Below, one piece after another: positions 1-43,994 of a DNA stretch of 43,994 nt. The notes below the pieces were generated by a model that searched no databases, was not told the DNA's origin, and saw only the letters and a program-made list of their open reading frames with translations. Source of the DNA: Peptococcaceae bacterium (lineage in GTDB: Bacteria > Bacillota > Peptococcia > DRI-13 > PHAD01); contig JANLFJ010000025.1 in the NCBI GenBank assembly GCA_024655825.1, positions 1 through 43,994 on the forward strand. The letters run 5' to 3'. Both the position numbers and the translations under genes were made by a program. The first letter of the stretch is position 1. The number at the start of each line of letters is the position of its first letter.

Positions 1-103
1 CAAAAATGTACCCGCACAAGGCGACAAACAGGACCATCCACATGTACCGCGTGATACGTTCTGATTCGGGTTTCATGCTTGCATTGGTTTGCAAGTCTGA
101 CAT
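1..103 (-). CDS. N-terminal fragment of a membrane transporter (MFS-like), cut by the window edge
   Basis: Only the first 34 codons lie in the window. The start at 103 has a strong site (GGAGGAGG) eight bases upstream. The visible protein has a polar N-terminus of about 19 residues, then a hydrophobic stretch (MWMVLFVALCGYIF) that reads like a first membrane helix. Such an N-terminus is common in major facilitator permeases for carboxylates, but the family is inferred from this short piece plus context. It is the last visible gene of the leftward catabolic run, 113 bases after the dehydrogenase gene, so it probably imports the pathway substrate. Any other multi-pass transporter remains possible. 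Confidence 0.5.
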   Translation of the reverse strand, partial: MSDLQTNASMKPESERITRYMWMVLFVALCGYIF

Positions 104-216
104 AATTTTCCTCCTCCTTTTTTAATAAAATGCGCTTCCTGTTAAAGGGGTTTAATCATAAATTATCTCAATAGGCATCACCTCCTTATTTTTAGGGCAC
201 CTTCTTCCCTTTGAAA

Positions 217-969
217 TTACATCATGGTCAGTCCCCCGCTGATGCTGAGGGTCTGGCCGGTGATATAGGAAGCCTCGTCGCTGGCGAAGAAGACCACTCC
301 CGCCGCAATGTCCTCGGGTACTGCCAGGCGCCCGAAGGGTATGGCTTTGAGCAGGGCTTCGGCCAGCTTGGGCCTTTCTTCCTTCATTTCCGCAAAAAGC
401 GGCGTATCGGCGGGACCGGGGCAGATGCAGTTCACGTTTATCTGCGCCCTGGCGCCCTCGCGGGCCAGCGACTTGGTAAAGGCAATAATGGCTCCCTTGG
501 TTCCCGCATAGACTGTTTCCCCGGAGGAACCGGCGCGTCCGGCGTCGGAGGCGATGTTGATGATTTTACCATACTTGCGCTCCAGGAAGTATTTCCAGAC
601 GGCATGGCAGCAGTTCACGTTGCCCCGGTAATTGATGGCAATGATCTTGTCCCAGACGTCCTCAGTGGAATCGGCAAACGGGCCGAACTTATCCCAGCCG
701 GCGTTGTTGACCAGGATGTCGATCTGTCCCCACCTTTCCAGGACATCTTTAACCATGGCGCAGGCCTGGTCGTATTTGGTCACGTCAAGCTTATAGGGCA
801 TGGCCTGGCCGCCTGAGGCCTCGATTTCCGCGGCTGCCTTTTTGGCCCCTTCAAAATTGAGGTCAGCCACCACCACCCTTGCCCCTTCCCGGGCCATTCT
901 CTTAACGATACCCAGTCCAAGACCGCTTGCCGATCCTGTAACAATGGCTACCTTGTCTTTAAGTCTCAT
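217..969 (-). CDS. Short-chain dehydrogenase/reductase, BadH-like
   Basis: NAD(P)-dependent oxidoreductase of the classical SDR family, 250 residues. The nucleotide-binding motif TGSASGLG is at residues 11-18, Asp36 at the end of strand beta-2 favours NAD, NNAG is at 88-91, and the catalytic Ser141, Tyr154 and Lys158 are present. The NNAGWDKFGPF stretch recalls 2-hydroxycyclohexanecarboxyl-CoA dehydrogenases (BadH), so the substrate may be a 2- or 3-hydroxyacyl-CoA; this is a resemblance from memory. I chose ATG at 969 because AGAGGTGATC lies just upstream; an in-frame GTG three codons earlier lies inside that site. It follows the crotonase gene in the same leftward run and would oxidise a hydroxyacyl-CoA in the same pathway. 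Confidence 0.85.
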   Translation of the reverse strand: MRLKDKVAIVTGSASGLGLGIVKRMAREGARVVVADLNFEGAKKAAAEIEASGGQAMPYKLDVTKYDQACAMVKDVLERWGQIDILVNNAGWDKFGPFADSTEDVWDKIIAINYRGNVNCCHAVWKYFLERKYGKIINIASDAGRAGSSGETVYAGTKGAIIAFTKSLAREGARAQINVNCICPGPADTPLFAEMKEERPKLAEALLKAIPFGRLAVPEDIAAGVVFFASDEASYITGQTLSISGGLTMM

Positions 970-1008
970 CTTGATCACCTCTTTATTATTTGTCTTGAAA
1001 TTATTAAT

Positions 1009-1782
1009 CTACCTGTCCTGGAATTTTGCTTCCCTTTTTTCCAAAAAAGCGGAAATGCCTTCCCTGCCGTCTGCGGATTCGAAGCACCCCGTAAACAGCC
1101 TTGCTTCGTAAAACAACCCCTCCTCGAGGTTGGAGCCAGCCGACAGCACGGCTTTCTTGATGTGGGACAGGGCGATCATGCTCTTGGCAGCCAGCTGCCC
1201 GGCCAGTTCCAGGGCGGCCTCCAGGACTTTCTCCTTCGGCACGACCCTGTTCACCAGGCCGATGCGGAAGGCCTCTTCCGCCTTTAAGTTGTCGCCCGAC
1301 CAGATCAATTCCATTGCCCTGGCCTTGCCGATAATTTGAGGAAGCCGCTGCGTCCCGCCGAAGCCTGGAATAAGGCCGAGCTTTACTTCCGGCAGCCCGA
1401 ACCTGGCGTTTTCACCGGCTATGCGAATATCGCAGGCAATGGCCAGCTCGCAGCCCCCGCCCAGGGCATAGCCGTTCACCGCGGCTATATAAGGTTTGGA
1501 GCTTTCGGCAATCCGGCCGAAAACCCTCTGCCCCTCCCGGACAAACTCCTGGGCCTGGGAAGGGGACATCCCCTGGAGGGCGGCGATGTCCGCCCCCGCC
1601 ACGAACGCCTTGTCGCCCGCCCCGGTGATGACCACCACCTTGATTTCTTTATCCTTTTCCAGGGCGGCGATCAACTCGTCAAGCTCCTTGATCACGCCGG
1701 CATTCAAAGCGTTGAGGACTTCGGGACGGTTTACGGTGAGAAGCCCGACCCTCCCTTTCTTTTCCAGTTTTAGTGCTCCCAT
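1009..1782 (-). CDS. Enoyl-CoA hydratase / crotonase
   Basis: Crotonase-fold enzyme of 257 residues, the usual length, expected to hydrate a short enoyl-CoA such as crotonyl-CoA to 3-hydroxybutyryl-CoA. Both catalytic glutamates of true hydratases are present: Glu112 in GGGCEL and Glu132 in GLPEVKLGLIPGFGG. The oxyanion-hole segments FVAGAD (60-65) and GGG (108-110) are intact. It lies 42 bases downstream of the 4-hydroxybutyryl-CoA dehydratase gene and upstream of an SDR gene on the same strand. With the 3-hydroxyacyl-CoA dehydrogenase it forms a three-step route from 4-hydroxybutyryl-CoA to acetoacetyl-CoA. The exact acyl chain is inferred. Confidence 0.9.
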   Translation of the reverse strand: MGALKLEKKGRVGLLTVNRPEVLNALNAGVIKELDELIAALEKDKEIKVVVITGAGDKAFVAGADIAALQGMSPSQAQEFVREGQRVFGRIAESSKPYIAAVNGYALGGGCELAIACDIRIAGENARFGLPEVKLGLIPGFGGTQRLPQIIGKARAMELIWSGDNLKAEEAFRIGLVNRVVPKEKVLEAALELAGQLAAKSMIALSHIKKAVLSAGSNLEEGLFYEARLFTGCFESADGREGISAFLEKREAKFQDR

Positions 1783-1824
1783 AACAACACCGCCTTCACC
1801 AAAATACGGACATTCAAATGAAAT

Positions 1825-3270
1825 TTATTTCTTAATCCCCGCCAGCTCTTCCGCCAGCTTTTTCTTCTGGTCAAGGTTGGCCAGCCTGGTAATCATAACT
1901 TTCATGGCCTGCGGCGAACCGGCGCCGTGCATGGACTCCAGCTGAGCGGTCCCGCCGGTGAGGCTTTCCAGCAGGCGGACCATCCTCATTCTGTTTTCGG
2001 TAGGCACCTCGGCAACCCCCTGGTAGTACTTGCGGATCTTCGGTCCAATCTCAGGGTTCTTGAGGTCGTGTTCGGAGGGCATGGTCGCCAGGATTCCCCC
2101 GGCGATGTCATGAGCCAGGCGGCCGATTTCATAAATGTAGCGGGTAACGTTGAGCTTTACTGTATTTGCCAGCATGTTGTTCACAAAGCAGCCGCCCGAG
2201 GGCAAAGTAACGCCTTCCGCAGAGCAGGCGATGGCCCCGCAGTACAGGGTTTCGTTAAGATGGACCATTTCCGAAAGCTTATCCCGGATATGGGCGGCAC
2301 TGGTCGTCCCGTTGTAATCGGCGATAGCCTTGGCCGCCCCGATGATGACATCTGCCACCCCGGCCTTGCACCCGCCGTAGTTGGGCCGGTGGAACGAAGC
2401 GAACCGCTCGACCATCATACCGGCAAACTCCGTTTCGCCGAACAGGAAGACCCTCTCCCAGGGAACAAATACATCCTCCAGGATGGTCAGGGCTTCGCCG
2501 CCGACCATGCCGTACCTGGCATTGCCCAGGTCGATGTCGGCGTCCTTTTCAAAATACCTGCGCGCATCGTTGGTCTGCCGGCCGAAAACGTGGGTGACAC
2601 CCGGCGCGTCCACCGGAACGGCGCAGCTCACCGCGTAATCCTTGTCTTCCGGGCCCATGGCCGTGGTGGGCATGATGATGAACTCATGGGCGTTGACTAT
2701 GCCTGTCTGCTGCAGTTTGGCCCCTCTTATCACGATCCCGTCCTTGTTTTTGCTGACCACGCGTACGAAAAGGTCGGGGTCTTTTTGCTGGCTGGGCTTC
2801 AACATCCGGTTGCCTTTGGAGTCGGTCATCACACCGGCCGGGATGATGTCGTTTTCCTGCACGTATTTGAGATACTCTTTGAACCGCTGGTGGTACTCCG
2901 TCCCGTGGGCCTGGTCAACCTCGTAGGTCGTGTTGTACACCGAATTCATGGCGTCAAAGCCGGCGCAGCGCTGGAAACAGCTGGCCGTTTTCTGGGCGAT
3001 CATCCTGAGCATCTTGACCTTGACCACCAGGTCGTTCGTGTTCTGGTGGATATGGGTGAACCTGTTGATGGGCTTCCCCGTCAGGTGGGATTTGGCAACC
3101 ATCAAGTCCTTGTAAAGCGGGTCATGCGCCAGGTCATAGGTCAGGGCGGCGCTGTTGATGTGGGGCTTGACCAGGGGATGGTCCACCACGGAATCCACCT
3201 TTTCTCCCATGATGTAGACATTCGGTTTCAGCCTGCGGAGAGATTCAACATATTCCGCACCAGTTTTCAT
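1825..3270 (-). CDS. abfD: 4-hydroxybutyryl-CoA dehydratase / vinylacetyl-CoA isomerase
   Basis: Flavin- and [4Fe-4S]-containing radical dehydratase converting 4-hydroxybutyryl-CoA to crotonyl-CoA, and isomerising vinylacetyl-CoA. At 481 residues it matches the characterised clostridial enzyme (about 484). The unusual cluster ligands are all visible: Cys98 and Cys102 in CFQRC, and His294 and Cys301 in HRPNYGGC, matching the Cys-Cys-His-Cys set (99, 103, 292, 299) of the Clostridium aminobutyricum protein. The C-terminal ESMHGAGSPQ is also typical. The start has AAGGAGG seven bases upstream. It lies between the 3-hydroxybutyryl-CoA dehydrogenase and crotonase genes, which would take its product on to acetoacetyl-CoA. 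The enzyme is oxygen-sensitive, consistent with an anaerobe. No CoA-transferase or ligase for 4-hydroxybutyrate is in the window. Confidence 0.93.
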   Translation of the reverse strand: MKTGAEYVESLRRLKPNVYIMGEKVDSVVDHPLVKPHINSAALTYDLAHDPLYKDLMVAKSHLTGKPINRFTHIHQNTNDLVVKVKMLRMIAQKTASCFQRCAGFDAMNSVYNTTYEVDQAHGTEYHQRFKEYLKYVQENDIIPAGVMTDSKGNRMLKPSQQKDPDLFVRVVSKNKDGIVIRGAKLQQTGIVNAHEFIIMPTTAMGPEDKDYAVSCAVPVDAPGVTHVFGRQTNDARRYFEKDADIDLGNARYGMVGGEALTILEDVFVPWERVFLFGETEFAGMMVERFASFHRPNYGGCKAGVADVIIGAAKAIADYNGTTSAAHIRDKLSEMVHLNETLYCGAIACSAEGVTLPSGGCFVNNMLANTVKLNVTRYIYEIGRLAHDIAGGILATMPSEHDLKNPEIGPKIRKYYQGVAEVPTENRMRMVRLLESLTGGTAQLESMHGAGSPQAMKVMITRLANLDQKKKLAEELAGIKK

Positions 3271-3288
3271 CTTTTTTCCTCCTTCGTT

Positions 3289-4182
3289 TTACTTGTCTTG
3301 CTGGTAAATATAGAACCCTCTTCCCGTTTTCTTGCCGAGATAGCCCGCCCGCACCAGCTTTCTTAACAGCGGGCAGGGACGGTACTTGTCGTCGCCCAGG
3401 TCGCGGTGAAGGGTTTCCATAATCGCCAGGAGCACGTCCAACCCTATATAGTCCCCCATGGCCAGCGGTCCCAGGTGCATGCCGGAGACAGGTTTAAGGA
3501 CGGCGTCAATGTCTTCGGCGCTGGCAACTCCTTCCATCAGGACAAAGGCCGCCTCGTTGATCAGCGGCATCAATATGCGGTTTAAAACATAGCCCGGTGA
3601 TTCGTTGACAACGATGGGTTTTTTGCCTAGCGACCTGGCAAATTCAAGCGCTTCCGCAAAAACCTCCTCGCTGGTGGTCGCCGCTTTTACAACCTCCAGA
3701 ACCGGCATAGCGGGAGGAGGGTTAAAGAAGTGCAGGCCGAAAAACCGGTCTGGACGTCTTGTGCACGCGGCCATTTCGGTCGGACTGAGGGCTGAAGTGT
3801 TGGTGGCAAACTTCGTTTGAGGACCGCAGAGTTCATCAAGTTTGGCGAACACCTTTCTTTTGATTTCGCGGTCCTCCTGGACCGATTCGATGACCCAGTC
3901 GGCACCGGCCAGCACTGCAAAATCGGTAACGCCTTTTATTCTCCCCAGCAGGACCCTCTCTTCCTCTTCGCTCATTTTCCCTTTCTTGACCGCCTTGTCA
4001 AAGTCCGCCTTGATTTGGCCGGTGCTGTTCCCTAGCAGTTCTTTGGCCTCGGAGGTCTTCCCTTCGGCAACCTTGAGAAAAACCCGGTACGGAAGGAGCA
4101 GCACCTCGTGCCCGGCCATGGCCGCGACTTCGGCCACCCCGGAACCCATGGTCCCGGATCCCATGACCACAACCTTTGCCAT
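3289..4182 (-). CDS. 3-hydroxyacyl-CoA (3-hydroxybutyryl-CoA) dehydrogenase
   Basis: Oxidises (S)-3-hydroxybutyryl-CoA to acetoacetyl-CoA. The protein (297 residues) has the N-terminal Rossmann motif GSGTMG at 8-13, NTSALSPTEMA around 128-138, catalytic His151 in GLHFFNP, and a C-terminal all-helical domain ending GYLGKKTGRGFYIY. One oddity: strand beta-2 ends LLLPYRV (28-34), where NAD-dependent relatives usually carry an acidic residue (for example VVLRDI) that holds the adenosine ribose. The start has AGGAGG upstream. The stop is 18 bases before the 4-hydroxybutyryl-CoA dehydratase start, so the genes are almost certainly co-transcribed. Family assignment is firm; cofactor preference is open. 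Confidence 0.88.
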   Translation of the reverse strand: MAKVVVMGSGTMGSGVAEVAAMAGHEVLLLPYRVFLKVAEGKTSEAKELLGNSTGQIKADFDKAVKKGKMSEEEERVLLGRIKGVTDFAVLAGADWVIESVQEDREIKRKVFAKLDELCGPQTKFATNTSALSPTEMAACTRRPDRFFGLHFFNPPPAMPVLEVVKAATTSEEVFAEALEFARSLGKKPIVVNESPGYVLNRILMPLINEAAFVLMEGVASAEDIDAVLKPVSGMHLGPLAMGDYIGLDVLLAIMETLHRDLGDDKYRPCPLLRKLVRAGYLGKKTGRGFYIYQQDK

Positions 4183-4264
4183 CTTGTCGCCTCCTGTTCG
4201 TTTTTTTAATATTTAAACATTGTCACGATCATGTTTTCCCGCCGGCGGGCTTCCGGCCTAATCC

Positions 4265-5029
4265 TTAGGGATAAACAGCCTTCTCGAACACTTTCAGGTC
4301 ATGCCCCGGCAGAATGTAATCGGATAGTTCCTCGATCCTCTTCATGGTCCGGTAATAGTCGAAAAGATTAACATGGATGCCCGAGACGATGCGTTTCAGG
4401 TGGCTGGCATGAGGGTTGCCCGTCCAGTTTTCGTACTGCGGCAGGGTGTCTCCGGCAATCATGCATTTACCTGCCTCCGTGTTTACGAGAACGCCCTGAA
4501 AACCTGGGGTGTGTCCGGGCAGGAATATTAAGTCTATACCCGGCAGGAGATTATAGTCGCCTTCAACGGCCACCATCCTCTCCATGCTCTTCAGCCACTG
4601 GGGATACATACCGATCTGGTAAGACTCGTAATACACATAATGGGGCGGCAGCGGGCTGATGGCATACTCCAGCTCCTTTTGCTGCACATAAATCTTGGCC
4701 TTGGTGAAAAGGGCGTTGTTGAAACAGTGGTCCCAGTGGAGGTGGGTGTCAACCACGAAATCTATGTCTTCGGGCCTTACCCCAAGCTTCTTTAAAGCGT
4801 TGAGCGGTTTTTGGTCCTCGCTTTGCTTGATGGGATGGTGGTATTTCCTGGCCCACTCTTCGTCGCTCCCGCCGGTGTCCACCAGCACCAGCTTGTCTTT
4901 CCCCTTGACCAGGAAAGCGGTAAGCGGGGCAATAATCTTGACGCCCGCATCGACCTGGTAAGTGAAGTTTGATTTCTCGGCAGCCTGAAACTCACCCGTG
5001 TTGATGGGTATTACCTGGTATTTTTCCAT
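4265..5029 (-). CDS. Metallo-beta-lactamase-fold hydrolase, lactonase-like
   Basis: Dinuclear-metal hydrolase of 254 residues. The metal site is complete: HLHWDH (His96, His98, Asp100, His101), His173 in PGHTPG, Asp194 in AGDT and His243 in LPGHD. Length and layout resemble the N-acyl-homoserine lactonase / gamma-butyrolactone lactonase group (AttM/BlcC, AiiA). BlcC is known to open gamma-butyrolactone to 4-hydroxybutyrate, so the position beside a 4-hydroxybutyryl-CoA dehydratase makes a lactone-opening role plausible; this is inference, and a thioesterase role is an alternative. The start has GAGGGTAG upstream. A block of 10-base repeats lies just in front of the gene. Confidence 0.75.
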   Translation of the reverse strand: MEKYQVIPINTGEFQAAEKSNFTYQVDAGVKIIAPLTAFLVKGKDKLVLVDTGGSDEEWARKYHHPIKQSEDQKPLNALKKLGVRPEDIDFVVDTHLHWDHCFNNALFTKAKIYVQQKELEYAISPLPPHYVYYESYQIGMYPQWLKSMERMVAVEGDYNLLPGIDLIFLPGHTPGFQGVLVNTEAGKCMIAGDTLPQYENWTGNPHASHLKRIVSGIHVNLFDYYRTMKRIEELSDYILPGHDLKVFEKAVYP

Positions 5030-5050
5030 TTTCTACCCTCGCCTTCTTTT

Positions 5051-5080
5051 ATATTTCGACACATTTCGACATATTTCGGA
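5051..5080. repeat. Three tandem 10-base repeats in an intergenic gap
   Basis: The units ATATTTCGAC, ACATTTCGAC and ATATTTCGGA follow each other directly, one helical turn apart. They lie in the gap between the MmgE/PrpD gene (stop at 5125) and the lactonase-like gene (start at 5029) inside the leftward run. They could be a phased protein-binding site for an internal promoter or a slippage product. No clear -10 element was seen beside them. Confidence 0.6.
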
Positions 5081-5124
5081 TAAAACGTGTCTTTCTCCTG
5101 CCTCCTGGCCAAAAAAAAGGGCAG

Positions 5125-6492
5125 CTAATTTCTGGATGCGACAAGGTCGACAAGCTCGCTGAGGCCAGGCAGGCCAGGCAGGTTCTTAAGCAAGGCAACC
5201 GACTTTTCTATTTTCTCCTGTGGAAGGGCTAACCGCGCACAGTCCCTGTACTTGTCAAACAGTTCCTCCTCGGTCAGGGGATTGCCGGGATCGCCCTTGG
5301 CATCCACCACTTTTTTGCTGTACGTTTTGCCGTTCTTCAGCTTCACTTTCACCTCGGTGTCCCAGGTGCCCCTGAAATAGGCGACCTTGGCCATTTCCGG
5401 GTCGACGTGCATGGCCACTTTTTCCATTGCTTCCCGGACCTGCGGTTCCCGCACCTTGCTGTCGACAAAATGCTCCAGTTTCACTTCCCGTTCCAGCAGG
5501 GCAAGGGCCACGCAGAAATTCATGCTGAACTTTCCTTCCAGCCCCGTTCGGGGCCGGGGATAAATCAGGATATCGTTGGCCACGGGCTGCACTCCACACT
5601 CAATGGATTCCACTTCCTGTGGTTTCAGGTCGTATTCCCTGGCCAAAAAGAGCATGGCGTCTATCCCGTTGTGTGTGCCTTTGCAGGAAGGATACGGCTT
5701 GATCGACAGTCCGGGGGATTCAAATTCGAAAGGACTGCCTATCGTGTCCACGATGCGCTCAAGGTCGTATTTCTCCGTGGTCACCTTGGCAAACCCCGCC
5801 TCTCCCTCAAAGGCGCGAGGCGAGGCGGTAAACCCCTGCCCGGCCAGCAAAGCGGCCATCAGCCCTTTTGCCGCCGCTCTCCCGGCATGAAAGGACTTGG
5901 TCATGGTGCCGAAATTTATTTTCAGTCCCGAGGCCTCGCTGGCGGCTATGCCCAAAGCATTGGCCATCTGTTCCCTGTTCAGGCCTATTATTTTGCCCGC
6001 CGCCGCGGCGGCGCCAAATATGCCCAGGGTGCTCGTCGTATGCCAGCCCCTGCTGTAATGGCTGGGGTTGAAGCCCCGGCTGATGGCGCAGGCCACCTCA
6101 ACCCCTATAATATAGGCCTCCAGCGCTTTTCCCCCGGTGATCCCGGCCTCTTCGCCCACGGCCAGCACGGCAGGGAGCACCACGACGCTCGGGTGCCCGG
6201 TCATGCTTGAACTTACGTCATCGTAATCTAAAACGTGGGCGGAAACCCCGTTAACCAGGGCAGCATGGTAGGGGGAATTCTTTCTTCCGCGGCCAATAAT
6301 TGTTGAAACAGGGTCACCGCCCATCGTTTGCACATAATTACAGGCTATCTCCACGGCAGGCTCTTGCGACCCCGCCAGCATGCAGCCCAGGCAGTCGACA
6401 AAGAAGTCCCTGGCTTTTTCCCGGACAAGCGGCTTGATTTTATCCAGCGAGGTCCCGCATACAAAATCCGCCAGTCTTTCCGTAAACAGCAT
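5125..6492 (-). CDS. MmgE/PrpD family protein (first paralogue)
   Basis: 455 residues, full length for the MmgE/PrpD family, which includes 2-methylcitrate dehydratase, cis-aconitate decarboxylase and iminodisuccinate epimerase. The N-terminal helical domain (about 1-260) contains the usual LDYDD (near 90) and GWHTTSTLGIFGAAAAAGK (near 150-170) signatures; the C-terminal alpha/beta domain follows. The start ATG has GGGGAGGTAATC upstream. It is the downstream member of a tandem pair and differs from the upstream copy throughout, so the two are not recent duplicates. In this operon it probably dehydrates or isomerises a hydroxy di- or tricarboxylate; the substrate cannot be read from the sequence. 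Confidence 0.82.
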   Translation of the reverse strand: MLFTERLADFVCGTSLDKIKPLVREKARDFFVDCLGCMLAGSQEPAVEIACNYVQTMGGDPVSTIIGRGRKNSPYHAALVNGVSAHVLDYDDVSSSMTGHPSVVVLPAVLAVGEEAGITGGKALEAYIIGVEVACAISRGFNPSHYSRGWHTTSTLGIFGAAAAAGKIIGLNREQMANALGIAASEASGLKINFGTMTKSFHAGRAAAKGLMAALLAGQGFTASPRAFEGEAGFAKVTTEKYDLERIVDTIGSPFEFESPGLSIKPYPSCKGTHNGIDAMLFLAREYDLKPQEVESIECGVQPVANDILIYPRPRTGLEGKFSMNFCVALALLEREVKLEHFVDSKVREPQVREAMEKVAMHVDPEMAKVAYFRGTWDTEVKVKLKNGKTYSKKVVDAKGDPGNPLTEEELFDKYRDCARLALPQEKIEKSVALLKNLPGLPGLSELVDLVASRN

Positions 6493-6561
6493 TGCTGATT
6501 ACCTCCCCTTTTTCACCCTGCCGGCCCGCAAGCGGGCCTACCAGGCTGCATCCGCCGTCGT

Positions 6562-7923
6562 TTAAAACATCTCCACCAGTTTTTTGATATTATCCAGTTT
6601 TTCCAACTCCATAACGGCCTGGTAAACATCATCCGCTTTCTTTTGCGGCCAGGTCAAAGAAGTCAGGGACCGGTATTTCTGGAGCAGGTCGTCCTTTGTA
6701 GCCGGCCTTTCCGGGTGCCCCTTCGGGTAAACGTGCATCTTCTCGTACTTTTTGCCGTCTTTGGTCACAACCACGGCACGGGTCACCAGGCCACGGGGAT
6801 ATTTTTTGTTGAATTCCGGGTTCGGCTCGATAAACGTCTTGTTCATCACTTCCCGGAAATCCGGATCATTTAGTGTTTCCTCCGTAAAGTCGCCGAGGGT
6901 GACCTGCCTCCTGTTCACCGCTGAGGCCACGCAGAAGGGAATGCTCAACCTGGCTGCCAGCACGCTTTCCGGGTTATAGGTGATCCCCTGCCCTTTGGCC
7001 AGTTCTGTAATACTCAGGTTTATCGCCTTGATGTCGTCTTTTTTCAGGTCGTTCTCCCTGACGATGTCCAGGACCGCCTCAATCCCGGTATGGCTGCAGT
7101 GGATGGTGGGATAGAGTTTTACCGCGTCCTGCATGATCAAATACTCCTTGCCCAGCCCTTTTGTCAGTTCGCCGACCTGCGGAGAGGCGGACATGGCATT
7201 GCAAAAACCTGTTTCATACTCCAAAAGTCCCTTAGGCCCGTTGGCGCCCTTTTTGATAATCATGGCGGCCATCACGCCCCGCATTGCCGCCCAGCCGGGA
7301 TGCAGGCTCTTGGAAAAGTCGCCCTTGTCGATACAGTACCTGAAGCCTGCCGCCTGGTCCACCCCCAGGCCAATGGCTTGTTCGGCCTCTTCTTCATTTA
7401 GTTCCATGAGCCTGGCGGCGGCGGCGGATGCGGCGATGGTGCCGGCCGTGGCGGTGGGATGCCAGTATTTGTAGTGTGTTCTGCCCGTGCCGTTCACGGA
7501 GTTGCCGGCACGCGCCCCCACGTCGAAACCGAGGATAAAAGCCGCCAAGGCCTCTTTCCCCGTGGCTCCCGTTTTTTCAGCCAGGGCCAATGTTGCCCCT
7601 AAAAGGCCGGCCCCCAGGTGCGATACTGAATCAAGGTGAGTATCGTCAAAATCTACCGTGTGCACCATGGTGGCATTGGCCAGGGCCGCATTGAGGACCG
7701 AGGTCTTAAATCCGTCAAACCAGACCGTCGCCTCCGGCTTGCCTTCCAGTTCCTTGACAAGTTCAATGATCCAGCGGCACTCTTCAGGGGCGACGGTGTA
7801 ACCGGCCACCGCGCAAGAAAGGGTGTCGAGCATCACCTCTTTGGCGCGGGTGATGACCTCCGCCGGAATATCTTCGTACCTGGTTCGGCTGACTAACGAG
7901 GCCAGCGCAGCGCTTGGATTCAT
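6562..7923 (-). CDS. MmgE/PrpD family protein (second paralogue)
   Basis: About 453 residues, with the same two-domain layout as its neighbour: VDFDDTHLDS near residue 95, a YWHPTATAGTIAASAAAA segment near 155-170, and a C-terminal alpha/beta part with HCSHTGIEAV. The ATG at 7923 follows AGGGAGTGAT and is preferred over an in-frame GTG three codons upstream. It starts 30 bases after the PrpF-like gene stops, and the gap to the next MmgE/PrpD gene (6493-6561) holds only a GC-rich hairpin without a T-run. Two paralogues in one operon suggest either two consecutive hydro-lyase or epimerase steps, or a hetero-oligomer. Exact reaction unknown. Confidence 0.82.
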   Translation of the reverse strand: MNPSAALASLVSRTRYEDIPAEVITRAKEVMLDTLSCAVAGYTVAPEECRWIIELVKELEGKPEATVWFDGFKTSVLNAALANATMVHTVDFDDTHLDSVSHLGAGLLGATLALAEKTGATGKEALAAFILGFDVGARAGNSVNGTGRTHYKYWHPTATAGTIAASAAAARLMELNEEEAEQAIGLGVDQAAGFRYCIDKGDFSKSLHPGWAAMRGVMAAMIIKKGANGPKGLLEYETGFCNAMSASPQVGELTKGLGKEYLIMQDAVKLYPTIHCSHTGIEAVLDIVRENDLKKDDIKAINLSITELAKGQGITYNPESVLAARLSIPFCVASAVNRRQVTLGDFTEETLNDPDFREVMNKTFIEPNPEFNKKYPRGLVTRAVVVTKDGKKYEKMHVYPKGHPERPATKDDLLQKYRSLTSLTWPQKKADDVYQAVMELEKLDNIKKLVEMF

Positions 7924-7952
7924 GGTTATCACTCCCTGTCGCGTTTATCACC

Positions 7953-9113
7953 CTAAAGAACGCTGTTCTTCACCCAAACATATCCTTCCATGATGCGGCG
8001 CGCCGTCCTGTCATAAGCCGCACGCTGCAGTTTGACCCCTTCAGGCGTGATTTCAGCCTTGGCCTCAACTTCAATCACGCCGCCCGGATGACCGATCCTG
8101 AGAAGCGTCTTCTTCTTCGCTTCGCCGGACAAGAGGTCGTAAACAATGGTGCCGGGTATTCTGGCCGCTGCTCCCGTGCAGACGGTCCCCGTGCCGGGGT
8201 AAGTCTTGTGCATGCGCAGCATGAAGAGAAGGCGAGAAACAATATCCGCGTCGGAAGCGTTTACCGTTTCGCCTGTTAAGAAAGACTTGTACGCGGCCGG
8301 CTTGCTGACAATAGCGAAAAACGGTATATACGGGCTCTTTTTCGTCGCTTCTTCCAGTGTTTTGGCCAGGCCGATCTTGATGGTAGCCGTGCCGCGGATG
8401 GCCTCGATCTTTTTCATCAGTTCCTTGTCGGCCTCGATCTCGGCGGGCGTCTCGGTACCTACCATCCCCAGGCTTTTTGCTTCGATGAATACCAGGGGGT
8501 TGGCGGCGTCGACTATTGAGACTTCAAATTTGCCGTACCCGGCCACATCCAGGACATCCTTGGAATTACCGGTGGGCAGGAGTTTCCCGGTAATTGCCCC
8601 GGCGGAATCGGAAAAGTCAAGCATGATCTTGGCCCCGGTTCCGGGTACCCCGTCGATCCTGTGGGTGCCCTCGACGGCGGCTTTCCCGCCCACTACCGGG
8701 ACATCAGCAATAATGATGCTGTTGGTGTTGGTCTGGTGGATGCGCACCTTGGTGACAGGCTCCTTCGCTTCCACCATACCCTCGTCGATGGCGAAAGGCC
8801 CGACTCCTGCCGAGATATTGCCGCAGTTCCCGCCGAAGTCGACAAAGTCGGTCTCGAAGCTGACCTGCGCGAAGGTGTAGTCCACGTCAGCGTCCGGCCG
8901 GGTCGGCGGCCCGATAATGGCTAGCTTGCTCGTCAGGACGTCCGCGCCGCCCAGGCCGTCGATCTGCCTCAAGTCGGGGCTGCCGAAGATCGCCCTGATC
9001 ACCTTATCCCTTTTTTCGGGATCGGCCGGAAGCTCGTTCCTCTTGATGAAGATTCCCTTGCTCGTTCCTCCCCGGTGGATTACCACCCGGTAAGGCGTCA
9101 TCTGTGGATGCAT
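7953..9113 (-). CDS. PrpF-fold isomerase (methylaconitate / methylitaconate isomerase-like)
   Basis: Member of the PrpF / 3-methylitaconate delta-isomerase / 4-oxalomesaconate tautomerase family, which has the diaminopimelate-epimerase fold and moves a double bond in unsaturated di- or tricarboxylates. 386 residues. RGGTSKG is at 14-20 with the conserved Lys19, and GGNCGN at 94-99 with Cys97; the pseudo-repeat segment GTGTVCTGAAARIPGT occurs later. I chose ATG at 9113 because GGAGGG lies seven bases upstream; an in-frame ATG at 9128 overlaps that site. It sits between the aconitase-like pair and the MmgE/PrpD genes. In Eubacterium barkeri such an isomerase (Mii) supplies dimethylmaleate hydratase; in the methylcitrate cycle PrpF supplies aconitase. 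Both readings fit. Confidence 0.85.
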   Translation of the reverse strand: MHPQMTPYRVVIHRGGTSKGIFIKRNELPADPEKRDKVIRAIFGSPDLRQIDGLGGADVLTSKLAIIGPPTRPDADVDYTFAQVSFETDFVDFGGNCGNISAGVGPFAIDEGMVEAKEPVTKVRIHQTNTNSIIIADVPVVGGKAAVEGTHRIDGVPGTGAKIMLDFSDSAGAITGKLLPTGNSKDVLDVAGYGKFEVSIVDAANPLVFIEAKSLGMVGTETPAEIEADKELMKKIEAIRGTATIKIGLAKTLEEATKKSPYIPFFAIVSKPAAYKSFLTGETVNASDADIVSRLLFMLRMHKTYPGTGTVCTGAAARIPGTIVYDLLSGEAKKKTLLRIGHPGGVIEVEAKAEITPEGVKLQRAAYDRTARRIMEGYVWVKNSVL

Positions 9114-9141
9114 AATCTTCCCTCCCATTCCTTAATAGTCT

Positions 9142-9645
9142 TTACCTTTTAAAACCCGTTCTTTTTTCCAACTGCCGAACAAGCCCTCCCGCCTCGATCA
9201 GTTCCAGGATCGGGCCGGGGAGGACGGACCCGCGGTACTCGCTGTTTTGGGTAATATTTTTAATAATCCCTGTCAGGGGATAAATCTCCAGTTCGTCCCC
9301 ATCGTTAACCTGCGCCGCTGCCGTCGATTCGATCACCGGCAGCCCAATATTTATGGCGTTGCGGTAGAAGATGCGGGCAAAAAATTCGGCCACCACCGCA
9401 CCCACACCGGCGTGTTTCAAAGCTATGGGCGCCGTCTCCCTGCTGGAACCGGATCCAAAATTTTTTCCCGCCACGATGATATCCCCGGGGCGCATCTTTT
9501 TGGGGAAATCGGGATCCACCCCCTCCATGGCGTGGGCCGCCATGTCCGCATAAGAAAGCTCCATGTACTGGGCAGGCGAGATCAGGTCCGTATTGATATT
9601 GTCGCCGTATTTGTGCACTCGCCCCCTGATGATGTATTCTTCCAT
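9142..9645 (-). CDS. Aconitase-like hydratase, small subunit (LeuD/DmdB-type)
   Basis: Small swivel subunit of a two-subunit [4Fe-4S] hydro-lyase, 167 residues, the usual LeuD-like length. The substrate-recognition loop GKNFGSGSSRE is at 60-70, and DNINTDLISPAQY near 15-27 is typical. I place the start at 9645 (ATG after a GGGGGAT site); the open frame continues upstream into the large-subunit gene but without family similarity. It follows the large subunit by 14 bases. 3-Isopropylmalate dehydratase is the formal alternative, but no leuA or leuB is present and the operon is catabolic. A dimethylmaleate hydratase or methylaconitate hydratase role is more likely. Confidence 0.85.
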   Translation of the reverse strand: MEEYIIRGRVHKYGDNINTDLISPAQYMELSYADMAAHAMEGVDPDFPKKMRPGDIIVAGKNFGSGSSRETAPIALKHAGVGAVVAEFFARIFYRNAINIGLPVIESTAAAQVNDGDELEIYPLTGIIKNITQNSEYRGSVLPGPILELIEAGGLVRQLEKRTGFKR

Positions 9646-9659
9646 TTTAAAATCCCCCT

Positions 9660-10922
9660 TTACAGGTAACGGCGCGGGTCGGCGATCCGCCCTTCCAGCG
9701 CCGAGGCGGCTACCGTGGCGGGCGAAGCCAGGTAAACCTGAGCCTCTTGGCTGCCCATCCTGCCGTTGAAATTGCGGTTGGTTGAAGAAATGCAGCACTC
9801 TCCGGCACCCAAAACCCCGGAATGTACACCCAAGCAGGCCCCGCAGCTCGGCGCCAGGATCACCGCTCCCGCTTCCACCAGCGTGTCAAGGATACCCGCC
9901 TTGGAAGCTTTCAGCCAGACATCCTGCGAAGCCGGGCTTACCAGCAGGCGGCAGTAAGGCGCCACCTTTTTACCCCGCAGTATTTCCGCGGCCACCTCCA
10001 GGTCGTTCAAACGGCCGCCTGTGCAGGACCCCAAGTAAGCCTGGTCTATTTTTATCCCTGATACAGCATCGACCGGTTTTACGTTATCCACTTCGTGGGG
10101 ACAAGCCACCATCGGAGCGAGCTCGCCCGCATCGTAATACATTTCGCTGGCGTAAACGGCGTCCGGGTCGCTGGCAATCTCCCGGCTGTAATCTCTCTTT
10201 CCAATGGACTCCAGGTACTCAAAAACTTTTTCATCCGGTTCGATCATGCCTGTTTTGGCACCCGCCTCCACCGCCATATTGGTGATGCACATTCGCTCGT
10301 CAAGCGGCAACCTGCGGACGGCGTTACCGCTAAATTCCATCACCTTGTAGGTAGCCCCGGCATGGCCGATGTCTCCGATGCTTTTCAGGATCATGTCTTT
10401 GGCCATCACGCCCCTGCCGGGAACGCCGTTCCAGACGAATTTCATCGTTTCCGGGACCCGTAGCCATATTTCACCCGTGATGAGCACACCGAGCATTTCG
10501 GTTGAACCTATGCCGGTGCCGAAACACCCGAAAGCCCCGGCCGTGCAGGTGTGAGAATCGGTCCCCACCAGCAGTGTGCCGGGCAAGGCGAATCCGTTTT
10601 CCGCCAGCACCTGGTGGCACGGTCCCCGCCCCTCAAAGAAGTTTTTTATCCCGTATTCGCGCGCCCAGTTCCTGGTAAACGCGAGTATATCGGCTTGCTT
10701 GACGTTGGCAGCCGGCGAATAATGGTCAGATATTATCACGACCCTGTCCTTGTCCCAGATGGAAGCTCCCAGCCTTTTCATCTCGGCGGCTATTTCCACC
10801 CTGGGACCGAGGATGTCGTCCATCATGGCGCAGTCCACCCCGGCCACGACTATATCGCCCGCCGAAACTTCCCTTTTCCCCGCTTTCTTTGCCAGTATCT
10901 TTTCAGCTATGGTTTTTCCCAC
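9660..10922 (-). CDS. Aconitase-like hydratase, large [4Fe-4S] subunit (LeuC/DmdA-type)
   Basis: Catalytic subunit of 420 residues. The three cluster cysteines are Cys300 in LGSCTGGR and Cys360/Cys363 in APSCGACLG; GTDSHTCTAGAFG (120-132) is the usual substrate-site segment. SCTGG replaces the commoner SCTNG, a variation that may mark a different substrate from isopropylmalate. The start is GTG at 10922 with GAGGTGA seven bases upstream. It is the first gene of the leftward run and lies 73 bases downstream of a -24/-12 promoter. With the small subunit, the isomerase and the lyase it could hydrate dimethylmaleate to dimethylmalate as in nicotinate-fermenting Eubacterium barkeri, or take the place of AcnD in a methylcitrate-like route. 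Confidence 0.87.
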   Translation of the reverse strand: MGKTIAEKILAKKAGKREVSAGDIVVAGVDCAMMDDILGPRVEIAAEMKRLGASIWDKDRVVIISDHYSPAANVKQADILAFTRNWAREYGIKNFFEGRGPCHQVLAENGFALPGTLLVGTDSHTCTAGAFGCFGTGIGSTEMLGVLITGEIWLRVPETMKFVWNGVPGRGVMAKDMILKSIGDIGHAGATYKVMEFSGNAVRRLPLDERMCITNMAVEAGAKTGMIEPDEKVFEYLESIGKRDYSREIASDPDAVYASEMYYDAGELAPMVACPHEVDNVKPVDAVSGIKIDQAYLGSCTGGRLNDLEVAAEILRGKKVAPYCRLLVSPASQDVWLKASKAGILDTLVEAGAVILAPSCGACLGVHSGVLGAGECCISSTNRNFNGRMGSQEAQVYLASPATVAASALEGRIADPRRYL

Positions 10923-10995
10923 TAGCGGCTCACCTCATTTTGCTTTTGACAAGCCAGGTTTTTATCAGCACAACATTACGCAATTTATTTTAAGA

Positions 10996-11011
10996 TGCAA
11001 AAATTATGCCA
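10996..11011 (-). promoter_or_regulatory. Sigma-54 (-24/-12) promoter of the leftward catabolic operon
   Basis: On the minus strand the sequence is TGGCATAATTTTTGCA, matching TGGCAC-N5-TTGCA at all but one position, with the invariant GG and GC ten bases apart. Transcription would start near 10984, about 60 bases before the GTG start of the large hydratase subunit. It lies after the terminator of the activator gene, so the operon is independently started. Confidence 0.85.
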
Positions 11012-11043
11012 TACTGAAAACCCATCCCTTTTGCGGGATATGT

Positions 11044-11071
11044 AAAAAAGGGCGTGTTTCAGCAGCCCTTT
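11044..11071 (-). terminator. Intrinsic terminator of the sigma-54 activator gene
   Basis: On the minus strand a 7-bp stem (AAAGGGC / GCCCTTT) with an 11-base loop runs directly into further T residues, six in a row. It starts 35 bases past the stop codon of the activator gene and separates it from the catabolic operon promoter. Confidence 0.7.
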
Positions 11072-11105
11072 CTCACCTTAAAAATGAAACATTTTTTAAT
11101 CTCTT

Positions 11106-13010
11106 TTAGGAAATGTTAGCGCTCCTCCACAGGGTCGTCCGGCTTATACCGAGTTTTTCGGCTATTTTCGCCTTCTGGCGGGGAAAAATGGATTCCAGCT
11201 TATCAACGAGCGCCGGGGAAAGGTCCTTTCCCTTCTTGTCCGGCCGGTAATTGTACTGCCTGACAATATCATCAAACAGCCTGTCTTCTTCTATCGATGA
11301 AATAACCATTTCCCTGATCACATCGTCGTTCAGGGCGTCCATGCTTTTATTCTTGAAAAACAGGCTGAACCTCTCCGCCACGTTTTGCAGTTCCCTGATG
11401 TTCCCGGGCCAGGAATAGGAAGTCAAAACCTGCCCGGCGCATTCGGCGATGTTATCGGTAAAATATTTCACGTTAAAATACTTTTTCAAGAAATGCATGA
11501 ACAGGTCGACGATATCCTCCTTGCGCTGCCGCAGGGGAGGGATGGTCAGGTGAAAAACGTTCAGCCGGTAATAAAGGTCGTCGCGGAAATCGTGCGGTAT
11601 CTTGTCCTCGATCCTGATGTTTGTAGCGGCAATAATCCTTACATCCACAGGTATGACCCGGTCCCCGCCCACTTTCATTACTTCTTTTTCCTGCAAAACC
11701 CGCAGCAGCCGCGCCTGCAGGCCCCGCGAGATTTCCCCGATTTCGTCGAGAAAGATGGTCCCTTCATGGGCTATCTCAAAAAGCCCTGTCTTGCCGCCTT
11801 TACGGCTGCCGGTGAACGCACCCTCTTCGTACCCGAACAGTTCGCTCTCCAGCAGGTTTTCAGGCAGAGCGGCGCAGTTGATGGCCACGAAAGGCCTGTT
11901 TTGCCGGGCGCTGTAATTGTGAATGCTCTGGGCAAAAAGCTCTTTGCCCACGCCCGTTTCCCCGTAAATGAGGATGTTGGAATTGGTTTTGGCGTACAGC
12001 TTGGCTTTTTCCACTTCTTCCCGCAGTATTTTTGACTTGCCGATGATGTTGGCGAAAGTGGCCTTGGCGGTGAACCCCTTTTGCTTGGTAAGCAGGCGAA
12101 TTGCCTGCTCGGTTTTCTGGATTTCGGACACCTTCTGGAAAGTCGCCACGGTCCCCACAACCGAACTGTTGATTTCAATGGGCACTTTGTTGACCACAAT
12201 TTCAATACCGTTTACGTTTTCCACCGCTCCGATCACAGGGTTGACAGATCCACCGCTGCAGTCCATGCTTATTTCCGGAAGGACTTCGGAAACCGGCTGT
12301 CCCAGGACTTTGCCGGCATTCACTCCCAGGATTTTTTCGGCGCTAGGATTGTAAATTATTACGCAGCCGGATGAGTCAGTGGCAATCACTCCGCCTTGCG
12401 AGAAGTCGAGTATGGCTTCCATGGTCTTCGTGCGCTCTTTTTCCTTGCGCAGGGCAAGGGCCATTTGCTTGGCCTCCTTGATGGCGCTGATAATCGTTTC
12501 TTCTCCGGGATAAATCAAGATACTGGGAATATGCAGCGACTCCGCTATTTCATTGGAAAGGCTTGCTCCGACTACCACGTCAATCCCCGCGGCCTTAAGC
12601 CGCTCCTCAAGTTCGGCGCGTTCCCGGAAAACTATGGGCACCGCTTCCACACCCGTAATCTTTTTTAGCTTCGGCAGGTTGCAGAAAATCGGTTTTTGGT
12701 AGCTGACCATTGCAATCTTCTCACCCATGGCCTTGGCCTTCAGTACCGCCTCGATATAGTCGACGGCGGTCAGCTGGATTTTGACCACAGGATACTGGTG
12801 AGCCCGAACAACGGCGGCATTGGCCCCTCCTCCCACGAAAACCTCGATGCCGTCCTCGTAAGCCTGCTTTACCTTGGCCAGCAGGGTTTCCATCAGGCCT
12901 TCAAAAATGGTCACCTCCAAATCCGGGTCGTTTATCTTTTCGATGGCATCGCGAGTTAGATTGTTCAGCAAGCCATAAGTCAAACAACCGATCCGCACTT
13001 TCCTCATCAA
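11106..13010 (-). CDS. PrpR-like sigma-54-dependent transcriptional activator
   Basis: 634 residues in four parts: an N-terminal PrpR_N-type sensor (about 1-190), a PAS domain (about 197-295), an AAA+ domain (about 318-560) and a C-terminal Fis-type helix-turn-helix (about 600-634). Walker A is GETGVGKE at 350-357, the sigma-54 contact loop is GAFTGS at 397-402, and Walker B is FLDEIGE at 420-426. PrpR_N domains sense small carboxylates (2-methylcitrate in PrpR itself). The gene lies between the catabolic operon and the lyase gene, and both of these have -24/-12 promoters, so it most likely activates both. Its own promoter was not identified in the AT-rich stretch at 13011-13140. Confidence 0.9.
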
Positions 13011-13251
13011 ACCGCCCCCCCGTTATAAAATATTTATTTGGATTCAGTGTTTATATTTTAAATTGCTAATTTTTACTCTATTTTTATCTTCTTTCGATTG
13101 CCGTCCTTTATTATTATACAATTTTTCTCCCCGCTTTGTACGATTGAGAAAAAATTAACTTAGTTTCACCTCGCCGGTTTTTTTTTAAAATTAAACATTA
13201 TCCCCGGCAAGGTTTACGTTGGAAATATTGAAAACAGGCTTTTTCTCCAAA

Positions 13252-13267
13252 TGGCACAAATATTGCA
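13252..13267 (+). promoter_or_regulatory. Sigma-54 (-24/-12) promoter of the lyase gene
   Basis: TGGCACAAATATTGCA is a perfect match to TGGCAC-N5-TTGCA. The predicted start site is near 13278, about 37 bases before the ATG of the lyase gene. The rest of the 304-base gap between the activator and lyase genes (13011-13314) is AT-rich and presumably holds activator sites; I could not define a convincing repeated operator there. Confidence 0.9.
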
Positions 13268-13314
13268 TTATATATTTTTTATAGCAAAAATTTTCAACAG
13301 GTGGTGCATTTAAT

Positions 13315-14211
13315 ATGGAAAAAACAACAACAAAGCTCCGCAAGCTGCTGGCCAGGGATAAAATCCTTGTTGCTCCAGGCACCCATGACGTCCTCACGGC
13401 AAAGATCATCGAAAAAGAGGGGTTTGAGGCCGTTTACATGACTGGTTACGGCACATCGGCAAGCGTCCTTGGCCAGCCGGACGTAGGTCTTTTAACCATG
13501 ACGGAAATGGTGCAACGGGCTTCCAACATTGCGGAAGCGATAACCGTGCCCCTTATCGCCGACGGCGATACCGGCTACGGCAACGCCGTCAACGTGGCCC
13601 GGACAGTGCGGGAGTACGAAAAAGCGGGAGTAGCCTGCATCCAACTGGAAGACCAGGTGGCTCCCAAAAAGTGCGGCCACATGATGGGCCGGCAGATCAT
13701 TTCGGCGGAAGAAATGGTGGGCAAGATCAAGGCCGCCTGCGACGCCAGGAGAGACCCTGATTTTATGATCATGGCCAGGACGGACGCCCGGACCAACTAC
13801 GGCATCGAAGAAGCCCTCGAAAGAGGTAAACTATACGAGGAAGCTGGGGCGGATATCCTCTTCATCGAGTCGCCGGAATCAATCGAGGAGATGAAGATGA
13901 TCACAAAAAGCTTCAAGGTTCCGGTGCTGGCCAACATGCTGGAACACGGCAGGACGCCTCTCCTTTCGGCCAAGGAACTGGAGGAGATCGGCTATGACCT
14001 GGTCATCTTCTGCGTGGCTTCCACCTACGTGGCGGCCAAAGCCGTCACCGACCTGATGCGGACGCTGAAAAAGGAAGGCACGACCAAAAATTACCTGGAT
14101 AAAATGATCACCTTTGAAGACTTCAATAAGCTGATCGGTCTCCCTGAAATAAGGAAAATGGAACAAAAGTACGCCACCGGCCGGAACATCGACGCCCCCG
14201 AAGGGCGCTGA
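13315..14211 (+). CDS. Isocitrate-lyase-family C-C lyase, 2,3-dimethylmalate lyase-like
   Basis: 298 residues of the isocitrate lyase / PEP mutase superfamily. The Mg-binding ADGDTG is at 82-87, QLEDQ at 110-114, and the catalytic-loop motif KKCGHMMG at 118-125 with Cys120. PrpB-type methylisocitrate lyases carry KRCGHRPN here, whereas dimethylmalate lyase and petal-death-type proteins carry CGHMxG, so I favour cleavage of 2,3-dimethylmalate to pyruvate and propionate; methylisocitrate lyase remains possible. The start has a GGTGG site. The gene reads away from the activator gene, has its own perfect sigma-54 promoter and ends at a strong terminator, so it is a single-gene unit of the same regulon as the leftward operon. 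Confidence 0.85.
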   Translation: MEKTTTKLRKLLARDKILVAPGTHDVLTAKIIEKEGFEAVYMTGYGTSASVLGQPDVGLLTMTEMVQRASNIAEAITVPLIADGDTGYGNAVNVARTVREYEKAGVACIQLEDQVAPKKCGHMMGRQIISAEEMVGKIKAACDARRDPDFMIMARTDARTNYGIEEALERGKLYEEAGADILFIESPESIEEMKMITKSFKVPVLANMLEHGRTPLLSAKELEEIGYDLVIFCVASTYVAAKAVTDLMRTLKKEGTTKNYLDKMITFEDFNKLIGLPEIRKMEQKYATGRNIDAPEGR

Positions 14212-14227
14212 CGCTCATAAGAATTTT

Positions 14228-14280
14228 AGCACAAAAAGCAAAGCGGCCCACCATTGTTGGGCCGCTCCGTTTTTTGTGCT
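14228..14280. terminator. Bidirectional intrinsic terminator between convergent genes
   Basis: A 9-bp GC-rich stem (AGCGGCCCA / TGGGCCGCT, 7-base loop) is flanked by an outer A-run and T-run that also pair (AGCACAAAAA / TTTTTGTGCT). It can terminate the lyase gene from the left and the leftward metallo-hydrolase gene from the right. Confidence 0.9.
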
Positions 14281-14282
14281 GG

Positions 14283-15263
14283 TTACCGTTTCAAGGAAAA
14301 CACCGCTGTCCCGTCCTTTGCCGTTTTTTTAACCTTACCCCTGTCAAGAAGGTATTTCAGGTGCGCCATGGCCTCACCCGCCGCAAACCATTTCTGGGCC
14401 AAGGGGAATTGTTCCCAGGAGCGGAAAGTGAGGTCCCAGGACATGCAGCTGGCTACTTCATAAGCGCTCATCTCCCCATCCCGCAGGATGGCGAGGATCT
14501 CGTCCAGCCTTGTTTGATGGTGGGCCTTCAGCTCGGCGATCCTTTTCCGGCAGCCGGCGAGCAATCTCCGGTGGCCCGGCAAGACCAGGTCAATCTCCAT
14601 CCCGCTCACCTTATCCAGGCTTTTCAGGTAATCGCCTAGCGAATCGAGGTTTTCCTCCCACAAGGAAATGTTGGGCGTGATGTCGTCAAGGATATGATCG
14701 CCGGAAAACAGTATTTTTTGTCCGGCTTCGTAAAGGCACATGTGCTGCGGGGTATGGCCGGGCGTTTGCACGCAGGTGAACACATAGTCTCCCACCGCGA
14801 TCTCATCGCCGTCGGCGACATGTGCAAAGTTCACTTTTTTCTCCGCACCGTACCTGTTGCCGGGATGGTCTTTCAGGGCCTCCTCCAGGTGGGCGGCGGA
14901 GAAACCGTGCAGGCGAAACAGCGAACCGATGTTCTGCCAGTACGCCCTCTGCCTCATTTTGTCGATCAACTCCGCGTCCGCCCTGCTGCAATACACGCGC
15001 GAACCGCCGCCGGCTAAAGAGGCCAGAAGACCATAGTGATCGGCATGGCAATGCGTGATAAAAAACTCTGTTTCACTCAAGTCTACCTGAAGTTCTCGCA
15101 GACCTTCCAGCAGGTATTCCCTGCATTCCGGCCTGTTAAAACCGCTGTCCACCAGGAGGTTTTTACCGCGGCCCCTGATCAGGTATGAATTCAGATACTT
15201 CAAAGGATTGCCCGGAAGCGGGACTTCAATCCTGTATATTCCTGCAGCCACTTCTTGAACCAA
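14283..15263 (-). CDS. Metallo-beta-lactamase-fold hydrolase
   Basis: About 326 residues. Metal ligands are visible in HCHADH, PGHTPQH, SGDH and PGHRR. After the catalytic domain there is a C-terminal region of about 90 residues (HHQTRLDEILAILRDG onward) that looks like the winged-helix tail found in a broad subgroup of these hydrolases related to LACTB2. The likely start is TTG at 15263, with GAGGTG at good distance; a GTG three codons upstream lies inside that site. It stands alone, reading leftward into the shared terminator. Substrate unknown; hydrolysis of a thioester, lactone or phosphodiester are all possible. Confidence 0.78.
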   Translation of the reverse strand: MVQEVAAGIYRIEVPLPGNPLKYLNSYLIRGRGKNLLVDSGFNRPECREYLLEGLRELQVDLSETEFFITHCHADHYGLLASLAGGGSRVYCSRADAELIDKMRQRAYWQNIGSLFRLHGFSAAHLEEALKDHPGNRYGAEKKVNFAHVADGDEIAVGDYVFTCVQTPGHTPQHMCLYEAGQKILFSGDHILDDITPNISLWEENLDSLGDYLKSLDKVSGMEIDLVLPGHRRLLAGCRKRIAELKAHHQTRLDEILAILRDGEMSAYEVASCMSWDLTFRSWEQFPLAQKWFAAGEAMAHLKYLLDRGKVKKTAKDGTAVFSLKR

Positions 15264-15366
15264 CGAAAACACCTCGCTAATTAATAAAATTTCGCCAGAA
15301 TTTTAGATTTGCTTTTCAAGTTATTCCGCACTTCATGGGCAAGTTCCTCTTTTTAAAGCAAAATAT

Positions 15367-16242
15367 TTATTTCAAGTTTTGGTCGACAATTGCCCGCAGG
15401 CTGTCGCTTTTCAAGAGCCAGCGTCCCGCCAGCCCGTTACGCGCTACGGCAATTTCGCCAGACCTTGTTCTTTTTCCGCTTTCTCCAGGGTAGTACAGGG
15501 AAAGCTGGAGCCGGTAGACCTTGCAGTCAGCCCCGGCTTCTTTTTCGAGGAGAGAGAGTTTATCTATCGCCATGCGGGGAAGTCTTCCCAGCATTTTTTG
15601 TCCCACCAGCCAGTAACTTGCCTCCGAATCGTCCAGTCCCAAGGAGGCTATTCCTGCATCGTCCTGGTCGAAAGCCGTAAAGACCAGCCAGACAGCCTGT
15701 TCTGGTCCGGCTTGGAGGAACGGTTTTTCCGGCTGGCCGGCGGCCTTCCAAACCATCATCTGGTGTGCCGTGTCCACCTTTCCACTCGCGTGTGTGCGGC
15801 TGTTTAGGAAATGGACGCAAAAATGCCCCGGAAAGTCGTTCCCCCTGATTTTTCCGGCGCCGTGAGGCATCCCGTTGATGGAAGCGGCTATTCGCCGGAA
15901 CCCGGCTTCCAGCACCACAGCCCGCCGCTGCCAGCTCCACCTGTCGCCGTAAATTCCCCTCAGGACCCGCGTGTCCTCTGCCGTTAACGGCTGCACATCG
16001 GCATGGTAAGTCCCTCCTCTCCTCTGTACCTGGAACCTTTTCCCCGTATCCACATCTGTGAGATAAGCGGAGACATACACTGGGAAGAGCGTTTTCGCTT
16101 CTTCCCATGATAGGGCTTCGCCGTAGAGCCTGCTGCCTTTGCTGTCCTGGTTTCTCTCCCAGCCCGGCTCGTTTTTGCCGGAAAGGGAAAAAAACCGCCA
16201 GGCCGCAGCCAGCAAAACAAGTGTGAAAATAAATTTCGTCAT
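15367..16242 (-). CDS. Secreted or membrane-anchored protein of unknown function
   Basis: About 291 residues from ATG 16242, with an N-terminal hydrophobic segment (FIFTLVLLAAAWRFF) that looks like a signal anchor. The central part contains TYHADVQPLTAEDT, a conserved-looking INGMPHG, and GHFCVHFLNSRTH followed by DTAHQ. I recall a similar block in other secreted Firmicute proteins near cell-wall-binding domains, but no reaction is established. The clustered His, Cys, Asp and Ser could be a metal or catalytic site. The upstream extension would begin with a poorly supported TTG, and the ATG itself has a weak ribosome site, so the start is uncertain. It is divergent from the GH26-type gene. Confidence 0.6.
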   Translation of the reverse strand: MTKFIFTLVLLAAAWRFFSLSGKNEPGWERNQDSKGSRLYGEALSWEEAKTLFPVYVSAYLTDVDTGKRFQVQRRGGTYHADVQPLTAEDTRVLRGIYGDRWSWQRRAVVLEAGFRRIAASINGMPHGAGKIRGNDFPGHFCVHFLNSRTHASGKVDTAHQMMVWKAAGQPEKPFLQAGPEQAVWLVFTAFDQDDAGIASLGLDDSEASYWLVGQKMLGRLPRMAIDKLSLLEKEAGADCKVYRLQLSLYYPGESGKRTRSGEIAVARNGLAGRWLLKSDSLRAIVDQNLK

Positions 16243-16337
16243 TTTTCGTTTCAAGGTCAAACACCAACTCAACTTTCACGTTCTTTATTATTATTTGATA
16301 TGAGAAACAGCCTGTCACCATGTCTAAAACATCGTGC

Positions 16338-16343
16338 TATAAT
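16338..16343 (+). promoter_or_regulatory. -10 element of the GH26-type gene
   Basis: A perfect TATAAT lies 23 bases before the proposed TTG start of the secreted glycosidase gene. No good -35 hexamer is seen at 16-18 bases upstream, so the promoter may need an activator or an alternative sigma contact. Confidence 0.45.
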
Positions 16344-16365
16344 AGCAAGGAAAGGAGGAGATTTT

Positions 16366-17953
16366 TTGAAATACAGGCTGTTCTCAATCGCTGCCGCCCT
16401 GTTCTTTCTGCTGGTTTCGCCTTGCTTCACTGCGGCAGCCGCTGCACCCCTGGCAGAGAAATACAAAGGAGAAGGCTTTTCTTTTTCCCTCCCGGCAAAC
16501 TACCGCCCGGACGAACCGCCAAGCGGCGACGGCACTTTTTTTGCTTTTTCCAGCCCTTACAGCACTTTAAAGGTGTTCGTCCAGGAGTTAAGCAGCCGGG
16601 TACGGGCCGAAACATACATTGAATACAGCAACCGGCAGCTTTACCTGGGCAAAGCTGGTTTCAGCCTGCGGCAAAAGCAAAACAAAACGGTGAACGGATA
16701 CCGAACGACGGCCCTGGTCTATTCCCGGCCGCCGCTTGCCTCCCTGGGCAATGACCGCAATTATTACCGGGAGGTCCATGTCACCGGCAAACGTAAAAAC
16801 ATGGTGGTTACTTTCTGGGCCAAGGCGTCGCAGGATTATTACCTTTTACTGGAAAAGGACCTTGAACTGGCGGTCCAAAGCTTCCTGGAAAGCACCAAAC
16901 CCCTGCCCGGCAAAGCGCCGGCACGAACCGCCTTAGTCTCGCCGCATATCCGGTACACCGGGAAAAAAGTCACCCTGGAAATACCTCCCGGCGAGGTTGT
17001 CTGGGGCAGGTTCTGTCCCGGCGTGCCTTTTAACGCGGATTCTTACGACAGGATGCTGGACAGCGAAGTTCGCCTTAACCATAAATTCGAATTCCTTATG
17101 ACGTACTGCAGATTTCCCGACAATAAACCCTTCCCCGCGGAAGCCATTGAAAATGTCTACCGGGACGGGCGCGTGCTCATGCTGACGCTGCAGCCGTTTG
17201 ACGGTAAGACGGACTGGGTTGCCATCCCGGAAATTATAGACGGAAAATATGACGCGATAATAAAAGAGTGGGCCGAAGGCTTGAAAAAAATCGGGGAACC
17301 CGTCTTCATCAGGCCGCTTAATGAAATGAACGGCGACTGGGACCCCTGGTGCGCCTGGTTTTATGGGAAGGACACCGATTTGTACGTCCTGGCCTGGCGG
17401 CACATCGTCGATATTTTCAAGGAAACGGGAACAAGCAACGCCCTCTTCGTCTGGAATCCACACGACCGCTCTTATCCTGACTTTGAGTGGAACGACCCTC
17501 AACGGTACTATTCCGGGAGACGCTTATGTCGATTGGATCGGCCTGACCGGCTACAACAACGGAACAAGCCATCCTGCGGATACCTGGCGTGAATTTGACG
17601 AAATCTACCAGCCGCTTTATGCCGACTACCTGGAGCATTACCCCGGCAAGCCCTTTATGATTACGGAATTCAGCTGCAACGAGACGGGGGGCGACAAGGC
17701 CCACTGGATTGAAAAGTGTATGGCTTCCCTGATCAAAAACTACCCTAATATTAAAATAGCCACGTGGTTTGACAGCCGGGACAACGCCTGGTTCTACCAG
17801 CTTAATTCTTCGCCCGAAGCCTTCGCCGCCTTCAAAAAAGGGCTCCAGGACGGCGGCTGGCTGAAGCAGGCTGTTTTCATAAATGAAATCCCCCACTTCA
17901 GCGAGAGTAATTCCAGTCAGCTTCCGCCCCCAGGACCTGGAAAACAAAACTGA
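16366..17953 (+). pseudogene. Secreted GH26-type glycoside hydrolase, broken by a one-base frameshift
   Basis: Starts at TTG 16366 after AAGGAGGAG, with a clear signal peptide (FSIAAALFFLLVSPCFT). An N-terminal module of about 150 residues resembling a PsbP/DcrB-like domain precedes a GH26 (beta-mannanase-like) domain. The acid/base Glu is in RPLNEMNGDWDPW and the nucleophile Glu in MITEFSC, but they are in different frames. The first frame leaves homology after ERYY-like residues near 17510; the second picks up at PGDAYVDWIGLTGYN. Removing one T from the TT at 17511-17512 restores one frame to the stop at 17951-17953. The rest looks unspoiled, so this is a recent mutation, a phase variant or a sequencing error. 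Confidence 0.8.
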
Positions 17954-18020
17954 CCGGCACCGCCGTCCTGCTTTTGCTGTTGAGACGCAGGATTTATCAA
18001 TAAATAGTCGAATATGGTAT

Positions 18021-18042
18021 GGTGTGAAAATAATTTCACACC
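18021..18042. repeat. Perfect 22-base palindrome before the sensor kinase gene
   Basis: GGTGTGAAA and TTTCACACC form 9-base arms around ATAA. It ends 19 bases before the proposed GTG start of the kinase. There is no following T-run, so it is not a normal terminator; an operator or a leader hairpin is more likely. Confidence 0.6.
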
Positions 18043-18061
18043 AGAAAAGGACGTGAAGACG

Positions 18062-19897
18062 GTGCCGTTTAATGTCACGATCAGGGTCCGTTTGATTATT
18101 ATCCTTCTTTTTGCCGTTACGCTGCCCATCATCATTGCCGGGTACTTTATGACCAACCAGGCCGAAGCAGCCCTCCTCAATGAAAAAAAGGCCAAGCTTT
18201 TCGGTTATGCCCGCCTGCTGGAAAAGCACCTTGACGGGACATACAATGATATTTTGGCTCAAAAAGGGGCGCTGAATAAAGACCGGCTGACCAAGATAAA
18301 AATACTCAACGAGGCCCTGCGCGAATACACTGACGAGGTGGCCCTCACCCACCCTGGATTGGGCATCGGCTACTACTCAAAGGAACTGGACGCCATCCTC
18401 ACTTACGGGCCGGAGAAAGAATTCGCCCACACCATCGGCCAGTCGATTTTCCCTGGCCACCAGGGCTATACCGTCATGGAAACCGGAAAAGAAATGGTCC
18501 AGATCGGCAAGCTGGTGCGCGGCCCGATCATGAACTGCATGGTTCCCATTATCAGGGAAGGCGAAATTATCGGGTATATCTGGTCAAACGAGCTGCTCGC
18601 CGATATTGAAGCCCAGATCGGCGCGATGGATAAGAAAGTCCACGAGACCATCATCGTCGGTCTTTTTTGCGCGCTTATACTTTCCTATTTCCTGACCGGC
18701 ACGATTGCCAGGGATGTGGAAAAAATCAAGGAAGGAATTAAAAACCTGCATAAGGACATGTCCTATCGTTTTCCCCCCTTGCGCGGCGAATTTGGCGAAA
18801 TAGCAAAAGCAATCAATGAAATGTCCGAAGCCCTCACCAACATGAAGCAGCACACGGAGAACATCGCGGCAAGCACCCCGAACGGCCTGGTAACCCTGGA
18901 CAGGCAAGGGCTGGTCACCATTTTCAACCTGGCCGCGGAACGCATGACCGGGATACCGGCCAGGGAGGCTATCGACAACCACTACCGCCATGTGTTCCAC
19001 GACTGGCCGGAAATCATCAACATCCTTGATAATGCTTTCCGGGGAGAACTGTACCAGAATAACGAACTGTCAATAAAAGTAAACGAGCGCCAGCTGCCTG
19101 TTTTGCTCACTACCTCGGCCCTTTTGAGCGCCAGGGATGAGCAGATGGGCATCCTGGTCATCCTGCGGGACCTTACCGACACAAAAAAACTGGAAGAACA
19201 GGTCAGGCGCGCAGACAGGCTGGCCGTTACCGGGGAACTGGCCGCTGGTGTGGCTCACGAAGTGAGAAACCCCCTTACGGCTATTACCGGCTACCTGCAG
19301 CTCCTGGCAATCGACTTTGACCACAACGACCCCCGCCATGAATTCACCCGCATCATCAGCAAGGAAATCGACCGCTTGAATCACCTCATCGACCAGCTGC
19401 TCTATTATTCCCGCCCACTGCCGCCGCAGTTTTTGAGCGCCGACCTCAACAGGGTCATCGAGGAAACCCTGCTGCTGATCAACAACCCCGCCATCCGTAA
19501 AAACGTGACCATCAAAACCAAGCTTACCCCCGGCCTGCCTCCCGTCAAAATCGACCTGTTCCAGTTCAAACAGGTCCTGATCAACATTATTCTCAACGGC
19601 ATCCAGGCCATCAAAGACACCGGCACGGTCACCCTGCGGACTTCGTACAAGCCCCCTTCATCATTTGTCTGCCTGCAGGTTGAGGATACCGGCTGCGGCA
19701 TCCCGCCTGAGCACATCCCCCGCCTTTTCGACCCGTTCTTTACGACCAAGGAAAAAGGAACCGGCCTGGGATTGGCGGTCGCCGACAAGATCATGGAAAT
19801 CCATCACGGTTATATCGAGGTGGAAAGCCAGGCCGGCAAAGGCACCGTGTTTTCAATTTACCTGCCGGCCAAAGCGGAGGTGCCAAACCATGATTAA
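18062..19897 (+). CDS. AtoS-like sensor histidine kinase
   Basis: About 611 residues. An N-terminal membrane helix (RLIIILLFAVTLPIIIAGYF) and a second one (TIIVGLFCALILSYFLTG) enclose an extracytoplasmic sensor of roughly 165 residues. A HAMP linker, a PAS domain (near 275-385), a HisKA domain with the phospho-acceptor His in VAHEVRNPL, and an ATPase domain with DTGCGIPP and GTGLGL follow. The GTG at 18062 has AAAAGGA at a suitable distance; an ATG upstream overlaps the palindrome at 18021-18042. The stop overlaps the regulator start by 8 bases. The pair resembles AtoS-AtoC, which controls short-chain fatty acid use; the signal here may be acetoacetate or another short acid. Confidence 0.85.
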   Translation: MPFNVTIRVRLIIILLFAVTLPIIIAGYFMTNQAEAALLNEKKAKLFGYARLLEKHLDGTYNDILAQKGALNKDRLTKIKILNEALREYTDEVALTHPGLGIGYYSKELDAILTYGPEKEFAHTIGQSIFPGHQGYTVMETGKEMVQIGKLVRGPIMNCMVPIIREGEIIGYIWSNELLADIEAQIGAMDKKVHETIIVGLFCALILSYFLTGTIARDVEKIKEGIKNLHKDMSYRFPPLRGEFGEIAKAINEMSEALTNMKQHTENIAASTPNGLVTLDRQGLVTIFNLAAERMTGIPAREAIDNHYRHVFHDWPEIINILDNAFRGELYQNNELSIKVNERQLPVLLTTSALLSARDEQMGILVILRDLTDTKKLEEQVRRADRLAVTGELAAGVAHEVRNPLTAITGYLQLLAIDFDHNDPRHEFTRIISKEIDRLNHLIDQLLYYSRPLPPQFLSADLNRVIEETLLLINNPAIRKNVTIKTKLTPGLPPVKIDLFQFKQVLINIILNGIQAIKDTGTVTLRTSYKPPSSFVCLQVEDTGCGIPPEHIPRLFDPFFTTKEKGTGLGLAVADKIMEIHHGYIEVESQAGKGTVFSIYLPAKAEVPNHD

Positions 19898-21275
19898 CAA
19901 CCCTTCTTATACCATACTCGTGGCCGACGATGAACCCAATGTCCGTTCGCTGTTAAGCAGCCTGTTAAAAAAAGAGGGGTACAAGGTTATTACGGCCGGC
20001 GGCGGGCAGGAGGCGCTGGACCTTTTCCGCCGGTTTTCGCCGGACCTGATCCTTCTCGACGTGAGGATGCCGGGAATGGACGGCCTGGAAACCTTTAAAG
20101 CCATCCGTGAAGAAAACGAGACCGTCCTGGTCATCATGATGACCGCTTACGGCACGATCGAAACCGCTGTCTTGGCCATGAAAATGGGGGCTTTCGATTA
20201 CCTGACCAAGCCGTTCAATTTGGATGAAATCAAAGTGGTCATCAGCAAGGCCCTGGAGGTGCGCAATCTCAGCACGCAGCTCGTGGCGCTGCGCCAGGAA
20301 TTACTGGGCAAGTACAGCCTGGGCAGCATCGTTTTCAACAGCGCGGCCATGAAAGAAATACTTCAGGTGGCCGGCATCGTCAGCAAGAACGACACCACCG
20401 TGCTGCTGAGGGGAGAAAGCGGTACCGGCAAAGACTTGCTGGCGCATTATATACATGCCAGCGGCCCGCGCGCCCAGGGGCCATTCGTCAAAATCAACTG
20501 CGGAGCCTTGCCCGAACAGCTGGTGGAAAGCGAACTGTTCGGCTATGAAAAAGGGGCTTTCACCGGGGCGACCGCGCGCAAGCCGGGGAAAATCGAACTG
20601 GCCCAGGGCGGGACCCTTTTTCTTGACGAGATCGGAGAAATCAGCCCGGCCGTGCAGGTCAAACTCCTGCGCGTTCTTCAGGACAGGGAATTTGAACGGC
20701 TCGGCAGCACGGAAACGCTGAAGACAGACGCGCGCATCATCGCCGCCACCAACAAGAATCTGGAGGAAGCCATGGCGCGCAAAGAATTCCGTGAAGACCT
20801 CTTTTACCGGCTCAACGTCATTCCCATACATATACCTCCCTTACGGGAAAGGAAAGAAGACATACCCCGCCTTGTCGAATACTTCGTCCAGCGCTTTTGC
20901 CTTGAACTGAACCGCCCGGTAATACCGGTGAGCGAGGAAACGATGGCCGTCCTAAAGTCTTACCACTGGCCGGGCAATATCAGGGAACTGGAAAACACCA
21001 TCGAACGCGCGGTAATCCTGGCCGCCGGCAAAAAAATCACTCCCCAGGTCCTGCCGCAGAACATTTACAAGTACAAGAACAGCCCGCCCGAAGTACTGCC
21101 TTCACCGGGGGAACGTTCCTTAAAAGACGTGATGGCGGACATCGAAAAACAGATCATCAGGAAAGTGCTGGAGGAAACGGGCGGCAACCGCTCCCGGGCC
21201 GCCGAAAGGCTGAGGATAAGCCGCCGGGCCTTGTATTACAAGCTTGTCGAGTACGGGCTGTCAGAGGAAGAGTGA
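19890..21275 (+). CDS. AtoC-like sigma-54-dependent response regulator
   Basis: 461 residues: receiver domain (about 1-125) with the phospho-accepting Asp in LILLDVRMPGMDG, AAA+ domain (about 145-385) with Walker A GESGTGKD, GAFTGAT and FLDEIGE, and a Fis-type helix-turn-helix at the C-terminus (NRSRAAERLRISRRALYYK). The start ATG at 19890 has GGAGGTG upstream and overlaps the kinase stop; the open frame continues upstream only as a shadow of the kinase. A strong terminator follows, and 145 bases downstream there is a perfect -24/-12 promoter in front of an AtoE-like transporter, the most obvious target. Confidence 0.9.
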   Translation: MINNPSYTILVADDEPNVRSLLSSLLKKEGYKVITAGGGQEALDLFRRFSPDLILLDVRMPGMDGLETFKAIREENETVLVIMMTAYGTIETAVLAMKMGAFDYLTKPFNLDEIKVVISKALEVRNLSTQLVALRQELLGKYSLGSIVFNSAAMKEILQVAGIVSKNDTTVLLRGESGTGKDLLAHYIHASGPRAQGPFVKINCGALPEQLVESELFGYEKGAFTGATARKPGKIELAQGGTLFLDEIGEISPAVQVKLLRVLQDREFERLGSTETLKTDARIIAATNKNLEEAMARKEFREDLFYRLNVIPIHIPPLRERKEDIPRLVEYFVQRFCLELNRPVIPVSEETMAVLKSYHWPGNIRELENTIERAVILAAGKKITPQVLPQNIYKYKNSPPEVLPSPGERSLKDVMADIEKQIIRKVLEETGGNRSRAAERLRISRRALYYKLVEYGLSEEE

Positions 21276-21296
21276 TGCAAATAACTTCTCGTGGAA

Positions 21297-21340
21297 ACGG
21301 CCGGAGTGTGCAAATAAATGCGCACTCCGGCCGTCTTTTA
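21297..21340 (+). terminator. Intrinsic terminator of the two-component operon
   Basis: A 15-bp stem (ACGGCCGGAGTGTGC with GCGCACTCCGGCCGT, one G-T wobble) with an 8-base loop is followed by CTTTTAT. It lies 22 bases past the regulator stop codon. Confidence 0.9.
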
Positions 21341-21420
21341 TACCGTTTTATCAAGGTAATGTTCCCTTTTTCCCCGGCATTCAGCGGCTGAGCGCTTCAT
21401 GCCCGGCGCGGCGACCGCCT

Positions 21421-21436
21421 TGGCACGGTTATTGCA
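21421..21436 (+). promoter_or_regulatory. Sigma-54 (-24/-12) promoter of the AtoE-like gene
   Basis: TGGCACGGTTATTGCA matches TGGCAC-N5-TTGCA perfectly. The predicted start is near 21447, followed by AAGGAGG at 21463 and the ATG at 21483. The adjacent AtoC-like regulator is the likely activator. Confidence 0.92.
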
Positions 21437-21482
21437 ATTACAAGCGGCGAAATTCAAATTTTAAGGAGGTCGAACAACAATA

Positions 21483-22805
21483 ATGATCAAAAAACTGACA
21501 AGAGCCTGTGTCGTAATGGTCCAGCGTTACCTGCCAGACCCTTACCTGTTTGCCGTAATCCTAACCTTCCTGGTCTTCATTATGGGTCTGGTCATCGCCG
21601 GCAAGACTCCCCTGCAGATGGTCCTGCACTGGGGCGACGGCTTCTGGAGCCTGCTTGCCTTCTCCATGCAGATGGCCCTCGTCCTGGTCACGGGGCATAC
21701 CCTGGCCAGCAGTCCCCCCTTCAAAAAGCTCCTGAGCGCCATTGCCGGCGCGATGAAAAACCCAGGGCAGGCCGTCATGACCACCACCCTGGTCGCGCTG
21801 GTCGCAGCCTGGATTAACTGGGGCTTCGGCCTGGTTATCGGAGCGCTGCTGGCAAAAGAAATGGCCAGGAAAGTCAAGGGCATAGACTACCCGATGATCA
21901 TCGCCTGCGGCTACATCGGCTTTTTAATCTGGCACGCCGGTTTTTCCGGTTCGGTACCCCTCACCATTGCCACCAAGGGGCATTTCCTGGAAAAGACGAT
22001 CGGCATCATCCCCACTTCCGAAACCATCTTCGCCATGTTCAACGTGGTGCCGGTCATCATTCTGCTGGTGACCCTGCCCATCCTGTGCAAGTTCATGATG
22101 CCCGATGAAGACAAAATAATCGCTATCGACCCCGCCCTCCTGGCTGGCGTTGAACCGGCAGCCGCCGTCCAGAAAGCCGCCCTCACCCCGGCCGACAAAA
22201 TTGAGAACAGCGCCGTTATCTCCTGGCTGACCGGTCTGATGGGCCTCGTCTACATCGCCTGGTATTTCGCCACCAAGGGCTTCAGCCTCAACCTTGACAT
22301 CGTCAACTTCATCTTCCTCTTCCTGGCCATCATCTTTCACGGCACCCCCCGCAGGTTCCTCAACGCCCTGGCTGAGGCGGCCAAGGGCACGGCCGGCATC
22401 ATCCTCCAGTTCCCCTTTTACGCCGGCATCATGGGGATGATGACCAAATCCGGCCTGGCCGCCATTATTTCCCAGTGGTTTGTAAACATCTCTACCCCTC
22501 TCACATACCCACTCTTCACCTTCCTCAGCGCGGGGATAGTCAACCTCTTCGTTCCTTCCGGCGGCGGGCAGTGGGCGGTCCAAGCCCCCATCATGGTTCC
22601 TGCCGGTATTGACCTCGGCGTTTCCACCGCCAAAACCGCCATGGCGGTGGCCTGGGGAGACGCCTGGACCAACATGATCCAGCCGTTCTGGGCACTGCCC
22701 GCCCTGGGCATTGCCGGTCTTGGCGCCCGCGACATCATGGGCTACTGCGTGGTGGCCATGCTGTTCAGCGGGATTATAATCGGGCTTTGCCTGATGTTCC
22801 TCTAA
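21483..22805 (+). CDS. atoE: Short-chain fatty acid transporter, AtoE family
   Basis: 440 residues, almost entirely hydrophobic, with about ten to twelve membrane segments and the family landmarks INWGFGLVIGALLAKE, GFSGSVPLTIA and VPSGGGQWAVQAP. The length matches AtoE, the proposed acetoacetate / short-chain fatty acid permease in the inner membrane. The gene stands alone between two terminators behind a sigma-54 promoter, with no atoDA CoA-transferase or atoB thiolase beside it. In this organism it could import or export butyrate, crotonate or acetoacetate, which would fit the 4-hydroxybutyryl-CoA route at the left of the window; that link is inferred. Confidence 0.88.
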   Translation: MIKKLTRACVVMVQRYLPDPYLFAVILTFLVFIMGLVIAGKTPLQMVLHWGDGFWSLLAFSMQMALVLVTGHTLASSPPFKKLLSAIAGAMKNPGQAVMTTTLVALVAAWINWGFGLVIGALLAKEMARKVKGIDYPMIIACGYIGFLIWHAGFSGSVPLTIATKGHFLEKTIGIIPTSETIFAMFNVVPVIILLVTLPILCKFMMPDEDKIIAIDPALLAGVEPAAAVQKAALTPADKIENSAVISWLTGLMGLVYIAWYFATKGFSLNLDIVNFIFLFLAIIFHGTPRRFLNALAEAAKGTAGIILQFPFYAGIMGMMTKSGLAAIISQWFVNISTPLTYPLFTFLSAGIVNLFVPSGGGQWAVQAPIMVPAGIDLGVSTAKTAMAVAWGDAWTNMIQPFWALPALGIAGLGARDIMGYCVVAMLFSGIIIGLCLMFL

Positions 22806-22871
22806 ACAAGGCCGGCCAGCAAGGCCTTGCCGCGGCCATCCGGCTTGATCCGCAAAATAAAACATTCGACA

Positions 22872-22913
22872 GGCAGGCCCTGGAACTGAAAAACTCCAGG
22901 GCCTGCCGTTCTT
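22872..22913 (+). terminator. Intrinsic terminator of the AtoE-like gene
   Basis: A perfect 13-bp stem (GGCAGGCCCTGGA / TCCAGGGCCTGCC) with a 10-base loop is followed by GTTCTTT. It lies about 66 bases past the transporter stop codon and just beyond the end of the convergent phosphodiesterase gene. Confidence 0.8.
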
Positions 22914-22935
22914 TAAGGTTATGCCTGCAGAGCAA

Positions 22936-23409
22936 TCAATACTGCAGGTGAAAAAACTTCGCCTTAATACTGCCTTCTTTAACCGCCAGAAGCGCGGCGC
23001 TTACCGGCAGGGTAAACCTTACCGGCCCGGCGCTGCCGGGATTCAGGTAGAGGACGTCGTCTTTTCGCATTTCCGCCGGCTGGTGGGAATGACCGTAGAT
23101 GACGGCCCCGAATCCCGCAGCCGCAGGGTTTATCTCCAGCCTGGCCAGGTTATGCAATACGTATAACAGCAGCCCGTCGCCCGCATCGACCACTTCGGTT
23201 TCCTGAAATTTGAGCGCCCACCAGCCCCTGTCGCAGTTGCCCCTGACAGCAACCACCGGAGCGAGGCGCTCCAGTTTTTCGATGACCTCTTCGCCGCCGA
23301 TGTCGCCGGCATGTATGATCAGGTCCGCTTCCTTGAATAAATCCAGCACGCCGGGCCGGACAAGCCCGTGCGTGTCGGAAATGACCCCCAGCACTTTCTC
23401 TCCAGCCAT
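22936..23409 (-). CDS. YfcE/MJ0936-family metallophosphoesterase
   Basis: 157 residues, the normal size of the small cytoplasmic phosphodiesterases of this family. The metal motifs occur in order: ISDTHG, HAGDIGG, VRGNCD, a His in VLHN, and YGHSH, with the family end motif LNPGSAGPVR. Members hydrolyse phosphodiesters in test assays; the physiological substrate is usually unknown. It is leftward and lies 62 bases downstream of the CoA-binding protein gene, so the two may be co-transcribed. Confidence 0.88.
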   Translation of the reverse strand: MAGEKVLGVISDTHGLVRPGVLDLFKEADLIIHAGDIGGEEVIEKLERLAPVVAVRGNCDRGWWALKFQETEVVDAGDGLLLYVLHNLARLEINPAAAGFGAVIYGHSHQPAEMRKDDVLYLNPGSAGPVRFTLPVSAALLAVKEGSIKAKFFHLQY

Positions 23410-23471
23410 TCCCCATACGGCCCCTTTCCTTGCTTGAGCAGCTTGAGCAATTACGGACGTTCAAGTAAAAA

Positions 23472-23924
23472 TCACCGCGGGAACCTGCCTACCCGCTTCC
23501 AGACCCAGCGGTGCAGGCTGTGGGGAAAGCGCACCGGCTCCAAAAACATTAAGATGCACTGGCCATAAACGCAGTTGATGCCTTTTTCTCTACAAAAACG
23601 GACCGTTCTCTCCGATTCAGCCCCCTGCTGCAGCCAGACATTTTTTATCCCGGCCGCATATGCTTCCCGCACAATCTCTTCGGCCGCAGCCGGCGGCACA
23701 ACCGCCACCAGCCCGTCAACAGGTTCGGGAAGTTCCCTGATACCGGCATAGCAGCGGTCGCCCTCCACGCTTTCCGCATTCGGGTTGACGGCAAATACCC
23801 GGTAGCCTCTGGCCTTGAGCTCCCGGTAAACCAGGCTGCCGAACTTTTTTTTGTTCCGCGAAACACCAATTACGGCCAGCTTTCGCTGGCTCAAGAATTT
23901 ATTAACCGCCGCTTTGCTTGCCAC
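23472..23924 (-). CDS. CoA-binding domain protein (YccU-like)
   Basis: 150 residues, essentially a single Rossmann-type CoA_binding domain. The N-terminal KLAVIGVSRNKKKFGSLVY segment is the nucleotide-binding loop, followed by VNPNAESVEG and a C-terminal VWLQQGAES. Single-domain members are widespread and of unproven function; they may bind CoA thioesters. The start is GTG at 23924 with GGGAGGGG eight bases upstream. It appears to lead a two-gene unit with the phosphodiesterase. Confidence 0.85.
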   Translation of the reverse strand: MASKAAVNKFLSQRKLAVIGVSRNKKKFGSLVYRELKARGYRVFAVNPNAESVEGDRCYAGIRELPEPVDGLVAVVPPAAAEEIVREAYAAGIKNVWLQQGAESERTVRFCREKGINCVYGQCILMFLEPVRFPHSLHRWVWKRVGRFPR

Positions 23925-24042
23925 GGGTGTTCCCCTCCCGGCGTTTGTTAATTCACCGTTAAGCCGTTTTCTTACTTATATTTATTAGAATTCCACATTG
24001 ATTGAAAAATCCCTCCCTTTAAATTTTCCAGTTTTCTCCCGC

Positions 24043-24072
24043 TTGACGAACACATGTTCGCTCACTTATACT
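24043..24072 (+). promoter_or_regulatory. LexA-controlled (SOS) promoter
   Basis: CGAACACATGTTCG at 24047-24060 is an exact match to the Gram-positive LexA operator (CGAAC-N4-GTTCG). It overlaps a TTGACG -35 (24043-24048) and the spacer to a TATACT -10 (24067-24072), 18 bases apart, the arrangement expected for repression. It points at the Y-family polymerase remnant. Confidence 0.85.
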
Positions 24073-24102
24073 GGGATCACAACACCCTTTTAAAAGGGGC
24101 CG

Positions 24103-24321
24103 GTAAGTACGCGCACCATCCTCCTGGCCGACATGAACGCCTTTTTCGCCAGCGTCACGCAGGTCCTGGAACCGGAGCTCCATTGATGAGCCGTCGGCAA
24201 CATCAAAAACCGCTTCGGGGAAGCAAGCCTTTTGCGGAACAGTTTCCTTTTGGAAGCGGGGGTGTTCTACAGCGGCGGGAGACAACAGGATACGGGAAGG
24301 CCGCCGCGCTTTTTGACCTGA
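24103..24321 (+). pseudogene. Remnant of a Y-family DNA polymerase (UvrX/DinB-like)
   Basis: In one frame, 24103-24186 encodes TRTILLADMNAFFASVTQVL plus EPELH, which is the metal-binding N-terminus of Y-family lesion-bypass polymerases. Two stop codons follow at once, and then the same frame reads VGNIKNRFGEASLLRNSFLL and EAGV, which resembles the extreme C-terminus of UvrX/YqjW-type members. Some 350 codons between them are missing. There is no normal start codon (GTA where one is expected after an AAGGGG site). The remnant sits just behind a well-preserved SOS promoter. The simplest reading is an internal deletion of an SOS-induced polymerase gene. The C-terminal match is less certain than the N-terminal one. 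Confidence 0.75.
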
Positions 24322-24353
24322 ACGGCGGCAAAAACACGCCAAGAACAAGTAAC

Positions 24354-24710
24354 TCATATCTGTCTCAAATTCATGGTTTCCATGCGTCCGGCTCCGCTCC
24401 AGGCAGGCGCGTTTGCTCCCGGCAAGCGCCTGATTACCTTGATCACCGTGCTCCCCTGTGTCATGTAAGCAATCGCCGCAGAAATAACGGCCGCTATTTC
24501 ATCATCCTTCTCCGTATCAAGAGCGGCAGCGGAAACTTCCGCTTGTGACTCCGCTTTCACCGTTTTAACCTGGGCCGCATTTTTTTTACCATCCATTCTT
24601 TTTGATGTCCAGCTGATCACGTTGATTACATAAACCAGGAAAATCAGCTCGATAAAAACAACACCCATCCCAATTGCTGTGACTGTTAGGCCAAACACCA
24701 TTTTTTCCAT
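24354..24710 (-). CDS. OadG-family membrane subunit (decarboxylase sodium pump gamma-like)
   Basis: 118 residues with one N-terminal membrane helix (TAIGMGVVFIELIFLVYVI), a charged linker and a C-terminal piece (IAAVISAAIAYMTQG ... WSGAGRMETM) typical of the gamma/delta subunits of sodium-pumping decarboxylases. Such subunits normally assemble with a membrane beta subunit and a biotin-dependent alpha subunit; neither is in the window, so this is an orphan copy. The ATG at 24710 has GGAGGAG upstream. The preceding gene on the same strand encodes a HutP-family protein, and a terminator-like hairpin lies between them, hinting that expression is controlled by read-through. Confidence 0.8.
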   Translation of the reverse strand: MEKMVFGLTVTAIGMGVVFIELIFLVYVINVISWTSKRMDGKKNAAQVKTVKAESQAEVSAAALDTEKDDEIAAVISAAIAYMTQGSTVIKVIRRLPGANAPAWSGAGRMETMNLRQI

Positions 24711-24807
24711 TTCGATTGCTCCTCCTCTTTTTCAACCTGTTCAAACAATGCTACCCTCCAAGATAACGAGACAGTTTAAATCGCTTCTCCTTTCCACCTC
24801 CTTATCG

Positions 24808-24856
24808 CAAAAAAATGAGTATTCCAAGTAAACCTCCGGTTTCCTCAAAATACTCA
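24808..24856 (-). terminator. Terminator-like hairpin between the HutP-family and OadG genes
   Basis: On the minus strand, TGAGTATT pairs with AATACTCA around an inner AAACC/GGTTT stem, and seven T residues follow directly. It lies about 90 bases past the HutP-family stop codon and about 100 before the OadG-type start. It may simply end the first gene or act as a regulated attenuator for the second. Confidence 0.75.
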
Positions 24857-24944
24857 CTTACTTACCAGGGTTTTTACCCCCTGATCATATTTGTTTTTCC
24901 TTGAAAAAATTTACTCGCAGTACTGGAATAACTATTTTACCGTT

Positions 24945-25367
24945 TCAGATATGCATAATTCCCAGGCCCGATGTCTCGTGGTTGGTCATGGTATGCATGG
25001 CAAAATGCCCGTATATGGCAACAGCCAGCCATTTTTCATAGCGGACGGCGGCGATTTTCACCGCCATATTGGAAGAACTGGGTGCTCCTAGGAGCATCCC
25101 TTCCTTCGCCTCAATACAAGCATGAATAAGCGCGTGCATTTCTTCAGGCTGTTTATTAATCACGTTATTGTTCAGGCAGGCCCCTATTACGGCGGAGACG
25201 ATCTTTTGCTTCATTTCCGTCACGTTTCCGCCCGCCCCGGTAACGGCACAGGAATAGCCCTCTTCAAAAAGCCGTTTTTTTAAAGCGTCTTCTTCCGGTT
25301 TCGACGAGGTGAGCGCCAAAAAAAGCGCTTTCTTTCCTATGGAATGGAGTTTTTCTTCACTCATCAT
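24945..25367 (-). CDS. HutP-family RNA-binding antiterminator-like protein
   Basis: 140 residues, close to Bacillus subtilis HutP (148). The C-terminal half is recognisable: HALIHACIEAKEGMLLG, WLAVAIYG and an end reading NHETSGLGIMHI, against the HETFGVGINHI of HutP. HutP, with histidine and Mg, binds NAG triplets in mRNA and prevents termination before the histidine-use genes. No histidine genes are here; the next gene in the same direction encodes an OadG-type subunit, reached across a terminator-like hairpin. The ligand and target may therefore differ from HutP. Two adjacent ATG codons (25367 and 25364) are possible starts behind a weak AGGA. Confidence 0.82.
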   Translation of the reverse strand: MMSEEKLHSIGKKALFLALTSSKPEEDALKKRLFEEGYSCAVTGAGGNVTEMKQKIVSAVIGACLNNNVINKQPEEMHALIHACIEAKEGMLLGAPSSSNMAVKIAAVRYEKWLAVAIYGHFAMHTMTNHETSGLGIMHI

Positions 25368-25520
25368 TAATCCTGGTCCGCCAAAATTTGCGCCTGTTCA
25401 AATCCTTTTAGGATGCATTATACTCCAAATCAGTAATAAAGTAAAACAGATTTTTCTTCCCAACAACTTTTTGTCTTGCGGCCAAGGATCGATTTTAAGC
25501 CTTCAGGCTGTCTGATTCCA

Positions 25521-26342
25521 CTAAACCCTGTCCAGGGCTTCTCTCAAGCTTTTAATGTACGCGCAGGCCTCGTCAAGCACATGCTGCGGCTGTTCTTGAA
25601 CAAGGTGCAAATTTTTTTCAATTCTTTCAATGAGGGAACTGCCCACTATCACGCCGTCGGCGGCACTTCCCATGCGGGCGGCGCTTTCGGGGCCGGAAAC
25701 GCCGAATCCAACGGCCAGGGGCAGGTCCGTGCTGGCGCGGACCCTGGACAAAAACTCCTCCAATCCGCCGGGCATCTCTTTCCTGCTGCCTGTCACTCCT
25801 GTCACGGAAACGCAGTAAACGAACCCTCCCGCCAGTTTCGCGATTTTCTGCAGGCGCGCCGCGGTGCTGGTTGGAGCCGCCAGGAAGATGAGATCAATCC
25901 CTGCGCCGCTTGCAGCCCGTTTTAACGGCAGCGCTTCCTCCAGCGGCAGGTCCGGCACGATAAGCCCGCTTATTCCGGCCCCGGCAGCCTGGACGACAAA
26001 CCTTTCCGGGCCGGGACGGTAAATGGAGTTGTAGTAAGCCATGAACAACAGGGGTAGCCTGGCTTGCTGCCGGATGCGGCTTGCCGTCCTCATGACCTTT
26101 TCCAGGGTCACTCCTCCCGCCAGCGCGCGCTGGGAGGCTTTCTGGATGGTGGGGCCGTCCGCCACCGGGTCGGAATAGGGAATGCCCAGTTCGACCAGGT
26201 CGGCCCCGGCCTCCTCCAGGCCCAAAACCAGCTTTTCCGTAAATTCCAGCGAGGGGTCGCCGCAGGACACATAAGGGATCAGCGCCTTCCGGCCGTTTTT
26301 TTTCAGGTTTTCAAACGTTTGGGTGATCGGTGTCTTATTCAC
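25521..26342 (-). CDS. trpA: Tryptophan synthase alpha subunit
   Basis: 273 residues. Cleaves indole-3-glycerol phosphate to indole and glyceraldehyde 3-phosphate, passing indole to TrpB through the subunit tunnel. The catalytic Glu and Asp lie in [16 protein letters not shown] and the phosphate-binding [10 protein letters not shown] is present. The start overlaps the trpB stop by four bases (ATGA), so the subunits are translationally coupled. It is the last gene of the operon; only a weak 4-bp stem was seen downstream as possible terminator. Confidence 0.96.
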
Positions 26343-27526
26343 AGTCTCTCCCCCTTTTTCAGTTTGCTTACGGTTTCCACATCTTTGTCCCCGCGCCCCG
26401 ACAGGTTGACAACCACGATTTTTTCGGGTTCCAGGCCAGGCGCCAGCTTCATCACGTAGGCCAGGGCATGAGCGCTTTCCAGGGCCGGAATGATCCCTTC
26501 CAGGCGGGCCAGTGTTTCAAAAGCCGCCAGCGCTTCCCTGTCGGTAACGGCAACGTACTGGGCAAGGCCGCTTTCCTTATAATAACTGTGCTCGGGCCCA
26601 ACCCCCGGGTAATCGAGGCCGGCGGAAACGGAATGCGCCGGTATGACCTGGCCGTCTTCGTCCTGGAGAAGATAACTCAAGGCCCCATGCAGGACGCCTT
26701 TGCTGCCGGCGGTCAGGGCGGCGGCGTGCCGGCCGCTGTCAAGGCCGCATCCTCCAGCCTCCACCCCGATCTTTTTGACCTGGTCCGAACAGGCGAAGGG
26801 ATGGAAAATGCCCATGGCGTTGCTGCCGCCGCCCACGCAGGCTACCAGGTAGTCGGGCTGGCGGCCTTCCAGCTTCGCCAGCTGATTTTTCGTCTCTTCC
26901 CCGATCACGCTCTGAAAATCCCGCACCAGCCTGGGATAAGGATGTGGCCCCACCACCGAACCTATGCAGTAATAGGTGTCTTCAACATGGGCCACCCAGT
27001 ACCTCAGGGCCTCGTTTGTCGCGTCTTTCAGCGTGCCGGAACCGGAAGCCACCTCCACGACTTCGGCGCCCAGCAGCTTCATGCGAAAAACGTTCAGCGC
27101 CTGGCGCCTTGCGTCTTCCTCGCCCATGAAAACCAGGCATTCGCAGCCTAAAAGAGCCGCGGCGGTCGCCGTGGCCACTCCGTGCTGCCCGGCTCCCGTT
27201 TCGGCTATCACTTTCCTCTTGCCCATCTTTCTGGCCAGCAAGGTTTGCGCCAGGCTGTTATTAATCTTGTGCGATCCGGTGTGGTTAAGGTCTTCCCTTT
27301 TCAGGTAAATCCTGGCCCCACCCAGGTACTCTGTCAGCCTTTTGGCAAAATACAAAGGCGAAGGCCTCCCCGCGTAGGCTTCCAAGTAGTAGGCCAGTTC
27401 CTTCTGAAACTCGCCGTCTTTGGCCAGGCTTAAATAAGCCGCTTCCAGCTCCTCAAGAGCAGGCATCAGTGTTTCCGGGACAAACTGTCCCCCGAATTCG
27501 CCGAAATATTTATCAACCTTATTCAC
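26339..27526 (-). CDS. trpB: Tryptophan synthase beta subunit
   Basis: About 395 residues, a PLP enzyme condensing indole with serine. The PLP lysine is in HTGSHKINN, the phosphate cup in [10 protein letters not shown], and [13 protein letters not shown] marks the N-terminus. I place the start at GTG 27526, with GAGGAGG upstream; the frame remains open for 16 more codons into trpF without similarity. The start overlaps the trpF stop by 8 bases and the stop overlaps the trpA start, indicating coupled translation. It is the standard TrpB1 type that works with TrpA. Confidence 0.96.
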
Positions 27527-28154
27527 CTGCAGCCCTCCTCGCCGCTTTGATAAACTGCACAATTTTACCGGCATCTTTTATCCCGGGCTCCTTTTCCACC
27601 CCGCTGCTCACATCAACGCCAAAAAAACAGCCCATCCGGACGGCCCGGCCCACGTTGCCGGGCGTCAGTCCTCCCGCCACAATAAGCGGCGTCCCTTTCC
27701 AGTCATAATCCAGCGCGGCTTCCCAGGGAAACGTCATCCCCGTGCCGCCGCTTTTCCCGGGAACATAAGCATCAAGCAGGACCCTGTCGGCCGCTCCCTT
27801 TAGTATGTATTCCCCTATGGCGGCGCCGTCCAGTTTAGCGCGAACGGAAAATGCTTTAATCACCTGGTAACCTGGAAAACCAAGACAGTACTCCGGGGAC
27901 TCGCCGCCGTGGAACTGGAGGCCTGTCAGCCTGCAGCAGCGCGCTATTTCCTCCACCAAGCCGGGAGCTTCGTTTACAAAAACCCCGATCTTTTCAACTC
28001 CAGGCGGCAGCATCCCGGCAATCTCCCTTGCCTTCTCCGGGTCGACCTTCCGCGGGCCGGGCGCAAAGACAAAGCCCACGGCATTGGCCCCTGCCGCCGC
28101 CGCTGCAACGGCGTCGCCAGGGTTGGTGATCCCGCATATTTTTACCCAAACCAC
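27519..28154 (-). CDS. trpF: Phosphoribosylanthranilate isomerase
   Basis: About 211 residues, a TIM-barrel isomerase turning N-(5-phosphoribosyl)anthranilate into the carboxyphenylamino-ribulose phosphate. VKICGIT near the N-terminus carries the catalytic Cys, the catalytic Asp is in LLDAY, and the phosphate loops [10 protein letters not shown] and GVDVSSGVE are intact. The likely start is GTG 28154, five bases after the trpC stop, with GGAAGG nine bases upstream; an earlier GTG at 28181 inside trpC is less likely. The C-terminus overlaps trpB by 8 bases. Confidence 0.94.
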
Positions 28155-28158
28155 AGTT

Positions 28159-28932
28159 TCACAACCTTCCCGCAATTTCACGCGTTTTTTGAGCCATGTC
28201 TGCGCTGGTCACCAGGGCCTCGCCCACCAGGACGGCATCCACGCCGGCCTGGGCCAGGAGCTTGATGTCCGCGGCGCTTGAAATGCCGCTTTCACTGACT
28301 AACAGGCAGGTATCCGGTACAAGCTCCGCCAGTTCGAGGGTTGTGTTCAAATCCGTCCTGAAGGTCCGCAGATCCCGGTTATTTATACCTACAACAACCG
28401 CTCCGGCTTCGAGCGACATTTCCAGTTCCCGGCGGGTATGCGCTTCAACCAGGACATCCAGTTCAAGCTCGCGAGCCAGGCGAAGCAGTGAAACCAGTTC
28501 TCTTCTTGGCAGCACGGCCGCGATTAATAAAACGGCGTCCGCGCCAAAAAGGCAAGACTCCCAGACCTGGTAAGCGTCGATGATAAAATCTTTACGCAGC
28601 AAGGGCAGTGGAACCGCCGCCCCGACTTGTTCCAGGTGGGCCAGGCTGCCCTGGAAAAAACGCTCGTCAGTCAGGACGGATACGGCTGCAGCGCCGTTTT
28701 GATGATAGCACGCCGCAATCCCGGCAGGGTCAAAGTCACGGCAGAGCAAGCCTTTAGAAGGCGAAGCCCTCTTGACCTCGGCGATAAGGCTGACCCCCTC
28801 TTTTTCCAGGCTTTCCTTAAACCCCCGCCTCTTTTTGAAAACCACCTTCTTCTCAAGTTCGGCAAGCGGGAACAGTTCCTTATGCCTGGCCACTTCTGCT
28901 TGTTTAAAGGCGATGATCTCGTCCAGGATCAT
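28159..28932 (-). CDS. trpC: Indole-3-glycerol phosphate synthase
   Basis: About 257 residues. Closes the indole ring by decarboxylating cyclisation. LIAEVKRASPSKG holds the essential lysine, RKDFI and INNRDL are the further active-site strands, and SESGI the phosphate site. ATG 28932 after AGGCGG is preferred to a GTG three codons upstream. It stands between trpD (12 bases away) and trpF. It is a separate protein, not fused to TrpF as in enteric bacteria. Confidence 0.95.
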   Translation of the reverse strand: MILDEIIAFKQAEVARHKELFPLAELEKKVVFKKRRGFKESLEKEGVSLIAEVKRASPSKGLLCRDFDPAGIAACYHQNGAAAVSVLTDERFFQGSLAHLEQVGAAVPLPLLRKDFIIDAYQVWESCLFGADAVLLIAAVLPRRELVSLLRLARELELDVLVEAHTRRELEMSLEAGAVVVGINNRDLRTFRTDLNTTLELAELVPDTCLLVSESGISSAADIKLLAQAGVDAVLVGEALVTSADMAQKTREIAGRL

Positions 28933-28944
28933 GCTCTGCACCGC

Positions 28945-29988
28945 CTAGCAGGGAAGAGGGGCTGCCGAGCCGGTCCCGCCGGTGGCCGCAACAAGCTGCT
29001 CCAATTTTTCCAGGGCTTTTCCCGAGTCAATGCTCTCCCCGGCAGCCCTGACCCCCTCCGGAAGGTCCCGGACCACCCCGCTTGCCGCCAGGGCCGCCGC
29101 GGCATTGAGCAGCACTATGTCCCGATGAGGACCTTTTTCTCCACTCAAAACACGGCGCGTGATCCCGGCGTTTTCCCTGGCGTCTCCTCCCTGCAGCTGT
29201 CTGAGGGTTGCCCTGGTAAACCCCAGTTCCTCCGGGTGGATGTAAAACGTCTTAATGCTGCCGTTGTTCAAGCAGCTCACCTTCGTCGGTCCCGTATTGG
29301 AAATCTCGTCCAGACCGCCGTCCCCGTGGACGACGTAGGCGCTTTTTACGCCCAGCCGCTCCAGGACGCGGGCCATCACCTCCGTCAGGCCGGGTTCATA
29401 AACACCAAGCACCTGAACATTGGCCCGGGCGGGGTTAGTCAGCGGTCCCAGGATGTTGAAAATGCTGCGAATCCCTATTTCCTTTCTCGGCCCGCTGGCG
29501 TGTTTCATGGCCACATGAAAAACAGGCGCGTACAGGAAACCTATCCCTATCCGGTCCAGGATGGACATCACTTCACCGGGCAAAAGGTCCAGTTTCACAC
29601 CGAGCGCCTCCAGCAAATCGGCGCTCCCGCTTTTACTGGAAACCGAACGGTTCCCATGCTTGGCCACCGGAACCCCCGCTCCCGCCACCACAAAAGCAGC
29701 GGTGGTGGATACATTGAAAGTCCCGCTGCAATCGCCTCCCGTGCCGCATGTATCGACAAGCAGCGAATGCCGGCAAGAAAAGGAAAGGCTTTTTTCCCTC
29801 ATGGCCTGGGCGCACCCCGAGATCTCCTCCACGGTCTCACCTTTCATTCTTAAAGCCGTAAGCAGGCTCCCTATCTGCGCGCCGGTTGCCTCCCCATTCA
29901 TAACCTGGAGCATGACCTGGCGCGCTTCCTGGAACTGGAGGTCCTCCCCGCTTACAATTTTACCAATCATCTCTTTCAACACACTCAA
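28945..29988 (-). CDS. trpD: Anthranilate phosphoribosyltransferase
   Basis: 347 residues, the full length of the family. Transfers phosphoribose from PRPP to anthranilate. The PRPP/Mg motif DTCGTGGD and the KHGNRSVSSKSGSADLLE segment are intact, as is the GPLTNPA loop. The start is probably TTG 29988 with AGGAGAGGAG upstream; a GTG two codons in is an alternative. The gap from trpG is 21 bases. It is not fused to TrpG. Confidence 0.95.
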   Translation of the reverse strand: MSVLKEMIGKIVSGEDLQFQEARQVMLQVMNGEATGAQIGSLLTALRMKGETVEEISGCAQAMREKSLSFSCRHSLLVDTCGTGGDCSGTFNVSTTAAFVVAGAGVPVAKHGNRSVSSKSGSADLLEALGVKLDLLPGEVMSILDRIGIGFLYAPVFHVAMKHASGPRKEIGIRSIFNILGPLTNPARANVQVLGVYEPGLTEVMARVLERLGVKSAYVVHGDGGLDEISNTGPTKVSCLNNGSIKTFYIHPEELGFTRATLRQLQGGDARENAGITRRVLSGEKGPHRDIVLLNAAAALAASGVVRDLPEGVRAAGESIDSGKALEKLEQLVAATGGTGSAAPLPC

Positions 29989-30009
29989 CTTTCTCCTCTC
30001 CTCTGGAAA

Positions 30010-30591
30010 CTATTGGCGCCGAACAGGCTGGACATCAAGAAAATTCCTTAGCATATCCAGGCCGTATTCCGTGCAGATCGACTCGGGATGGAACTGCACC
30101 CCGTAGGTGGGATGCTGTTTATGCTGCACCGCCATGATAATGCCGTCCTCCGTCCTGGCCGTGATCTCCAGGTCATTGGACCCGGCGTTTTCCCGCAAGA
30201 CCAGGGAATGGTAGCGGGTTACCCTTATTTCCCGGGGAATACCGGCAAACAGCCCTCTCCCTGTATGGCGAATGAGCGAGGTCTTGCCGTGAACGGGTTC
30301 GCCTGCCGGCTCAACGCGAAACCGGAAAACTTCGCCGATGCACTGGTGCCCTAGGCAAACCCCCAGGATGGGCACCTTCCCCGAAAAATGCCTCACCGCT
30401 TCGGTGCATATGCCCGCATCGGCGGGTGTTCCCGGTCCGGGAGAAAGGACGATCCTTTCGGGGCAAAGTTGCTCTATCTTTTTGACGTCTATCTGGTCGT
30501 TGCGCACCACCAGGACCTCCGCTCCCAAAATGCCGAAATACTGCACCAGGTTGTAAGTAAAGGAATCATAATTGTCGATAACCAGGATCAC
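30010..30591 (-). CDS. trpG: Anthranilate synthase glutamine amidotransferase subunit
   Basis: 193 residues, class I glutaminase delivering ammonia to TrpE. The catalytic Cys79 is in GVCLGHQCIG, the His/Glu pair in GVQFHPES, and the oxyanion strand is SPGPGTP. The start is GTG 30591, three bases after the trpE stop, with the ribosome site inside the trpE end. In some Firmicutes this subunit is shared with folate synthesis; its location inside the trp operon here points to a tryptophan role, though sharing cannot be excluded. Confidence 0.95.
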   Translation of the reverse strand: MILVIDNYDSFTYNLVQYFGILGAEVLVVRNDQIDVKKIEQLCPERIVLSPGPGTPADAGICTEAVRHFSGKVPILGVCLGHQCIGEVFRFRVEPAGEPVHGKTSLIRHTGRGLFAGIPREIRVTRYHSLVLRENAGSNDLEITARTEDGIIMAVQHKQHPTYGVQFHPESICTEYGLDMLRNFLDVQPVRRQ

Positions 30592-30594
30592 ATC

Positions 30595-32076
30595 TCATTC
30601 CCCCTTCCCGGCCGCCTGGATGGCCCTGAGCATGGCTTTCGCCTTGTTTTTGCATTCCAGGTCTTCTTTTTGGGGGTCGGAATCGGCTACTATCCCTGCC
30701 CCGGCCTGCGCATAGACCCGGTTCCCCTTGATCACGGCGGTCCGTATGGTAATGCAGGTGTCCATATCCCCGCTGTAGCCGAAATACCCCACCGCCCCGG
30801 CGTAAGGCCCTCTTGGGGTTTTTTCCAGTTCTTCTATTATTTCCATGGCCCTGATTTTCGGCGCCCCGGAGACAGTGCCGGCAGGAAAACAGGCCCGCAG
30901 CAGCTTAAAGCTGTTGACTCCCGGCGCCAGCGTTCCCCTGACCCTGGATACCAGGTGCATCACGTGGGAGTATTTTTCAATCTCCATGAATTTTTCCACC
31001 TTCACGCTGCCGTACTCGCAAACCCTCCCCAGGTCGTTGCGGCCCAGGTCAACCAGCATCAGGTGTTCAGCCTTTTCTTTTTCGTCACCGGCCAGTTCTT
31101 CTTCCAACCGGCGCTCCTCGGCATCATCTCTTCCCCGCGGCCGCGTGCCGGCAATGGGCCGGACCTCGGCCTCCCCCCCGCTTGCTTTGACCAGCACCTC
31201 CGGAGACGACCCCACCAGCTTGAGGTCATCCATCTCCAGAAAAAACATGTACGGGGAAGGATTGATCGCGCGCAGGCTGCGGTATATTTCGAGCGGCTCA
31301 CATTCCAGTTCCGTCATGTACCTCTGGGAAAGAACAACCTGGAAAATATCCCCGGCCCTGATGTATTCCTGGGCCTTTTTAACCATCTCCACAAATTCCC
31401 CGGCGGTCATGTTGGAGCTAACCCGGCATGGGCTGCCGGAAGGCCGGTTTTCGGGCCGGCCTGCTTCGCCTGTGCAAACCGGCCGGCGCAGCTTCTGGGC
31501 AATGCTTTTGATTCTCTGCACGGCCTGCTCGTAATCCTGCTCAGGATCGCCTGTGATCCTGGCGTTTGACACGACCTGGATAACCTGCCGCACATGGTCG
31601 TAAATTACCAGGGTGTCCGCAAACATAAACACGCAGTCGGGAAAATCCTCTTCACAGTTTTTGCCGGGAGGCAGCTTTTCAAAATAGCGGGCCATCCCGT
31701 ATCCCAGGTAGCCCACAGCGCCGCCGGAAAAACCGGCAAGACCCGGAACCCTGACGCTGCGGCTTTCCGCCATCAGCCCTTCCAATTCCCGCAAGGGGTC
31801 TTCAGTATGAAAAGAGGTTTCCCGGCCGTTTTCCAGCAGGGTGACCTTGCCGTTAACAGCCTTGAAAACAAGGCGCGGTTCGGCGCTTATAAAGGAGTAC
31901 CGGCCCACCTGGACGCCTCTTTCCACGCTCTCCAAAAGAAAGCTGTATGGACCCTCTCTAATCTTTAAGTAAATGGAGAGCGGGGTGTCAAACGACGCCG
32001 AATACTGGCAGAAGACCGGAACGACGCTCCCTTTCTCAGCCCTGCGCAGGAATTCTTCTTTGCTAAGAGCATCCAT
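30595..32076 (-). CDS. trpE: Anthranilate synthase component I
   Basis: 493 residues, first committed enzyme of tryptophan synthesis, chorismate to anthranilate. The chorismate-binding core is clear: PIAGTRPRG, LVDLGRNDLGRV and CFPAGTVSGAPKIRAMEII. An N-terminal SIYLKIREGPYSFLLESVE carries the LLES motif of the tryptophan feedback site. It is the first gene of trpEGDCFBA, preceded by a leader of about 228 bases holding a TRAP-like triplet array and an intrinsic terminator. The ATG has GAGGG upstream. Confidence 0.96.
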   Translation of the reverse strand: MDALSKEEFLRRAEKGSVVPVFCQYSASFDTPLSIYLKIREGPYSFLLESVERGVQVGRYSFISAEPRLVFKAVNGKVTLLENGRETSFHTEDPLRELEGLMAESRSVRVPGLAGFSGGAVGYLGYGMARYFEKLPPGKNCEEDFPDCVFMFADTLVIYDHVRQVIQVVSNARITGDPEQDYEQAVQRIKSIAQKLRRPVCTGEAGRPENRPSGSPCRVSSNMTAGEFVEMVKKAQEYIRAGDIFQVVLSQRYMTELECEPLEIYRSLRAINPSPYMFFLEMDDLKLVGSSPEVLVKASGGEAEVRPIAGTRPRGRDDAEERRLEEELAGDEKEKAEHLMLVDLGRNDLGRVCEYGSVKVEKFMEIEKYSHVMHLVSRVRGTLAPGVNSFKLLRACFPAGTVSGAPKIRAMEIIEELEKTPRGPYAGAVGYFGYSGDMDTCITIRTAVIKGNRVYAQAGAGIVADSDPQKEDLECKNKAKAMLRAIQAAGKGE

Positions 32077-32114
32077 TTCGATTCCCTCTTTCCTGGTAAG
32101 CGGTCAGCCCGGTG

Positions 32115-32149
32115 AAAAAAAATAATCCGGGACTGAACATCCTGGATTA
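32115..32149 (-). terminator. Attenuator terminator in the trp leader
   Basis: On the minus strand a stem of TAATCC-A-GGA with TCC-C-GGATTA (one mismatch, 7-base loop) is followed by eight T residues. It lies 39 bases before the trpE start and after the triplet array, exactly where a regulated terminator is expected. Confidence 0.85.
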
Positions 32150-32200
32150 CATTTAGCGAGAAACACTTATGGAGGAATCGGCGGACAGCGGTACGCAGTC

Positions 32201-32265
32201 CTCAAATCCCCGTAACTGGCCTTAACTCGTCTAAACTCATCTCAACTCAGCTCAGCTCACAACTG
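32201..32265 (-). promoter_or_regulatory. TRAP-type (NAG repeat) RNA-binding site in the trp leader
   Basis: In the leader RNA nine NAG triplets (five GAG, then UAG, GAG, AAG, CAG) follow each other at an exact 5-base pitch from 32258 down to 32216. A CAG lies just upstream (32265-32263) and a further GAG three periods downstream (32203-32201). TRAP (MtrB) binds eleven (G/U)AG triplets spaced by two to three bases, so the match is strong. The last GAG overlaps GGACTG (32201-32196), which can pair with CAGUCC in the terminator hairpin and so may be part of an antiterminator. Confidence 0.85.
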
Positions 32266-32310
32266 ATTGGCACTTACCAAATGATTTGTTTTGATTATGA
32301 TTTGGTATTG

Positions 32311-32340
32311 ATTATAAAACATCGCAGTCTTGCCTGTAAA
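32311..32340 (-). promoter_or_regulatory. Sigma-A promoter of the trp operon
   Basis: On the minus strand, TTTACA (32340-32335) and TATAAT (32316-32311) are 18 bases apart. Transcription would start near 32304, giving a leader of about 228 bases before trpE. Confidence 0.8.
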
Positions 32341-32498
32341 GTATAATATTAAAAAAATTTACTGCTATATTTTGCAAATTTTCCGGCTGTTTTTCAAAAA
32401 ACCATGCCTGGATAAACCCCCTTGCACCTTTCGCCCGGCTTGATTCATATAATGATGGTAGAGAAATAACAAACCTCACGAACTAAGGAGGCGTTGTC

Positions 32499-32660
32499 AT
32501 GGAAGGCTGGATTTGGGTAAAAAAAGAATACCGGGTTCCAAAACCGCCGGCTGAATACGCCAAAACATGCGACTGGATATACAGCTGCAGGCAGTTGTCA
32601 CCGCAAGAAAAAAGTACAGAGAAAACACTATTTGACGAAAAAAATGAAGAGCGAAAGTGA
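32499..32660 (+). CDS. Small 53-residue protein of unknown function
   Basis: A short gene with an excellent ribosome site (AAGGAGG, spacing nine) and its own terminator overlapping the stop codon. A TATAAT at 32448-32453 could be its -10; no good -35 was seen. The protein begins MEGWIWVKKEYRVPKPP, has three Trp, two Cys (24 and 30) and a charged C-terminal third. I do not recognise it. It is divergent from the trp operon promoter. It is the same length as anti-TRAP of Bacillus, but lacks the paired CxxC zinc motifs of that protein, so I do not call it anti-TRAP. Confidence 0.7.
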   Translation: MEGWIWVKKEYRVPKPPAEYAKTCDWIYSCRQLSPQEKSTEKTLFDEKNEERK

Positions 32661-32676
32661 TCGCTCTTCATTTTTT
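32645..32676 (+). terminator. Intrinsic terminator of the 53-codon gene
   Basis: A perfect 10-bp stem (TGAAGAGCGA / TCGCTCTTCA) with a 6-base loop is followed by six T residues. The left arm and loop contain the last codons and stop of the small gene. Confidence 0.92.
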
Positions 32677-32760
32677 GCAAAATTAATCTTTTTGAAAGCA
32701 AAACCGGGCTTTTTGTGTATAATATTGTCATAGAGAACCAGCAAAGCGAGTTGATAATTT

Positions 32761-33444
32761 ATGATCCCTCTTCGCGACAGTACCCGTTCCCGTTCTTTTC
32801 CCGTGATCACGGTCGCCTTGATCGCAATTAACCTGTACGTATATTACCTCCAGGACACAAGCACCCAGGCGGAGCTGGGAAGGTTCATTTCCCAGTACGC
32901 CCTTGTCCCCGCGCGGTTTACCGAACAACTGCGGCTCAATCCCCTGGCCGTCTTCTTCCATCACCCGCTGGTCACGTCAACTTTTCTCCACGGCAGCTGG
33001 TTTCACGTAATCTTCAACATGCTCTATCTCTGGATATTTGCCGACAACATCGAGGACCGGCTTGGGCGGCCGCGCTTTATCCTCTTTTATCTACTGGCCG
33101 GTATTGCCGGCAATCTTGCCCATATCCTGTTGAATCCCGGTTCACCAATCCCCCTGGTAGGGGCCAGCGGCGCCATAGCCGGCGTCCTGGGAGCCTATAT
33201 CATAACCTTCCCCAGGGCCAGGATTACATCGCTCCTTTTTATTTTCTTCTTTATAACGATCCGCGATATTCCCGCTATCTATTTTCTCCTGTTCTGGTTT
33301 TTGCTCCAGGTCATAAACGGCGTGGCAAGCCTTGGCATCATGGGAAACAACGTGGCTTACTGGGCGCATATAGGCGGCTTTCTTTCGGGAGTGGTTCTCA
33401 TGTTGATACTTAAAAAGAAAAATTCATGGCAGCCCCGGTTTTAA
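32761..33444 (+). CDS. Rhomboid-family intramembrane serine protease
   Basis: 227 residues with about six to seven membrane helices. The catalytic dyad is Ser136 in GASGA and His203 in AHIGGF; HGSWFHVIFNMLYLW (77-91) is the conserved helix-2 motif. It cleaves membrane-anchored proteins within the bilayer; the substrate cannot be predicted. The gene stands alone between a terminator and the RpiR-type regulator gene. A TATAAT at 32718-32723 may serve as -10. The ribosome site is weak, but the ATG is the only reasonable start for the family. Confidence 0.9.
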   Translation: MIPLRDSTRSRSFPVITVALIAINLYVYYLQDTSTQAELGRFISQYALVPARFTEQLRLNPLAVFFHHPLVTSTFLHGSWFHVIFNMLYLWIFADNIEDRLGRPRFILFYLLAGIAGNLAHILLNPGSPIPLVGASGAIAGVLGAYIITFPRARITSLLFIFFFITIRDIPAIYFLLFWFLLQVINGVASLGIMGNNVAYWAHIGGFLSGVVLMLILKKKNSWQPRF

Positions 33445-33489
33445 ACCGATAAGCGCATAATCATGATTTATTAAATTAGGAGCGCCAAT

Positions 33490-34347
33490 ATGGACACAAC
33501 TTTGAGAAAACGCATTCAAAACCATTACCAGAAAATGAGCAGCAACCATAAACTGATCGCCGGCTACCTGCTGGAGAACTATGACCAGGCTGCTTTCATG
33601 ACCGCGCAGCAGCTTGGTGAAACCCTTGGGGTAAGCGAATCAACCGTCATTCGCTTTGCCACCTCCCTCGAATATGACGGTTACCCCCAGCTTCAAAAAG
33701 ACCTCCAGTGCATGGTAAAAAACAAGATTTCTACAGTTGAGAGGCTGCACCTTTCCCTGGAAAGCAAGCAAAGGAATATCCTGGAAAGGGTTTTTAACAC
33801 GGACATAAACAATATCAGGCGCACAATGGAAGAGATTAACCCGCAGGATTTTAAAAAGGCGGTCAATGAAATCATCGAAGCGCGCAGCATTTACATTATC
33901 AGCCTGAGAAGCGCCACTTCGCTGGGGCAGTTTCTTCACTTTTACCTTAACCTCATCCTGAAAAATTGCCGGGTTGTCAGCGGCATGTCGGTATTCTTCG
34001 AAGAACTGGTAGCAATAGGACCCGAAGACCTGGCCATCGGCATTTCCTTTCCCCGCTACAGCAGGCAAACCATCGAAGGGTTGAAATACGCCAGGGAAAA
34101 AGGGGCCCGCACCATTGCCATAACCGATTCGGTAACGTCCCCGCTGGCTGAACACGCGCACTACGTTCTTACCGCCCACAGCGCGATGACTTCGTTCATC
34201 GACTCTTTTGTCGCACCCTTAAGCGTGATCAACGCCCTCATTATCGCGGTCGGCACCCAGGAAAGCGAAAAAACGGCGCAGGCTTTAAGCATGCTGGAAG
34301 AAATATGGGATACTTTCAAAATCTACTACACGGGCAACGGCGACTAG
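33490..34347 (+). CDS. RpiR/MurR-family transcriptional regulator
   Basis: 285 residues: an N-terminal helix-turn-helix domain (about 1-77, QQLGETLGVSESTVIRFATSL) and a C-terminal SIS domain (about 125-260) that binds phosphosugars in many members but other ligands in some. It converges on the BKACE-type gene, and the two stop codons share the bases CTAG at 34344-34347. It probably controls the adjoining aminotransferase / BKACE and transporter genes; a palindromic region at 36570-36609 between those divergent units is a candidate operator. The ligand is unlikely to be a sugar in this context, but that is inference. Confidence 0.9.
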   Translation: MDTTLRKRIQNHYQKMSSNHKLIAGYLLENYDQAAFMTAQQLGETLGVSESTVIRFATSLEYDGYPQLQKDLQCMVKNKISTVERLHLSLESKQRNILERVFNTDINNIRRTMEEINPQDFKKAVNEIIEARSIYIISLRSATSLGQFLHFYLNLILKNCRVVSGMSVFFEELVAIGPEDLAIGISFPRYSRQTIEGLKYAREKGARTIAITDSVTSPLAEHAHYVLTAHSAMTSFIDSFVAPLSVINALIIAVGTQESEKTAQALSMLEEIWDTFKIYYTGNGD

Positions 34348-35174
34348 TGCTGCCTTTTTTTCAAGCCCAGTATTTGCCTGGCCTCCGCGGGAGTTGCTAT
34401 TTCACGCCCCATAGCCAGCGCGATTTTTTTTACCCGGCGAACCAGATCAACATTTGTGGCCAGAACCCCCTTGCGGTAATAAATGTTGTCTTCCAGCCCT
34501 ACACGAACGCTCCCGCCCAGCGCAAGGGCTACAGCGGAAAGAGAAACATGGTCTTTGCCAATGGCGGAGACGGTCCAGGTCACACCCTCGGGTAAATTTT
34601 CGTAAAGGAAAAAGAGCTGCTTCGCGCTCGCCGGCTGGGAACCCGGGACGCCCAGGACCAGGTTGATCTGGAGAGGCCATTCAAGCACACCCTTTTTTAC
34701 CAGCTGCAAAGCGTTGAACAGCATGGCGGTGTCAAAGACCTCGATCTCCGGTTTGACGCCGTATTTTTTCATCTCACCAGCCAGGTAGGCAATGGTTTCG
34801 GGGTCGTTGAAATTGGCCGACGTAGGAAAGTTCGACGAGCCGGTCGCCAGGCTGGCCATCTCCGGCGCAAGGCAGATCATCTGGCCCCTTTCTTGATATG
34901 ATTTGCCCGCGCGCCCGCCGGTGGAAAGCTGGGTAATAATATCGCAGTTTCTTTTCGCCTCAAGGCAGGCCAGTATTTCACGATACACGTTGACATCCGA
35001 AGTCGGCTTGCCTTCCCTGTCCCTGGCATGTATATGGGCCACCGCGGCCCCCTCCTCCCAGCACTCGTAAATCTGGTCGGCTATTTCCTGCGGAGTAACG
35101 GGTAAATTTGGGTTCATTTCCTTGGTCGGGACATTCCCCGTAGGCGCAACCGTAATGATTACCTTGTTCTCCAT
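34344..35174 (-). CDS. BKACE-family beta-keto acid cleavage enzyme
   Basis: 276 residues of the DUF849 / 3-keto-5-aminohexanoate cleavage enzyme (Kce) family. The Zn ligands are His48 and His50 in HIHARD and Glu228 in VRVGLED, close to His46, His48 and Glu230 of Kce. These enzymes condense a beta-keto acid with acetyl-CoA to give acetoacetate and a new acyl-CoA. ATG 35174 after AAAGGAGGG is preferred; the frame runs eleven codons further upstream. It lies 29 bases after an aminotransferase gene. A combined route, in which a beta-amino acid is transaminated to a beta-keto acid that this enzyme cleaves, is the natural reading. Confidence 0.9.
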   Translation of the reverse strand: MENKVIITVAPTGNVPTKEMNPNLPVTPQEIADQIYECWEEGAAVAHIHARDREGKPTSDVNVYREILACLEAKRNCDIITQLSTGGRAGKSYQERGQMICLAPEMASLATGSSNFPTSANFNDPETIAYLAGEMKKYGVKPEIEVFDTAMLFNALQLVKKGVLEWPLQINLVLGVPGSQPASAKQLFFLYENLPEGVTWTVSAIGKDHVSLSAVALALGGSVRVGLEDNIYYRKGVLATNVDLVRRVKKIALAMGREIATPAEARQILGLKKRQH

Positions 35175-35203
35175 CCACAAGGCCCTCCTTTGTTTCTTGT
35201 TTA

Positions 35204-36541
35204 TCACCTGTATCCGGCAAGTGTGTTCGCGAACTCGGCAAAACCCGCCTCCATCCTCTCCACCAGCTCGTCAACTTCTTCTTTCGTAATAATCAACGGC
35301 GGCGCGAGCAGGAACTGGTCACCGTTTTCACCGTCGGCCATCCCGCCGCCGGGATAAACGACAACCCCGTGCTTCATCAAGGTAACGGTAATCTTTTCCG
35401 CCAGGCCCAGCGATGCGGGAAAAGGTTCTTTTGTCGCCTTGTCTTTGACCAATTCAACACCCTGCAGCAGTCCTTTGCCGCGCACATCGCCCACGAACCA
35501 AAAAGGAAGAAGTTTTTCCTGCAATTGTTTGAGCATGTAATCCCCTACAGCGCGCACGTTTTCCAGTATATTATCCTCGATGAGCGTTTTGATGACCGCT
35601 ACCGCCACAGCTGCGGAAAGCGGGTTCCCTCCATACGTGTGCCCGTGGACAAAAGCGCCCGACCCACGCTTGAATGTGTCATAAATCTCGTCTTTGGCCA
35701 GGACAGCGCCCAGGGGAGAATATCCGGCGCTCATTCCCTTGGCCGAGCAGATCATATCCGGTATTACGCCAAAATCCTCAATGGCAAAGATGAAACCCGT
35801 TCTGCCGTACCCGGCCATCACCTCGTCGGAAATAAAGAGTATATCGTAGTGGTCGCAGATCTGGCGGATAACCCTGAAATAGTCCCTGTGAGGCACCAGC
35901 GCGCCGCTCGCCGCGCCCACCACCGGCTCGGCAATGAAGGCCGCTATTGAATCTGCGCCTTCCGTTTTTAATACCCTCTCCAGATCAAGGGCGCAATGCG
36001 CTCCGCAGGTCTCCACCTGCTTATCGAACGGGCAGCGGTAGCAATACGGCGCGGCGATGTGCGGGAAATCCAGCAGGAGCGGCGTGTATTTTTTCCGGCG
36101 CCTGTCGCCGGTCATGGAAAGAGCGCCGATGGTGTTCCCGTGATAACTGTGCCAGCGGGAGACGATGCGGTACTTGGCAGACTTCCCGTCCCGCTCCAGG
36201 TAATACTGCCGGGCCATTTTCAGGGCGGATTCCGTCGCTTCTGATCCCCCGGAAACAAGGTACAGCTTGTTCAGTGTGCCGGGAGCCAGGCTGGCGACAA
36301 GGTCCGCAAGCTCCTTAATTGGCGCCGAAGTCCACCGGGAAAGGTGACAGAAAGCAATCTTTTCCGCCTGTTCGGTCATGGCTTTAATAATACGGGGATG
36401 ACCGTGGCCCAGGTTGGAAACGGCTGCACCGGCGCAGGCGTCGATATAGCGGTTCCCCTCCTTATCATACAGGTATATGCCTTTCCCGCAGGCGATCTCA
36501 GGGTAATTCCTTTTCAGGTTGCGGTAAAAAACATTATCCAT
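35204..36541 (-). CDS. Class III PLP-dependent aminotransferase
   Basis: 445 residues. The PLP lysine is Lys268 in CSAKGMSAGY, the cofactor Asp239 is in ISDEV, and SGGSEA (98-102) and HGHTYGGNP are the phosphate and substrate loops. Fold type I class III enzymes move amino groups from omega- or beta-amino acids, amines or ornithine-like substrates. Four cysteines at 167, 170, 179 and 183 form a local cluster seen in some close relatives. The ATG has GGGAGGAAG upstream. The promoter appears to lie in the AT-rich palindromic region at 36570-36609. With the BKACE-type gene it forms a two-gene operon, suggesting a beta-amino acid substrate. Confidence 0.9.
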   Translation of the reverse strand: MDNVFYRNLKRNYPEIACGKGIYLYDKEGNRYIDACAGAAVSNLGHGHPRIIKAMTEQAEKIAFCHLSRWTSAPIKELADLVASLAPGTLNKLYLVSGGSEATESALKMARQYYLERDGKSAKYRIVSRWHSYHGNTIGALSMTGDRRRKKYTPLLLDFPHIAAPYCYRCPFDKQVETCGAHCALDLERVLKTEGADSIAAFIAEPVVGAASGALVPHRDYFRVIRQICDHYDILFISDEVMAGYGRTGFIFAIEDFGVIPDMICSAKGMSAGYSPLGAVLAKDEIYDTFKRGSGAFVHGHTYGGNPLSAAVAVAVIKTLIEDNILENVRAVGDYMLKQLQEKLLPFWFVGDVRGKGLLQGVELVKDKATKEPFPASLGLAEKITVTLMKHGVVVYPGGGMADGENGDQFLLAPPLIITKEEVDELVERMEAGFAEFANTLAGYR

Positions 36542-36569
36542 AACACTCTTCCTCCCGGCATGATTACTT

Positions 36570-36609
36570 TTCCTTCATTATACATTATATTATGAAGGAA
36601 TTCCATCAT
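36570..36609. promoter_or_regulatory. Palindromic operator candidate between divergent units
   Basis: TTCCTTCAT (36570-36578) and ATGAAGGAA (36592-36600) are perfect inverted arms. The second arm also starts an 18-base palindrome ATGAAGGAATTCCATCAT with a single mismatched pair. A minus-strand TATAAT overlaps the first arm. Three related half-sites over the aminotransferase promoter fit a repressor site, and GGAATTCC-centred sites are known for RpiR/MurR regulators. The remainder of the gap up to 36806 is AT-rich and includes a TATAAT at 36755-36760 facing the transporter genes. Confidence 0.6.
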
Positions 36610-36806
36610 CAGATTAAAAATTTATTATTTTTTTACGACTTCTTCTCTTATGCTCTTACTTCTGTCAATTTTAAAAGAATAGACTTGTTTTACAGGTCTT
36701 TTTTTCATATTAAGAATTTTTTAAAACAAGATGGATTTCCTGCATCCTTTATTGTATAATGAAGTATATGATTCACAAATAAATCTTGGGAGGAGGAGGT
36801 ATCTTT

Positions 36807-37850
36807 ATGTCCAAAAGAAAAATGGCCGTGCTTGTGCTCCTGCTGTTTATCGCCAGCATAGCTGTTACCGCCTGCAGCGGCAGCGCCCCGGCTAAAAAGG
36901 AGGAACCCAAACCAGAAGCGCCCAAAAAACTGCAGCTCAACATTATAACCGGCTCTACGGGCGGAACATACTTTGCCCTGGGCGGGGCCATGGCCAATAC
37001 CTGGAGCAAGTATCTCACCAATGCCCAGATAACATCCCAGCCGGGCGGGGCATCGGTGGAAAGCATCAACCGTGTTAACGCCGGTGAAGTCGACCTGGGC
37101 ATGGCAATGAACAACATTGCTGACGACGCCTGGAACGGCAAGGGTTCGTTCAAGTCGCCCCTGAAGAATTTCAGGACTATAGGGGTCATTTATCCCGAGG
37201 TTTACCAGGGCGTTGCCTTAAAAGAAAGCGGGATTAAAAGTCTTAAGGACATTAAAGGCAAAAAGGTTGCCGTCGGTCCCGTCGGCAGCGGCACGGCCGT
37301 CTTAAGCGAAGCGGTGTTCGCCGAAGCCGGAATTGACATCAAGAAGGATATCAAAGCCGAATTCGCCGCGTTTGGCGATGCGGCCAACAAAATGAAAGAC
37401 GGCCAGCTTCAGGCCAACTTCGGGGTCTTGAGCTGCCCGGCCGCCGCGATTCAAGACATCATGACCGCCCGCAAGATAGAAATCATTGAAATCAAAGGCG
37501 AACTGTTTGACAAGATCAAGGCCAAGTACCCGTTTTTCAGCCAGTATAAAATTCCGGCCGGAACGTACGGCAATACGGAAGACAAGTATACCATCAACTG
37601 TATGGCCGCCCTGTATGTAAAGCCTGATTTGCCGGAAGATGTCGTGTACGACATCACCAAAATCTGGTATGAAAAAACTGCCGAAGTGGCTCAAGCACAC
37701 GCCGCCGCTCAATGGATGGCCGACGAACTGAAAGCCGGCAGGTTGGAAACCGCTCTCTCCGGCATCACAACGCCTCTGCACAAAAGCGCTTACAAATACT
37801 TCGTCGAGAAGGGAATAAAAGTCCCTGACAGCATTAAACCTATTGACTAA
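36807..37850 (+). CDS. TAXI-family TRAP transporter solute-binding lipoprotein
   Basis: 347 residues. A lipoprotein signal ends in TACSG, so the mature protein is anchored outside the membrane by Cys24 or so. ITGSTGGTYFALGGAMANTWSK and QPGGASVESINRV are hallmarks of the TAXI (TRAP-associated extracytoplasmic immunogenic) family, and the remainder follows the usual two-lobe pattern. It captures a carboxylate-type solute for the fused permease encoded downstream. ATG 36807 has GGAGGAGGAGGT ten bases upstream. The ligand is unknown; the neighbouring aminotransferase, BKACE and amidohydrolase suggest an amino-carboxylate or cyclic amide. Confidence 0.92.
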   Translation: MSKRKMAVLVLLLFIASIAVTACSGSAPAKKEEPKPEAPKKLQLNIITGSTGGTYFALGGAMANTWSKYLTNAQITSQPGGASVESINRVNAGEVDLGMAMNNIADDAWNGKGSFKSPLKNFRTIGVIYPEVYQGVALKESGIKSLKDIKGKKVAVGPVGSGTAVLSEAVFAEAGIDIKKDIKAEFAAFGDAANKMKDGQLQANFGVLSCPAAAIQDIMTARKIEIIEIKGELFDKIKAKYPFFSQYKIPAGTYGNTEDKYTINCMAALYVKPDLPEDVVYDITKIWYEKTAEVAQAHAAAQWMADELKAGRLETALSGITTPLHKSAYKYFVEKGIKVPDSIKPID

Positions 37851-37863
37851 ACTGACAGGGGGT

Positions 37864-37894
37864 GGAGGCCGGGCAACTTCTATGTCCGGCCTCC
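37864..37894 (+). repeat. Intercistronic hairpin after the binding-protein gene
   Basis: GGAGGCCGG and CCGGCCTCC form a perfect 9-bp stem with a 13-base loop; no T-run follows. It covers the ribosome site of the next gene and the candidate start ATG lies in the loop. Such hairpins often protect the abundant binding-protein message or reduce translation of the following gene. Confidence 0.65.
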
Positions 37895-38433
37895 TATTTA
37901 TGAAAAAAGTATTTATTATACCTGCCTTGATCGTCTTGACAATAATATGCTTTTGGCCCATATATGTATTAGAGGTAAGGGTTGACGGCACTGAGGAGCT
38001 TGTTTACCAGCAGCCGGCAAAAAAAGGAGAAATTTTTGACGTGGCCTGGACCCACTCGGTGACCCTGCAGCCCGTGATTGAAACCTATAAACTGGAAGCG
38101 CCCGGCAGGATCCCGCTCGTCCGGATGGTTTTTGACGACTTTGGGCCCAACCTTCCGGCACGTCCCGAGTTCAATCAAAAGTGGACCATCTCCGGCGGTA
38201 AGTACATCGTTACCAACTATGACCGGTACTTTGAAAGGGTCCCTGTCGTCATCGGGGCTATCACCGCCAATCACACCCTCAGGTATGACGGAAAAGAAGT
38301 CCGGCTTAAAGACGTATACCGGCCGGGAGGATACGTGCATATTGGCCTGGTAAGAACCCCCCCGTTCCAGTATTTACTTAAGGAGGTTGAAATATGGCTC
38401 AGAAATTGGTTGAGCAATCTCCAGGAGAAATGA
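37882..38433 (+). CDS. DUF1850 protein linked to TAXI-TRAP transporters
   Basis: About 183 residues, with a signal anchor near the N-terminus (VFIIPALIVLTIICFWPIYVL) and a small extracytoplasmic domain with WTHSVTLQPVIETYKL. DUF1850 proteins are regularly encoded between the TAXI binding protein and the fused permease; the function is not established. The start is uncertain: ATG 37882 lies in the loop of a hairpin with GGAGG 14 bases upstream, and ATG 37900 is an alternative with no clear site. The C-terminus overlaps the permease gene by 40 bases. Confidence 0.82.
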   Translation: MSGLLFMKKVFIIPALIVLTIICFWPIYVLEVRVDGTEELVYQQPAKKGEIFDVAWTHSVTLQPVIETYKLEAPGRIPLVRMVFDDFGPNLPARPEFNQKWTISGGKYIVTNYDRYFERVPVVIGAITANHTLRYDGKEVRLKDVYRPGGYVHIGLVRTPPFQYLLKEVEIWLRNWLSNLQEK

Positions 38434-40394
38434 CTAACCACGAGATGATCGATCAAGAAACATCAGCAAAAATTCTGGCCAAGTATGACCGTGAATTTGC
38501 GTACCGCCGCTTGAAAGGACCCGTGGCAACATTCTGCTTTATACTGGCGGTGTTATGGGCGCTTGCCCAGTTATACACAGCGGCTTTCGGGGTGTTTCCC
38601 TCCACGCTGCAGAGAGCCCCGCACGTCGGGGCCGCATTAATGCTGATTTTCCTGCTGTACCCGGCCAAAAGGGGTTCCACGAGCAACAAGATACCTTTTT
38701 ATGATTATATCTTGGCCTTGTTGGGCTTTGCAGTCTCCGCCTACCACGTCGTCTTTTACGAGGAACTGGTCTGGCGGGCGGGAGTTTACACGCAGCTGGA
38801 CGCAGCGGTCGGCGTAATCGCCGTCCTGCTTGTCCTGGAGGCCACCAGAAGAATCGCCGGGCCGGTCATCGTCACCCTGGCGGTCTTTTTCCTGCTCTAC
38901 GCTTATTTCGGCAGCTACTTCCCCAGTTTTATGGCGCACAAGGGACTGAGCATCAAAAGGATTGCCGTGTTCCAGTGGATCAGCACCGAAGGCATCCTGG
39001 GAATTCCCATTGCCGTTTCGTCCACCTTCATTTTTTTATTTATGCTCTTTGCGACCTTTCTTAAAAAGACCGGTATCGGGGACTGGCTGACCAGCATTGC
39101 CGTGGGAGTGACCGGAGGCGCGGTCGGCGGGCCGGCCAAGGCGGCGGTAGTGGCCAGCGCCGCCCAGGGCACGGTTTCCGGCAGCTCCGTCGCCAACACG
39201 GTGGGAACCGGTTCGGTGACCATTCCCCTCATGAAAAGCATCGGCTATCGCCCGGAATTTGCCGGGGCGGTTGAAGCAGCCGCCTCAACAGGCGGGCAGT
39301 TGATGCCCCCGATCATGGGAGCCGCTGCCTTCGTCATGTCCGAATTCCTGAACATCCCTTACGGCCAGATCGCCCTGGCGGCCGCCATCCCCGCAGTTCT
39401 TTACTTTACCGGCATTTTCATCACTGTGCACCTGGAAGCAGTAAAAACGGGGCTCACCGGCATTGCCAGGGAAAAACTTCCCGACTGGAAACGGGAATTA
39501 AAAAGAAAATGGTTTCTATCCACTCCCATCATCGGGATAGTATGGCTCCTGATAAAGGGGTACACTCCTATGATTGCCGCGTTTATCGGCGTTTTGCTCT
39601 GCATAGGCGCGTCAATGATCCTCAAAGAGACCCGGATATCGCTCTGGAATATCATCAAAGCCCTGGAAGAGGGAGCCAGGTCTGCCCTGCCCGTCGTTGC
39701 GGCCTGCGCCACGGCCGGGATCATCGTCGGCGTCATTACCCTGACCGGGCTGGGCTTAAAGATGGGCGGCGGCCTCCTCTCCCTGGCGGGCGGCAGCATT
39801 CACCTGACCATGTTCCTGACGATGATCGCCTCTCTTATCCTCGGTATGGGCGTGCCGACGACAGCAAACTACATCATCCAGGCCACCGTCTCCGCACCCG
39901 CCCTGGTCAAGCTGGGAGCAGCCCCCATTGCCGCCCACCTGTTTGTCTTTTATTTCGGGATCGTGGCTGACATCACTCCTCCCGTGGCCCTGGCCGCCTT
40001 TGCCGGTTCCGGAATAGCCCAGTCGAACCCCTTAAAAACCGGGGTAGAGGCATCCAAGCTCGGCGCCGCGGCCTACCTTGTCCCCTACATTTTTGTCCTG
40101 TCTCCCGTCCTGGTGCTGGTCAGGCCGGAAGGCGCGACAACCCTGGTTTTCCTCCTCCTGATACTGAAAGCGCTGGCCACCGCCCTGATCGGGATGCTGG
40201 GCATCGGCGGGGCGACAACAGGGTATTTTGTCACCAACGGCCGCTGGTATGAACGCCTGCTCCTCTTTATCGGGGGCGTTTCCCTGATCGACCCGGGCGC
40301 CCATACCGACATAGCGGGTCTCATCTTGCTTGCCGTTGTTTGGCTGCTGCAAAAAAGAAGAACCGGGAAGCATAAACCCGGCCTTGCTAAATAA
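38394..40394 (+). CDS. TRAP transporter fused 4TM/12TM permease
   Basis: 666 residues, fusing the small DctQ-like and large DctM-like membrane subunits in one chain, as usual for TAXI systems. At least sixteen hydrophobic segments are visible. Characteristic stretches include GGPAKAAVVASAAQGTVSGS and GMGVPTTANYIIQA. It uses an ion gradient, commonly sodium, to import the solute delivered by the binding protein. The ATG has AAGGAGG seven bases upstream within the DUF1850 gene. The C-terminal tail (about 30 residues) is basic. It converges with the amidohydrolase gene, 23 bases away. Confidence 0.93.
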   Translation: MAQKLVEQSPGEMTNHEMIDQETSAKILAKYDREFAYRRLKGPVATFCFILAVLWALAQLYTAAFGVFPSTLQRAPHVGAALMLIFLLYPAKRGSTSNKIPFYDYILALLGFAVSAYHVVFYEELVWRAGVYTQLDAAVGVIAVLLVLEATRRIAGPVIVTLAVFFLLYAYFGSYFPSFMAHKGLSIKRIAVFQWISTEGILGIPIAVSSTFIFLFMLFATFLKKTGIGDWLTSIAVGVTGGAVGGPAKAAVVASAAQGTVSGSSVANTVGTGSVTIPLMKSIGYRPEFAGAVEAAASTGGQLMPPIMGAAAFVMSEFLNIPYGQIALAAAIPAVLYFTGIFITVHLEAVKTGLTGIAREKLPDWKRELKRKWFLSTPIIGIVWLLIKGYTPMIAAFIGVLLCIGASMILKETRISLWNIIKALEEGARSALPVVAACATAGIIVGVITLTGLGLKMGGGLLSLAGGSIHLTMFLTMIASLILGMGVPTTANYIIQATVSAPALVKLGAAPIAAHLFVFYFGIVADITPPVALAAFAGSGIAQSNPLKTGVEASKLGAAAYLVPYIFVLSPVLVLVRPEGATTLVFLLLILKALATALIGMLGIGGATTGYFVTNGRWYERLLLFIGGVSLIDPGAHTDIAGLILLAVVWLLQKRRTGKHKPGLAK

Positions 40395-40417
40395 CGCTTG
40401 TGTTTTGGGCCTTGAGT

Positions 40418-41620
40418 TCAGATCAGGCAACGGCCGCCGTCCACCAGCAGCCTGCCGTTTTTGATCACATAAAGGCACTGGGCCTGGTTGATGATTGTTT
40501 CCTGGGCAGAGGGAGCGTCAAATACCACCAGGTCCGCCTTTTTATTCTTTTCCAGGCCGTAATCCTTCAGCCTCATGGCCCTGGCCGCGTTAACCGTACC
40601 CATTTTGTAGATTTCCACAAGCTCTTCATCCGTCTGAACTCCCAGCAGTTCCGCCAGCAGCAGCATGAAATAAACAAGATTGGCGCTGCCCAAAAAGGCG
40701 AAAGTGTTGCGGATGTTGTCGGTCCCGACGGCGACATTGACGCCGCCCTGCACCAGTTCACGCACGCAGGTGAGCCTGATGCGCTGGGGCAGCACAACGA
40801 CGGAAAGGCCCGCTTCTTTGACCTTCTTTATTGTCTCGTCTCTCACCTTTTTTTCCACATGGGCAATTCCTATGACGTGTCCTGCCGCCACCCTTCCCTG
40901 GTAGCCGCATTCAACCGTTTTTTGCACGACATAGGGCAGGGCGAAGGCCTCGGGGGTGTCCGCGTTGTCCAGGTGCATATCGACATCGCAGTCAAACTCC
41001 CTGGCTATTTGAAACATCCGGTCAACCTGCTTTTCCGGGCTTGACGGCCATACTCCCCTGTTGACATTACCGCCGATTACATCGGCCCCTGCTTTCAGTG
41101 CTTCGATAACATACTCTTCGCATCCCATTTCCATGGAGCCTGGGGAATTAAACCAGCCCTCCTGGGCAAAAGCGATGGTTTGAAGGTCCAGCCATTCTTT
41201 TGCTTCCTTTTTGGCGCTGAGCATGCCTTCAACCGCCCGCATTTCCACCAGGGGATCCGCTTCGACAAAAGTCCTGATCGCCGTAGTCCCGGTTTTTACG
41301 GCCATTTTTATCACCTGCAGGGAGCGGTTTTTGACATCCTCCGCCGTCATCGTCTTTTTGATCTCCCGGGTGGCGACGATTTTTTCCGACAGGGTGCCGC
41401 GCCTGAGATTAGGAGAAAAACGGTCATAAAGCAGGGCTTTGTCAAGATGGGCATGGGGATTGACCAGCCCCGGGGAAACAAATTTTCCCCCCGCGTCTAT
41501 TTCTCTTTTCCCGGCAACCTGCAGGTTCTCGCCAATATCCGCTATCCTGTCCCCTTTGACGGCAATATCCACAATCCCTTGATAACCAAAGGCTCTGGCC
41601 TTTCTGATCAGCAAATCCAT
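40418..41620 (-). CDS. Metal-dependent amidohydrolase, cytosine-deaminase-like
   Basis: 400 residues, amidohydrolase superfamily. The metal ligands of the CodA group are present: His56 and His58 in NPHAHLDKA, His216 in DMHLDNAD, and Asp301 in GTDN; His248 in AGH is also kept. However, the residue three after His216, the proton-shuttling Glu in cytosine deaminase (HxxE), is Asn219, so cytosine deamination is doubtful. Substrate is probably a cyclic amide or a related C-N compound. The ATG has AAGGAGGAG upstream. It lies 35 bases behind cobO on the same strand without a visible terminator, but functionally it belongs with the adjoining transporter and aminotransferase genes. Confidence 0.83.
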   Translation of the reverse strand: MDLLIRKARAFGYQGIVDIAVKGDRIADIGENLQVAGKREIDAGGKFVSPGLVNPHAHLDKALLYDRFSPNLRRGTLSEKIVATREIKKTMTAEDVKNRSLQVIKMAVKTGTTAIRTFVEADPLVEMRAVEGMLSAKKEAKEWLDLQTIAFAQEGWFNSPGSMEMGCEEYVIEALKAGADVIGGNVNRGVWPSSPEKQVDRMFQIAREFDCDVDMHLDNADTPEAFALPYVVQKTVECGYQGRVAAGHVIGIAHVEKKVRDETIKKVKEAGLSVVVLPQRIRLTCVRELVQGGVNVAVGTDNIRNTFAFLGSANLVYFMLLLAELLGVQTDEELVEIYKMGTVNAARAMRLKDYGLEKNKKADLVVFDAPSAQETIINQAQCLYVIKNGRLLVDGGRCLI

Positions 41621-41655
41621 TATTTCTGCTCCTCCTTGCCCGGGTGCTGTCCACG

Positions 41656-42243
41656 CTAGTTTTCGATACCCTTTCTCGCTTCCACACCCCTGGTATAGTA
41701 GTGCTTAACCTCCCTCATCTCCGTAACCAGGTCCGCCTTCTCAATCAGCTCCGGTGTAGCGCCGCGCCCCGTCAGGACAAGCTCTACGCCTTCGGCCCGT
41801 TTCTCGATAAGGTCCTTTACCTTTTCCCAGTCAACCAGGCCAAAATGCAGGGCCACATTCAGTTCGTCCAACACCACCATGTCGTATTCGCCGCTTTTCA
41901 CGGCCTGCGCGGCCCGTTCCATTCCCCGGTTAATCAGTTCTACGTATTCCCGTGGAGGCTGACCCGGCGGGAATATAACCGCCTTCTCGCGCCATTTGGC
42001 CAGCTCTTCCTCAGGCATCGACCCTTCCTTGACCACAAAAAACGGCTTGCCCACCGTCTCCAGGGTGAGATTGGGCGATATTCCCGGAAGTACTTTGTGC
42101 TCGCTATATGCCCTGGCCTTCATGAACTGGAGAAAAAGCACCTTTTTCCCCGCTCCCAGCGCCCGGATGGCCAGGCCGATGGCTGCCGTCGTCTTGCCTT
42201 TGCCGTTTCCGGTGTAAACCTGCACATAACCTTTCTGTCCCAC
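41656..42243 (-). CDS. cobO: Cob(I)yrinic acid a,c-diamide adenosyltransferase
   Basis: 195 residues, the CobA/CobO/BtuR type. The P-loop GNGKGKTT is at 12-19, and VLDELNVALHFGLV and VLTGRGATPELIEKADLVTEM are diagnostic. It adds the adenosyl group to reduced corrinoids in coenzyme B12 synthesis or salvage. Third gene of a leftward cluster behind the radical SAM and TPR genes; no other cobalamin genes are in the window. A B12-dependent mutase (for example methylmalonyl-CoA or methyleneglutarate mutase) would need its product. Confidence 0.93.
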   Translation of the reverse strand: MGQKGYVQVYTGNGKGKTTAAIGLAIRALGAGKKVLFLQFMKARAYSEHKVLPGISPNLTLETVGKPFFVVKEGSMPEEELAKWREKAVIFPPGQPPREYVELINRGMERAAQAVKSGEYDMVVLDELNVALHFGLVDWEKVKDLIEKRAEGVELVLTGRGATPELIEKADLVTEMREVKHYYTRGVEARKGIEN

Positions 42244-42258
42244 GTCAAACCTCCGTTC

Positions 42259-42852
42259 TCATGTCCTTTTCTCCATGCGCCTGCTGCTTTCTTCCTCAAG
42301 ACCAAGGTGCTCACAGGCAAGGTCCAGGCTGCAACAGGCCATCCGAAAGCCCGGATCGATCTCCACGGCGTTTTCCAGGTACTGCACGGCCTGCCTGAAG
42401 CAGCTTTCCGCATCTTTTTCCCTGTTCTTCTTCTTTAAGTTACGCCCCATCTGGTTGTACGCCAGCCCCAGGTTGAAGTGCGCCTCGGCCCGCTGGGGAT
42501 CAAGCAGGACCGCGGCCTGGAAAAGCCAGACGGCCGATTCCAGGTTGTTGCGGGAAAACTGTTCAGCCCCGTCGTAAATGAGTTCTTTGGCCAGGTTCGG
42601 GTTGTAGGCATTGAGCCAGTGGATATAGGAAGCGGCATCGGCGTGCCCGGGCTGGTGCCCCAGAACATAGACCATGGAGCCGGCAATGGCCTTCCAGAAG
42701 TCATCGCCTCCTACCCTCCTCTCGAAGGCGTCCAGGAAAATGGGGTAAGTAAAATTGGAGGGCATTTCCACAGGAGCTTCGATTTCATGAGGGAGCATGA
42801 TATAAACAAGCTGCTCGCGCCAGGAATCATCCCACGGCTGGTAATCTCGCAT
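42259..42852 (-). CDS. TPR-containing protein of unknown function
   Basis: 197 residues, predicted cytoplasmic. The first half (about 1-95) has no feature I recognise. The second half contains two or three tetratricopeptide-like helical pairs: SAVWLFQAAVLLDPQRAEAH, FNLGLAYNQMGR, and a third ending AVEIDPGFRMACCSL. TPRs usually hold protein partners. It lies between the radical SAM and cobO genes with short gaps (34 and 15 bases), so it is likely in the same transcript. Function not assigned. Confidence 0.75.
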   Translation of the reverse strand: MRDYQPWDDSWREQLVYIMLPHEIEAPVEMPSNFTYPIFLDAFERRVGGDDFWKAIAGSMVYVLGHQPGHADAASYIHWLNAYNPNLAKELIYDGAEQFSRNNLESAVWLFQAAVLLDPQRAEAHFNLGLAYNQMGRNLKKKNREKDAESCFRQAVQYLENAVEIDPGFRMACCSLDLACEHLGLEEESSRRMEKRT

Positions 42853-42886
42853 CAGGCCATCTCTCCTTTCGCTGCATCTTATTTAA

Positions 42887-43840
42887 TTATTTCTCCAAGG
42901 CCTTCCCGTACAGGTAATTGAACTCCTTTCCCTGGTATGTGCCGAGCCGTTTCATCTTTTCTTCAATCAAATTTTTAATCCTCCACCAGCTCGTGTCCCA
43001 GTTGCAGAAAAGCACGCCGTCCCTGGGCCCTTTCCCGGCGAGGCGCTGGATAACCGTTTGCGGCCGCAGGTTTTCCAGAAACAGGACCACCCTGCCGGCG
43101 TACTCGTCAAGGCTGATCAAGCTGATTTCGCCTTTCTCGTACATGTCCCCCAAGGGCGTCCCTTTCACGATGTAAAGCGAATGAAGCTTGACATATTCTA
43201 TTTCCAGCGCCGATAGTACCCTGGCGTTCTCCACCACATCCGTCTCGTCGTCCCAGGGAAGATTGAGGATAAGGTGGGCGCAGACGGCAAAACCATGCTT
43301 TTTTATTCTCAGGACGGCATCAATGAACTCAGCCAGGGTGTGCCCGCGGTTTATCTTTTTCAGCGTGTGGTAATTGACCGTCTGCAGTCCCAGTTCCACG
43401 GTGATGTCCAGTTTTTTTTGCCGCGAGATTTCGCCAAGAAACTCAAGATAGCTTTCCCCGGCACAGTCGGGCCGGGTCGATACGGATATGCCGACCAGCC
43501 CTTCCACTTCGCTGGCGGCCCGGATATTCTCCTTGAAACTCTCCAGCGGCAGGTAGGTATTGGTAAAGGCTTGGAAATAGGCAATAAACCGGCGGGCGTT
43601 AAAACGCCTGGTATAAAACGCCTTGTTCTCTTCGAGCTGTTCTTTGACGCTCATGGTGTTCGGCAGGGCGTCAAAGCCGGAACCTTCCTCGTCGCAAAAA
43701 ATGCAGCCGCCCGTCCCCAGGACTCCGTCGCGGTTGGGGCATGTGCCCGGGAGGTTTACGGGGAGTTTATACACTTTTTCGCCGTACCTTTCCCGGAGGT
43801 GGTCGGCATAGCTCCTGTACAGCGCTGTCGAAGCAGTCAT
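42887..43840 (-). CDS. Radical SAM protein, TIGR01212/YhcC-like
   Basis: 317 residues. The iron-sulphur ligands have the wide spacing of this subgroup: Cys34, Cys46 and Cys49 (TCPNRDGVLGTGGCIFC). STRPDC, VELGLQT and LILNLPWDDE follow the usual radical SAM barrel pattern, and the end WRIKNLIEEKM is family-typical. Relatives are related to the Elp3 group, but the reaction is not settled. It is the first gene of the leftward cluster with TPR and cobO genes, behind a clear sigma-A promoter. Confidence 0.9.
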   Translation of the reverse strand: MTASTALYRSYADHLRERYGEKVYKLPVNLPGTCPNRDGVLGTGGCIFCDEEGSGFDALPNTMSVKEQLEENKAFYTRRFNARRFIAYFQAFTNTYLPLESFKENIRAASEVEGLVGISVSTRPDCAGESYLEFLGEISRQKKLDITVELGLQTVNYHTLKKINRGHTLAEFIDAVLRIKKHGFAVCAHLILNLPWDDETDVVENARVLSALEIEYVKLHSLYIVKGTPLGDMYEKGEISLISLDEYAGRVVLFLENLRPQTVIQRLAGKGPRDGVLFCNWDTSWWRIKNLIEEKMKRLGTYQGKEFNYLYGKALEK

Positions 43841-43876
43841 CTCTATCCACCGGTATTCAAAATCATTTCTGTGTTT

Positions 43877-43905
43877 ATTGTATTATTTTACACCCTCGAC
43901 TTCAA
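43877..43905 (-). promoter_or_regulatory. Sigma-A promoter of the radical SAM-TPR-cobO unit
   Basis: On the minus strand, TTGAAG (43905-43900) and TACAAT (43882-43877) are separated by 17 bases, 36 bases before the ATG. Nothing else was recognised from 43906 to the window end. Confidence 0.65.
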
Positions 43906-43994
43906 TTGCAATAAACAGAACATTTTTTTGTGTATTTATCCCGAGTTTGGCGACAAATATTTCCATGCCAATGGTGACAAGGGTTCCTGGTTTA

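Follow-up and report, generated by a model that had tools for sequence, protein, structure and literature searches.

A putative TRAP-type attenuator in the leader of the trpEGDCFBA operon of a Peptococcaceae bacterium

The closest described relative of the leader considered here is the trp leader of Bacillus subtilis, which is governed by TRAP, the ring-shaped tryptophan sensor encoded by mtrB. The two leaders have in common a promoter, an array of (G/U)AG triplets at a 5-nt pitch, trpE as the first trp gene and, as predicted for the present locus, an antiterminator that overlaps the terminator. A 5′ stem-loop, present in the corresponding place in B. subtilis, is possibly shared as well. The B. 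subtilis array comprises eleven triplets, whereas the present one has nine regular triplets, the last two of them AAG and CAG, and one additional triplet in phase. Unlike in B. subtilis, about 65 nt separate the array from the terminator, the predicted antiterminator reaches the terminator loop, trpG lies inside the operon, and there is no clear anti-TRAP gene. An overlap is also known from B. subtilis, where the antiterminator spans +60 to +111 and the terminator +108 to +133 (PMC4027176). The Trp T-box leaders that precede trpE in Clostridia and other Firmicutes likewise place trpE under terminator-based control by tryptophan supply, but they sense uncharged tRNA-Trp, and no such element precedes the trpE studied here. 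HutP, the antiterminator of the hut operon, recognizes NAG triplets with 4-nt spacers, i.e., at a pitch of 7. It too controls a terminator through NAG-triplet recognition, and a HutP-family gene follows trpA at the present locus; however, the triplet spacing and the outcome differ, and we found no evidence of HutP action here. The mechanism itself is known from Bacillus, and the locus described below is a well-formed clostridial example of this classic RNA-protein switch.

In the window, i.e., the whole 43,994-nt stretch of contig JANLFJ010000025.1 that was analyzed, the leader of the trp operon occupies the minus strand from 32340 to 32077. It is followed on the same strand by trpE (30595–32076), which encodes anthranilate synthase component I (Pfam PF00425 and PF04715) and is the first gene of the operon, and by the contiguous open reading frames of trpG, trpD, trpC, trpF, trpB, and trpA (25521–30591); gene names were assigned by sequence recognition, with a Pfam check for trpE alone. 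Directly 3′ of trpA, also on the minus strand, lies a gene for a HutP-family RNA-binding antiterminator (24945–25367; PF09021, E 1.1e-37). This gene appears, on reading by eye, to have its own promoter and looks like a transcription unit separate from the trp operon. A terminator-like hairpin (about 24880–24790) and a small oadG-like gene are found 3′ of it.

All of the leader elements listed by an earlier, sequence-only reading of this DNA, among them a sigma-A promoter, nine NAG triplets at perfect 5-base pitch, and a terminator with eight U, are indeed present on the minus strand. The sigma-A-type promoter (32311–32340) consists of TTTACA (32340–32335), an 18-nt spacer, and TATAAT (32316–32311), which together match 11 of 12 consensus bases; transcription would start at about 32304–32310. 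Between the start site and the array, the minimum-energy fold places a possible 5′ stem-loop, formed by TACCAAAU and AUUUGGUA (32275–32307). When the free leader was folded, 3.2% of shuffles of this stretch were equally stable, and the stem-loop prediction is suggestive only.

The predicted TRAP-binding site (32216–32258) contains nine NAG triplets at an exact 5-nt pitch, in the order GAG (five times), UAG, GAG, AAG, and CAG. The GAG triplets start at 32258, 32253, 32248, 32243, 32238, and 32228, with TAG at 32233, AAG at 32223, and CAG at 32218. A tenth, outlying GAG (32201–32203) is in phase, 55 nt (11 × 5) from the first triplet, and two NAG triplets upstream of the array (CAG at 32265 and AAG at 32275) are out of phase. 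Such an array is far beyond chance: the next-best run of NAG at pitch 5 elsewhere in the window comprises three triplets, and 60 Markov shuffles of the window yielded a maximum of three to four. The minimum for stable TRAP binding is seven (G/U)AG triplets (PMC4027176); since the first seven triplets of the array are consecutive (G/U)AG, the leader reaches this minimum. No second TRAP site was found in the genome with patterns of seven triplets with three mismatches or five triplets with one mismatch, bar one chance-like match on contig C14, although these patterns could miss arrays with many 3-nt spacers.

The presence of mtrB in the genome, on which the sequence-only reading had staked its proposal, is borne out by an intact 78-aa frame on another contig (PF02081 match at G000:C26:19986-20183, E 1.2e-39, 135.9 bits against a cut-off of 21.3), with a coaD-like gene on one side and a small gene downstream. 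When its product is aligned with Bacillus TRAP of solved structure (1c9s), the two are identical at 46 of 66 positions (about 70%, counted manually). The alignment also shows conservation of Lys37, Lys56, and Arg58 (B. subtilis numbering), which are RNA-contacting residues of TRAP. The sole anti-TRAP match in the genome, 26 aa long (E 0.01) and located inside a 390-aa frame, is probably an unrelated zinc-finger stretch.

The sequence-only reading regarded TRAP control as unusual for an anaerobic clostridial lineage. This is not so: 542 mtrB loci were found when about 85,000 species genomes were scanned, and TRAP is common in anaerobes of the Moorella, Desulfotomaculum, and Heliobacterium type. 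The nearest carriers include Moorella, Desulfotomaculum, Pelotomaculum, Heliobacterium, Thermincola, Carboxydocella, and many metagenome-assembled genomes. Leaders were compared at non-identical loci with strong trpE matches, which were collected across the order and in most of the mtrB carriers that have a name; nearly all of these loci come from genomes with mtrB. An array was defined as a chain of at least six NAG triplets at a 5–6-nt pitch within 700 nt upstream. By this definition, arrays precede trpE at 42 of 56 loci, compared with about 0.25% of shuffled upstream regions. Several of the 14 remaining loci have broken arrays, and at two of the 14 (L179 and L213) the array lies at a greater distance, in front of an aroF-like gene upstream of trpE. 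In the order itself, 8 of the 11 trpE genomes with mtrB have arrays, versus none of the four without it. Of the 311 steps between triplets in 44 related arrays, 280 have a pitch of 5, and in many relatives a terminator is found downstream of the array. Comparison with the leaders of relatives, which had been proposed as a check, therefore supports TRAP control, and together with mtrB it supports the Bacillus-style arrangement originally suggested. The AAG and CAG triplets, previously flagged as departures from the G/U preference, do deviate from it, but they are ordinary among relatives, the first base of the triplet being G in 260 cases, U in 55, A in 29, and C in 11 in the 44 arrays.

The intrinsic terminator (32122–32150) is a hairpin of GUAAUCC and GGAUUAU with a predicted energy of −11.7 kcal/mol, followed by a run of eight T (U8 in the RNA) at 32122–32115. 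A simple terminator scan did not list it, probably owing to internal mismatches. Folding predicts an antiterminator whose 5′ half (32226–32256) is made up of the GAG/UAG repeats (GCUGAGC, UUG, GAU, GUUUAG, and CGAG) and whose 3′ half (32132–32160) combines CUCGCUAAAU with the terminator 5′ arm (AUCCAG) and loop (GUUCAGU). In the non-terminator fold, five repeats are paired, their partners being the stretch that immediately precedes the terminator and the 5′ arm and loop of the terminator itself. While the terminator 3′ arm has yet to be transcribed, the predicted antiterminator is already partly formed: the nascent RNA folds at about −45 kcal/mol, with the repeats paired to CUCGCUAAAU and to the AUC of the terminator 5′ arm. 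With the 3′ arm blocked, the best fold is −50.6 kcal/mol, with an added helix between a GCUGAGC repeat and the GUUCAGU of the loop. When the array is blocked in silico, the long alternative pairing is lost and the terminator remains as the main structure. At equilibrium without TRAP, the terminator fold is favored over the non-terminator fold by about 4 kcal/mol; read-through must therefore rest on co-transcriptional (kinetic) folding. Across 13 leaders, some of them near duplicates, the non-terminator fold mostly has a better energy than with shuffled spacers (Stouffer −5.6), but the array-specific antiterminator gain is weakly better than shuffles (Stouffer −2.4, the same caveat applying); comparison thus lends the predicted antiterminator moderate support. 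A matrix of duplex energies between arrays and downstream regions, own versus swapped, gave no information, since any array rich in GAG scores high as an open duplex.

Taken together, the leader is very probably a TRAP-controlled transcription attenuator of trpEGDCFBA, to which we assign a probability of about 0.93; TRAP binding, its dependence on tryptophan, the antiterminator fold, and termination are what we infer for it. When tryptophan is ample, tryptophan-loaded TRAP would wrap the GAG/UAG array as it emerges from RNA polymerase. The wrapped repeats would be kept from pairing with 32160–32132, so that the terminator at 32150–32122 could form and transcription would stop before trpE. When tryptophan is scarce, the repeats would instead pair with 32160–32132, including the 5′ arm and loop of the terminator, and the operon would be transcribed.

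The sequence-only reading envisaged TRAP attenuation with another antiterminator, in which GGACUG (from about 32201) pairs with CAGUCC of the terminator. These hexamers exist and are complementary, and the 3′ one does overlap the terminator. Nevertheless, forcing this helix gives −38.1 kcal/mol, about 12 kcal/mol worse than the −50.6 kcal/mol of the best non-terminator fold, while the free leader folds at −54.7 kcal/mol. The GGAC of GGACUG pairs locally with GUCC, and the proposed helix falls outside the regular array, of whose triplets it includes none but the outlying GAG. We consider this version improbable; the working antiterminator is probably a different pairing, built from the repeats themselves. 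A related possibility, judged somewhat less probable still, is that TRAP acts chiefly on trpE translation and not on termination. TRAP does exert translational control in Bacillus (PMC4347634), and the arrays of some relatives overlap the starts of other genes. In the present leader, however, the array ends about 140 nt upstream of the trpE start, a good terminator is present, and the trpE ribosome-site region folds alike with the array blocked or free, with no sign of translational control.

Two further readings dispense with TRAP at this leader. The HutP-family protein whose gene follows the operon might be what reads the array, and the match of that gene to its family is strong; but the array pitch is 5, and in 44 leaders the triplet distances are mostly 5 or a multiple of it, with no excess over background at 7. 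Since mtrB is present in the genome and the HutP-family gene is apparently under its own promoter, we regard this reading as highly improbable. Least credible of all is an array that is functionless, whether by chance or decay. The terminator alone could indeed serve as a constitutive attenuator, yet the array statistics, mtrB, and the comparative data all speak against this. Besides the equilibrium energies and the modest array-specific gain noted above, one observation does count against the TRAP attenuator: not every genome with mtrB has an array before trpE, and at L117, L131, L172, and L119, only T-boxes precede that gene, L117 and L131 being close relatives.

In two genomes of one sister genus, which belongs to the same taxonomic order, both elements occur. 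L110 (3003–3560, minus strand) and L111 have a promoter, an array, a terminator, and, directly after it, a Trp T-box (123 bits; specifier UGG read from the alignment) before trpE. This tandem probably represents one evolutionary event, and array and T-box are apparently on one transcript, although one weak internal promoter-like site may be present.

A pattern search of 26 mtrB genomes, whose reversed-pattern control was not independent because GAG arrays match the reversed pattern too, revealed arrays upstream of trpP, aroF, and trpD and of genes for three further products: a PLP enzyme resembling TrpB, an ABC-type binding protein, and a paaK-like ligase. Some of these sites are followed by terminators, and others overlap the ribosome site; of the 21 examined, one (L247, within a coding frame) looks like chance. 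TRAP-like arrays lie at or just before the start of the TrpB-like PLP enzyme gene at L223, L229, L239, L241, L242, L255, and L256, in genomes with mtrB, several of them with no recognizable trpE. Translational control of the TrpB-like genes by these arrays is likely. An array with a terminator precedes the gene of an ABC-type substrate-binding protein (PF04392), perhaps involved in tryptophan uptake, at L234, L235, and L254, and an array with a terminator-like hairpin precedes a paaK-like AMP-binding ligase gene at L224, L225, L226, and L227. At L232, L233, and L240, the array sits at the trpP ribosome site; in Bacillus, trpP is known to be targeted by TRAP. Intra-operon arrays between trpG (or aroF) and trpD overlap the trpD ribosome site at L238 and L253. 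Some mtrB genomes in which trpE is behind a T-box, such as that of L117, also have TRAP-like arrays before other tryptophan genes.

We lean towards a wider picture in which TRAP would be an old tryptophan regulator among these anaerobes and would control more genes than in Bacillus (trpE, trpP, and the genes for the TrpB-like enzyme, the ABC-type binding protein, and the paaK-like ligase, aroF, and trpD). T-boxes would have replaced TRAP before trpE in several lineages, and in the sister genus the two would act in series, trpE answering to both free tryptophan and uncharged tRNA-Trp on one transcript. A literature search returned no description of TRAP sites in such anaerobes or of TRAP and a T-box in one leader; it covered the comparative work of Gutierrez-Preciado et al. 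2007 (Trends Genet) as a citation only, and an earlier description is possible. The rule that Clostridia use T-boxes for trp is, in our opinion, too simple. If the wider picture is true, the relatives represent natural stages of regulator replacement (TRAP only, TRAP with a T-box, T-box only), and the additional sites are candidate new TRAP targets that are directly testable. The leads of most interest are in the relatives, outside the window.

As for the T-boxes of the genome studied here, RF00230 has no match in the window, nor in L109 at E 0.01. Those found elsewhere in the genome precede genes that, named by eye, are serA, thrS, pheS, ilvD, valS, metG, ilvA, aroF, glyQ, leuS, and a paaK-like gene, in addition to a tandem pair on contig C9. 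No Trp T-box is among them, the aromatic T-boxes carrying UUC and none UGG (specifiers read by eye); from this absence, TRAP looks like the sole tryptophan sensor of the operon in this genome. The two tandem T-boxes (L165, G000:C9:5685-6301) both apparently have a UUC (Phe) specifier, and the T-box before the paaK-like gene (L167) is likewise of the Phe type.
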